Part shown: one piece after another, positions 1 through 64,000 of the stretch | Layout: the number at the start of each line of letters is the position of its first letter | Numbering within the stretch: the first letter of the stretch is position 1 | DNA from: Molanna angustata | Taxonomy: Eukaryota > Arthropoda > Insecta > Trichoptera > Molannidae | Length of the DNA stretch: 64,000 nucleotides | NCBI GenBank assembly: GCA_963576475.1 | Contig: OY754967.1 | Location: forward strand, 20,190,414 to 20,254,413 | Direction of reading: 5' to 3' | The notes under the pieces: generated by a model | The model's input: the letters and a program-made list of their open reading frames with translations, nothing else | What the model was told of the DNA's origin: nothing | Database searches by the model: none | Translations under genes and position numbers: made by a program

Positions 1-108
1 TGATGCTTCCACAATAAATATTAGAAACTGGAGAACGAAGTCAACAGCCAAGGCCCATCCATCGCTGTCGAGCTTTTGGTGGTGATGATGATGATTATTA
101 AATAGCAC
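1..108 (+). pseudogene. possible RTE-type LINE 3' end
   Basis: The first ~105 bases read open as a short basic peptide with a W-R segment, then a stop followed by a GATGAT-rich tail. This resembles the C-terminal end and simple 3' tail of RTE-type LINEs seen elsewhere in the window. It is too short for more than a tentative call. Confidence 0.3.
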
Positions 109-2268
109 TATACCCAACAAAGCGTACAAAAATGAATTTATCCGTACTATGGTGTTAGCAATGATTTAGACTCATTTATTTCTTTTTTTACAACATGTTT
201 TACATGTTTTTTTTATCATGCAGGTACTTACATATATTTTTTTATATTTATACTAAATTTACATTATAATATTATGTTAAAATATAGCAGATAATAAATA
301 AAGCTTTAAGTTATATTTTTATGACGTTTACTTCTTTCCTTCATAATCCACTCACAAAATAACGAAACATAATATGAGAAAAATTCTTTCACCACAGTTT
401 ATTGCGTAGCCTTTTGGCTCTATTTGAAGTAGGCACACAAAAAAATATGCAATAAAATAATTATCATTATATCCGCTTGAAGTAAATACGAAACGTAATA
501 TTAAACGGGCTGTAACTCCAATACTTACTTCAAGCTCATAAAAGAAGAATAAAGATATTTTCATAAAAAGAGTCAAGTAAACAATTAAAATTTTATTATA
601 GGCCTAGGGAAATCGTATTGTAGTAAATATGACTGAAGCCAAGATTATGAGAATAGGAAAGAAACATATATTCTATTTTATTCGTTATGTTTTCTTCACA
701 TCGTCTTACATGTACAAAACGAGGCGAAATGGATAAAAACATATGTAGAATAAATTTACCATAAAACAAACTTAGGTATAATACTTTAGTTATTCCGCTC
801 TTAACAAAGACATACTTATTTTGCTTTATGTACCTTTATATCTATAAACATCTTCGAAATGGACCTTGAGTCACTTCCAAAACACTTTATTGCTATGAAT
901 ATTGCCTCTGGTAGAAAAAAAACTTGAATCTAAAATATAATTTCACAAATAAATGTTATTCTAATAAATATCGCTGTATATTTTGACAGCAAATATGGTT
1001 TTATTGTGTGAACAATCAGCCGCAGAACACAAAGCCATGCGGTAAATATTATATGAAATTCAAACCAATATGTCAGTTGAAACATCAGGGACGCTATTCC
1101 TAATTTTAAAGATGTAGGTATCTCATACAAATAATTTGGTTCAAAAATTTATTCTTCAGATAAAAATTTATTGCATGTTTCAATAAATGGCTCATATTAA
1201 TTATAAGTATAATTTTTTTTAAGGAAACAAATGGTTGGTTTATTTAAAATATAATATAATCAGGATGACATCTCCTTTTTTTCAAGAATTTCATCCTATA
1301 TCTCGTTATCATTATAAATACTTGATATTTAATTATTTTTTTCAAAAAAATCTAAAAGTTGCAGTTAAAAATAATATGACTCTTGATTGTATGGCCCATT
1401 ATTAATTCAGCTGCCGGTTTAAATTTGGTGTTTTATATAAGTTGTTATCTATATTAATTTGTTCCTTTAATAAAAAAATATTGCATCCTACAACGTGGGG
1501 ATCATTTGACTTAAACGTTTATAAAAAATAAATACATAATAACAATTGAAATCTTCCAATCTAGTGGATTAAATCTTTTAGTGATAATTATTTGAACAAG
1601 CTTATTAGAGCTTTTATTTGAACAAGACACGGACTTATGGTGTCAATCATGTGCTTCCAGATCGACTGCTATTGATAAACGATGTCGAAGCCCGGTCCTG
1701 GGCGAAACCGGCCCAGCAATGTTTGTCCCTTCAAATCTGACAGTAAAACTGACACAGTATTATTGCCGACAATATTTCAGGCGGGTGACTAAATGGACTT
1801 TCGCTGGAGCAATAAATCCAAAGGAAAATATATTTATGGCGCAGCATCACTGGAACACCATACCTATGTATTATAGTACGAACAGAGAGCGGACTAAACG
1901 AAACGAACGCTCTTCATAATGTAATCCTTACTTGTGTGTCCTTTACCAAATTTTAATTAAAACTCTTTGGGGTACGGGAGACGACAATCGCAATGTGTCT
2001 GCCAAACTCCGGCCAAAAATAACCTACTGTTGAAAACGGAAAGGGCTCGTTTGTCGTGAAGTGACAAATGAATTCGGAATAAATTTGCAAAAATATAAGG
2101 TCTTCAACGCAAGACCATTTGGAAATATATACTATTTTCCTCAATTAATTAAAAGGTACCATATAAGTCATACTAAAGGACATTCTGACAATGGGGAACA
2201 TACCGGAAAAAAGTTAAGTAAATTTAGAGAAAACATCGTTAAATCTACATTTTATACCTAAGTTAAAA
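109..2268. other. AT-rich intergenic stretch, nothing recognised
   Basis: Low-complexity AT-rich DNA. Short open frames (60-75 codons) on both strands have no recognisable domain, no paired splice signals and no repeat partners in the window. I see no gene. Confidence 0.5.
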
Positions 2269-2277
2269 TAATATAAT

Positions 2278-2540
2278 GATTCCGGACAATTGGCCGTGGA
2301 CAATTGGCCGTACGCCCTTTTAACCGTATGGACAATTTATCGTGAGGACAATTGACCGTGAGGACAGTTGGCCGTGAGGACAATTGGCCGTGGGGACAGT
2401 TGGCCGTGAGGACAATTGGCCGTGGGGACAGTTGGCCGTGAGGACAATTGGCCGTGGGGACAGTTGATCGTACGGACAATTGACCGTGAGGACAATTTAT
2501 CGTATGGACAATTGACCGTATGGACAATTCACCGTGCGGA
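2278..2540. repeat. satellite-like outer arm of the foldback element (left)
   Basis: About 16 tandem variants of a 14-15-base unit of the form GGACAATTGGCCGT, with alternate units differing at fixed positions (GAGGACAATT versus GGGGACAGTT), so a higher-order period near 29-30 bases is visible. The matching inverted array is the right arm at 4141-4397. Confidence 0.85.
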
Positions 2541-3246
2541 AACTATTTTTAGCATCAGAAAATTTTTTCTTTCTTTTTTCGTTTGAGTTAAATAAATTGC
2601 GTGTATAAAAAAATATTCGTTTATGGCGACGAACCGATTGCCTTATTTTTTTATTTCAAGATACTAGGAGAAATCCAATATGTAGACAGTGATTAAAACG
2701 AAATTTTACAAAACAAGCGGTAATTATGTAGTTCTAATTTGCTACATTTTGAGATTTAAGAAGACGTCGGTTTTTAAACTTCTTCTTGTTCTTTTTTTCA
2801 TTTTTCGAGATGGATATCGATTTATACTAATAAGAAGATGTAGATTTCGAAACAATTTAAAATTCTTTGTTTTCTTTTGAAATGATGAGAAACCAATATG
2901 GCGGCCGTGATTTAAGGATGAGTTTTCAAAGTGAATGATTATGTTGGGTTTATCGAGTTTTAATTTGCAACATTTTGAGATTTATGTAAGAAGACGTCTG
3001 TTCTTAAACTTCTTCTTGTTCTTTTTTTGATTTTTCAAGATGGATATCGATTTATACTAATTAAAAGGTGGAGATTTCGAAACAATTTAAACTTCTTTGT
3101 TTTCTTTTGAAATTATGAGAAAACAATATGGCGACCACAATTTAAAGTTAGTTTTTCAAAATGAATTGATTCATTTTCAGATTTAATTTGACGTTTTTAA
3201 AATAATTTTAAATACCTTAAGTGCGTTCGAATATAATGAATATTTA

Positions 3247-3425
3247 GATGGATCGATGGCAGAACGGTTAGTGCGCTGGGCTAGTAATCCAGTGGTCGCG
3301 AGTTCAAATCCTGCCTCGACCGATTTCGTTCGCCTATAGCACAAGCATTTATTTGCTTATTTTAGGGAACGTAGGAAGATGTATATGTACTTGTTTAACA
3401 ATGACATATTCATTTATTAACAAAA
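3247..3425 (+). mobile_element. SINE family A, tRNA-Thr-like head
   Basis: The head (about 3252-3324) folds as a tRNA. A box-A-like TGGCAGAACGGTTAGTGC leads to an anticodon stem CTGGG/TCCAG around a 7-base loop that would read AGT (Thr). A box-B-like GAGTTCAAATCC follows. The body has GATTTCGTTCGCCTATAGCACAAGC, then an A-rich end. A possible 9-base duplication ATAATGAAT lies on both sides. Related copies are at 24428, 35435, 37020 (-), 50385, 51418 and 55420 (-). It sits in the centre of the foldback element. Confidence 0.75.
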
Positions 3426-4140
3426 AAAAATAATAATGAATTGAAAAAAATCAGTTGGGAATACAATATTAATTGCAATCATTAATTTTGGATCAAAATC
3501 TGATAAAAATAAAGAAAAACAAGTTTTCAAAATATACATAATTCTTTTATTTGTAAAATGGAAAAGATTATGAAAAATAAACAAAATAATATTTATATAA
3601 GTTTATTTAAAGAAATGTAAAATATTTCAACAATTTTAAAATAATTTTAGTAACTGGAAAATATAACGAATCGTTTTTAGAAGTTTAAGAACAGACGTCT
3701 TCTTAAATCTCAAAATGTAGCAAATTAAAACTCGATAAACCCAACATAATCATTCACTTTGAAAACTCATCCTTTAATCACGGCCGCCATATTGGTTTCT
3801 CATCATTTCAAAAGAAAACAAAGAAGTTTAAATTGTTTCGAAATCTACACCTTCTTATTAGTATAAATCGATATCCATCTCGAAAAATAAAAAAAAGATC
3901 AAGAAGAAGTTTAAAAACAACGTCTTCTTAAATCTCAAAATGTAGCAAATTATAACTACATAATTACCGCTTATTTTGTAAAATTTCGTTTTAATCACTA
4001 TCGACATATTGGATTTCTCCTAGTATCTTGAAATAAAAAAAATAAAGCAATCGGTTCGTCGCCATTAACGAACATTTTTTTATTCACGCAATTTATTTAA
4101 CTCAAACGAAAAAAGAAAGAAAAAATTTTCTGATGCTAAA

Positions 4141-4397
4141 AATAGTTTTCGCACGGTGAATTGTCCATACGGTCAATTGTCCATACGATAAATTGTCCTC
4201 ACGGTCAATTGTCCGTACGATCAACTGTCCCCACGGCCAATTGTCCTCACGGCCAACTGTCCCCACGGCCAATTGTCCTCACGGCCAACTGTCCCCACGG
4301 CCAATTGTCCTCACGGCCAACTGTCCTCACGGTCAATTGTCCTCACGATAAATTGTCCATACGGTAAAAAGGGCGTACGGCCAATTGTCCGGACACG
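4141..4397. repeat. satellite-like outer arm of the foldback element (right)
   Basis: Inverted counterpart of the left array. It has the same 14-15-base units with ACGGCCAATTGTCC cores and nearly the same order of variants, so the two arms have stayed homogeneous. Its 68-codon open frame is only the repeat read in phase. Confidence 0.85.
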
Positions 4398-4406
4398 TAA
4401 TATAAT

Positions 4407-5690
4407 AATTTATTTGAATAAAGCTTACATAAAATGAAAGAAAAAAATGGACTCACATATTCTTACAAACAGTTTGAAAGGACCAGATCGGTACGACAGC
4501 CTCCAGCAGATAATTTTCAACATGATGCATACAAAATAAAAATTACGTAGGAATTACATAGATTCCATATAAATAAAAAACACATTTCAAATTATGATAC
4601 CAAACAGCATAGTTTTAATTTTGTTTGAGTCAAGCAATAAATAATATTATTATCATTGATATTTCTACGATGTTATATTAAAAGGATCCGAGCCTATAAC
4701 TTTACATTACACTACGAGTTTGTATGCACAAGTAAACTAAATTTAAAATCTTATGATTGAATATGTGCCTACCTTCCTACCTTGGAAGAATATACTTTTA
4801 TAAATATAACTTTTTCAGTTTCACTTATGAAGATTTGTCTATTTTAATGTACATGAGCTAGGTAATACTGTGTTAACTTTGTTGGCTAATTTTTTGTTTT
4901 TTAAAATATTGTTTAACTTTTTCAGCTTCACTTTTTTTGATTTGTCTATTTTAATGTACATGAGCTAGGTAATACTGTGTTAACTTTGTTGGCTAAATTT
5001 TTGGTTATGTGTGTATTAAAATATTGTTTTGTATAGCTGTATGTTTATTGAAATATATAAAATAATAATAAAATACCTACATTGATTAATTACATATCTG
5101 TATCCAGAGATAATTGCAATTTAATTATTTACAGACTTATGAGAATGACAACATCTTGATTTATTGCGTCATCAATAACAAATAATATTATAATTCTTAA
5201 AATTTTCATATATCTCTTTATGAACATCTAATCGCATCGTTGAAATACCAAATCTAATGAAAAATAAAGTTGGTTATTGTAATTTTAAATCGTATTGCAA
5301 TTTAATAATATTATTTGTACATTGTCCGTAGGTTTATTGTTTTAAATAATCATATTGTTTGGTAAAAATTAACAGTTACATATTTTTATCTATACTATTT
5401 ATTATTTTGATAAGAAAAATTATGAATGGATGACAAGTATTGCCACCTTATTAAATTTTAATAATTGAACAAGGAAAATGGACACAATATATATAAAGTA
5501 AAAAATTATTCCAAACTATCCAATCATTGGAAAAAGATTACTCACAGAGATGGAAAAAAAGCTAGAATAATTCGTACATATCTGGAACTAATTATTAATA
5601 TAAATTTGTTTATTAAATTATGACTTACGTTCAATCACATTTTCGAAAATCAAGAAAGTCGCCATAAAATTTTCTAAACATAAAGGAATA
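4407..5690. other. AT-rich stretch, no gene seen
   Basis: No coding signal on either strand. The only structure is the tandem duplication listed separately at 4808-5030. Confidence 0.5.
4808..5030. repeat. two-copy tandem duplication, ~105 bp
   Basis: A block running from AACTTTTTCAG through GTACATGAGCTAGGTAATAC to TTGTTGGCTAA occurs twice in direct orientation with a few differences, ending each time in AAAATATTGTTT. Confidence 0.8.
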
Positions 5691-5691
5691 T

Positions 5692-5965
5692 TATTTATTT
5701 ATTTATTTATTTATATTTACATATACGGCCTCTGGGCCATTATAAAATAAAATGTAAAAATAAAACATAAAACTCGTATTAAACAATACTACAATTAAAA
5801 AGAAAAACAACACAATAATTCGTTAAAACACAAAATCTATCACACAAATCGAAGTATTCATAATATCCACATCGACCTGACACTACAACAGGTAACTACA
5901 CCTACAGAGCTGATGTCCCGCTCACACAGCACTACAGACACAGTGCGAGAAAGAGACACCAACTT
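5692..5965 (-). mobile_element. probable LINE 3' UTR with (TAAA)n tail
   Basis: Read on the - strand, the block ends in a TAAATAAATAAA tail preceded by TTATAATGGCCCAGAGGCC. This arrangement resembles the 3' ends of insect non-LTR retrotransposons. No coding frame remains. The call rests on the tail and its layout only. Confidence 0.35.
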
Positions 5966-6033
5966 CCACAATACCGCCGTTACAATTATTGCACAAATGG
6001 AATAATACTATATTTTTATTTTATAACTAGCTT

Positions 6034-6209
6034 TAAGGCTGCCTGTCCATTGATGCAGAGCGAGGCGGCGGAGCGGAGAAACGGATAAATATTAACCAAT
6101 AGGATTGCATAAAATCGCGGAGCGGAGATTTTATGCAATCCTACTGGTTAATATTTCTCCGTTTCTCCGCTCCGCCGCCTCGCTCCGCATCAATGGACAG
6201 GCAGCCTAA
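6034..6209. mobile_element. MITE, PIF/Harbinger type, nearly perfect hairpin
   Basis: Two 80-base arms (6037-6116 and 6127-6206) are inverted copies with about three mismatches around a 10-base loop GCGGAGCGGA. The ends are GGCTGCC...GGCAGCC, flanked by TAA on each side (6034-6036 and 6207-6209). A 3-bp TWA duplication and GG-starting inverted ends fit the PIF/Harbinger superfamily. The arms are GC-rich (GCGAGGCGGCGGAGCGG), in sharp contrast to the surrounding DNA. Confidence 0.75.
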
Positions 6210-6699
6210 TGTCGCGGCGTTGGCCAAGAACGTAAATTTGTGAAGGAATAAGCGATCGTTTTCATAATATTGTCGCTCAAAATTTCAGAAAGACGCGAAG
6301 TGATTTTAAATTTGATTGATAAGCATTGTAAATAATTCAAAGTTGGCCAGCCCATTCCTTTGTATATAGTGTAAAAAAATTCTCTTAAAAATTGTCAAAT
6401 CATGACTCTCCACTATTCCATAGTGTGGAGAGTAAAAAAATAGTGTTTGGCGATATCGTTAAGCGTTTTCGATTTGACTCAGGGGCAATGTTTCATACAT
6501 GCTCATCTTGACATTTAGTATGAAAAAAATAATTATTGAAATATATTTAATAATTAACCATTTTTAGCGTGATACTGGAACATGCACACACATAAATTAG
6601 ATTTTTAGATGCTCTTATATTATATCCCAGGAGGCGTGAGACAAACACACACACACAAACACCATCATTACTTTATTACTTAATTTATTTATTTATTTA

Positions 6700-8247
<1,548 letters not shown>

Positions 8248-8380
8248 CATCTCGGACAACTAACAGTTACTATGTCAAATATTTATTTAACACGCACCCA
8301 ATAACAAGCTGCCACATTCTGAAGACATTCTGGATATTAATCGTCTCACAGATTCAGACTGAAAACACAATTAAAGATAA
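8248..8380 (-). mobile_element. SINE family B, 3' fragment
   Basis: On the - strand this matches the body of SINE family B: a GACGATTAATAT block, a TGTGGCAGCTTGTTATTGGGT block and TTAACTGTTAG-like end. The tRNA-like head is missing. It directly abuts the end of the minisatellite element. Confidence 0.6.
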
Positions 8381-9404
8381 ATAATACCAGTAAAGTTCCC
8401 TTATGCCGATAATTGAGTACATCCCTTTAAACAAAAACATGAATGCCTCTAATTTAGATTAAAACACATAAATATATTTAAAGAATACTTCAGAACTTGG
8501 TATTATCTTTCTATGAAACAAAACATCAGATAATAACAGTTTCAACTTGTCGTAAGCTTAACAAAGTTATACAGGAAACATGTCGTGTACTTATTATAAG
8601 AGTTTTCCACGAAACTGAGATGACAACAGCTTTAAATGTTCCATGTTTTCCCGGTCTATAGAACAGGAAACGGAACATGTTTCAACAATAAATACGAATT
8701 TATCTTCAACAATAAATAACAACCCCATCTTACCCGGCAAAATATAATCGTTGCCTGTTCCTAAATTATTGACGATTAATTTTAATCATTATAAACAAAC
8801 TATATTATTTGAATACATACATAACTCTCAAGTTTTATGTTTGTGAAAATTTCGTATGAAGTAAGACAGTTTTTACGTGAAAAAATTTTTTTTTTTTGTA
8901 TTCCTTGTAAAGTTGTTTTAGAAAATGGTAAAATAGAATATGTTTCTCTCGTTTCCTTTTGCTTTCTTGCTTTTCCAACTTAATTAAGTTATTTTCTCGC
9001 ACATTCGCTACACACGTTTCATAAATTTTCATTTCATACAGAATTTTGATCTCGAATTCGGCTAAAATAAATTAAAACCATACATGTGTTTTTTGTTTCG
9101 AGTCTTTGTATAAATTTATATACAAAATACTTCCAGCTCAAACTACATACTTTAACAGAACGACGTAATGTGCTTAAAAGAGTCTCTAGATTGTTGTTTC
9201 AGAATTATTTCTTAAATATCGAATAAAATGTACATATGATAATATAAAAAGTAGTAATACTGGCGTTTTTCTCCTATTCATAATTAAAATTTTAATCAAC
9301 TCCTATATTAACCTATACATTTCATTTTGTAGGTATAGCTCAACATAGTAAAATACTAAAAAATTGTCAAAGTTTTTGCATTCTTCAATTGAAAAATGTT
9401 GATC
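8381..9404. other. AT-rich stretch, no gene seen
   Basis: No domain-bearing frame and no repeat partner noticed. Short frames here are low-complexity Lys/Asn-rich. Confidence 0.45.
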
Positions 9405-9632
9405 ATCTATTTATTTATTTAATATTGCTTCTCGGGTAACTAACAGGTAATATGTCAAATATTAATTTAACATGCACCCAATGACAAGTTGCCACATTAT
9501 GGAGATTTACGATATTAATCGTCTCACAGATCCAGACTGAAAACACAATTAAAAACTGTGTCTCCACCGGAAATCGAACCCGGGACCTTTGGATCAGCAG
9601 TAAAATACCTAACCAACTGAGCCACCTGAATT
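9405..9632 (-). mobile_element. SINE family B, full-length-like copy
   Basis: On the - strand it begins with a tRNA-like head (TGGCTCAGTTGGTTAGGTAT, then GGTCCCGGGTTCGATTTCCGG as a box-B-like segment). A body follows with GTGTTTTCAGTCTGGATC and GACGATTAATATCG, and it ends in an (AAAT)n tail. Other copies are at 36190 (-), 36700 (-), 40464 (+) and 47028 (+). These are SINEs rather than functional tRNA genes because head and body travel together. Confidence 0.75.
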
Positions 9633-10530
9633 AAAAAAAAAACTTTTGATATGTCGATGAATAATGAAACATCGCTCGTCATATAAATATGATAAGGGGT
9701 ATCTTTGATAAAAAGTATAAAATTATTCAGAATCTCAAATATTTCAAAGTGAAATCCTTCAAATAATAAATATTCTATACTTGTAACTAGGATTAAGTAT
9801 TCTTTTTCATCATATTATCTTGAATAGATTTCTACGAAGTCTTTTTACTTTAGCAAATTTTCATTTAAATAAATAATCATGAAAGTTAAATAAAATATAC
9901 ACGAGGCAAAAATTTAAATAACTCTTTTGTTTGTATACATAGCAAAGAGAACATTTTTGTTAATTACACTTGCTAATCTCAAAAAATAGAAAGGCATAGA
10001 GAGTCGAGAAAAATCCGGAGAATTGTTAATTTGTTGAACGAAAGAATTTGATGGTCGTTTAGAAAATGGAATTTTCAAGGCATCCAATACAAATGTTAAG
10101 CGAACCATTTTCATCCCGATTTTATTCTTTTAAGAGGATTGAAAATATCTTCATGAATTCACAAAGTTTTTTACGCAAAAAAGGAAGTGCTTACAACCAC
10201 TTTGAGATTTATTCTTTTTCTATAAAAATCATTAATTTTGTTTATTTATTTGATGCCGTACCCGTTTATTTTAGCAAAAGATTTTGCTCAAAGTTTAAAT
10301 TTCCTGTTTTTTATGCAAGCAATCCTACTTTAAGTATTATAGCTATTTTTCTTAAATGACTGTTGATTTTGATGTGGTTAGCTACACAAAATAGATAAGA
10401 ACGAATGTTGATTGTAAAATCAAAATACTATCTTCACATCAAAGTGAAATTTTTATACTGACTTTCATCTTGATGGTTTTTATGTAATCTGTACAGCCCT
10501 ATAATATTATAATATATTCAGTCTATTTCA
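9633..10530. other. AT-rich stretch, no gene seen
   Basis: A 97-codon frame at 10066-10359 is rich in Phe/Ser/Lys with no recognisable domain; composition alone can explain it. Confidence 0.45.
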
Positions 10531-10534
10531 TATT

Positions 10535-11025
<491 letters not shown>

Positions 11026-11084
11026 CGTTAGCTCACAAAACTTCAAAAAGTAAACTATTAGTAAAATTATTTCTCACACGAATT

Positions 11085-11529
11085 TCTTTATTTATTTATT
11101 TGTTTGTTTGCATGTTATTATTGTATTATCGGCATAAGGGAACTTTACTGGTATTATTTATTTATTTATTTTTTTTTTTTTTTAACATGTCTACGTAGGG
11201 GACGCCAGCTATTAGGATTTGGGTCCATTTTACTCTTCCGAAGAAGCGTACTACGTAGCGTTGGGAGGGGTTTGCAATCTAGAAATGAGTTTATTAATTC
11301 GGATTTTAAAAAGACCCGGGTTGTACGAAGATGGAAACACAGAATTCGGAAGATCGTTCCACAGTCGGGCTGCTGTATTAATAAAGGAGTTCGAGAAGCG
11401 ACTTGTTCGTATATGTTGAAGGTCCACTGTGAATGGATGCTGCGATTGAGTGAAGCGAGTGACTCTGTTGCGAGTGGGTGGAGGAGGGACCAAAGATGCA
11501 AGTTCTTCTGAGCAAGTTCTTCTGAGCAT
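11085..11529 (-). pseudogene. LINE C-terminal fragment (Jockey/CR1-like)
   Basis: The - strand frame at 11251-11529 encodes a typical non-LTR polymerase C-terminus: an R-T-S-R-F-S-N-S-F-I segment, then A-R-L-W-N-D-L-P-N-S-V-F-P and F-K-I-R-I-N-K, followed by a stop. The 3' side carries an A-rich and TAAA-rich tail (11085-11185 on the + strand as TTTA runs). The copy is heavily 5' truncated: no RT or endonuclease remains. It is a different family from the LINE at 13.4 kb, judged by the C-terminal motif. Confidence 0.65.
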
Positions 11530-11554
11530 TTGGCTCTATATCTATATTATAAAT

Positions 11555-12243
11555 TTGAAAATTTGTATCTATGTATGTATCATGTATGTGTTGAATGCGC
11601 TCCTAAACCGTTCAACCGAGTGCGATGAAACTTTGGTGAGTTGTCGAGAGTATGCCCGGGATGGTTTCTGGATCAAAAAATTTTAACTTCTTCTTCTTCT
11701 TCATCGGGTAATAGGTCATTTTACCTATGAAGGTGGACTATCCTGAGAACCGTTCATCCGATCGCAATGAAACTTTGGTGAATTGTCGAGCGTATGACCG
11801 GGACCTACTGAAGGGACGGGAGGTACTAAAGGGTCTGAAGGGACGGGAGTAACTGAAGGGACGGGAGTAACTGAAGGGACGGGAGTAACTGAAGGGTCGG
11901 GAGTAACTGAAGGGACGGGAGTAACAGAAGCGTCGGGAGTAACTGAAGGGACGGGAGTAACTGAAGGGACGGGAGTAACTGAAGGGACGGGAGTAACTGA
12001 AGGGACGGGAGTAACTGAAGGGACGGGAGTAACTGAAGGGACGGGAGTAACTGAAGGGACGGGAGTAACTGAAGGGACGGGAGTAACTGAAGGGACGGGA
12101 GTAACTGAAGGGACGGGAGTAACTGAAGGGACGGGAGTAACTGAAGGGACGCGAGGTACTGAAGGGTCTGAAGCGACGGGTGGTAATGAAGGACCATTTT
12201 TAACTATACAGGCAATACGAAGTTTGCCGGGGGATCACTAGTA
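11555..12243 (-). mobile_element. dispersed element carrying the 18-bp minisatellite (copy 2)
   Basis: Reverse-orientation relative of the element at 6700-8247, with the same ends (GGCAAACTTCGTATTGCC near 12230, and the GTTGAATGCGCTCC end near 11590). It has the same AACGGTTC/GATAGTCC modules (two here) and about 18 minisatellite units at 11815-12180. It is shorter because both the module number and the array are reduced. Confidence 0.65.
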
Positions 12244-13162
12244 TTATAATAAAACTATAGCATGGGAGTATACGACTTTTTTATTCCATTTTTTAATATA
12301 ATTTTTCTTTTTAGGTAAGCAAATTTATGTTAATAATTAGACTTTTTTACACCTTTGAGACTAATCCTTTATCTGTATGTTTATTTTTTTATTTATTTGT
12401 TTATTATTGTTGTCAAATACAGGTTTTATTTTTCTTAATTACGCATGCCAACTAAAACATTTAATAATTAGCTTAACAAAAACTGAATCGCTTCTTTATA
12501 ACTGACAACAGTAATTTCTTTAAAAAAGAATACCATATAACTTATATAATATTCGCCTTTAACTTTACACTTTCTATGATGTAACTTTCTAATAAAAATG
12601 CAAATATGTAAAACCTTTTTTTTTGTAAAACTAATAACATCTTATGTAGCTGTTACTTTTTTATCTTGTACTTAATATAATTTATCATATGTAAATAACA
12701 CTTTTATAAACATAACTTTAAAATACTATTTACGTTTTAAATTTTAAATAAATGAAAATCATGAAAGAATTTTTTTTATAATAAAATACCGAACCATTAT
12801 ATTATTTTGATTAATTTAAAATATTCACTTAATTTTCCTCTCCCGTACTTTGTTAAAGTGGAAAAATTATGATTTTGAAATATTTCAAGTATGTTTTCAT
12901 GTCAAAAATAAGCTAATTTCTAAATAACCCTAATTTCTAATTCCGAATTTTCTTAGTGGTGTACTTGAGTAATCCTATTTTCATAGCGAGAAATAATTCA
13001 TCTGAAAGAAATGGATCGTATTATCTAATCATACCGTGAAAAATGCAAAGATATTTCAAGTTTTATGTATACACGATGAAATACTTTATCTGGTAGTAGG
13101 TATCATAAAAGTCAATTTTTGATGTTTTTCTGATCACCAACGATAATAATATATTGTTCTAG
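12244..13162. other. AT-rich stretch, no gene seen
   Basis: No convincing frame, RNA structure or repeat found. Confidence 0.45.
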
Positions 13163-13401
13163 TATATCTTGATAGAGAGCTTCTTCTTCTTCTTCGCCCT
13201 TATCCCGTCTAAGTCGGGGTCGGCTCTCCTGGTACGTAATTGCCAGGACATTCTGTCCTGGGTTGTTAAGGTATTGATACTGTCCCCCTGAAGTTCCTTT
13301 TGGATGCTGGACCAACAAAATGCCGGCGAAGGGCCCCTTCCCCGCCTAATAGTCGGTTTGTCAAGGCTCTTTCTAACGACGTTATTTTCATCCCTATAAC
13401 A

Positions 13402-15384
13402 TGACCATGACCATATAAATCCTGATGATATCCTTTTACAAAATCATTATAAAAGATATCGAAATACTTGTAGAAATATTATAAAGGAAGCAAAAACAAA
13501 ATATTATACGGCAAAACTAAACGAATCAAATAATGATATTAAAAAAACTTGGAAAATAATCAATGAAGTAAACGATAGAACCACAATACCTCAAAAAATT
13601 AACGAAATAAATTATAATGGTGAAACGTTGACAATAGATGAAAATCCACAAAAAATCGTAAACAGCTTCAACGAATACTTTGCAAAAATCGGTAAACAAT
13701 ATGCCACTGACCTCCTTGAAACTAATAATACTACAGAGGAAATTTTGGTCTTAAATGAAAAACAACAGAATTCAAATAAATTCCCACATAAAATGATTAC
13801 ATTTGACCTGACATCTGACGTGGAAATAATATCAACTATCAATTCCATAAAACAGTCCACATCTACAGGAATAGACGGCATAGACTCAAAGCTACTAAAA
13901 AGTATAAAATTTCAAATAGCTAAACCTCTTAAACACGTTATAAACCTTAGTTTACAAAATGGCATATTTCCAGATTTTCTAAAAAAATCAGTAATAAGTC
14001 CTATTCATAAGAAAGATTCAAGAGTCGAAATTTCTAACTATAGACCAATCTCACTTCTTTCCATATTCTCAAAAATACTAGAAAAAATAGTGAAATTAAG
14101 ACTCAATAAATTCCTGGAAAAAAGTTCTATTCTTTCAAATAATCAATATGGCTTTAGACAAGGCCTGTCAACGAATGACGCAATTTCAGAATTAACAACA
14201 ATAATCGCTGATAAAGTAGACAAAGGTCAAAAATGTCTTGCCATTTTCTTGGACCTTGCAAAGGCGTTTGATACAGTCTCACATCCTCTGCTTATATCTA
14301 AACTTCACAATATTGGTATCAATGCCACAGTACTAAACTGGTTCAAAACATATCTTAGCAACCGTAAGCAAATTGTCACTATTGGAAATTATCGTAGTGA
14401 AGAGCAATATATTTCCTATGGAGTCCCGCAGGGTAGTGTACTTGGACCAGTTTTGTTTCTCATATATATTGATAATTTGTGCCGTCTTCCTGTAGATGGA
14501 AAAATAATAAGTTTTTCTGATGACACTGTACTAATAGTCAGTGAAAAAACTTGGAAACAAAGCTACAAAATAGCTGGTATGGCAATTAACAAAATAAAAA
14601 ACTGTCTGGATAACAGCCTTCTTACATTAAACAATAGTAAAACTAAATACCTTACATTTAGCGCCACACAAGCAGGGCAACCTTTACTAAATTCGATGTT
14701 TTCTATAAAAATACATTGTTGTGTACCTAGAGACTCTTGTGACTGTATCCCTTTGGAGAGAGTCACTGCTATAAATTATTTAGGTCTGACCATAGATAAT
14801 AATCTAAGATGGCAAGATCACATAGAGACACTAACAAATAGAATTCTAAAACTTGGTTATATTTATAGAAACCTTCGAAAAATTCTAAAACAAAAAACAT
14901 TAAAAACTGTCTATTTCGCATTGACTCATTCATTGATCTCATATGGAATTGTTGGTTGGGGTGGATGTGCCAAAACTATCTTGGAAAAACTTTGTCTAGC
15001 TCAAAGATGCATTGTGAAGATAATTATCCAAAAACCGTTTGATTACCCTACGGAAAACCTCTATAACGATTTTAAAGTATTTGACCCGAGACAAATATAT
15101 ATCCAGCATATACTAACTTATTTTCATAAAAATATAATACATCACCAGAAAACACAACAATCCAGAACCACACGAACAAGCATTACTTTAAATTACATAA
15201 TCCCTCATATGAAAACAACTTTCGGACAAAGAAATGCATCATTTATCGCTCCACGAATTTATAATACTTTACCTATGTCTCTCAAGGTAATAACTTCACA
15301 TACATTATTTAAAACAAGAATAAAAAAATATATAGGGAATTACGGAAGGACAGAAATTGCCCAAATATTAAACATCCAACAATA
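13402..15384 (+). pseudogene. non-LTR retrotransposon reverse transcriptase (Jockey/CR1-like), 5'-truncated
   Basis: The frame is open from about 13402 to the stop at 15384; residue numbers below count from 13628. RT motifs in order: S-N-Y-R-P-I-S-L-L near 136-144, F-L-D-L-A-K-A-F-D-T-V at 207-217, Y-G-V-P-Q-G-S-V-L-G-P at 264-274 and F-S-D-D-T at 296-300. The C-terminal part has A-P-R-I-Y-N-T-L-P, typical of these LINEs. Upstream of 13628 the same frame gives K-Y-Y-T-A-K-L and K-K-T-W-K-I-I-N-E-V, the usual linker before RT. The endonuclease domain is missing, so the copy is dead on arrival although the RT frame is intact. The usual Ala of the FADD box is Ser here. There is no real start codon; 13628 is a TTG. 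Confidence 0.85.
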
Positions 15385-15955
15385 ATTCTGAGAAATAATA
15401 TTAAATAATATAACTACACGCTACACAAGCTGGTTCGAGGAGAGGATTGTCTTTACATTGCATCTTATTTTAAGACAAATAAACTCTAAAACATTTCTCT
15501 TTTTTTATTAGATTTATTTCAAAGAAGAAATCTTGATTTTGTATTTTATTTGATTTGTGACTCAAGTCAAATAATATTGTTACTGAGTATATAGGTACGT
15601 TGAGAAGACCACAGAGCAAATTTTAATGTCAAACTGCTACATAACATAAATGACAACAACGGGTGTGCATATTATGGTAGAAATAATATTAGAATAATAA
15701 CATATCAAAATTTACTGTATCAGTTTATACTTTTGTGTTTAAGATATTGGTAACTATGTAATATTGTAATTTACTGTGTTGTGATGTCTGGTGTCCGCTC
15801 TATGTAACTATGTATAACCAAAATGTCAAATATTTGGCTTGGTAAAATTGTAAACTGCTAGCCCTAGAACAGGGTTACCTAGTTGGGCAGCAGTAATCTT
15901 CATAATAGTCTTTGTGATAAAGGTGTGAAAAATAAATAAATAAATAAATAAAATA
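15385..15955 (+). mobile_element. 3' UTR and tail of the LINE at 13402
   Basis: Non-coding, ending in GGGTTACCTAGTTGGGCAGC, GTGATAAAGG and an (AAAT)n tail near 15930-15952. The sequence CCATCACAG following the tail continues the interrupted RTE copy. A - strand 3' fragment of the same family is at 40285-40400. Confidence 0.75.
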
Positions 15956-16134
15956 CCATCACAGCCTTGTTTCTTTTAGGTTGTCCGCTATCGGTGCCAC
16001 TTTAAAATTTCTTCGAATATTGGTGTTTCTGATTTTATCAGTTCTTGTAACACCGCCGGCCCATCTAAGCATTTTCATTTCGGTGGTGTGGAGTTTTTGT
16101 TGGTGGCATTTTTTGTCTTATATCTTGATAGAGA

Positions 16135-16789
16135 TGAGAGAAAATTGTAGAATACGTAAAAGATAAATAATATGTTGATAAAAAGGATATATGCTCCATT
16201 ATTGCTGGTTTTCTACATTATGTATGTTTTATTTGGTGGATAACACCATTCTAATATACAGTGTTAGTTACGTTGCCATCACACTCTACTACTTTTAATT
16301 TTTCTAGTGAATTCATTAGTTCTGAAAAAAGGAAAAATAATGCTTAGAGATATATAAATTTATGAACCCGAGGAAACAGATTAATATTCAATATAAGTAA
16401 ATTCTGAGGAAAGGAAAAATCCAGGGAAATTTCATTTATTTCATTTTTACCCCTTAATTTTCATTTTTTCGGCGAAGTAAGAATCATATTTTCATGCGTC
16501 AATGAATAGACTCCAAAATTCCTCAAGGAGTATGAACTAGATTTTCAAAATGCCCTATAACGACTAATTTCTCTTACTATTTTATAATAATCAAACACAT
16601 AGGAAGAATATAATATATGTCAATTAAATCTAAAAAACATGATATTAAATAATATTATTTAAGGCGAGTTTTTGTTCGTTTTGTTCTAGCATAAAATATA
16701 TACCCCATAGTGAATATTTCGAATAATTGGTGAATTTGAGTTCTTTTCTAAGACTTTGCGAGAACAGAAAAATACAATATATAATAAAC
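16135..16789. other. AT-rich stretch, no gene seen
   Basis: No frame with a domain, and no repeat partner noticed. Confidence 0.4.
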
Positions 16790-16948
16790 ACTTCCTTAAA
16801 CCCTGCTCAAGTGGCGAGTTTATCGTTGTATGGCAATTTCTTCCAACTAACCAGTGTTTTCAGCCCCGAGAAGCATTATTTGCGTGAGAAATTAATATCT
16901 CCTCTGCTGGGAATCGAACCCAGGGCGCTCGCACAATAGCTTACCAAT
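16790..16948 (-). mobile_element. SINE family C copy
   Basis: On the - strand: a tRNA-like head with GCCCTGGGTTCGATTCCCAG as box B, then TTCTCACGCAAATAATGCTTC, GGTTAGTTGGAAGAAATTGC, a GGCAAT-like block and a GCAGGGTTTAAGGAAGTG end. Copies with the same order of blocks are at 28245 (-), 58186 (+) and 60335 (+), and a fragment at 33600. Confidence 0.7.
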
Positions 16949-17930
16949 ATAGATTATTGATCTGAATAAAATTTATACGGTTATTTGAACCATTAAATAA
17001 GAATAATTTTATTTTTATAGCGTTTTTATTCACATTAACATAGGCAACTTTTCTGCACTAAAATGTTTCAAAATTTAAAAAAAATCTCATTTTCGACCCA
17101 CCCTAGAAAGAATAATTCAGATCCAATTATTCAGATCCAATTAATTACTAGATTAACTCAGAACCGACTAATCCAACTGTCGATTCGTTCATGAGAATTC
17201 AATTCTCTGAATGAATCGACATTATTGAGCCAAGATGCGTATACGAAGGAACATGTTGTATGGCGTAGTTGACTTTTTGCATGCTAATAACACCAACTAG
17301 AGGCCTCGCAGCATATATGTTCCCATACATGGATTTACTCAGAATTTGGAGTAGAACATTTTATGTGAGTTTTGTGTGTCTGTGTGTCTGTCTGTCCCCC
17401 CCTTATAACTTTTGATCCGATCAATTTACAGATCTCAAAATTTATAAACAGTAATGGGCCTACAAAACTTTTATACTCAGAATGGTGAATTTTTGTTTCC
17501 GTCAGGGGTTATCAACTTTTGAATTTTTGGTTTATTTTCCATGTATCTCAGACACCACCATAAAAGCTCGAGCGCTAAAAATTGGTATAAACATAGACAA
17601 ATATAAAATCTCAAATTGATTTTTTTTTTTAAATTCCAGGGTTTCTCAAACATTTTTTATTGAAAAAATACTTTTTTATGATAAATTTATGAGTTTAAAT
17701 GCCTATATTTCCAATTTTTTTAAAAATATCGAAAAAAGCCGAAACACCCCAACTGATAATTTAATTTTCTATAAAAAATATGAAATTGTATAAGCACATC
17801 TCAAATTTTTTTTAACAATTTTTATAAAAATTGAATTTTGTGTCGACATTGCTTCATACAATTTGTATGTCAGTAGCCTACACACAATATCTAAGAAGAC
17901 TTAATAGTTTATACTAATCTCCAAACAATT

Positions 17931-17996
17931 TATTTCTATTTAAATTTTCAATTTAAATAGAAATAGTACTTAATTTCATAACACTGCCTCCCTCTT
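17931..17996 (-). repeat. polypurine tract and truncated 3' LTR
   Basis: After the pol stop the - strand reads AGAGGGAGGCAG (17995-17984), then TGTTATGAAATTAAG, the LTR start, at 17983. The LTR copy stops after 53 bases identical to the 5' LTR, directly after the 33-base hairpin. The remaining 162 bases of the 215-bp LTR are absent. Confidence 0.8.
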
Positions 17997-20900
17997 AGTT
18001 CAGTTCGTCCCGAACAGAATTCTCTAGATGAATAAATCGGCATTTTGAACCTTCTCTACAGTGAGATGCTTTGAAAAAGTAACATGGTAAACTTTTTTTT
18101 ATATTTTTACTGTATCTTGGATTATAGCAGCAAACTAGAACATTAATTCCAGTATTATGAAAAATCTCTTCTATCATATTCCGAACCACTTTCCAATCCA
18201 TACCATCACTGATCTTTGGAATGCCGAGCTTCATAAGATTCAACTGTAACATTTGATCCCGCATACTTCGGAGACAGTTCCACATCTGAGCATACTCTGC
18301 TCGTTCCTCAGACGTTTCCTTATTCGTCATGTAGAATAAATGCTGTTTTCCATGCTGTGAATGGACCGCTTCTCCAATCTTCAGATTCTTGGCTTTTAGC
18401 TCATATAACATCCCATACTTTCTCATGATAACTTTGGCTATACCACTAGTCATCTTCATGTCTTGAGCCACACAGTAAGCTAAAACATTATCTTCTGGGA
18501 TATCGAAGAGGTCTTGCTCAATTTCCACAGTCACACCATGGCGAGTGCGTCGATAAGGAGTCATCATGAATTCCTCGAAGGTCTTTTCTTCACTTTGGAC
18601 ATTGCAAACTTGAGCAACTGGATTTTTTTCCTCATCCTTGTTATCACCTAAAAAGGGAGCCAGGCGATTGAAATGTACCACTCTTGGCTTCCCATTTGGT
18701 TTTCTTCGTATACGATAAACCACATCATTAATCCTTTTGATCACTTCATACGGTCCTTCCCAGGATTTCTGAAGCTTTGGTGAGTAGCCTCGTCGTCGTT
18801 GTGGATTAAATAACCAAACCAAGTCTCCAGCCTGATAACCACCTTCCACAGCTTTAATGTCGTATCGCTCCTTCATCTTGTCACTAGCTACTTGAATATT
18901 GGACCGTACACGGTCATGTATAGCATTCATTTTCCTCCGAAGATCTGACACATAATCTTCTCCAACTAGATCTTCTCCAGGCTTAGATCCATACTGCAGG
19001 TCGCAAGGTAACCGTAACTCACGGCCAAAAATCACACTTGCCGGTGTTTGCCCTGTTGTCTCATGAATTGCTGCTCGATAAGCTAATAAGAACAAGTGGA
19101 TGTATTCGTCCCAATCCTTCTGGTGATCGGACACTGCTTTTGACAAAAATCTTCCAATTGTTCGATTCATTCGCTCCACCATTCCATCCGACTGTGGATG
19201 CAAAGCAGTTGTTCTCGTCTTTCGAATTCCTAATGCTTCACAAATTCCCTGGAATACGGCTGATTCAAAGTTTCTTCCCTGGTCCGAGTGTAACTCCAAT
19301 GGTACTCCAAAACGACTTATCAGTTCCCTTACCAAGACTTCAGCAACAGTGGTAGCTTCTTGATTCGGTAGTGCATAGGCTTCTGTCCATTTACTAAAAT
19401 AGTCCATTGCTACCAGAATATATTTATTCCCTCTTTCTGTTGTGGGAAACGGCCCCGCTATGTCAATGGCTATCCTTTCAAATGGGCTACCAACATTATA
19501 CTGCCTCATTGGCGCACGCCTTCGTTTCTGAGGTCCGTTTGAAGTGGCACAAGTTACACATCTTCTACACCAATCTTTTACATCTCCATTGTAATTGACC
19601 CAATAAAAACGTTGACGAATTTTTTCTGTGGTTTTTTTAACTCCCAAGTGTCCCCCAGACACATCATTGTGAAGCAGTTTAAGAACTTCAGGAATTCTCT
19701 TCCTTGGAATCAATAGTTGTTGTCTCTGCTGTGTTCCATCTTCATTCTCCAATACACGCTTTAACAACCCATTTTCCACGACAATGGATTGCCACTGAGC
19801 CCAGTATGACTTAATATTTGGAGATAGTGAAGCTATTTCTTCCCATAAAGGTCTTTGATCATTTTCCTTCCACTGCATTACAAACTTGAGATCTGGGTCT
19901 TCCAATTGGTCTGCTCGTATTTCATCATCTTGCCAAAAATTGTCAACGACCGTGGTTCTACAAGCTATAAAAAACTTTTCCTCAGCCTTATTACAGTGCT
20001 GGCAATCCTCTGGACATGGTCGCCTTGACAGTGCATCGGCATTTCTATGATGAAGTCCGGCTCGATGTTCAGAATCATAGTCATATTCTTGCAATCTCTC
20101 TATCCATCTTGCCACTTGACCTTCAGGATTCTTGAATCGCAAAAGCCACACAAGTGCCGAGTGATCTGTCCTTAAAAGAAATTTCCGTCCATATAAATAC
20201 TTGCGAAAGTGCTCAACTGACTTGATAACAGCAAGCAATTCTCTTCGTGTTACACAGTAATTGCGTTCTGGTTTCGACAATACTTTACTGAAGTAAGCAA
20301 TCACGCGTTCTGCCCCATCTTGTACTTGGGAGAGCACACTTCCGATACCAACGTTACTTGCATCTGTATCCAGAATAAACATTCCTTCAGCTCGAGGATA
20401 ACTCAAAACCGGAGAATTAATTAGAACCTGTTTTAATTCTTCAAATGCATGTTGGCACTTGAAATCCCATATGAATTCACTGCTTTCCTCCGTGAGTTTT
20501 GTCAGTGGCTTTGCGATGTCAGCAAAGCCTGGAACAAATCGTCGATAGTAGGTACTCAGACCCAAAAAGCTTCTTACTTCATGTTTGTCTTTAAGTACTG
20601 GCCAATCTCGAACAGCTTTAATCTTCTCAGGATCTACTGCTACTCCCTCCTCAGAGACAACATGACCTAGATAGTTGACTTGCTTTCGGAACAATATACA
20701 TTTCTTGCAATTGAGTTTAAGGTTGGCCAACCTCAATCGTGAAAATACCTGTTCCAAATTTCCTAAATGTTCTTCAAAATGCTTCCCAAGTACGATGATG
20801 TCATCTAAGTATACCAAACAGGTCTCCCACGATAATCCTCTTAGCACACTTTCCATTAGTCGTTCAAACGTAGCCGGTGCATTGCAAAGTCCAAATGGCA

Positions 20901-22170
20901 TCACTTTGAATTGCCACAATCCACTTCCAACAGAAAACGCCGTTTTTTCTCTATCCTTGGGTTCCAATCCAACCTGCCAATAACCACTCTTTAGATCCAA
21001 AGTTGAGAAGATCTTACAACCAGCCAATGTATCTAGGGTGTCATCGATTCGAGGCAGTGGATAACTATCCTTCTTAGTTACATTATTCAATAAGCGAAAG
21101 TCCACACAGAACCGAGTTGAGCCATCTTTTTTTTTAACTAACACTACTGGTGAACACCATGGGCTGCTTGATGGTTCAATAACGCTATCCCTTTCCATGT
21201 CTTGAATAATTTGATCTGCTTCCGCCCGCTTTGCTAATGGTAGCCTTCTAGGTAATTGGCGGATAGGCCTTGCGTCACCCGTATCTATTTGATGTTGAAC
21301 AACATTGGTTCTTCCTTTAGAAAGACTCGCATTCTCAAAAACATCTTGATAATGAGCAATGAGGTATCTAATTTGTTTGCTTTGTTCTTTGGTAAGTTCC
21401 TTACAAGCATCTTTTACAAAGTCTTCAAGATGTTTTGGTACATCCTCTGAAGAAACTTGTGCGATGCAGGCATTTTGTGTTACTGATGAAACTGATGAAC
21501 ACACACTTAAATAAGCTCCTTTTTTGACAGTTACTGGATATTCATTTATGTTCATTAATCTGACTAAAATTTCCTTTTGATTTTGAATCAGTGCTCTTGC
21601 AATTAATACTCCTTTTCCTGCTTCATTGTTGGCGTTGGACTCCACAACCAAAACATGTCCATTCGGGATAACACAGTCTAAATTGACTCGTACTAACATC
21701 TCACTTTGTTTTGGAATAGTTACAACATCCGCTGCAAGAACACGTGTAGAAAATTCCTCACGCTCTTGCACGAGAACATCTTCATCTCCAATTTTCAAAG
21801 ATCGCCTCTTTAGATCCAACTGGAATCCATATTTCGCCATTATGTCCATTCCGAGAATAACTTCCTCCTCTATATTCGCCACTAGCACCTGATGATCGAA
21901 GATAGAACTACCAATTTGAAAGTTGGCATATGTCTCACCACATATAGATGCCGACTCCCCAGTAGCTGTTCGTAATGTCCATTTAGTTGGTGTAATACAC
22001 TTTTTGTTATAAAGCAAATCTGGTCTCATGATTGTCATCGTTGCTCCAGTATCCAGCAAAAGTTTCAAATTCTTTCCATTTACTTTGCCATTTATAAACA
22101 TACTGGTATCTCGACCACTGAATGATGCAACAACTGCAGATCTCTTTGAGGCATTGGTAATGTAGGTCAA
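17995..22170 (-). CDS. pol: Gypsy Pol polyprotein: protease, RT, RNase H, integrase, macrodomain, CCCH finger
   Basis: This is a 1391-residue frame with no break. Protease: D-T-G-A at 40-43. Reverse transcriptase about 300-500, with F-S-T-L-D-L-K-S-G-Y and the Y-L-D-D catalytic box at 454-457. RNase H about 590-715, with D601, E644 and D669. Integrase: zinc site H834, H841, C871, C874; catalytic D903, D963 and E999 with 35 residues between the last two; GPY/F module near 1137-1154. Ordinary Gypsy Pols end soon after. This one continues about 220 residues: a TARG1-like macrodomain (about 1212-1352) and a CCCH finger (C1363, C1371, C1377, H1381), then stops at 17995. The first listed codon is TTG; the frame is open upstream into gag, so Pol is probably made by -1 frameshifting near the gag stop, though I cannot assign a canonical slippery heptamer. 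All catalytic residues checked are present. Confidence 0.95.
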   Translation of the reverse strand: MTYITNASKRSAVVASFSGRDTSMFINGKVNGKNLKLLLDTGATMTIMRPDLLYNKKCITPTKWTLRTATGESASICGETYANFQIGSSIFDHQVLVANIEEEVILGMDIMAKYGFQLDLKRRSLKIGDEDVLVQEREEFSTRVLAADVVTIPKQSEMLVRVNLDCVIPNGHVLVVESNANNEAGKGVLIARALIQNQKEILVRLMNINEYPVTVKKGAYLSVCSSVSSVTQNACIAQVSSEDVPKHLEDFVKDACKELTKEQSKQIRYLIAHYQDVFENASLSKGRTNVVQHQIDTGDARPIRQLPRRLPLAKRAEADQIIQDMERDSVIEPSSSPWCSPVVLVKKKDGSTRFCVDFRLLNNVTKKDSYPLPRIDDTLDTLAGCKIFSTLDLKSGYWQVGLEPKDREKTAFSVGSGLWQFKVMPFGLCNAPATFERLMESVLRGLSWETCLVYLDDIIVLGKHFEEHLGNLEQVFSRLRLANLKLNCKKCILFRKQVNYLGHVVSEEGVAVDPEKIKAVRDWPVLKDKHEVRSFLGLSTYYRRFVPGFADIAKPLTKLTEESSEFIWDFKCQHAFEELKQVLINSPVLSYPRAEGMFILDTDASNVGIGSVLSQVQDGAERVIAYFSKVLSKPERNYCVTRRELLAVIKSVEHFRKYLYGRKFLLRTDHSALVWLLRFKNPEGQVARWIERLQEYDYDSEHRAGLHHRNADALSRRPCPEDCQHCNKAEEKFFIACRTTVVDNFWQDDEIRADQLEDPDLKFVMQWKENDQRPLWEEIASLSPNIKSYWAQWQSIVVENGLLKRVLENEDGTQQRQQLLIPRKRIPEVLKLLHNDVSGGHLGVKKTTEKIRQRFYWVNYNGDVKDWCRRCVTCATSNGPQKRRRAPMRQYNVGSPFERIAIDIAGPFPTTERGNKYILVAMDYFSKWTEAYALPNQEATTVAEVLVRELISRFGVPLELHSDQGRNFESAVFQGICEALGIRKTRTTALHPQSDGMVERMNRTIGRFLSKAVSDHQKDWDEYIHLFLLAYRAAIHETTGQTPASVIFGRELRLPCDLQYGSKPGEDLVGEDYVSDLRRKMNAIHDRVRSNIQVASDKMKERYDIKAVEGGYQAGDLVWLFNPQRRRGYSPKLQKSWEGPYEVIKRINDVVYRIRRKPNGKPRVVHFNRLAPFLGDNKDEEKNPVAQVCNVQSEEKTFEEFMMTPYRRTRHGVTVEIEQDLFDIPEDNVLAYCVAQDMKMTSGIAKVIMRKYGMLYELKAKNLKIGEAVHSQHGKQHLFYMTNKETSEERAEYAQMWNCLRSMRDQMLQLNLMKLGIPKISDGMDWKVVRNMIEEIFHNTGINVLVCCYNPRYSKNIKKSLPCYFFKASHCREGSKCRFIHLENSVRDELN
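18022..18093 (-). CDS. CCCH zinc finger at Pol C-terminus
   Basis: Pol residues 1360-1383 hold C-x7-C-x5-C-x3-H (C1363, C1371, C1377, H1381) with aromatic residues Y1364/F1365 and F1379, the usual CCCH RNA-binding layout. It lies 11 residues after the macrodomain and just before the stop. CCCH fingers pair with ADP-ribosylation modules in PARP12/PARP13-type antiviral proteins, but here the partner is a hydrolase-type macrodomain. Confidence 0.75.
18115..18537 (-). CDS. macrodomain, TARG1/OARD1-like (part of Pol)
   Basis: Residues about 1212-1352 of Pol. It opens with I-E-Q-D-L-F-D, then L-A-Y-C-V-A-Q-D-M-K-M-T-S-G-I-A, which lines up with L-A-H-C-I-S-E-D-C-R-M-G-A-G-I-A of human TARG1. The segment ending in Y-M-T-N-K places K1284 on the catalytic Lys84, and G-M-D places D1325 on catalytic Asp125. 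The tail M-I-E-E-I-F also matches. TARG1 removes ADP-ribose from acidic residues and from nucleic acid ends. By homology this module could reverse ADP-ribosylation of element or host targets; its activity is inferred. It could instead only bind ADP-ribose. Confidence 0.85.
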
Positions 22171-22196
22171 CAGTTGCCCCTTCCCATCAACCCTTT

Positions 22197-23396
22197 TTAG
22201 TTTTCCTGTGGCTGTTGCTGTTGCGTTGTTGCTTCATTTGGACACCGATTACGTAGATGTCCAGCTCGTCCACAACCCCAGCAGCGAAACTGTCTTTTTC
22301 TTCCTTGCAATGCCTTCATCACCTTTTCGACAATGCATTCGATGAGTTTTTGATTCTCTTCAACGGCCTCAACAACGCGGGTTTGAGCATGACCTCGTAA
22401 AGATTTTTTTATAGATTCAAATTCGAGTGCCTGGGTTAGAGCGTCACTCAAAGTTTGTGGTCTAGCTAGTTTTACAGCTTGTTGTGTCTCATTTGCCCAC
22501 AATCCATCCAAGAACTTTTCTACTGCAAGGCTTTCACACACATCATCAGGAACCGTAGGGTATGCATATCTAATTAGACGCGCTATATCCGCCTCAAATT
22601 CCTGGAGAGTTTCATTAGATTTCTGATTACGATTCTTAAGTTGTGACCTGTAAAACTGTTCCATGTGCTTATGTCCAAATCGCATCTCAAGTCTCTCAAT
22701 CAACAATTTTAAATCTCGTCGCTCAGCTAGAGGAATTGTCTCCAAAACTTTTAAAGCATCACCTCGTAATGATACACTCAACACTGAGGCCTTTCTTGTC
22801 ATGGACCAGCCATTTATCATGGCCACTGTCTCGAACAATGTTAAATATTCTTCCCAGGGGCATTTTCCATCAAAGGTTGGCATATCATTTCGCACGCACT
22901 CCACTGTTGGTACTCTTGTATCTTCTACACACTTAAAATTTGTATCTACAGCTGAATTTTGCTCGGAATTCATTGGCGTGATTGAAGGAAGCACTTGATT
23001 CTCCAAAACTTTCATCTGTTTAGTTAATTCATTTATCTTCTCATCAAAGGTCATAGAATAATTCTGGAATTTCTTTTCTATAGTATTTGAATGCTTTTGA
23101 AGCATCGCTACTTCTCCTTTGATTTCTTTAATTTCTCCTTTTATATCTCTGGAATGTTCTTGAAACTTCTCTTCTATGTCTCTGGAATGTTCTTTTAAGA
23201 CTTGACAAAGATCGTTGTTAGAGCAAGGCATTTCAAAAAGGTATGTGTCTGGATCCTCACCTACTTCTTGCATCACTTTTCTCAATCGTAGTTGAAGTGC
23301 ATTTTTATTTCCTGATGTATCAGCGTCTCTCTCCTCCAACTCATGTTTTAAATCAACCACTTTCAACTCTAAAAGAGTTATTTTTTTTGATGCCAT
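22197..23396 (-). CDS. gag: Gypsy Gag polyprotein with SAP, coiled coil, capsid and CCHC knuckle
   Basis: The 399-residue structural protein should build the intracellular particle and package the element RNA. Residues about 8-42 look like an SAP domain (L-K-V-V-D-L-K-H-E-L, then T-S-G-N-K-N-A-L), a DNA-binding helix pair found in several insect Gypsy Gags. Residues 60-136 are a Lys/Glu-rich coiled coil with two E-H-S-R-D-I repeats. Residues about 172-330 resemble retrotransposon Gag/capsid (P-T-F-D-G-K-C-P-W-E-E-Y-L, Q-F-Y-R-S-Q-L, E-T-L-Q-E-F-E-A). A CCHC knuckle is C372, C375, H380, C385. A Gln-rich tail ends the protein. The ATG at 23396 is the first after the LTR in good context. The stop is 26 bases before the first listed pol codon, and the pol frame is -1 relative to gag and already open across the end of gag. 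Confidence 0.92.
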   Translation of the reverse strand: MASKKITLLELKVVDLKHELEERDADTSGNKNALQLRLRKVMQEVGEDPDTYLFEMPCSNNDLCQVLKEHSRDIEEKFQEHSRDIKGEIKEIKGEVAMLQKHSNTIEKKFQNYSMTFDEKINELTKQMKVLENQVLPSITPMNSEQNSAVDTNFKCVEDTRVPTVECVRNDMPTFDGKCPWEEYLTLFETVAMINGWSMTRKASVLSVSLRGDALKVLETIPLAERRDLKLLIERLEMRFGHKHMEQFYRSQLKNRNQKSNETLQEFEADIARLIRYAYPTVPDDVCESLAVEKFLDGLWANETQQAVKLARPQTLSDALTQALEFESIKKSLRGHAQTRVVEAVEENQKLIECIVEKVMKALQGRKRQFRCWGCGRAGHLRNRCPNEATTQQQQPQEN

Positions 23397-23460
23397 AATA
23401 AATGTCTTTATAAATAACTATTTTATTTTTTTCTTACACAAAAAATACTTGGGTATTTTT

Positions 23461-23480
23461 ATACCCCACACCTGACACCA
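23461..23480 (-). promoter_or_regulatory. primer-binding-like site
   Basis: Two bases after the 5' LTR the - strand reads TGGTGTCAGGTGTGGGGTAT. The position and TGGTGTCAG start are like those of insect Gypsy elements, where a tRNA 3' end primes minus-strand synthesis. The tRNA species was not assigned. Confidence 0.55.
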
Positions 23481-23482
23481 AA

Positions 23483-23697
23483 TGTACCGAAATTTATATT
23501 TATTTATTTTATTATGGTTCAAAGTCTTATTTATTTTTACAATTTATATTTCTACAATTTATATTTTTACAAGGTTTGTCTAGTTTTTCCAACTCACTAC
23601 TCAAATCTTTTGTTTTCATTTTTCTTGGGTTCTTATTTTCAAAATATTTCTATTTAAATTTTCAATTTAAATAGAAATAGTACTTAATTTCATAACA
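23483..23697 (-). repeat. 5' LTR of the Gypsy element
   Basis: On the - strand it begins TGTTATGAAATTAAG and ends CGGTACA, 215 bp, a TG...CA form. It contains a hairpin with 15-base arms (ATTTCTATTTAAATT, 3-base loop) at bases 20-52 of the LTR. The right boundary is fixed by the uninterrupted repeat D. Confidence 0.75.
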
Positions 23698-23936
23698 ATA
23701 CATACATACCATCATGCTGTTTTCATATTCTGGGTAGGATCAAAGGACTGACCTCCATACTATCCTATCTTGACATACATACCTAGGTACATGTGTTGTA
23801 TAGAAAATCAAATATCTTAAAATATTTAATATTTTGAATTTATGGGTTTATAGTTTGGTACTTATTCTTCAACTATACATAATATACATAATATCGCTAT
23901 CGACAGTTGGATCTCATGTGTTACATGCAACTAGTT

Positions 23937-24427
23937 AATTATTAGATATGTTGTTATCACTCGTTTTATCAATGTCAAATATTATTGAATTGTAATAAGC
24001 GTAGGTAAATATACAAATTATATAGGTAGGTATATTTGCATAGATTCATTGATATAGTTTCCTCGATTGTAAGTAACCTCCCATAATTGGGTGTCATTAA
24101 CACAAATGCAAATTAATGAAATTAATAATTTTGTTACATATTATATTTACTTATGTAATAGGTTACAGCACGGTTGTTCCTAATTACCCATTTTGTTTAT
24201 TACGCTGTAATTGCCTACGCCATGTTTTAGATACATAATGCCCTTACCTACATTATAATATTATCATCCTACTATCATGTTGTAAAATATTGGTAAACTT
24301 TGTAAAAATTGTAAATTAGAAAAGTATTTCTTTCAGTTTAAAAAAAGTTAAGAGATATATAATTCAATATCAAGCAATATTAATAGAAAAAGACAAATAA
24401 AATCGGATTAATGAACGTACCTAGTGA
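23937..24427. other. AT-rich stretch, no gene seen
   Basis: No supported feature. Confidence 0.4.
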
Positions 24428-24545
24428 ATATAGATGGCTGGTGAAAGAGATGTTAGCGCACTGGGTTAGTAATCCAATCGTGAGTTCATATCCTACCACG
24501 ATCGACTTCGTTCAATTCCCTAAATTACAAGGACATATTATTCAA
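24428..24545 (+). mobile_element. SINE family A, diverged copy
   Basis: The head has GTTAGCGCACTGGGTTAGTAATCCA, then a decayed box B (GAGTTCATATCC) and the GACTTCGTTCA body. A short deletion lies in the variable region. Confidence 0.6.
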
Positions 24546-24719
24546 TCTTAAAAAAAGATAAAAGTAAAATTATGAACATTGCGTCAGGCGAAAACTGATT
24601 ATGCAAAATTCCAACAACAGACATGTTTGCTTGATTTCTCCTAAATACTTTGCCTCTTTGGAAGTGTTACCTAAGATTAGGTTAGGTTAGAAATAAATAT
24701 AAAGGAAAAGTACGCGTTT

Positions 24720-25345
24720 GAAATTGTATAGGAATTTGCATACCTGGGTTCAATAAAGATAATGAAGATACCTTAGAAATAAAAAGGCAAATAGCGACTG
24801 GTGACATTCTTCTCTCTATTACCAGTGTTCAGGTCTATAGAAGTGTCCACAGAAAGACAAAAATAACCCTGTATAAAACAGTCACCAGGACCGTTGTATC
24901 ATATGGGTGCGAGGCTTGGACACTGACAGCAAAGTCTGCGGAGATGGTGGACATCTTTGAAAGAAGAATGCAGCGTAAAATACTCGGACCCGTGAATGAT
25001 GGACAAACATGGAAGATTTGATTCAACGATGGGTTGTACAACATTTATATAAAGCTCCCAAACTTTCTTAACATAAAAGACTAAGCATACTGAGATGGGC
25101 TGGGCATGTTCAGAAAATGCATCAACGCGGGTACCAAAAAGAGTCTTAGAAGGGCACCCAGGTGGTAAAAGAAAGGTCGGGAGACCGAAACTGCAATGGA
25201 AAGACGATATTGAGAGGGACGTAGCCCAGTTTCTGAGTGTGCCGAACTGGAAGGTCGCAGCAAGTGACAGGAGATGTTGGAAGAGGAAATTGTTGAAGGC
25301 CAAGGCTCGATGTGGGCTGTGGAGCCATTGAAGAAGAAGAAGAAA
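24720..25345 (+). pseudogene. RTE-type LINE 3' fragment
   Basis: Read in pieces it encodes the C-terminal part of an RTE polymerase: I-K-R-Q-I-A-T-G, Y-K-T-V-T-R-T-V-V-S-Y-G-C-E-A-W-T-L, F-E-R-R-M-Q-R-K-I-L-G-P. After a stop near 25020 it gives L-R-W-A-G-H-V, the R-V-L-E-G-H-P-G-G-K-R-K-V-G-R-P-K block and W-K-R-K-L-L. It ends in GAAGAAGAAGAAGAA (25331-25345). At least one frameshift near 24750 and one in-frame stop make it a pseudogene. RT catalytic motifs are lost by 5' truncation. Confidence 0.75.
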
Positions 25346-25885
25346 TAAATATAGATATTCATTGTAAATTATTTTTTTTAAAAAATAAATTAATATCACG
25401 CCAAAGACTTTTTGTACATGAATTTGTAAATGGGTTCAAAATTTCAACGGTATGGTATCCGAAATATAAAAACTATATTGAATTGAATAAATTATTTTTG
25501 GATACATAATTATTTTCATACATTTTAAGGTATTTCCAACTTGTATCCCATTATCTCTTCAAATGGAAATCCCAAAACATTAATTTGTTTGTTGAAACTA
25601 ACCGTCATAAATATGGGATCCTCGTTAAATCTATATTTAAGTTTGTTTTCATAATATTGGGATACATATCTAAGGACGATTATTTACATACGAATTGAAC
25701 AACTAACTTGTAATGAAAACGTAAACAGTTGATTTAATATTCGAATATCTATAAATCTTTGAAAAAAATACTGCCATTAAAACGAAAATTTGATTGAATT
25801 TTTTTATTAATTAATTAAGAAACTTTCCTTTCAATGTAGAGTCATCTCTTGCTTTTTTAATTGTCAATTATCTTATTTGAAAATA
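25346..25885. other. AT-rich stretch, no gene seen
   Basis: No supported feature. Confidence 0.4.
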
Positions 25886-26470
25886 TCTTCTTCTTCTTCA
25901 ATGGCGCTACAGCGCATATCGAGCCTTGGCCTCCGTTAGTCTTCACCTCCAGCTTCTTTTAACTCTCCAACTGCCCGGAACTTGCAATAGTTGGAAAGCA
26001 TCCATGTTTCACATCCATATGTCACAAATGATTGTCTTGTATGCAGTGTGATTTTTGTTTGGCTGTGGACACTTCTTGATTTGAACACCGGCAGAAGAGA
26101 GAAGAATGCTCCGTTACCTGTTGTTATTCTGTATTTTTTTTTTTGTTGTGTCCTCATAATCTTTGATGATTGTGAAACCCAGGTATTTGAAGTCTTCAAC
26201 AGTTTCGCAGTCATAATTGTCAATGGTTTGCGCTTCTAGTCTATTTCATTGCGTTTGTATTATTTTGATTGATCTGAAAACCTACTTCTGCTGCTGCCAC
26301 TTCTTGAATGGCTGCGAGGGATTTGCCCATAATATTAAGGTCATCCGCATATCTCACTATGTGGCTACTCTTATAGTGTATAGTGGAGCTTGTGTCAACG
26401 GATGTTTTCCTGATGACATACTCTAGGGCTAGATTGAAGAGTGTGGGTGCCAAGCCACCACCCAAGCCAT
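25886..26470 (-). pseudogene. RTE-type LINE fragment with RT YADD box
   Basis: On the - strand from 26465: G-L-A-P-T-L-F-N-L-A-L-E-Y-V-I-R, then S-H-I-V-R-Y-A-D-D-L-N-I-M-G-K-S (RT motifs), then a frameshift. The frame at 26223-25936 follows, with T-Y-G-C-E-T-W-M-L. The end near 25886 is a (GAA)n tail. Closest to RTE polymerases; broken by frameshifts, without endonuclease. Confidence 0.75.
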
Positions 26471-26689
26471 CACAAGCTTCGTTGGGATTTTAAATTAATG
26501 TAAGTAATATTTCGTAGAGTTTTTTGTAGAGACTTACATAAATACTGTAATACGCTTATTTAAAGAATTTGAACATTATTATTTGTAAAAACATTATAAC
26601 GGTTATGTTGGACTTTTGAAACTACACGTTATAGTATTTATTTTACACGTAACTCAAATCCATTGATATTAATGTATGTAGGTATGGGC

Positions 26690-27200
26690 AGTGTGCATAT
26701 TGTATGTATGCATGTATGTACAAATTAATGTTTTATGAAGAATTTATACATAATGTTTTACTATATTTCCTTATAACAGTGTTAATATTGTATGTATGTA
26801 CAGCGTGCTTATTGTGTGTGTATGTATAAATTAATGTTTTATGAACATTTGTACTTAATGTTTTACTACATTTACTGCTACAATGTACATATTGTATTTA
26901 TTTACAGCGTGCATATTATATGTATGTACAAATTAATGTTTTATGAACATTTGTACTTAATGTTTTACTACATTTACTGCTACAATGTACATATTGTATT
27001 TATTTACAGCGTGCATATTGTATGTATGTACAAATTAATGTTTTATGAACATTTGTACTTAATGTTTTACTACATTTACTGCTACAATGTACATATTGTA
27101 TTTATTTACAGCGTGCATATTGTATGTATGTACAAATTAATGTTTTATGAAAAATTTGTATTTAATGTTTTACTATTACAGCACCACACATGCATATTAT
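26690..27200. repeat. 102-bp tandem array, about 4.5 copies
   Basis: Unit starts GCGTGCATATTGTATGTATG at 26907, 27009 and 27111 (exact 102-base spacing) with a diverged unit from 26803 and a partial one before it. As 102 is 34 codons the array stays open as a repeated 34-residue frame rich in Tyr, Ile and Val. It lacks coding signs beyond the repeat itself. Confidence 0.9.
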
Positions 27201-28244
27201 ATTTATGTGTAAATTTCTATTTTTGGCTTTATTTAAATTTAAGAGTGTTAAATAATGTTGTTTTTCCGGAGGAACCCTAAATAAATTGATACATTTTATG
27301 ATTGGTAAATATTATGTAGTTAGATACAATTTCCTGAAAAACGATTTCCTCTAACAAACCATTAGTTGGTTCAAGATATCAGTATAGAGATTTCTCGGTT
27401 GGTAGGTCTTATAGATGACAGAATAAAATTCGTACCTACGTATTTTCACATTTCAAAATTTATTGCGTTCATTAATATCTCATTTTTATGTTGCCCTTTT
27501 TCCAAATTGGGATTCGTATTTTTTCTTTTATTTCTTTGAACATCAGACTACTTTCTTATATATTGAAGAATTTCATTATGCGTATTGGTACCTAATAGCG
27601 CACAATACGAAAAGATAAAAATATTTCCGATAATCTTTTTCGTACAATGAAGGAATAAATCATCAGCCGCATAACGAAACTTCCATAAAACTGACAACCT
27701 GTGACCGTAAATTTCACCGGATTCAGAATATTGCGAATTAATTTTGCACACCCTTTTACCGTTTACCTCCTCCCGTAATTCCAACATCGGATTGAACTGA
27801 ACTTCTTTTCATTCTCTGCGTCACGATTTTCAAGGATGAACGACCAATTACTTGGCTTTTGAAAATTCCTTTGTGTCACCCAAAGAAGGTTTTCCACTCG
27901 AATTTCACACATGGATAATAAGCAGCCAAATGGTGCTGTTTTTCAATTTACTTTAATTCAAATATCCACAAAATGAGGTATTGTGTTTTTATTAGATATT
28001 AACATGGCATGAAACATAAGACGCATAAACAACCTAAGAGCCTGTATGAGAAGTAGCATGGATGTAAAGGAAGCCTGGAATATGTGCAAAAGTAGAGGAG
28101 TATGGCGTTTGGTTCTCTCTGCTTATCCCATAAGGGACATGGCATGTATGTATATTTGAAATTGATATTAAAATATTACTCCTGATTAAATCACAACGTT
28201 TTATGAATAAATCATTAATTTATATAATTAAATAAATAATAAGA
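27201..28244. other. no gene recognised
   Basis: A 79-codon - strand frame at 27548-27787 has more even composition than its surroundings (L-R-E-E-V-N-G-K-R-V near its start) but no domain I recognise; it could be a decayed transposon piece. Confidence 0.35.
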
Positions 28245-28372
28245 AACACTCTCTTGCACCCTGCGCAAGTGGCTAATTTATTACCATATACTTTCATCTA
28301 GCAACTGGCCAGTGTTTCCAGCCCAGAGAACAATATTTGGGTTAGAAATGAATTTAAATAAATTTCTTACTA
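28245..28372 (-). mobile_element. SINE family C, partial
   Basis: On the - strand it contains GGGCTGGAAACACTGGCCAG, a decayed GGCAATAAA-type segment and GCGCAGGGTGCAAGAGAGTG. The tRNA-like head is missing. Confidence 0.6.
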
Positions 28373-29329
28373 ACCGTATTTGAATTATATAAAACTGGCT
28401 ATAAACTAGGATTTTTATGAGTCACTTCGCAACATGTTTCGGAAGTACACACTGAATGTATGCCGATTTCGAGCAAAACGGGGCAGTGTCCGCGAAGGAT
28501 TACACTATATTTTCATTCATTCATATTTGTTGCTCGTTGCGATGGCCGAATGCTAGGTTAGCAGTTGCAATTCCTTGAGGCTCACATAATTGATATCATA
28601 GTAATGCAAAAATCAAACAAAATTGATATGACAAAAAAAAATGTATAATCAGGAAGCAGTCTTGCGGCTGTTGTCAGGAGTTATTTTTCAATTTTTTATG
28701 ATCAAAATTTAATAGATGTCACAAATTATTTTATTATTTATTGATGCATTTTATTATAAAATTTGTTATTATGAAAACGCAACCAAATACAACATGAATG
28801 ATATGGTTCACGTTTTAATTTCCGATATACAAAATAATTCTGAAAAACACTGATAATTTTAATATACGAAAATAATATTGTGCCACATATCAGGTTTCTG
28901 ATTCCTGTTGAAAGTTAATACCTCTTCTAGGGAAAATTATAATTTTGAGCCCCTCTAAGATTTAAGGTCACCAGCCGCCACTGGTCCTGTCTAAGTTTCT
29001 TTCAATATGATTGTGAAGATGCCTCTTTGATGCCTCTTGAGAATTTAATATCTTTGATCAAAATTGTAGAATTACCATTTGTATTAAGAGGTAACATTAA
29101 TTGACTTTGAAAGCTATTAGAATAAAATAATACGGTTTTTTTTTCATGTATATAATATGCAAAATACTGTTTTTCTTTAAAAAAAAACCATGAGAATAGC
29201 TTACAAAAATGTTTTAACATGTATAAACAAAATTCAGCACCATTATTTAAGTTTATTATTTTTTAGAATTTTTTATTTTACGCCGGCTTAATGGAATCTC
29301 AGGTTGTTCAGCAATGAGAATCTCTACCT
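28373..29329. other. AT-rich stretch, no gene seen
   Basis: No supported feature. Confidence 0.4.
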
Positions 29330-29480
29330 ATCTTCAGCAAATCATTTTTAGGTGTTAGCTGGTATGTACAAATGCACGCATTTGTCGTACTTCCCTTTGT
29401 GAGGCTATTCACACCCGCACAACTGTCGCTGGTTACCTCACATTGTGGGATTTGCTGTGATGGAATGTATGTATTTTCAC
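29330..29480 (-). mobile_element. fragment of dispersed element F
   Basis: On the - strand it shares the block CCACAATGTGAGGTAACCAG, CGACAGTTGTGCGGGTGTG and the following CACAAAGGGAAG region with the element at 38815-39135. Ends are lost. Confidence 0.5.
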
Positions 29481-29942
29481 GGTGATATATTTTTGAAGAA
29501 TGATTCAACATAACGCCATTATGAAATTTAACTTTAAACATGACCTTTGAGAAAGTTTGTAAAACAAAGTGGACAACTATCCAGCTAACTTATATAAGTT
29601 GAAAACTTTTAACAGTGTACTTAAAACGTCTTATCTGGAAATTCTAACAATTCTCTCGGGAATTCGAACCCTATTAAGAAACTTCTAGATGAAAGCGCTC
29701 TATACGAGGGCGAAAACAATTCTTCAATCTACCCATTAACATGACGTGGAAAATATTTTGACAAGCAACTAACAACCAAATGGCTATACTCGAAAAGGTT
29801 TGATAAAATTACTATTTTTACAAATGAAGGTACAATTTTACGTTAATAGTCAATGAGTTGATATTCTTTGTTTAAATTTTGAGCCTAAAGCTAGAATAAA
29901 ATAAGTTTTCTTAATTCTTCTTCCTGAACCCCGTAAGAAATG

Positions 29943-30260
29943 TTATTTTACTTTTAAAGTTATATTTGTTTTTTTTGATAATGGCAGGTATTTTGTAAAT
30001 ATTGTATATTTATAGTGATGTTTGGCGTGCGTCTTATTACATTTCGGTATCATCATATTTCCTATGAGATGCCGTCTCTGTGTACTCACTAGATTTTTAG
30101 CCCGTTTTCCAAAGGTATCTTTATGTATTTGTTGTAAAGCAATATTTTTATATAAGTTGTCTATATCAGGTACTTGGAATATATCAAATAATTGTTTTGT
30201 AGGAAAATTTCTAGGTTTTTTGAGAAGCATTGTACATGTCTTTGTACAATGATTCTCGGT
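29943..30260 (-). pseudogene. LINE fragment related to the 13.4-kb LINE
   Basis: The - strand frame starts L-L-K-K-P-R-N-F-P-T-K-Q-L-F-D-I-F-Q-V-P-D-I and continues Y-K-N-I-A-L-Q-Q-I-H-K. This matches, in order, the region after the Y-G-I-V-G-W-G segment of the LINE at 13402. It covers only about 95 codons and has no RT motifs. Confidence 0.55.
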
Positions 30261-31300
30261 TTACAAAGAATACGAAATGATTTAATGTATGTGAGGGTAC
30301 CTATTAGTAGAAACTTATCATTCCACCTATTCTTCCTGCCTACAAATCTTCCCAAGATTTCCAAATGTCGGTCACACCTGCCACAAACCTTCGTCATTTA
30401 GAAACAAAAGGTCGACCTCAGCAGCAGCCATACATTGCAGGTAGGTACTACACAACGTTTGTAGGTCCTGGCTTTTGAACAGATATACCCAAAATAGTTT
30501 TATAAATGTTTAGTATGCGAACGACGCACATTGTGACCCTCAGCCGAATTAAATTTCTAAATATTGAATTAATGTAGAATAGCGCTACATTGCCAGCAAC
30601 CATTCCGAATGTACAAGAGATAACCATAGAAAGAATTTAGCTAGGAGTGTGAAAGTAATTGCGCATAATAGTGACATTATCTTTAATACTCTTGGGACCC
30701 AATGAGGTTCAAAAAATAACCATTTTAACCTTAATCTTTCGCATGGTTTTAAGTACCCATTGGCATTATTTGTCTAAATAAATATGTTGTCTACATTGTC
30801 AGTACGTATCATTTATATACTGTTTTAAGATTTTTACTATAAATATATTTTTTAAATATATTTAGTTGAAAAACGCTAATCCTAGTTCGTTGGCTATGTT
30901 TCAGTTATGTTTAATTTTTGTCTTGGGTCAGAATTCAACCTTGAGTAGGTATTTAAAAATTTGACTTTAATTATTATTAAAAAAATTGTATTATTTAAAA
31001 ATTGCATTTTTAACGGGAAAACTTAAAACTTGCATATGGTGTCCTTTTCCAACTCCATTTATAAAAACATGCGTTTCATTGTAGTGATTCATAGCTGTGA
31101 TACTTTCATTTACATTTATATCATAATAATAACGCATCATTAAAACGATGTTATAATTTTCGCCAACCATCTTGAACGTGCTTCCGGTTGCGCAGAGCGC
31201 AAATTTGTGTCTTTTTGCTTCGTTGGTTTACGCGCAAATCGCCCCCCTCTCAGCTAAAAGTTGAAGTTATTTGGCGAAAACTATACTCAGTACTTCAGTC
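30261..31300. other. AT-rich stretch, no gene seen
   Basis: No supported feature. Confidence 0.4.
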
Positions 31301-31736
31301 GATATGAGGAGTTTCCGAAATACGACTAAACCCCTTGCAGATAAGTACTCCTAAGACTGCAAGAGTGCGTCTGTGGAGGGACACAACGGAGGGTACACAA
31401 GGGGCCATTTTCAATACACAAACTGAAGCACTGCCCTCAGGACATGACCAACCGTGGCCAATGTGGAAAACCCTCAACAGGATTAGGACTGGGGTCGGTC
31501 GTACAAGGAAAATCCTCCAAAGATGGGGAATGGCTGAAGACGCGATGTGCGACAGTGGACAAACGCAGGACAGCGAGCACCTTCTAGCATGTGCAATGGC
31601 TCCTGGCCAGTGTGATTGGGACACTCTTAATAAAAGAGCCCACCTAGAGGACGACGCAAAGGACTTTGTGGCTTTTCGGGTCCGGATGGGCATTTAGTCT
31701 CATATGTGTTGACCGACACGACAAGAAGAAGACTTC
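31301..31736 (+). pseudogene. LINE C-terminal fragment with zinc-knuckle-like region
   Basis: The + strand frame 31335-31697 contains G-H-D-Q-P-W-P-M-W-K-T-L-N-R-I-R-T-G-V-G-R, then C-D-S-G-Q-T-Q-D-S-E-H-L-L-A-C-A, the end of a Jockey/RTE-type LINE polymerase. The usual Cys-x-Cys of the knuckle reads C-D-S, so one Cys is lost. It ends with GACAAGAAGAAG at about 31730. It is more GC-rich than its surroundings. Confidence 0.7.
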
Positions 31737-31875
31737 AGTCAATGTTCAAACACAAAGCTTTTTAAGTTTGCACATATACACAGCACATAATTTTTAGCGA
31801 ATTGTACGCCGTTTGTCTAGAAGGGGTAGGGTTAGTTTCGCGACTAACGCGAAACAGGAACGACGTTAGCGACAG

Positions 31876-32150
31876 TTTTTTTTTTTTTCTTAGTCAGCCT
31901 ATTTTCGTCCACTCTTAAACGAAGGGCTCCTCCATTTGACTCAACCTTGTCATGTTCTGTGCAGTTTGCATCCAGGATGTGCCAGCATATCGTTGTAGTT
32001 ATATCATCCCTCCACTTCAGCTGCAGCCACCCTTCACCTCTCTTTGTCGTACGAGGTCTCCAAGTCAGCACAGTCTTTGTCCACTGATCGTCCGAGTTTA
32101 TGACTACGTGTCCCGTCCATTTCCATTTCAAAGTCGTCACACAGTGGATT
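31876..32150 (-). pseudogene. RTE-type LINE 3' end with poly-A tail
   Basis: On the - strand: L-K-W-K-W-T-G-H-V, then W-T-K-T-V-L-T-W-R-P-R-T-T-K-R, then L-K-W-R-D-D-I, the typical RTE C-terminus; it ends in a 13-A run (31877-31889 as T). The usual G-R-P-P block has decayed to G-E-G-W-L. Confidence 0.7.
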
Positions 32151-34003
32151 ATATAAGTTACTTTTGATCATTTTTCTCACCGTTATTTTATTTAATCTCT
32201 TAGTGACAGACCTAGCATAGTTCTTTCTATATATAGCTCTGTGCGTGACTCGCAGTCTCTCGGCACTTATTTAAGAAAGAGTTACAATATGAAAAATGAA
32301 AAATTAAAATTTAGACACAAATTTAAAAATCTAAAACAGTCGAAATGCTTACTTCATATTAAACAATGTTTTTGCAAAATATTGTAGTTTAACATTTAAC
32401 AAATTAAACAGATAACGAGGGAAACCTCCGCATATATTTCAGGGGTACATTCGTATTTATTTTTAATAGAGAGAATTTTCAGATATTGTGATTCTGAAAC
32501 TGTCAAGCACAATACAATAATTTAACCGTCTCTTTATTTTCAATACGATGATCAGTACCTATTGGCTGAGTAGGTAAATGAGGAAACGCCAATGCAACTA
32601 ATCATACTTGAGTGCTTTTTTTGCCTTTATTTGCAAGGGCAGGGCGTTAAGATTTCAAAACATAATTCTCTAGGCACAAACAGGTCAAATCAGATCGAAA
32701 CTAAATGAAGAAGAATAATTCTCTAGAATGATTATAATAAATATTCATTATACTTCGTTTGCAAGCATTGTTTTAACTATGATAATAATCACTGATGAAT
32801 TATAAAATTAATGTTATAATATGTTTTATTAATTTTTCCAATGAGTGTTTGTTATAAGGTACTACTGCTGGATCAAACGGTTAAACTCATGTTCTTTTTT
32901 TGTGCGATTAACGGCATTGCCTTGTTCGACAAAAGAATTACAAGGATTGGGGGAAATAGACTTTTAGATTGGACGAAGTTATCAAAAAGATGATACCATC
33001 CTGGGGGGGTGGGTGATCTCAGCTATGATGTTATTCGACACCATCTGACAAAGTTCCCGGCCAAATGGAGCGGAAGCCGCGAGCGCTGATTCGCTCAATG
33101 GGATAGAAGTGGAGTTAATGGGATTCGAAGGTGGAATGTTTTTTATGACAAAAACTTTAATAGGACTCGTAGTTTTCCTATAGCTATTCAATACATTCGG
33201 TTTCGTACAAATATGTAAGTACAAATAACGCTGATACTCGCTTAATTCTATTTATTCATGATTCATCGCTTTTAAAACAACTCCTGATAGTTTTCGTTGC
33301 TAATGGAAATCAATTTTCGAACAAATCGAGAACAATCGAGAGTCATGTTTTTCGAATTTCAATAATTAAATTTGTGTCAAAAATATTTTTAACCGAAAAC
33401 TATCTATTTTACATTGAACTATATGCACTAAGTACTAGTTCATATAAATAAATATACTTAATTATATATAATAAATACTTTTTCGTACATTTATCTTAAC
33501 ATAAAATATGTGTAAAGCATACATAAAACTATGGGTACTTTGTACTCAATAATAGGTACCTATTTATTTTTATTTATTTGAATCTTCTTGTACATACAAT
33601 TTGTACACTGGCAGGCTTATTGCCTAATGGCAATTTCTTCCAACCAACCAGAGTTAATGTTAAGTATACAAAACAATGTGTACTATGGCAACAAAACAAT
33701 GTGTACTATACCTACTACATTGCTTATTTTTAATACCTAGAAATAAAACTGTCATTATTGGCAACCATTTTATACGACACCATAATGATATTAACCTTCT
33801 CGCTGTGCACGTGTTGATTGTACCATAGGAGATTTTTGCAAGTTTTATAAAGTTATCTATAAAATAATTACCAATAGGTATCACTGAATATATATTGTGT
33901 AAACTTTTTTCTTCATTTTAAGGTAAAAATAATATAATTTTATATATTTTTTAAAATTATGTATAGTTATTTAAATAAATACTTAAACATGGTACTGAAA
34001 TAT
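32151..34003. other. mostly AT-rich stretch, no gene seen
   Basis: A small GC-richer patch at 32995-33135 is open on the - strand (80 codons, with P-I-N-S-T-S-I-P-L-S-E-S-A-L-A-A-S) but matches nothing I know. A short SINE-C-like piece (GGCAATTTCTTCCAACCAACC) lies near 33628-33650. Confidence 0.35.
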
Positions 34004-35434
<1,431 letters not shown>

Positions 35435-35580
35435 AGGTGGGTCGATGGCACGAGTGGGACGAGTTCGAATCCTGCCTCGACCGATTTCGTTCACCTATAG
35501 CACAAGCATTTATTAGCTTATTTTAGGGAACGTAGGAAGATGTATATGTACTTGTTTAACAAGGACATATTCATTTTTTA
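35435..35580 (+). mobile_element. SINE family A with deleted tRNA-like centre
   Basis: Starts GGTGGGTCGATGGCACGAG and jumps to GAGTTCGAATCCTGCCTCGACC. About 30 bases spanning the D loop and anticodon arm are missing, but the body (GATTTCGTTCACCTATAGCA) is well kept and close to the copy at 3247. Confidence 0.7.
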
Positions 35581-36189
35581 TTTTAAAAAAAAATATATAA
35601 AAACCAATGGCAAACAAATAAATATAAATCAGATATTAACAAAGACCTTATATACTGATATTAATGACACATCTGTAGCAGTAAAATTCTTACTTTTCGA
35701 AGATTCTTTTGTTAACAACATGTATTGTGCTTTTTAATATTAGCGTTGAGTACCTATTGTTTCAATTTTCATTCCGAACAAGCGTTATATTGAATACTAC
35801 TGATTGAATGTGGGAAAAACACATTATTAATAAAAAAAAATACGTTTTTGAAAATAAATTTAAAAAAAAAACTGATCCTACAAAGCACTCATTGCAGGGT
35901 CTATTGCCTTACAAAAAATAACCGATTTTTTTAGTAAATTTATTTGATAATGAACCGGTTAAAGCAAGATTTGAACCCAAGTCCGCTGGATTGTTGCGCC
36001 ATTGGACTAATATTTTATTTTATTTCATTTTACAAACATTTAAATACAAACACTCATATCCATAACATATATACACAAAATGAGTTACCAACACATGGAC
36101 CAGTGAAGACTCTCGATATTACCGATAAATAATTAAATAAATAAACAAGCACAAAAAATGAAGTTAAATGGAGCAATCATAAAGCGAAC

Positions 36190-36415
36190 GTCATATTTTA
36201 CTTATGTTTCGTGATAACAATTACTATGTCAAATATTAATTTAACACGTACCCGATAACAAGTTGCCACATTCTAGAGACTTATGACATTAATCGTCTCA
36301 CAGATCCAGACTGAAAACACCATTAAAAACTGTGTCTCCACTGGGAATCAAACCCGGGACCTTTGGTCCAGTAGTCAGATATCCAACCAACTGAGCCATG
36401 AAGGCCACGAGGTAT
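36190..36415 (-). mobile_element. SINE family B copy
   Basis: Head on the - strand ends at about 36415 (GGCCTTCATGGCTCAGTTGG), box B CCCGGGTTTGATTCCCAG, then the GACGATTAATGTCATAAG body. It lies about 285 bases from another copy in the same orientation. Confidence 0.75.
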
Positions 36416-36699
36416 TGTCAGATAGGTATTTTTGCTTTTACCTTTTTTTTAAATATGTTTAATGAGATAGACAATGCAATATCAGGACTTCCATAGCCTT
36501 GCTGATTGTACTTCAAGTGAAGAGCTAAAAAATTCAATATTATGAATTGGAATAGATAATAAAGTACGTTCAGCATATCGGAGTGGATGCCCGTGGCTTG
36601 TAAGATAAGTGAATTTTTATTTTATTTTTCATTGCAATGTGAAATTTTATTTGATTTACTTATTAAAAAAAATATTCAAAATGTAACTGTACAAACAAC

Positions 36700-36832
36700 C
36701 CGATATGATATTAATCATCTCACAGATCCAGACTGAAAACACATTTAAAAACTGTGTCTCCACCGGGAATTGAACCCGGGACCTTTGGTCCAGTAGTCAA
36801 ATACCCAACCAACTGAGCCACGAAGGCCGACG
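36700..36832 (-). mobile_element. SINE family B, 5' half
   Basis: Head GTCGGCCTTCGTGGCTCAGT with an intact-looking box B (CCCGGGTTCAATTCCCGG); body cut after the GAGATGATTAATATC block. Confidence 0.7.
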
Positions 36833-37019
36833 TGAACGAAGTGAAGCGAACAACTGCGCTTCATAAACGTATTCCGAGCATAGTTGGTGGTGTAGTGGGG
36901 CACTAATCGCCCTGCCACCCTTGATGGTCGCTCATTTTTGTATACCTTAAAAAATACAATTTAATTAATTATGGCATTTTTTTCTATTTTAAAAATAATA
37001 ATTACGTCCATGTAACAAG

Positions 37020-37168
37020 TAGATACATATTCATCCTCATACATTCCATAAACTTAAATATAAACACTTGTCATGAAATGCTTGTTTTCGGTGAACGAAA
37101 TCGGTGGTGACAGAATTCGAACTCGTGACCACTGAATTCTATCGACCACTCTACCACCAATCTTTATC
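37020..37168 (-). mobile_element. SINE family A copy
   Basis: On the - strand: GGTGGTAGAGTGGTCGATAG head, box-B-like CACGAGTTCGAATTCTGTC, then CCGATTTCGTTCACCGAAAAC and an AT-rich tail. Confidence 0.65.
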
Positions 37169-38814
37169 TTGACTAGGTCGAATTATATTCTCAATTAAAA
37201 ACACTGTTTTGCTTATAAATTTTTATCACATTCATTGATTGCTATTTGGATAGTCTTCTCCTATGACAAAATAACTATTGACGAATTTAATAAAAATTTA
37301 GAGTCAAAACGGGTATGGCATCCAAAATATTGTGTTTTTATTGTCTTTCTTCTATAAAGAAATTCACTCTGTGTTGGCGCCAAATGTCATTATAATAATT
37401 GTTGTATTTTTTATTTTTATATGAAGTGACATATAATAAATCTAGCAATCATTGCCCGTCCCACATCCAATATTCAGTCACCTTTCATACCGCGTCCTCC
37501 TAAGACAATCCGCATCTCACCTGTTTTACCGCTCCTCTAAACTCACTGAAGTCATTAAAATTGCTCTCACCGCGCGTGTGAATAAAGTGACAAGTTGTGA
37601 CCATCCTACCAAGGCAGAAGACCAGGAATAATTCAAGTAAGTGAGTGATTCATCTAAATCTTTCCTTCTACCTTGCAGTTGTTGCAACGAATCGCCCTAC
37701 AAAAATACAGTCCACTTTTTTAGTTTATAATTTCATATTCGCTTCTTCACTCTGCAAAGAGTGCTTTGTATCGTTTTTCTTTATTTATATAAGTTAAAAT
37801 AATGCACTTGCTTCGGCAGTACATTACATACATTCTTCTTAGTTAAAATAATATTTACATTCCTTTATTTGTCATGCGGTTTTCATGTTTTAATAATCTA
37901 CTTACATATTTAAATATTATGGCTAGGTAAAAATAATGTTTTAACACGTTTATAAACGAGCAGTTATATTATGTTTAAAATGTGGACAGTAAAAACCTGC
38001 TTAAATTAGGTTGAATTTAACACCTAGTTACTATAATAACTCGGGATTATTAGATTCTGTCAGCACCGCATTTCAAGTTCTGCCATTCTGCGATAAGGTC
38101 GCGTAAATTCCTACCTTCCAATTTATATCCTTTTTACTGCTTCATTTTCCCAACAACTATACCTAACACAAACAACCAGTACCACCTGACATTTCACACG
38201 GGCCAACAAGGGTGACCTATACTTCCAATTGCCTTTTATTCGGCTTATTTTTCCCCATATCCCATTATTGATATATTCGGTAGTCGCTACTGATATTGGA
38301 TATATTTCTATTATTTCCTTCTCGATTATTTATTTCAATTCTATTTTTTAGACGTACTAACCACGCTATATAAAATAACCCATTTCTGATATATAAGATG
38401 TAGGATATAAAACCAACTTATCGGTACAATATAATAATGATAAAAATACAATTAATTGTTTTTTTTAAATATACCTACTTATTCGAAAATGTAAAGTTTG
38501 TAATGCCTAAATATGAATTGTATCACGGATTAATTTTAACTAAAAATAAAAAAAAAATATCAACAGGTAAAGGATTGCGCAGAATTTTCTAAGAAATGTT
38601 TTGTAGTTTTTTTAGCAAAAGTTGTGACTCATAAGCATTCCCGTTTGTATGACACAATTTTCGTATAGATAATATAATTTCAAAAATGTAATTTACAACT
38701 CAGATGACACACTATCTTTTTCATCTTTTTTGATGGTATTGTAGCATCCAGGCAAATAATTGACCTACAGGAGTTTGATTATTATAATTTTTTATCTTAA
38801 TACAATTTTATAAA
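37169..38814. other. AT-rich stretch, no gene seen
   Basis: A less AT-rich patch at 37440-37640 has no clear frame. Nothing else supported. Confidence 0.4.
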
Positions 38815-39135
38815 TCTACTAGCGGACCCGACAGACGTTGTCCTGCCCGAACATTGGCTTGTCTGCTATTATACTTACCTGCTATTGCTATTAGCACCAT
38901 GGCATATTCCACAATATGGGGTAACCAGCGACAGGTTTACGGGTGTGCATTATCTCACAAAAGGAAGAACTACACATACATGAATACCCTCACATCTGCA
39001 GTCTCGTTATATTTTCGATTACCCGGCTCTCACGGGATACTTAAAAATGATAATAGAAAAAAAAACGTCAAAATCGATCCAGCCGTTCAGGAGTTCAGTG
39101 ACATATACACGTACAGAATAATTATTAAATTCCTG
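38815..39135 (+). mobile_element. dispersed element F
   Basis: Starts CTACTAGCGGACCCGACAGA and ends AATCGATCCAGCCGTTCAGG plus ACATATACACGTACAGAATA, ends I associate with small insect retro-derived repeats. A fragment on the other strand at 29330 confirms it is repeated. A 98-codon frame across it is not a gene. Confidence 0.6.
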
Positions 39136-39344
39136 TTTAGGTATAGGTAGGTATCTGAAAAGCTATACCAACTGTTTGCATAATACCAGGCGTGCATAAT
39201 ACATTTTTTATTTACACTGTTACAATTTATGATTCGATTTGTGAATCTAAACCATACAGGGACCCACTGAAACACATGAAAAAAAATATATTTTATTTAA
39301 TTGCATATACGCAAACATTGGATTTTTTCCTGTCGGGAGGCAAT

Positions 39345-39545
39345 GTTTTTTTTGACAATTATTTTAACATCTCAATAGAGACGAAGATGGAATATTATGG
39401 AAGAATCAGGAACTCAATGCACCTAAAGGGCATACGACATGTTATCGGGTGGTTTACGTGATCACTTTATGAGCTTGCGCAACGTTCACCAATTATGCCT
39501 TCTTATTGATTTCCCAATTAGTACATATTTACTGTGTACTAATTT
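39345..39545 (+). repeat. repeat family E, copy 1
   Basis: Shares with 41762-41960 the order CATCTCAATAGAGACGAAG, a CACCTA...ATACGA block, TTTATGAGCTTGCGCAACG, TTCACCAATTATGCCTT and TTGATTTCCC. Its first part also forms the hairpin at 53440. Confidence 0.65.
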
Positions 39546-40284
39546 TTTTAGTAGTTGTATTAAAGGAATGTAAAATTATTGATTTATAAATTGTTTATAA
39601 CTATATAACTCTCTATTAACCAATAAAATGAAAATAAATAAATTACACCTACCATCAGGTAAATACAACGTGCAGAAGTTCATACATAAAATACAATATA
39701 TCATTTTTTACATGTTATAACTAGTATTATAATACTAAACTAAGATTTAAACAAACATTAGATGTAACTGAAAGATGAACCACTTATTCAGCATTGAAAT
39801 AATATGTACAATAATTTGAAGAATATCCCCATCTAGTATTTAAAATTCCCTTAAAATTTTTATGTTCATAATTAAATGTCAGTAATGGACTCGCAAAGGC
39901 CAAGATGGCGTTTTTCGTTCAAATTGTGTCATTAAATGTAAATAGTATAAGTTTGTTAGAGAAAATTATTTTATGATGGTTATTACATACAATTTTAGGG
40001 AGAACAAGAAAAAGATTTCACGCAAAATATTCTCACATCGACCATTAAGTTGGTAATACATAGATCGGATGCATCCCGCGTCTCGTCATAAAGAAACTTT
40101 TAGCTTTATATTTTGCAAATTACACCCATTTTATCCTTTTCATAAATTATTCAACGTTACTTTGTAGCATATTTAAAAAGTCCCCTTATTTGTTATTTTT
40201 CTTTATATGAATACACAATACACACACATATACCGACATGCCCATTAATTTTCTCATGTTGTTCTTTATATTAAAGTCCTCTAA

Positions 40285-40402
40285 GAATATTTTATTTATT
40301 TATTTTTATCACATCATTTAAAATATCTCCATCGAATATAGATAACTGCTGCCCAACTAGGTATACCTGTTCTAGGGCTAACAGTGTACATACATAATAT
40401 TT
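40285..40402 (-). mobile_element. 3' UTR fragment of the 13.4-kb LINE family
   Basis: On the - strand it contains GTTAGCCCTAGAACAGG, CCTAGTTGGGCAGCAGTTAT, GTGATAAAAATAAATAAATA, in the same order as 15850-15952. It is truncated to ~115 bases. Confidence 0.7.
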
Positions 40403-40463
40403 TAATATTTCACAGGAGACATATAGGTTTGTACCTATTTGCATTTTTAAAAAGTATCTAAGT

Positions 40464-40692
40464 CGGCCTTCGTGGCTCAGTTGGTTAGATATCTGACTGC
40501 TGAGCCAAAGGTCCCGGGTTCGATTCCCGGACAGACACAGTTTTTAATTGTGTTTTCAGTCTGGATCTGTGAGACGATTAATATCGTAAGTCTCCAGTAA
40601 GTTATTGGGTGCGTGTTAAATTAATATTTGACATAGTACCTGTTAGTTGCCCGAGAAGCAATATTAAATAAATAAATAAATAAATAAACAAT
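40464..40692 (+). mobile_element. SINE family B copy
   Basis: Full order of blocks: GGCCTTCGTGGCTCAGTTGG head, GTCCCGGGTTCGATTCCCGG box B, TTTTCAGTCTGGATCTGTG, a short deletion in the CCAGAATGTGGCAACTTG block, and an (AAAT)n tail. Confidence 0.8.
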
Positions 40693-40899
40693 ATAAACTT
40701 AACTATTGTACACAGATTAAAAAATGGAATTGGAGTCATCATGATTTGCATATACAATATACATATTGTGTATGTTGGTATCTTGTCATTTTTATTTGTT
40801 AATTGCACAAATAATCTGAAATAGTATCTCTTGGGAATACTGAACTGACAGAGCATAGATGTGATCCGCCAAAATTTATAAAAAAAAGAAGAAAAAAAA

Positions 40900-41580
40900 A
40901 CAATTACTTATGTATATTATGTCCATAACATCCTTATATCACGTCTATAATGTTTCTATATTGTAACCATCGTGATAGAATTTTAGTCTCCTACTCCATC
41001 CTATAAACTACTACAAAGTCTTTACTTCAGACCTCGATCCACTCCAGTATACTAGCAGTTTCACCACTACCATTAATATCATAATCATTAGCTATCAGCT
41101 GTCTATAACCTTCCTCATCGACTTCAATGGCTGTATCCCTTGCCACTCTGAGCTGACTCATCAGACTATTAATTGTATACTCATCAGACCTTCTAGCTCG
41201 AGTTCCCGGGTTTTGGCAGCCGGCATTCGATCGCCACTCTAAGGAACTCTCGTTCTCTCTCTGTATAACTCGTTAAGCTTTCTGTATTGCAGACAGTTAT
41301 CCACCACTCGCTGTATTATTCTGGTTATTTCGATGTGAAAAAATGTTGGATTTTAAACGTCTTTCAAAGTACCTTTAGGAAGAAATCAGAATTAAATAAA
41401 ATTTAAAACAAAAACGTCAAAGTAGCCAGGGATAATGTTCCCCTGGAGAGTAAACCTCCTGGACGTCCTTCCAAGATAAGAAAGGACAGATGACGATCCC
41501 TTTCACAGGAGGGAATGCTGACGCAGGACTTTAACAGGCCAGCAAGTCTAAAAAGAGTTGAAGAAGAAAAAAAAATTTAC
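40900..41580. other. GC-richer island, possible decayed transposon
   Basis: The patch at about 41025-41545 is clearly less AT-rich than its neighbours. On the - strand a segment reads S-L-M-S-Q-L-R-V-A-R-D-T-A-I-E-V-D-E-E-G. It has stops and no domain I can name. The end near 41565 has a GAAGAAGAAAAAAA run like a LINE tail. Confidence 0.3.
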
Positions 41581-41761
41581 CATCGAATGTTCTTACATCA
41601 TACATCTAACCATTTCGATTTCTTATTTTTCTGCCTTTTCAACAATCTCATGTGTCCAAATATATATCTTTCACATTACCATAAGTCTATCGTTAGTCAT
41701 AATCAATTTCTACAATGATCCAATGTTAAGTAAAAAATGTTTATAATATGGTAAATGTGAA

Positions 41762-41960
41762 ATTTTTATGACAATTTTTTTTAAATCTCATTAGAGACGA
41801 AGTTATAATATTAACGAAGAACGGGGAAATCTAGGCACCTACAGAGGATACGATCTGTCATCAGCTGGTCTACGCGATTACTTTATGCGCTTGCGCAACG
41901 TTCACCAATTATGCCTTTTTATTAAGTTCCCTGTCGATACAATTTTTTTAAGTTCTATAT
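41762..41960 (+). repeat. repeat family E, copy 2
   Basis: Parallel to 39345-39545: CTCATTAGAGACGAAGTT, CACCTACAGAGGATACGA, TTATGCGCTTGCGCAACG, TTCACCAATTATGCC, ending AAGTTCCC. Confidence 0.65.
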
Positions 41961-42940
41961 ATTTTATTCATAGACATTATAGTTCTTGAAAATAAGCTTT
42001 TGCCATCACCAATGCGTATGTATGTAAAATATATCCGTATTTGCAACTTTAAAAAAATATTCGATGGTAAATATGAAATTAATCCCGTTAGTTCTCCTCC
42101 GTTTAAACCAAGAAATGGTCGAATTTGGTTGAAATTTGAAATTAGAGATTTTCATCTCAATTCCGCATTAAAACTTCTGAATAACTACTATTGTTTTAAT
42201 GGATTCTCCATTCAACTCTCAATGTATGTAATACGTATAGAAAGGGTTATATAATACTTATATATTATGATAATATATGAATGTGTTATATGAAAATATC
42301 CCTATAACTTGACCCATATACTACGCTTTTAAATACACTAGGATATTTTAAATACTTCGGTTTCAATAATGCGAGATAAAATCAAAACCCAGTGACCTGT
42401 GAATTTTCATTTTGATTCACTCCATTTACATATTTTATCAATGTTGAACTTACCTGACACTGGGAGGAGCAGGCCATGGGAATATTAATTAATCTATTTC
42501 AGCGTCCTTATGTTGGATTTTGTGACAAGAGTCGCTCCTTTATTTTTACGAAATATTCTAATTGCTTGTTTATGTTCAAAAACTATTTTCTCCGATACAA
42601 TTTATTATTATCATCCGATTAAATAATTACTTAGCAAATATTGCTTTCAACGTTTTATACAATTTGTATTACAAAAAGTTATTAAATTAATATAATAACT
42701 TTTTTGTTTACATCACTCAAAAGTGGTTTAAACCTAAAAGTTATTATTTTAATTATTTAAATGAACCACTAAGTAATAGGTGCAAAGTATCAAGAGAATA
42801 CAAAACTTATTTATGATGCCTTGTTGTTGATTATATCGATTTTTTGTAAAGTTTTTTTGTATATTATGTTGAATTTTGGTGTTTTTATAAGAAAATGATG
42901 CAAACAATTCTGTTAAATAAGCTTTGTTTTTAAATTATTT

Positions 42941-42995
42941 TGGTGTCTGTTACTTTTAATAACAGATATATTTTTATTAAAAGTAACAGATACCA
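42941..42995. repeat. 22-bp-arm hairpin
   Basis: TGGTGTCTGTTACTTTTAATAA at 42941-42962 is repeated inverted at 42974-42995 with one mismatch, loop 11 bases. It may be a short MITE remnant. Confidence 0.7.
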
Positions 42996-45900
42996 AACAA
43001 TAATAGTATATAGATATGAACCACAACGTAAGAGCACTTTATCATCGATCAATCCACCCGATTAATCCAACCCCCGGCCTTACCCCAGACATTCCTTTAT
43101 ATCAATTCCCCTACTCCCGAAGATTGCCGATCTCCTGTTCGTTGAATCTCGTAAACTGCTATACAGATTGCCTGTTGAAAGGCGCAACTTCAATATATGT
43201 ATTATAATTATTTTTTTTGTTATCTTTTTATTTTATTTTTATGTACAGATACTTTGAATCGCTTAAAACTTTTGGTATTTTTGTTTATATGTATTTAGGT
43301 AGGTAGGTACTCATGTGAATGAATTAACTAAACAAATATTTAATAGTTTAGTTATATTTTTTTCTCTGCATATTCTCAGCATAAATCGTGACGATTTGTA
43401 TGGTGTAACATTGATATACAAATAATGTTACATAGTCACATAATGGACATTTTCATACTTTTCATAATTGTGCACCAAAAATGACATAATTTAACACATG
43501 TAATAAAATCAGTATTAGATTTTTCAGATCTAACGCAGGCAACGTTCCTCAATCGCATAAAGTATAGATTTTTTATTCAATCACCAGACTTAAACATCAA
43601 AGGTTCCAATATGATTTGATGGTAGATATTTACCTGTAAACGATTCATCGGAGAATCATCCTACAACTACCTACCTTTAGGTACTGAAGCTGAACATAGT
43701 CCTAGAATTTCTTATACCTCTGATTTCTTTTTTTGTAAACGATCTTTTGAAATATACTACATTGACGCTCATAAAATTCTCATTTTCTAAATTGACTTGG
43801 GTAGGTACCTACCCACGCACTACAAGTTGACTCTCTAACATGAATATTTCAAAGATAATAAAATATTCATATACAATTCTTTGTCATACTCGAAATATCC
43901 ATACGAGTTTCGCATTGTAATTTTAAGATGTCCATTTTCTCATAAAATGTCGTCTAAGTCGTGTTGATATGTTATAAAGGAAACTTGTGACCTCATTAGA
44001 AATGAACAAACGAGACTTTTTTATATTCAGGAAAATATATATATACATCAAAATACACGAGCAGAACAAGAAAACTCGATGAGTTAAATTGCTCTAGCTT
44101 TTCTTTGAAATATTTGTAGACTGAGATGCCTTAAAAAACGGCAATTAAGTATTATTCCTACAAAGAAGCTCTAAAAAACTAAGAAGTATAAATAAAAATT
44201 GCAAATGTCATACGTTAAAAAGTATATATTTAAGAACGAGTTAAAGAAATCTTTGTTCTTGATGAAATTCTGTTTCATTAATCGGTATTTTTTCGATTTT
44301 CTCTCAGCAGCGACTGATCACGGTTCGAAATAAAATAAATTTATATTTAGGTAGGTAATGTTATTTTTTTATATTAAATCTTTTAACACAAAAAGATAAA
44401 ATAATCCTGGAAAAATATACATGATTCTCTGTGAAAATCTCGTCCGTTTTTGGTTACAAAATAAACATTTCTTTAATATAATCCATCTAGGCTATACCTA
44501 CAGTAACTATAAAATTTCAGAATATCAGATTACACCCATTGAATACAAAAAAATGTATGTTAAGACCCCGTTGAGAATTTATCTATTGCATAAAGAGAAA
44601 AAGGGAAAGAAAGAGGGAGAGAGAAAAGGGATTATTAAATATGAGGTTTTCTCAAATCTTTAGTAAAATATATCACTAACTTCTGCCCGATCCCTTCGAT
44701 TTGTATGATGCATGTTTGTCTGCTGGCAATAAACTGAGTGAATTACGATGGGAAAGGCTTGACTTAATATATAATATTTTGCTTCGAAATATCTTAATAT
44801 ATTTATATACCCTTCGCTCTGATATTATATACACTCTGTGAACCATATTGGTGTCCACAAGAAGATGATTTCGATCCTTGTTAATAGAGGATTACTTACA
44901 TAATAAATTACAAACAACATAGACCAATATGTGTATGTACTTGAGACCCTCCCTAGAGATGTGAATTCACTATTAAATTTGTAAGACTTCACTTCATTAA
45001 CTTCAATTTTCCTATCCTTGTTGGGATCAATCCCTGACTAGTTGGGATCAATCCTTTCCTATCTCATCCTGTTTTGTCCGCCCCCAAAATTCTGGGACCA
45101 GCCAGATTTTATCATTCATTATTCCATTAGTTTTAACCAATATATGATAAATGGGTAGAGTATTTTTCCTTACCCTAATAGGTCTATATTTCCTTGAATT
45201 TAATCTTTTGCAATTGAAAATAACACAGTAATGTTTGTAGCTTATGTAATGGTGCATAAAATAATTTATTGTTATTTTGAACCATTGTAAACCCCCTGAG
45301 CTGCGTCTACAATGAACGCCGAGTACACTTAGTGACGCTCTAAGTCGTTCATAATAACCGGAAACAGACGCTCGTAAGGGTCGTATTAAAAGAGTTTTTT
45401 GAGAAAAATGAAAGAAAAAGGTAAGGTCCCGTACTGCGAGAATACTGCTTATGGGACCTTATTTTTTTCTTAAATTATTCTTAAATAACTCCTGTAATAC
45501 GACAACACGACACTCTGATTTATAGGTAACTACTTGATTGTTAAGAAGTTTTATATTTTTTACCTATACTTCAACACTACTATCAAAACACACATCGCAT
45601 CTCGCGAGGGTTTTACCGAGGGTAAAAAATTACTCTTCATAAGCGTTAGGTTACTTACCTATCCTTGATCTTCACGAATATATTTTTTATTCCATAAGTT
45701 TGATTGGAATTACATCAATTTTTAAAGATTCAAGAGAAAACCGTTTTCATAACATAATACCACGGTTTTTCGTTACATTTTTTCACTCACAATATATATT
45801 AACCCCTATATTATTTCCCCATGAGTATTAGATACCAATCGCTTTGTGCTACTATAATATAATTATAGTAATATTAGTCCGGTTTTGTCTGCTTAATGGA

Positions 45901-46599
45901 TTTTCTTATATATTCTCTTAAATTAAAGAGCGATAATGGTTTTATACATCTTATTGGATTTTTTCCGTTCGCTATCTCTCCAAGGAGAACTATACTTATT
46001 ATAAAGATATTTAATAGTTACCAAATTCCTTTACTTATATATTTTTTTGTTATTTGGTTTTGGGATGATGCCAACGCCATACTAACTATTGTCGTGGAGA
46101 GAGAAAGAATAGATTGTGAGAGCAATCCTAGAAAATGGCCTAGCATAAAAGTGTAATAATAAAATAGTAAAACTTTGCCAAATAATAGTAAACTTACTTT
46201 GTTTTTAACAACCTATTTATTAACAACCATAACAAAGTAGTATGTATGTATGTTAGTAGGCACATCAAACTTAAACATTTAAATTGTAGGTATATGTTTT
46301 CAATTGTATATCCTTACAAAATAGTTATATAACAATAGGTATATGAATGTCAAAAAATAATAAATATGTAGGTAAGGATCCCACTAAGGTGAAGCCTGCA
46401 TGTGGGAAACGTAATAAAAATTGATTTTTAAAAATCTTTTTTTTTTATTTTAAGGTACGTACCAGTAACAAAGTGTCACCAACAGAATGATAATATTAAC
46501 ATTAATTTATTATTGTTATCCACTGATAAAGAGATGTGATTAGTGGGATTTTTTATATAATAATGTCGTAATTTAAAAAATCTAAAAAATGTTTACTAT
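42996..46599. other. AT-rich stretch, no gene seen
   Basis: Frames of 60-90 codons here have no domain and Lys/Ile/Asn-rich composition. A weak hairpin AAGGTCCC...GGGACCTT lies at about 45422-45462. Nothing else supported. Confidence 0.4.
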
Positions 46600-46860
46600 G
46601 CGACGGTTCATTCTTTGCTTTTGTATGGAATTGTTGATTGGGGAGAAGCATATAACAATATTTTAAACCAGGAAAAAGTTAAACAACAATTAATAATAAA
46701 GGTTATACTCAAGAAAAAACGTACATTACCCACAAAAACACTTTTTGATACATTCAAAGTTCCTAAAATAGAAGATGTTTATAAAAAACGTCAATTTTAC
46801 ATTTTTTTTAAGATAATGTATTGCAAAAGTTGAAAAAAATATGTCACTACCATTCAAAGA
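46600..46860 (+). pseudogene. LINE fragment related to the 13.4-kb LINE
   Basis: Frame: L-L-Y-G-I-V-D-W-G-E-A-Y-N-N-I-L, then P-T-K-T-L-F-D-T-F-K-V-P-K-I, parallel to Y-G-I-V-G-W-G-G-C and to the 29943 fragment. Only the C-terminal third survives. Confidence 0.6.
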
Positions 46861-47027
46861 TAAAACATTTTAATAAATTCACTTGACACTAATTTATTTG
46901 AATCAATTGATAACTACAGAATTTAAATTTGATCATTCAGTATATATGTATTTTATATAAAATCAAAAATTAGCCAGATATTTTTGGATGTGTGTTTTGT
47001 TGAATTAGTTTCGTCGTTAGTTTTGTC

Positions 47028-47262
47028 GGCCTTCGTGGCTCAGTTGGTTGGGTATCTGACTACTGGACCAAAGGTCCCGGGTTCGATTCCCGGTGGAGAG
47101 ACAGTTTTTAATTGTGTTTTCAGTCTGGATCTGTGAGACGATTAATATCGTAAGTATCCAGAATGTGGCAACTTGTTATTGGATGCGTGTTAAATTAATA
47201 TTTGGCATAGTAGTTTACCTGTTAGTTGCCGGAGAAGTAGGTACCTACTAAAAATAAAAATA
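47028..47262 (+). mobile_element. SINE family B copy
   Basis: Head GGCCTTCGTGGCTCAGTTGG, box B CCCGGGTTCGATTCCCGG, body GACGATTAATATCGTAAG, CCAGAATGTGGCAACTTG and an A-rich end. This is the most complete + strand copy. Confidence 0.8.
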
Positions 47263-47699
47263 AACTCTTGAAGTACGTTTGTCCCTTTACACATCGATTC
47301 TAAATGGATTAATAGTATATAAATATAGGTATATATAAAACAATATTCAAGTACCTTTTTTGTACTGACCAATATTATGTTTGAACACGTTTTCCCTTTC
47401 GATTTGTTGCCTTTATGTATTAACTTTAGTATCCCGTCTGTGGTTCCGAAATTTTCTATTTCACTTTGTTCATTTCAATAATAATATTTATGTAGGATAA
47501 TTAATCTAAGAAAACTTGACACAGAGTATTTATATTAGTGTGACAGCCGTTTTTAATATTAATTATCAAACATACCTACACGATTCAATAAAATTATACG
47601 ATAATAATACGATAGCCGCTGTTGTGTAGCAATTACAGGGGAATAACTTTACTTAACACGGCATAATATAAGGTCTTGTCAAACATTATATGTATTTCA

Positions 47700-48560
47700 G
47701 AGACTTGAACCATTTCTAGAGAGAAAGATGGTATGTTTTTATAGACTGGGTTTCGTAGTGGAAAATCCTGTGTTGACCAAATATTCGTTCTGAAACAGAT
47801 ATTACAGAAGACACGCGAATTTAACATCGACACACATCACTTGTTTGTGGATTTTAATGGGGCTTACGACAACATAAACAGAGAGCAACTCTACTCAGCA
47901 ATGAATTATCTTGATATACCAGCAAAACCGACTAATATGGTTAGACTTACAATGTCCGAAGTATTATGCCAGATTAAAATACAATCAGACACATCCGATA
48001 GCATTTAGGCTTACATTGGCTTAAGACAAAGAGATGCCCTCGCATGTCTTTTGTTCAACGTAGCATTGGAAAAAGCCATTAGTGATTCAGGCATTGAATT
48101 AAATGGGACAATATACACAGTCAGTCCAAATATTGGCATATTTTCATGATATCGACATTATTGCAAGGTCAGAATCATCTCTGCGAGAAGCATTTTCAGC
48201 TGTGGGGTCATCAGCTAGAAGGATGGGACTTCGAATCAATGAGGCAAGTATATGCCAGTCATAATGATACCCGGCATCACCCAATCTTCAATAACTACAC
48301 ATTTGAAACAGTGGAACAATTCACATATCTCGATTCCATCATTAACTAGGTGAATGATATGAGCATTGAGATTGGGAAGAGGATTCTTGCAGCTAACCGG
48401 AGTTAAATTTGATCTCATTGGACAGTTGAAGTCACGCCTATTGTCCAGAAAAAATGTGGGATAAAAGATAAGGAGAGACAGATACTAGTATCAATAAAAT
48501 TATATATTATATACTTCGGACCATTTTGCATCATTATGAGATTTAAAAGACTTGTGGAAA
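47700..48560 (+). pseudogene. RTE-type reverse transcriptase pseudogene
   Basis: Translated in pieces it shows T-G-F-R-S-G-K-S-C-V-D-Q-I-F, H-L-F-V-D-F-N-G-A-Y-D-N-I (RT motif A with Asp), then a stop near 48008. L-R-Q-R-D-A-L-A-C-L-L-F-N-V-A-L-E-K follows, then a decayed region where the A-D-D box should be (TTTTCATGATATCGAC, with stop). Downstream M-G-L-R-I-N-E is also recognisable. At least two stops and a frameshift make it dead. Confidence 0.7.
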
Positions 48561-48639
48561 TAGTTATTGGAACACAATAGTGCATATTTCCCACAATAGT
48601 TATAATAAAAATTATAATTTCTTCAAACTATAATATTGT

Positions 48640-48775
48640 GCTAACGAAACCCGGCAATCTTCGTATTGCCTGTGTATAATTAAAAATGGTCGATCTATAT
48701 GGAATATAAAATTTCTAATTATGTATAATTTCGTTCCCTCAGTAGGTACCTCCCGTCCCTTTGATCTAAGGCGGT
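48640..48775 (+). mobile_element. fragment of the minisatellite-bearing element
   Basis: Starts CGAAACCCGGCAATCTTCGT, continues TGCCTGTGTATAATTAAAAA and reaches a single CCTCCCGTCCCTTTGA unit. No expanded array: probably an ancestral-like or deleted state. Confidence 0.6.
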
Positions 48776-49439
48776 GTGGCCAACTCAAGGCCAGTGTGTG
48801 CCTATTACCAATTTGGTAGGTCAATAAAATTAGTAACCAGAGGGGTTTACTATATACCAATAGAATCCTTATTTAGGTTCTATGTTTTGAGACTCTAGAA
48901 GGGAAATTAATACAGAATGAACTCCTTGTTATGACTTGCTGGAAGAGAGGTCACCAGAACAGAAACTGTTCGCTTAAATAGAGTGCGAACTCTATTTAGT
49001 ATTATAAAAGGTTCCAACAAGTCACAATCAAGTAAAAGTATTTAAGACAGGGTAAAGTCAGAGTAGAGATGAGAAATAACAAATTGAAATGATAACTTAC
49101 AAATTTGTATTTTAGCACTATCACAGTTTTTATAAATTAGAATAATGACAATTTTCACTCGCGTATAAAACTTTGGCAGGTCGATGATTTCACTAGGAAG
49201 TTTGACAGGTAAAGAGATGAAGTACCCCCTGTTGTTTTGTTTATATACCCATTGTTTGGGTACTTAGGGTTCATTGAACTGTCGTCTGGTAAACAGCCTT
49301 TAGGGGTATATCAGTATGAAGAATTATTTATTGTTGTATACCAAAAGTGAAAGTAACACCTTTGAGTCATTACCCTTTCTTGATTGTTTTGACTGATTAA
49401 TTTTCTTGTGACAGAAATATCATGTTTGATGTAGGTATT

Positions 49440-49565
49440 TCTGCCACAGATCCTTTCCGTTCCTACAGTGCCTCCTAGCTCCCTTCAGTTCTCTTCCATC
49501 CTTTCAGACCTTTCAGTTCTTCCCGTCTCTTCCTTCCTTGCAGACTCTTGAATACCTGTGAAGAT
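49440..49565 (+). repeat. decayed minisatellite-like segment
   Basis: CCTACAGTGCCTCCTAGCTC, CCTTCAGTT, CTTTCAGACCTTTCAGTTC: degenerate relatives of the 18-bp unit, unlike its homogeneous arrays. Confidence 0.4.
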
Positions 49566-50384
49566 TTATTCTTCTATTTAACAGATAAAAAAAATACGGA
49601 TACAGATTGCACCTTGCCAAATTCGCTAAATAATAACGAACAAGCTGAACCAGTATTACCTACTTATTTTCTAAGTCAGTTTTAAAGAAAAATCATAAGT
49701 TATCAAATAAATTAACTTTATTAAGCTAAAAGGTAAAGCTCGCCAAGCGAAAGAATGCCGATTACATTACCTGTATACAAATCAATTTTAGTATGCACAG
49801 AGATATACTCTGATTTGAATCAACCAACAAAATCAGTTGAAATTCGACGTTATAAAACGATTGTGTGTCACTTTTCCCCTAACCTTTGCAAACATGCTGT
49901 ATAAAACTGTCAGCCGCACTTCTCTTATTATTTGTAGAGTTATGTATATCGATCTTTACTGATGGTAACGTAACTCAGTTTGAGTACTGCAGTACTATTA
50001 CTATACAATACGCTACATAAATCAAAATGAATTATAGTAAAAATACGAGATAAGAAACCTTTCTTCTAAATTGGCAAAGAAACTCTACTTCAATGTATGG
50101 CTTCAGATAAAAAAAAATCAGCTAGAGATAATCTTTTATCCGCATTACCTACATAAATATATAGAATTTATATTATTTACTTTAGTTTCATTGAATCAAT
50201 TTTATTATTTGAAAATCATTTTGTCAAGATCAAAATCGATCAGTAATCATAGGAACACCTGGTACAAAAATAGGTATTAAAATCTGTTAGTAACAATATT
50301 TCTATCAAAATCTTTATGTCAATACTTGTTTACTCTTCGCATATTATGATTGCCCACTTAGCTCAGTAGTCGAATGGTCTGGTT

Positions 50385-50470
50385 GATAGAAAAAAATTGG
50401 TGAGAATTGGTTAGCGCGCTGGGTTAGTATTACAGTGGTCGGGAGTTCGAATCCGATTTCGATCAATATG
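50385..50470 (+). mobile_element. SINE family A, head
   Basis: GGTTAGCGCGCTGGGTTAGTA, then GAGTTCGAATCCGATTTCGA. The body is cut shortly after; a LINE fragment follows. Confidence 0.6.
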
Positions 50471-50479
50471 CATATGCTT

Positions 50480-50697
50480 AATATAGGGAATTGACCTTTA
50501 GAAGTCTCTATTTCGGAAACTTTGGATCACGTATTCATGGAGTGTCCAATACACGATAAATTCGACTTTTATTCCAAGCTGCGTGTCGCTCTGCCTGTTA
50601 ATATGTCGCATCTTCTCTCCCTAAATTCATTCAAAGTTTACTCAATCATAACAAAATTCCTTAATTTCTTTAAGAGATATTCTCATACCACAAATTG
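50480..50697 (+). pseudogene. LINE C-terminal fragment
   Basis: In frame: S-E-T-L-D-H-V-F-M-E-C-P-I-H, then L-N-S-F-K-V-Y-S-I-I-T-K-F and a stop. The D-H-V-F...C-P block is the His-Cys end of non-LTR polymerases and parallels the fragment at 52425 (P-D-H-V-L-F-G-C-P-I). Confidence 0.6.
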
Positions 50698-51417
50698 AAA
50701 TCCTTATAATACACATATTCATTGTGTCATGGCACAAATCACCCTCCTTATAGGGTGGGTTGCCTTAAAAAAAGTACCTATATTGAATAGCAAAAGATAT
50801 CAAGAGCCAAAATCCATTACCAAATATTTGTAATCTCTGAGTGAGTGAATATAATAATAATTACTATTCATTCTTAAAAAAGATATATTATCTACCTATT
50901 GACAAAAATAATTACTAAAAAAATATATTATCCGCCAGCGTACATTAATTTATTTATACTATGAACAAAAATATTGATAATTAAATCTAATATTGATATG
51001 ACTGCATATATGTATGTATACCTGCCAGGAGTCATAGATATGTTGAATTTGTCATAAAATTAATAAATGAGTTTAAAAAACACGAACCGCTGATGTGAAT
51101 TGGCTGGGAGATCTTTACGATTTGAAACCGTAAGATTTTTTCTTTTGATGTACCTTTTTGAAAGAAAATTAAGAATTAAAACAAACGGAAAAATTATTAG
51201 GTAAGTGAATTATATATCATAATGATGGTCATATAGAGGTAAAATTTCTCAATATGTTTTTCTACGACCATTTGTTATGGAGTAATTTAAAAAAAATGCC
51301 GTAAAAAAGGATACTTTTAGAGGTATTTGTGCTGAATTTTAAAATTGTTTGGCGAACAATCACTAGATAAATGTAGAAAATACTTATGTTATTTACTATA
51401 TATAAATACACTTCATA

Positions 51418-51505
51418 GATGGGTGGTGGCAACGCGGTTAGCGCGCTAGATTAGTAATTCAGTAGTCGCTAGTTCGCTAACATAATGCTTAATTTCGGGA
51501 ATGTA
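51418..51505 (+). mobile_element. SINE family A, decayed
   Basis: GGTGGTGGCAACGCGGTTAG, CGCGCTAGATTAGTAATTCA; box B is replaced by GTCGCTAGTTCGCTAAC. Confidence 0.5.
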
Positions 51506-52144
51506 TGAGGATGTATAAAAAAACACTCTTTAGCATATTTGATTTTAAAATACAATTTTAGGTTTATATGCCCTTCTAAAATAATATTATATGCCAAAGA
51601 GATAATTAGACTCTTTTGATAAGTTGTATGATGTAAGAATTTGACGTCATAATGACGTAATATGTACAGTAACATACGGTAGGGAACTAAAACCGGCATT
51701 TCTTTAACGAATATTCTTACTTTCAAACATACAACATTAGTCATTTCGTCATTTTAAACGGCAATATTAAAAATAATGAAAAAACCTACAATTGGCCAAG
51801 TAAAATAAGATTATTAAATGATTATATAATGAGCCCTGAAAAATGACATTTTTTCCAATTTTTTTCTGGATTTTGGACGAAGATTAGAAGGAAGAGAAGG
51901 TTTCAAAGGATTTCAGTTGTAACCAAGAAGAAGTTTGAATTTATTAAATTTAAAAGGAAATATATCTTAATGATTCAATAAACTTTTATTATTTACACAA
52001 TTTTTATTACATTTTTCAATGCACTTATAAATGACAAGTGTGCAATATATTTGAGTCCTTAAATTCAAAATTGTAATTTGTTTATCGAATTGATAGAAAA
52101 TCATCTTCAAAGAATAAATGAAGCACACAGTACCGATGATCATA

Positions 52145-52264
52145 ACTCTCACTTCTTCTTCGTTTCCTCATTGCTGAAGGTCGTGATATATGGAGCCGCC
52201 AATGGACAGAACGAGTCGCCTCCAGTCCTCTCTGCCCTCCGCAGCTCGCACGATCATTATTATT
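52145..52264 (-). pseudogene. RTE-type LINE 3' tip
   Basis: On the - strand: R-A-A-E-G-R-E-D-W-R-R-L-V-L-S-I-G-G, a short tail, a stop and GAGGAAACGAAGAAGAAG. The W-R-R-L segment and GAA tail fit RTE 3' ends. Confidence 0.5.
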
Positions 52265-52424
52265 GAAAGTAAATTATTACCGATCTGTAATATCATGTCA
52301 TTGGAGCATAGGAGACTTTATTATGCATGTTAGTATTTCAATGTTCTGTTGGTGTCTTAAATAAAAAAAAATAATTAAAAAAAATTTACTATAAATAAGT
52401 GCACAGTTTCATCCCCTCGCGGCC

Positions 52425-52810
52425 TTGGTTCCACTGAAAGAGGTTATCTAGGCATCACATTGTCTATATTTCTAGACTACGCTTTGGTCATGTTCTAATG
52501 GATAGCCATCTGTTCTGTCTAGGTATGGTGGAGTCCCCGTTCTGTGAATGTGGATGGGATGAGGAAACGCCGGATCACGTTCTGTTTGGTTGTCCAATCA
52601 TCAGGGACGCGCTAAACATTTATTTTAGGTTTGAGAATGTCCAATACCCCATTTCCACAGTTTACCTTCTTGGGCTAAACTCTCCTCAGGTCCATGGTTT
52701 AGTATTCAAATCTATTGTAAAGAATATGACTATTATTTGACTAAATCTGTGTAATCTAATGTTTCTGATTAGTAACGGCTGCAACATCCTTTTTGAGTGA
52801 AAAGCCTTAG
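52425..52810 (+). pseudogene. LINE C-terminal fragment
   Basis: F-G-H-V-L-M-D-S-H-L-F, then P-F-C-E-C-G-W-D-E-E-T-P-D-H-V-L-F-G-C-P (intact Cys-x-Cys...His...Cys knuckle) and a stop at 52740. A-rich end near 52820. 5' truncated. Confidence 0.65.
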
Positions 52811-53439
52811 AGAAAAAAAAAATACTTTACAACATTAGACAAACATTCAAATTGACAATTTACGTATGTACATAAGAACCTATATATAAGTAAAAATATA
52901 CTCACATCCATTTCACTTTATTTTTTCCGATTTGCTAAGTGAAATAATACATGTTTCATTCCGTCCATTTTTATTTATGGCGGAAACATCAGGGACAGGG
53001 GTCTATTTCTTTATACATAGTATACAATTTTATTTTTCGTTCGTGTTTAATTCTTATAATCCAATGTTTATCTGCGAACCATTTGGATATAGCCGTTTCC
53101 ATTTCCTTCTCGTTTTAATTTAGAAAATAAATAAAAATTCTCAAGAAAGTCAATTAAAGAAGTCGAAATACTTTTGGAGCTTAAAAAAGTTTCCGAAGTT
53201 TTCTAAATATTTTGCATAATTTGTATAAGTATACATAAATATTATTGTATAAGTAAAAAGTTAGGTCTTCGTTTCGGACTTATAACGATACTTACACGTC
53301 AAATTCATTTATTTTTTGCTTTATTTTTTTTTGTTTACACAGAATAATACTGCTTATTTTTTTCACTTCTTCTTTTTAATGTCTATTTAATGGCTTATTA
53401 TATTTTTTATAATTAATATTGTATTTACTTATATTATAT

Positions 53440-53575
53440 TTTTTATTGACAAACATTTTTTCAACATCTCAATAAAGAAGAAGTTGGGATATTGTAGAAG
53501 AACCAGTGTGGTTCTTCTACAGTATCCCAACTTCGTCTCTATTGAGATGTTGAAAAAATGTTTGTCAATAAAAAT
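53440..53575. repeat. 136-base hairpin made of two inverted family-E pieces
   Basis: Arms 53440-53505 and 53509-53575 pair over about 66 bases with about three mismatches around a 3-base loop. Each arm holds CATCTCAATA(G)AGACGAAGTTGGGATA, the start of family E. Confidence 0.85.
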
Positions 53576-54003
53576 ATCATTTGACTCCCGAAAGGAAAAA
53601 AAATACAATGTATGCGCATATGCAATTAATAAAAAAATATTCGATTTATACCATAATGTTTATTTTTTGTATTTGTTTGTGTTATTAATGTGTTTTAACT
53701 TCTCCTTCGTTGGTATTATTTATACCAATCTATCGACATGTTTTTTTGTAAATGCCTCATTAAGGGCGTAGATATATGTAAAATTAAATATAACGAAATA
53801 TGAAAAATTAGCATTTAAAACGTAATTTTCAATGTTTGTCTAAAAAGTAATAAACAACATAGGAAAGTTGAGTATTCTTCGAATAAATTCTAACAAGAGT
53901 ATTCCGGATTAATCAGGAATTATGACATGCATAACAATAGATTATTGGAAAATCTTATGTTTTTTTTTTGTTATTGTGAAAATGAGAGACAAAAATTAAA
54001 CAA

Positions 54004-54245
54004 AGTCTGTTTCTGTGATGTCTGTGATCAACGATGCCACGAATTGTTATTTGGCGGTTTGCATCAATCACTGCATTTACTTTTTCTTCATCAGCTTTTA
54101 ATCTGGCCTTCCAGAACGTTGTTCATCTTCAACGTCAAAATTAACGGAACGAAATTTTTCAAACCATTTTTGGCACTGGCAATACATATTCTCCATTCAA
54201 ATCGAATATTTTTTTCCATGCTTGAACATTTTGACCTTTTAGGTA
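54004..54245 (-). pseudogene. mariner transposase N-terminal remnant
   Basis: On the - strand: C-Q-K-W-F-E-K-F-R-S-V-N-F-D-V-E-D-E-Q-R, S-G-R-P-D, then after a one-base shift K-A-D-E-E-K-V-N-A-V-I-D-A-N-R-Q-I-T-I-R. This is the linker and second helix-turn-helix of mariner transposases. The DD34D catalytic part and terminal repeats were not found, so it is a short dead piece. Confidence 0.7.
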
Positions 54246-55419
54246 GTATAGAAAGCGATGCTGCTTTCGACTTTCCATATTTGATTGGGTATTACCTACC
54301 AAATAATAACTATTAGGTACGCAGAATCAAACAAACTTTTTACATTCAGCGAGTCTTTCTATTATATCAGCTATCAAAATATATAATGACAATGAGACTT
54401 ATGTGTAAACTTGACTGAGTGTACATTATATTTTATCCTAACATGCTTATGGATGTTAGTGCCGCATGGTTCTCTTATCACAACAAAATATAATATACCT
54501 TATACATGTTTACCTATGTACCTATATTATGTATCTACTTAAATATGAGAGAAATTCCTTAAATTACTATTTTGATACATTAAATTGGTAAACCTTATTA
54601 TATAGTTTTAGCTTGCGGTAATTACATTCCTCCGATGTTGGGATAATGCTGTGATTTTGTTGATACTTTTGTTGTGAAACTTCTATATCTTGATAGTAAG
54701 TACATACTTAACTTGTAAATATTCCGCTTAGACATTTAATAAACATTCAACTTTAGTATTATATTGTAGTAAAAATAATAATGGTTGTTATTAGAGTATA
54801 CAAAAACTAAAATCTTTTTTTTTTTAATATTGTGTCTAAAAAACCTTGGTCAAGTAAAATATTATCAACCAATTAACAAAGACACTCAACTAATTATATG
54901 TGTAAGTAAATACATTAAGCCTATTCTGTACGATGCTCATAGGACCGTCCCTTTAACCGTTCCACTACCCTCTCTACAAGAATCATTCCGTAACCTTTTA
55001 TTAACGAAAGAAATGGGGTAAAAAGTGACCAATTATATTTTTGTAACACAGAATAATTTATATTTTAATGTAAAATGTTATTATCAGGATGTTATAAATT
55101 CAGAAATATCATTTTTTATCACAGTGCAAAAATAAAAAAAACGCTCAAAATTCAAATTAATGTCGAGCGTTATTATTAGACGGAATATTTTAAGGAGGAC
55201 GCATCTGCGCAGAATAGATCACCAAAATTCGTCATATTAATGAGAAATAGTTTTATATCTGCATTACCTATCACCTTTCTATTTTGATTTCTAAATCATT
55301 GTTTAATGGATCGAAAAAATTGCCGAATTCCGATCAACTCGCAAATGTACAACGTAAGGTTTTTCTGAAAAATAGCGTTAATTACAATAATTACCTACGT
55401 CATATGTTTTATTTTAGAA
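54246..55419. other. AT-rich stretch, no gene seen
   Basis: No supported feature. Confidence 0.4.
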
Positions 55420-55582
55420 TGAATATGTCCTTGTGAAAAGTACATACACATCCACATACATTTTATAAATTACCTAAGCATAAATGCCTGAGGCGAACGA
55501 AATCGGCCGAGGCAGTTAGGATAGATTTCGAGTTCGCCATCACTAAGTCAGCGCGTTTCCTGCAGACCATCGACCTATACAA
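55420..55582 (-). mobile_element. SINE family A copy
   Basis: On the - strand: GGTCGATGGTCTGCAGGAAA head, GCGCTGACTTAGTGATGGCG, then GCCGATTTCGTTCGCCTCAG, GCATTTATGCTTAGG and an ACAAGGACATATTCAT-type end. It lies 0.9 kb upstream of the first visible FLVCR exon. Confidence 0.65.
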
Positions 55583-56459
55583 ACTTTGAATCAATCATTT
55601 TAATTTATCCAAAATTATTCAAAGAAACAGTAGATTGAAATCCTTTTGAATCTTTCCGTGCCATTAAGCCGTATCCCTCGCGGTAGAGAGAACCGAACAC
55701 CACACATAAAATACATTATTAGTGATGAGCGACTCAAAACTTTAATGGAAATCATCTGTTAAATTAATTTTAAAAATTGAACGATGAGACGAGTGGATCA
55801 TATTTTAAATAATGTTTATTAACATCAGTTAATTAAATTTGGGTAATATTGTACTAACAAATAATACTGAGATACTATTATTCTTTGTCACTTGATTAAG
55901 GATTCTCTTTTAGTAATAATAATTGGGTAATTAATTAACAAGGCGGATATTTGCGATGTCATTTCAAAAAGCTCTTATTCAAATACGAAACAAAGATTGA
56001 CTTTCTAACTACAAGTTAATTGAAAATCGAGAAATATGTAGATAAATGTAGGTTCCACAAAATCATATGTATAGGTATTATATTTAAGTTGTTTAATTAT
56101 AGCTGAGTACAGATCTAACTACAAAAGACTTATTTAACCTTTTTTGTTTTATTGAAAACAATAATAGTTTGTGAAAAAAATAAATCCTTGCCCCCAAAAA
56201 AGATGAAAAAATATTGCTTCAAATACTCGTAAAAAACAGTAACATTTTAAGCTACTTCCACTATACGTCATAATGAATAATGGCGTAGGAAGACATAACC
56301 ATAGAAAAAAACGAATCGTGACGTCATTATTAGTTTTATTATAATTTAATCCAATCTATTTATTTATTACCCTCAATATTTGTTAAATTTGAAACAACCC
56401 AATTACATCTTAACTTCTTAAGACAGTTTTAAATCAAAACTATTTTTTCTTTGTTCTAG
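55583..56459. other. probable intron of the FLVCR-like gene
   Basis: AT-rich, ending in a pyrimidine-rich tract TATTTTTTCTTTGTTCTAG that is a good splice acceptor at 56459/56460. The 5' boundary of the intron is not visible. Confidence 0.5.
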
Positions 56460-56601
56460 CTTGGCGTGGCAGCTGGTTTTCTGATACCACCAATGTTAGT
56501 TAAGAATAACGCCGATCCAATAATGGTTGGCAAGGATCTTCAAATAATGTTCTACATCTTGGCTGGATTTACGTCTGTCCTCCTTCTTTTGATATTAATC
56601 T
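56460..56601 (+). CDS. FLVCR-like exon a (spans 5-6)
   Basis: Begins after TTGTTCTAG, ends before GTAAGT with one base of a split Phe codon. Encodes [11 protein letters not shown] and the hydrophobic [14 protein letters not shown]. Confidence 0.88.
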
Positions 56602-59600
56602 GTAAGTACTAAGTACCTATATGTCCTATTCTGATTCGTCTAAATTTATCCGTCTGAATTTTAGTATATGAGAAATGTCAAAAAGTTGACTTCATTTACA
56701 CGGGACTCATTACGTCACACCGCACGGATGAAATCCTTTTACTCAAGTCGCCCGTTGGTTATAGACATTTTCTTACTCTGAAACGAATCAGAATAGGACA
56801 TATTAAATGTTTAAAAACCTTTTCACATTTTTATTTACACTTAATACTATTGTATAAAGTCAACAATTATGTATATTGGGTATAATTTGTATTCATGTGA
56901 CAAAAAACGCCTGACAATACAAATTGTATAGCGTATATTAAAGCCCCTGGCTTATTATTACATCCTTTTATTTAACTTAACTTGTCTGTCAGTAATAGAA
57001 TTTTGCAATCGATGTTTAACTAATTTCCCATCCAGTTAGAAACAGTACATGTTAAAAGAGTTTCCAGCTTGATATCACAATTAAATTGAACAATTTTGTA
57101 TTTCATACAAAGTAAACAATAATGCATAAAGCCTGCAATATTTTTATGAATTTCCTTTCTATGTGAAGAAAACTTTGAAAAAAAGAGTCCTAGATTTTTT
57201 TTCTATCTCTTTTACAAAAAACTTATTTGTCTTTTTGAAAATATTACAAACAAAACAAATAAAAAGTCCAATATCGATTTTGAGGAATCGATACTTCGGG
57301 CCTCTAATTTTTTTGTGAATCAATTTTTAAGCTTTCGATTTGAATCGATTCAAAGATCGATCTTTTCAGGAAGAATCGCCCATCCCTACAACAAATATTA
57401 AGTTAATAATATTCCTCATTATGTATAAATAAATTATAAGAAAAAAAAGTGTTATCTTTAAAGGATCCTATGTTAAGATATGAAAACAATTTTGAGTTCA
57501 ATTTACATCAACTTTTGAAACCTAGATGGGTTATTGAATTTTATGACAATATTTTCATTGTTTCAATTTTTGAGTTTTTTGAGAAGCATAAACTTTTTTT
57601 TAGTTTTCAAGGCTGCTCCTCCAACTCCTCCATCTGCTGCACAAGATATAGAAAGCCCAATCGGAGATAACTTCTTCAAATCCATCAAACGTCTTTTCTT
57701 AAACAAAAACTATGTGCTTCTGCTATTGTCCTACGGAATGAACGTTGGAGTCTTCTATGCCATCTCCACACTTCTCAATCAAGTTGTTTTGGAATACTAT
57801 CCAGTAAGTTTCTTCAATATCTAACAATAATCTTAATAATCTTTTATTTCAACTCATTTATGCTTGATTATATACAAAATAATCATTTTTCATTATTAAA
57901 TTATAAATTGTTTTCTAGGGAGCTAACGAGGATGCCGGTAGGATCGGTGTTGTAATAGTATTAGCTGGAATGATGGGATCAGTTATGAGTGGAATCATTT
58001 TGGACAAGACTCATCGTTTTAAAGAAACAACATTGGGGGTCTATTCTGCATCTTTTGTTGGGATGGTTATATATACATTTACCCTCAGCATCGGATACAT
58101 TGGAATTGTATACGCTAGCAGTTTTCTACTTGGGTAAGACTTTTTTACTACGCAGTTTCATATTAAGTAAGATTAATTTATTGTGCTGACCACTATGGAA
58201 CAGTTGGTATGCCTTTTGTCTTCTGTACGAGCGTCCTGGGTTCAATCTTTATTCATTTTTATTTCTCATGCAAATATTACATTTCGGTACAGGAATCAAT
58301 AGTTAGATAGAAGAAATTATTGTATGACAATAAATTCGCTTGCACAGGGTGCAAGGAAGTTTTTATCCAACTGTCGATTCGTTCATGAGAATTCAATTCT
58401 CTGAATGAATCGACATTATTAAGCCAAGATGCATGTACGAAGGAAAATTTTGTATGGCGTAGTGGACTTTTTGCATGCTAATAACACCAACTAGAGGCCT
58501 CGCAGCATATATGTTCCCATACATGGATTTACTCAGAATTCGGAGTAGAACATTTTATGTGAGTTTTGTGTGTGTGTCTGTGTGTGTGTCCGTCCCCCCC
58601 TTATAACTTTTGATCCGCTTAATTTACAGAGCCTAAATTTTCAGAATATATAGACAGTTATGGGCCTACAAAACTTTTATACTCAGAATTGTGAATTTTT
58701 GTTTCAGTCAGGGGTTATCAACTTTTGGTTTGTTTTTCCATATATCTCAGAAACCGTAAAAGCTAGAACGCTGAAAATTTGTATAAACATAGATAAATAC
58801 AAAATCTCAAAATGATTTTTTTAAAAAAATTGCTGGGTTTCTCAAACATTTTTTATTAAGAAAAATATTTTTTTTATAAATTTATGAGTTTAACTGCCTA
58901 TATTTCCATTTTTTTTTTAAATATCGAAAAAAGCCGAAACACCCCAACTAGATAATTTAATTTTCTATATAAAATATTAACATTGTATTAGCACATCTCA
59001 AACTTTTTTTAACAATTTTTATAAAAATTGAATTTAGTGACGACATTGCTTCATACAATTTGTATGGCAGTCGCCTATACACAATATGTAAGAAGACTTA
59101 ATAGTTTGATACTAATCATCTCCAAACATACATACATACCATCATGCTGTTTTCATATTCTGGGTAGGATCAAAGGACTGACCTCCATACTATCCTATCT
59201 TGACATACATACCTAGGTACATGTGTTGTATAGAAAACCAAATATCTTAAAATATTAAATAATTTGTATTTATGGGTTAATAGTTTGGTACTTATTCTTC
59301 AACTGTACATACTATCGCTATCTACAGTTGGATCTCATGTGTTACATGCAACTAGTTGATATTGAAAATAAAACATTGTGCACTGATTTTATTGTGTAGG
59401 TATATTCTTTTAAGACATGAAGAGATGAATAAATTTAACCATTTCAAACAAATCACATTTATTTATTTATTTAAAACTTTTTGAGCATATGTGCGCAATC
59501 ATACCATATTTAGACATTAAGAGAGGGAGCAGTCTGGTTCTTCAGTCTAAAGGAATGCTACAGAAGTATATCTCCTATTCACTCTAGGATGGGTGCTGGC

Positions 59601-60945
59601 TGGATCACAGTAAAACTCATCTTCATTGATTAAATGCAACATTGCATTCTTTACGTTCTGTTTTTGGGTGTAGACAGCCTCAACTGTTTTTAATGTAAGC
59701 ACTGAAGTAATTAAAATATATAGGCATGCTAATTGATATATTTTCACTATAGATTCTTCATGACGGGATATTTGGCTGTTGGGTTTGAATTTGCTGCTGA
59801 AATAACATATCCAGAACCTGAAGGGACAACTGCCGGACTCCTTAATGCTGCTGCACAGGTAATAAAAATTCAAAAATGTATTTAATAGAAAATGAATAAA
59901 GATCAAAACATTTCTCTAGCTAATAACAGATTATATTGGTTATTTTTTGTGGTGTCTCGTGTTTCAATCAAACATGATTTTTTACCTTCATTTATGAGTC
60001 GATTTCAATAATATGTTCAGTAAATAAATTAATAATATGCTTAGCAAAAATATTCAATATAAAAGATTGTAAAGGTTTATTTATATTAAAAATTATTTTG
60101 TTTGCTTTGTCCAATACTTTAAACTCATAGTTGTATAGAAAAATACTATATAATCATTACATTCATATTACTTATGTTTTAAAAATGTTTAAGCATTTTA
60201 GTAACTTATGAAAAAAAAATATATTTTCAATAGTATAATTGTTATTGAATATCTTTTATAACTTTCGATACAATTATTTTGAAATAGGATTCTCTATATC
60301 TACCACAATATTGTTTTTTTGTGGAACAAACATACTAAGACCGCCGACCGCTGTGGCACAGTTGGTAAGCAGAGGAGAAATTTATTTAAATTTATTTCTC
60401 ACGCAAATATTGCTTCTCTGGGCTGGAAACACTCTGGTTAGTTGGAAGAAATTGCCATACGGCAATAAACTCAACACTTGGGCAGGGTGCAAGGAAGTGT
60501 TCATTATTATTATTATTATTACTAAGCATTTAACATGTACTCAATTAAGAATTGGCTACCATTAAAAGTAATTTAAAAAAACTGACTAAAAAAAACAATT
60601 TTCGAATTGAATATGCCTACAGAAAACATCAACGAAACAAAAAGTAAAATTAACAGAATTGAAAAATCACAAAAAAATGCACTACAAAGTATAAAATAAT
60701 TGTTTAATTTAATGAAACATGATAAAATTGGACAATTTAATTTAATTAGACTTAATTAATGCATAAATTTCACATTTCAGATATTTGGTATCTTGTTGAC
60801 AATGTTGTATGGATACCTCTTGGATTTATTCGGAGATATAACATCAAATATAGTCTTGTGTTGCATTCTGATAATGGGAACAGTGATCACCGCTTGTATC
60901 AAATCTGATTTACGAAGGCAAGCAGCTTCAAAAGGTGTACAGTAA
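56460..60945 (+). CDS. FLVCR-like major facilitator transporter, C-terminal five exons
   Basis: Exons 56460-56601, 57604-57803, 57919-58133, 59753-59858 and 60781-60945 join in phase to 275 residues plus a TAA stop. This is the C-terminal half of an FLVCR-family protein (usually about 450-550 residues, 12 membrane spans). Family landmarks: [46 protein letters not shown] and L-L-N-A-A-A-Q-I-F-G. About eight hydrophobic spans are visible, including the family's large central loop after span 6 (A-A-P-P-T-P-P). FLVCR proteins sit in plasma, endoplasmic or mitochondrial membranes; the family has been linked to haem export and more recently to choline and ethanolamine transport. Which applies here is not shown by sequence. 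All splice sites are gt/ag. The first acceptor is phase 0, so upstream exons exist, but I found none in the window. Confidence 0.9.
57604..57803 (+). CDS. FLVCR-like exon b (central loop and span 7)
   Basis: Begins after TTTTTTTTAG, ends before GTAAGTTT in phase 0. Carries the Pro-rich loop and [15 protein letters not shown]. The following intron is only 115 bases. Confidence 0.92.
57919..58133 (+). CDS. FLVCR-like exon c (spans 8-9, part of 10)
   Basis: Begins after TTTTCTAG, ends before GTAAGA within a Gly codon. Encodes [12 protein letters not shown] and G-I-I-L-D-K-T, the conserved cytosolic loop. Confidence 0.92.
58186..58366 (+). mobile_element. SINE family C in FLVCR intron 3
   Basis: TGACCACTATGGAACAGTTG head, GTCCTGGGTTCAATC as box B, then TTTCTCATGCAAATATTAC, GAAGAAATTATTGTATG and GCACAGGGTGCAAGGAAG. 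It directly abuts repeat D. Confidence 0.7.
58367..59357. repeat. dispersed repeat D, copy 2 (uninterrupted), FLVCR intron 3
   Basis: Matches 17173-17926 joined to 23698-23936 along its whole length, with scattered differences and small indels. Inverted ends CCAACTGTCGAT (58367) and ATCTACAGTTGG (59320-59331). It contains a TGTGTGTCTGTGTGTG tract and runs of Ts but no coding frame. Confidence 0.8.
59753..59858 (+). CDS. FLVCR-like exon d (span 10 and conserved acidic loop)
   Basis: Begins after CACTATAG and ends with CAG before GTAATA. Encodes [20 protein letters not shown], a signature of the family. Confidence 0.92.
60335..60530 (+). mobile_element. SINE family C in FLVCR intron 4
   Basis: GCCGACCGCTGTGGCACAGT head; the stretch including box B is deleted. 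Body TTCTCACGCAAATATTGC, TTGGAAGAAATTGCCATACG, GGGCAGGGTGCAAGGAAGTG, and an (ATT)n tail. Confidence 0.75.
60781..60945 (+). CDS. FLVCR-like terminal exon (spans 11-12, stop)
   Basis: Begins after CACATTTCAG in phase 0 with [12 protein letters not shown]; ends with a basic tail ([12 protein letters not shown]) and TAA at 60943-60945. Confidence 0.92.
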   Translation: MFGILLTMLYGYLLDLFGDITSNIVLCCILIMGTVITACIKSDLRRQAASKGVQ

Positions 60946-63900
60946 ATCAAATACATGTGTATGATGAAGAAATTGTTAATTCTATATCATCTTTATTTGA
61001 AAATGATGTAGAAAGCTGAAAAAACGTAGATGGAAGTATTTACATACAAGGTATGGCACTGAAGATTTTAGAATAAACACATTGATGAAAGTATTAATAA
61101 CATACCAGCTGATTTTTATTTATTATTTTTAAGTATTATTTCTGTGATCATGCTTAAATTATTCCATTTCTATGTAGATATGACAAATTCAACTATTATT
61201 ATATTTATTTTGTACTTTTTTATACATCAATAATGTGTAAAATGTATTGTAGAGGTGGCCAACATAAAGGAAATACCAATATACTGGTAATACCTTTGAT
61301 GATTTAAAACATCTCCAAACTTTTATGACAAATAAGTGCTGTCTTAGACTTTTTAGTCTTATTTCAGCAGTACTATTATTATGTTTATGTAGTGATACAA
61401 AAATAAGTTGAAAGGAGTAGAAAATATTTTGAGTAAAATTGGTCACTTCATTAATTCTCTGTGACATTGTTTAATGAAGAATCTCTCTTGCTCTGCTACA
61501 ATGTTGCTATTTTTTTGCTTATTTGTAACCCATACTATTTTTCTATAGCGGAATATTGTGAATTCCTAATATTATATGTTTTTCAACTAATGATTTATTT
61601 TATAAGTAATGTGAGTAATTATTTTCTCTACTTCAAATTAGGATTAGTGTAATTTTTATAAAAAATATTTAAGGGTACAGGTTTTACATTATTTTCTATG
61701 TTTCATTTTTACCATAGATAGTTAGTTTTTTTCTTCCAGATTAACAAATGATTACATACATAATACATATATTTATACTAAGCATTTTTTTTACTGTGAT
61801 TTAATTTATTTGCTATAAAAAAGTCATGTGATTTTTGCAGTTCCAATAATTTAAATCGAGTTAATGGCTCCTATTTTTATGTGTGTATATTTTATTGAAA
61901 CAGCAAATTTTAAATTAGTAGGGACAAATAATAATTTCATCAAATTCTAAAATATGTTTTGTGATTTGTTTTTTTTTTTTAATTACTATACAAATCATTT
62001 AAAAAAAATTATAATTATTGAAAATTAAATGAATCCAAAAGTCTGTGGTAGTAATATTCACATAAAAACTGCAGATTTATTAATTTGGTTTTCAACCAAA
62101 ATTTTTTGAAGTTTACAAGTCATTTTCAGGTTGTTATTTATTTGTATATTTTATGTCTATTTATTTTTAACTATTATTTAATGTTTTTTAACAATGTATC
62201 GAGCTTGTATGGCAAACAATTAAAACACAAACGCAAATTTAAGTTTGCTGAGATAATTATATTAGGTATAGCAGTAGGTTCTTTAAAATTCCATATGAAA
62301 ATTCTTTTATGGTGTATTGAATTAAAATTTAGTCAGAATAAATTATTTACATTGACTAACAAATACACAGGAATTTCATCAATTTACCATACTAATGCTT
62401 TTCAAATACGAAATTAAGTAAATATTTATCTTATTCAAATAAGAATTCTTACATTATGTATAAGTACCTTATTAATTAAATGAATATACCAAAAATCTGA
62501 CAATAATACATCACAAAGTCTTCTTCTAAATATGTATGCATATGAAAACATAAGAATGTTTGAAACAAAAACTAGTATGCTTTAAAATATAGATATTTAT
62601 TAACAAAAGAGAATTTAATATTATATTGATATTTTTCTCAGTGTGTAACCAATGAACAAAAAAATATATGTACCTATTTCAAAATATCAAAAAATGTGTG
62701 AAATATTTTCTAGCAATTTGTAAAAAAAATACTAAAATCTTGCCAAAATCAGGAATAATTATTTGTATAATAAATGATTGGTATCATATTAATAAAAAGT
62801 ATTAATTTGAAATGATACATAATATTTTATTTAAAAATAACAATAGTATGTATTTGTGTATTAAAAGCATTCCACATTTTAAAATTGTCAATACTGACGA
62901 TTTTTAAGGTGTAGAACATCATTATACTAGGTATTTAGAATCAAACAAAATTAATTACCTATGTGTCTACATATATATTAATCATTGTACCAAGACGACT
63001 GTTTTGGATGACTAAGCCTTAATCCCAGTTGATATATGATGTTAAATATATGTAGAAACAAAATCAAATTTGTTTGATTTAAAAATACCTTGTAACATTC
63101 CACATTCTGATACCTTTACAATTAATTTGTTAAACTCAATTTTTCTTGATGTGAATTCTGTTTTAGATGAACTTTACACTGAGTACCTATATATTATATA
63201 CCTCCCTTGTTCTCTCTTTTTAATGTTTACTCAAATATTTAGTGCCAAAAATAAAATCCATGGAGGTATTATGATAATACCTACATATTATAGGTATCAA
63301 AAAATATTTTATAAAAAAAACTACTAAATTATTTAAATATGTATTTTATGTGATAGTAGATCATAGTTACAAATAAAATTAATTTGTTATAAATAATTTG
63401 TCACAAAACTTTTATGTAGATACATTATTAAATTTCTATATTTTCTGGTCATTAGAAATTTTATTTGCAACAGAGGCATTTTATGCAAATAACATTATTA
63501 GTAAATATTTTTTTGTATCATCATGACAGTTGAAGTAGGTAAGTATTTTAATTAATTTTTAAAAATATAAATTTTTGACATGTTTAAAAAAATTATGTGT
63601 GTGATAATTTGAAAACAAATTTAAAATGAATTTATCTATATCTCATACAAATATGTATTTAATTTTGAAAACAAATATTCAATTTGTATGATAATATGAT
63701 ATATAACTTTGACATTGATCTGACTTGTAAATGCAAAAGTTGTTTCCAATGTGTAGTTATTGTTGAATGAATACTTTAAATATCTAAATATATATCTTCT
63801 TCATACTGTTCAAAGCTAAACTAAGGTAACCTGGGACGTAGCACATAATTATCAATCTCCCATCTAGAGTCATCTTGATCTATAAAACACAGTTATTATT

Positions 63901-64000
63901 GTTGAGCCATTTCATTGTCAAAGTTTACTACACAAATTGTGTAAGGCTTTATGATATGAAAACGGAGAAATGTTTACAAAATGTACTGTGAAAGTTATAT
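60946..64000. other. FLVCR-like 3' UTR and AT-rich downstream DNA
   Basis: No second gene recognised. Open frames of 60-110 codons are Phe/Ile/Lys-rich without domains. No repeat of families A-F noticed. Confidence 0.45.
61072..61077 (+). terminator. possible polyadenylation signal of the FLVCR-like gene
   Basis: AATAAA 127 bases after the stop. In such AT-rich DNA the hexamer is common by chance, so the real site may be further down. Confidence 0.35.

What the first reader, a model, noticed from the sequence alone, without database searches (positions are those of the whole stretch)
18115..18537. Gypsy Pol carries an in-frame TARG1/OARD1-like macrodomain
Directly visible: the pol frame does not stop after the integrase GPY/F module but continues through about 140 residues that follow the TARG1 macrodomain pattern from start to end. 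K1284 and D1325 fall on the catalytic Lys84 and Asp125 of human TARG1. Known: macrodomains remove or bind ADP-ribose, and several RNA viruses use them against host PARP-based defence. Inference: this retrotransposon has captured a host ADP-ribose hydrolase, perhaps to strip ADP-ribose from its particle or integration complex or from host chromatin at the target. I am not aware of such a Gypsy lineage being described.
Basis: partly seen in the sequence, partly recalled or inferred. Interest (0 to 1): 0.93.

Follow-up and report, generated by a model that had tools for sequence, protein, structure and literature searches.

The report
Retrotransposon integrase fused to TARG1-like macrodomain
A very active jumping gene with relatives in beetles has an ADP-ribose-handling domain and an RNA-binding-type zinc finger built onto the end of its integrase, and other jumping genes in the same genome carry a similar domain in a different place, which suggests that ADP-ribose chemistry matters in the contest between hosts and retrotransposons.

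The parts
17995..22170 (-). Pol reading frame (protease, RT, RNase H, integrase, macrodomain, CCCH), 1391 aa with stop at 17995-17997
   Evidence: domains by Pfam in pieces
22197..23396 (-). Gag frame, 399 aa, with N-terminal SAP domain (E 1e-7), weak PNMA/Ty3 capsid matches and a weak CCHC knuckle
19201..19710 (-). Integrase H2C2 zinc-binding domain and rve core
   Evidence: P0002: Integrase_H2C2 E 7.9e-20, rve E 5.4e-16
18655..18720 (-). Integrase C-terminal p58_C / GPY-F end, directly before the tail
   Evidence: E 8.7e-6, just below curated cut-off
18124..18534 (-). TARG1/OARD1-like macrodomain (P0001 residues 63-199)
18319..18321 (-). Lys codon (K1284 of Pol, P0001 K134) at the TARG1 Lys84 position
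18196..18198 (-). Asp codon (D1325, P0001 D175) at the Asp125 position in phmmer and L-INS-i alignments; D1322 (18205-18207) in the family MAFFT alignment
18028..18084 (-).
17984..17994 (-). Polypurine tract directly after the stop codon
   Evidence: read from sequence
17926..17983 (-). 3' LTR of this copy, cut after 58 nt (28 of 30 copies printed carry the long LTR, by eye)
23483..23697 (-). 5' LTR, about 215 nt, TG...CA; its first 58 nt are 97% identical to the 3' copy
23464..23480 (-). Probable primer-binding site (TGGTGTCAGGTG..., resembles the mdg3-type tRNA-Leu site; this likeness is recalled)
   Evidence: read

Best explanation
This is a recently very active LTR retrotransposon of the Gypsy (Ty3, Metaviridae) kind whose integrase ends in an added module: a TARG1-type macrodomain plus a CCCH zinc finger. 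Shown: the fusion, its copy number, its presence in beetle relatives, its predicted fold and its conserved pocket residues. Inferred mechanism: the module travels in the particle as part of Pol/integrase. The CCCH finger holds it on element RNA. The macrodomain removes mono-ADP-ribose from acidic side chains, and possibly from terminal phosphates of the element's RNA or cDNA ends, which host PARPs attach at nicks, gaps and cDNA ends. This would keep the integration complex competent. In lineages with lost catalytic residues the domain would work as an ADP-ribose reader.
For: Sequence and fold are nearest to TARG1 among solved macrodomains. Lys84 column K in 15 of 16 aligned tails and 8 of 9 distinct ones; Asp125 column D in 15 of 16 and 8 of 9. 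TARG1 functional positions are more conserved than the rest (6 of 8 versus 39 of 128 at 8/9 or more; Fisher p 0.016). Tails at 35-43% identity to the window's keep the frame, the macrodomain and, in 12 of all 16, a complete CCCH. 445 exact copies of the tail word and 423 of the integrase word, reversed controls 0; on contigs C1 and C2, 30 of 31 integrase words have a tail word at the fixed distance, and the 31st has a tail. TARG1 cleaves mono-ADP-ribose from Asp/Glu and from 5'/3' phosphates of DNA and RNA, and binds RNA (PMC8053099, passages; PMC11488344, passages). Predicted structures of several arthropod-associated RNA virus proteins are among the top viral matches to the model, so other parasites of arthropods may use domains of this fold.
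Against: No activity, expression or packaging is shown. Ser35 of TARG1 is A in most tails. The window family, the one that spread, lacks 3 residues next to Asp125. P0009 has R and G at the two catalytic positions. In the RNase H-integrase linker form, 3 of 4 families examined lost Lys84 or Asp125 (read) although dN/dS stays 0.13-0.43, which points to binding rather than catalysis there. P0011 and P0019 lack the CCCH; P0016 lacks its first Cys; P0017 ends before it.
Confidence: 0.48

Rival explanations
1. Targeting module: like the chromodomain at the integrase C-terminus of chromoviruses, the macrodomain reads ADP-ribose on host chromatin or at DNA breaks and steers integration there; hydrolysis is secondary or lost.
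For: Same position as the chromodomain, directly after GPY/F (the chromodomain position is recalled). ADP-ribose pocket residues L21, F22, P118 invariant in 9 of 9 distinct tails while Ser35 is not kept. P0009 and 3 of 4 linker families lack one or both catalytic residues.
Against: Lys84 and Asp125, needed for catalysis, are kept in 8 of 9 distinct tails, which a pure reader would not need. Insertion-site preference was not tested here.
Confidence: 0.3
2. Structural or RNA-handling domain: the macrodomain-CCCH unit serves as a nucleic-acid-binding extension (packaging, RT or integrase assembly) with no role of ADP-ribose.
For: CCCH complete in 12 of 16 tails; TARG1 binds RNA oligomers (PMC8053099, passage); the linker form tolerates loss of catalytic residues.
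Against: Preferential conservation of ADP-ribose-contacting positions.
Confidence: 0.15
3. Chance fusion, misassembly or passive hitch-hiker in one lineage.
For: In the own genome the family is a single young burst: 29 of 29 other copies compared differ by 1 shared amino acid and 0-2 synonymous changes, so selection cannot be read there.
Against: 445 genomic copies of the tail word; relatives in Aromia moschata, Molorchus minor and Brassicogethes aeneus plus unnamed public contigs; active-site positions kept at 35-43% identity.
Confidence: 0.02

Closest known systems
TARG1 / OARD1 (C6orf130), human terminal ADP-ribose glycohydrolase
   Different: About 29% identity; fused to integrase and CCCH; Ser35 to Ala; 3-residue deletion by Asp125 in the window family
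Fish epsilon-like endogenous retroviruses with macro-domain ORFs (PMC4977317, citing Basta et al. 2009; one passage read)
   Same: A retroelement that acquired a macrodomain
   Different: Additional reading frames in vertebrate retroviruses; here an in-frame integrase fusion in a Gypsy element with CCCH, and a second placement between RNase H and integrase; not compared by sequence
Chromoviruses (Gypsy with C-terminal integrase chromodomain; position recalled; chromodomain named as an accessory domain in PMC6338049, passage read)
   Same: Accessory module right after the integrase C-terminus
   Different: Macrodomain-CCCH, not a chromodomain
DarG macrodomain and phage TARG1-like proteins
   Different: Stand-alone or antitoxin proteins, not retroelement fusions

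Membership tests
TARG1/OARD1 macrodomain family | Sequence and fold closest to TARG1 among solved macrodomains | tested here: met
TARG1/OARD1 macrodomain family | Catalytic Lys84 and Asp125 | tested here: met
   K in 15 of 16, D in 15 of 16 tails; in the window copy which Asp is equivalent depends on the alignment
TARG1/OARD1 macrodomain family | Ser35 near the distal ribose | tested here: not met
   Ala in the window copy; S in 2 of 9, A in 6, T in 1 distinct tails
TARG1/OARD1 macrodomain family | Hydrolysis of ADP-ribosyl-Glu/Asp | not testable with these tools
   needs purified protein
Gypsy/Ty3 LTR retrotransposon (Metaviridae) | Order PR-RT-RNase H-IN with GPY/F-type C-terminus | tested here: met
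   (pieces)
Gypsy/Ty3 LTR retrotransposon (Metaviridae) | LTRs TG...CA, polypurine tract, primer-binding site | tested here: met
   read by eye; 3' LTR cut in the window copy; the tRNA of the primer site is recalled, not tested
CCCH zinc finger (zf-CCCH) | C-x7-9-C-x5-C-x3-H spacing | tested here: met
   C-x7-C-x5-C-x3-H in 12 of 16 tails; Pfam E 0.0013, below curated cut-off
Chromovirus | Chromodomain after integrase | tested here: not met
   no chromodomain among the Pfam matches of the tail; macrodomain there instead

The most novel reading that the evidence does not exclude
TARG1-type macrodomains have been recruited by insect Gypsy elements at two different places of Pol: after the integrase with a CCCH finger and, in at least four other families of which one has an env-like frame, between RNase H and integrase. 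ADP-ribosylation of retroelement nucleic acids or integration complexes would then be an unrecognised layer of host restriction or target choice in insects.
Probability: 0.45. Interest if true: 0.9.

Novelty: new variant of a known kind. Interest (0 to 1): 0.78.

Why it matters
It links ADP-ribose signalling, so far known in contests with RNA viruses and bacterial toxins, to LTR retrotransposons, and offers a natural series (catalytic, altered-loop and catalytically lost domains, in two positions of Pol) with which to ask whether PARPs restrict or guide retrotransposition in insects. It also suggests what some 'hypothetical' or 'C3H1-type domain-containing' proteins of beetle genomes are: retrotransposon Pol tails.

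Tried and rejected
Misassembly or single chance fusion: rejected by copy number and relatives. Relatives in viral contigs: three scans found none. A search for Pol-length relatives (834-aa piece, region 640-834) scored none of 259 candidates, so the relatives in hand are all shorter predicted proteins. Host cellular TARG1: not found. Pfam Macro gave 8 matches in the own genome, of which 3 (L031, L032, L033) look cellular (MACROD-like, by eye) and 5 are Gypsy linker domains. A phage TARG1 query listed 150 places, 150 of 481 candidates scored, which as far as I compared them are Gypsy tails; a gene split into exons could be missed, so absence is not shown. Origin of the domain: tails are one side of a branch (83/84), linkers another (99/97), tails plus linkers together 79/86, not decisive; one capture with relocation or two captures both remain open. 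dN/dS of the tail could not be measured: own-genome copies are nearly identical and were chosen by protein score, so that comparison is biased; for the linker form dS is near saturation. An age from LTRs was not computed. Which organism the window comes from was not established; insect, perhaps beetle, is inferred from the relatives.

Full report
The window holds, on its minus strand, an LTR retrotransposon of the Gypsy (Ty3) kind. The 5' LTR is about 23483-23697, Gag 22197-23396, Pol 17995-22170, and the 3' LTR is cut after 58 nt at 17926-17983. Pfam, run on pieces, finds protease, RT, RNase H, integrase H2C2 and rve, and the p58_C end of integrase. Gag has a SAP domain (E 1e-7). Of 30 copies whose 3' flank I printed, 28 show the long LTR by eye; the window copy and L016 do not.

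It is not a one-off. The tail search of the own genome (995 Mb, 131 contigs) scored 150 of 577 candidates; all 150 match the tail end to end at 99-100% without internal stop, and 95 of 150 lie in open frames of 1386 codons or more. These are the best-scoring ones; worse copies were not looked at. An exact 24-mer across the catalytic Lys codon occurs 445 times and an integrase 24-mer 423 times; reversed controls are 0. On contigs C1 and C2, the ones I paired, 30 of 31 integrase words have a tail word 940-970 bases downstream, and at the 31st (C2:7982492) one search lists a tail match. So the integrase lineage here as a rule carries the tail. The 29 other copies compared differ from the window tail by one shared amino-acid difference (L211V) and 0-2 synonymous changes: a recent burst. 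They were picked by score, so nothing about selection follows.

Relatives: 10 proteins, 6 of them named Aromia moschata; 11, of them 3 Molorchus minor and 1 Brassicogethes aeneus, the rest unnamed (4 of the 11 were already: P0004, P0005, P0009, P0011) and one (P0020) a plain macro protein. The named species are beetles of Cerambycidae and Nitidulidae. The Brassicogethes protein (P0016) as predicted begins at the macrodomain, without the integrase part, and its CCCH lacks the first Cys; P0004 is 98% identical to the window's tail. Sixteen tails were aligned (A3; the fragment P0013 and P0020 were left out). At the Lys84 column 15 of 16 have K, at the Asp125 column 15 of 16 have D; P0009 has R and G. 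A complete CCCH is in 12 of 16; P0016 lacks the first Cys, P0017 ends before it, P0011 and P0019 have another end. Several of the 16 are near-copies; in 9 distinct ones the counts are 8 of 9 for K and D. Of 8 TARG1 functional positions named in PMC11488344 (passages read), 6 are conserved in at least 8 of 9 tails, against 39 of 128 other positions (p 0.016). Ser35 and Leu47 are not kept.

Either way an Asp is near, but the loop is altered, and this is the family that spread.

A second placement turned up in passing. The Pfam Macro search of the own genome hit frames of up to 1272 codons. There a TARG1-like domain (E 6.7e-18 to TARG1 for L034, 6e-13 for L038) sits between RNase H and integrase H2C2 (L034 by Pfam; L038 by eye and BLAST). 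Two further families were checked by short flanking pieces: RNase H before (E 2.6e-39, 9.2e-43) and H2C2 plus rve after (E of H2C2 9.4e-22, 3.8e-21) the macrodomain. L034's next frame matches Baculo_F, an env-type protein (E 8e-8), so that family looks errantivirus-like; the others were not checked for env. RT-RNase H of L034 is 50% (L038: 42%) and integrase 33-34% identical to the window's, so these are other Gypsy lineages. Twenty-two places match the L034 domain at E 1.3e-17 or better; the eight I fetched fall into four families at 43-55% identity. Between families dN/dS is 0.13-0.43 with dS 1.4-4.5, near saturation. The L080 family (= L034) keeps Lys and Asp; L073 lost Lys; L074-L078 and L079 (= L038) lost Asp (read). 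The fold thus seems to outlive catalysis there; no structure was predicted for this form.

Tree of 17 macrodomains: tails on one side of a branch (83/84), linkers on another (99/97), tails plus linkers 79/86. Phage and human TARG1 are unresolved, and no insect cellular TARG1 was available. One capture with relocation and two captures are both open.

Mechanism. TARG1 removes mono-ADP-ribose from Asp/Glu and from 5'/3' phosphates of DNA and RNA, and binds RNA (PMC8053099, passages). A retroelement makes nicked and gapped DNA and RNA-DNA ends during cDNA synthesis and integration, which attract PARPs (general knowledge, not from a call). An eraser tied to integrase and, by the CCCH finger, to RNA would protect these ends or the integrase itself. 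The rival with most support is a reader that steers integration, since the position is that of the chromodomain in chromoviruses (recalled) and some lineages lost catalytic residues. Shown: architecture, predicted fold, copy number, conservation. Inferred: packaging, activity, target, benefit.

Literature: ten word searches listed no paper on macrodomains in Gypsy elements; I saw listings, and (15 of 4,816; 12 of 1,671; 15 of 21) only the top. PMC4977317 (one passage) reports macro-domain ORFs in fish epsilon-like endogenous retroviruses. PMC6338049 (passages) discusses accessory domains in retrotransposon polyproteins; 'ADP-ribose' does not occur in it. The library holds open-licence papers only, so absence from print is not shown.

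Noticed in passing
L034-L038, L073-L080, L085-L088 (own genome, e.g. G000 C7:15708052-15708441): TARG1-like macrodomain between RNase H and integrase in at least four other Gypsy families; the one checked for it (L034) is followed by an env-like (Baculo_F) frame; Lys84 or Asp125 lost in three of four.
   Followed up: partly
window 22197-23396 (-): Gag frame begins with a SAP domain (Pfam E 1e-7), which seems unusual company for a Ty3-type capsid.
   Followed up: no
P0017 (JGI, 1509-base contig): A protein joining what looks like Gag sequence and an RNase H end motif (by eye) to the macrodomain, skipping RT and integrase; a deleted copy, a spliced message or a host gene.
   Followed up: no
P0009 (unnamed public contig protein): Tail with R and G at the Lys84 and Asp125 columns, loop reading CGMGGL as in the macro protein P0020.
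   Followed up: partly
window 17700-17925: The 3' LTR is cut by a sequence that, by eye, also flanks the LTR of copies L020 and L030, apparently another interspersed repeat.
   Followed up: no
window 13628-15385 (+): 585-aa frame with an RVT_1 domain (E 4e-39), a second retroelement.
   Followed up: no
window 11735-12238: Tandem array with 18-nt period.
   Followed up: no
window 26792-27280 (+): 162-aa frame made largely of 34-residue repeats (102-nt spacing, 96-97% alike), no Pfam match.
   Followed up: no
window 3250-3322 (+): tRNA-Thr gene (AGT) by ARAGORN, tRNA by Rfam; a second tRNA match at 36755-36827 (-) has an anticodon that ARAGORN could not name.
   Followed up: no
BFVD match A0A8E0KJF2 (Kadipiro virus VP8) and thrips-associated virus proteins: Predicted structures of proteins of several arthropod-associated RNA viruses are among the top viral matches to the tail macrodomain model.
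   Followed up: no
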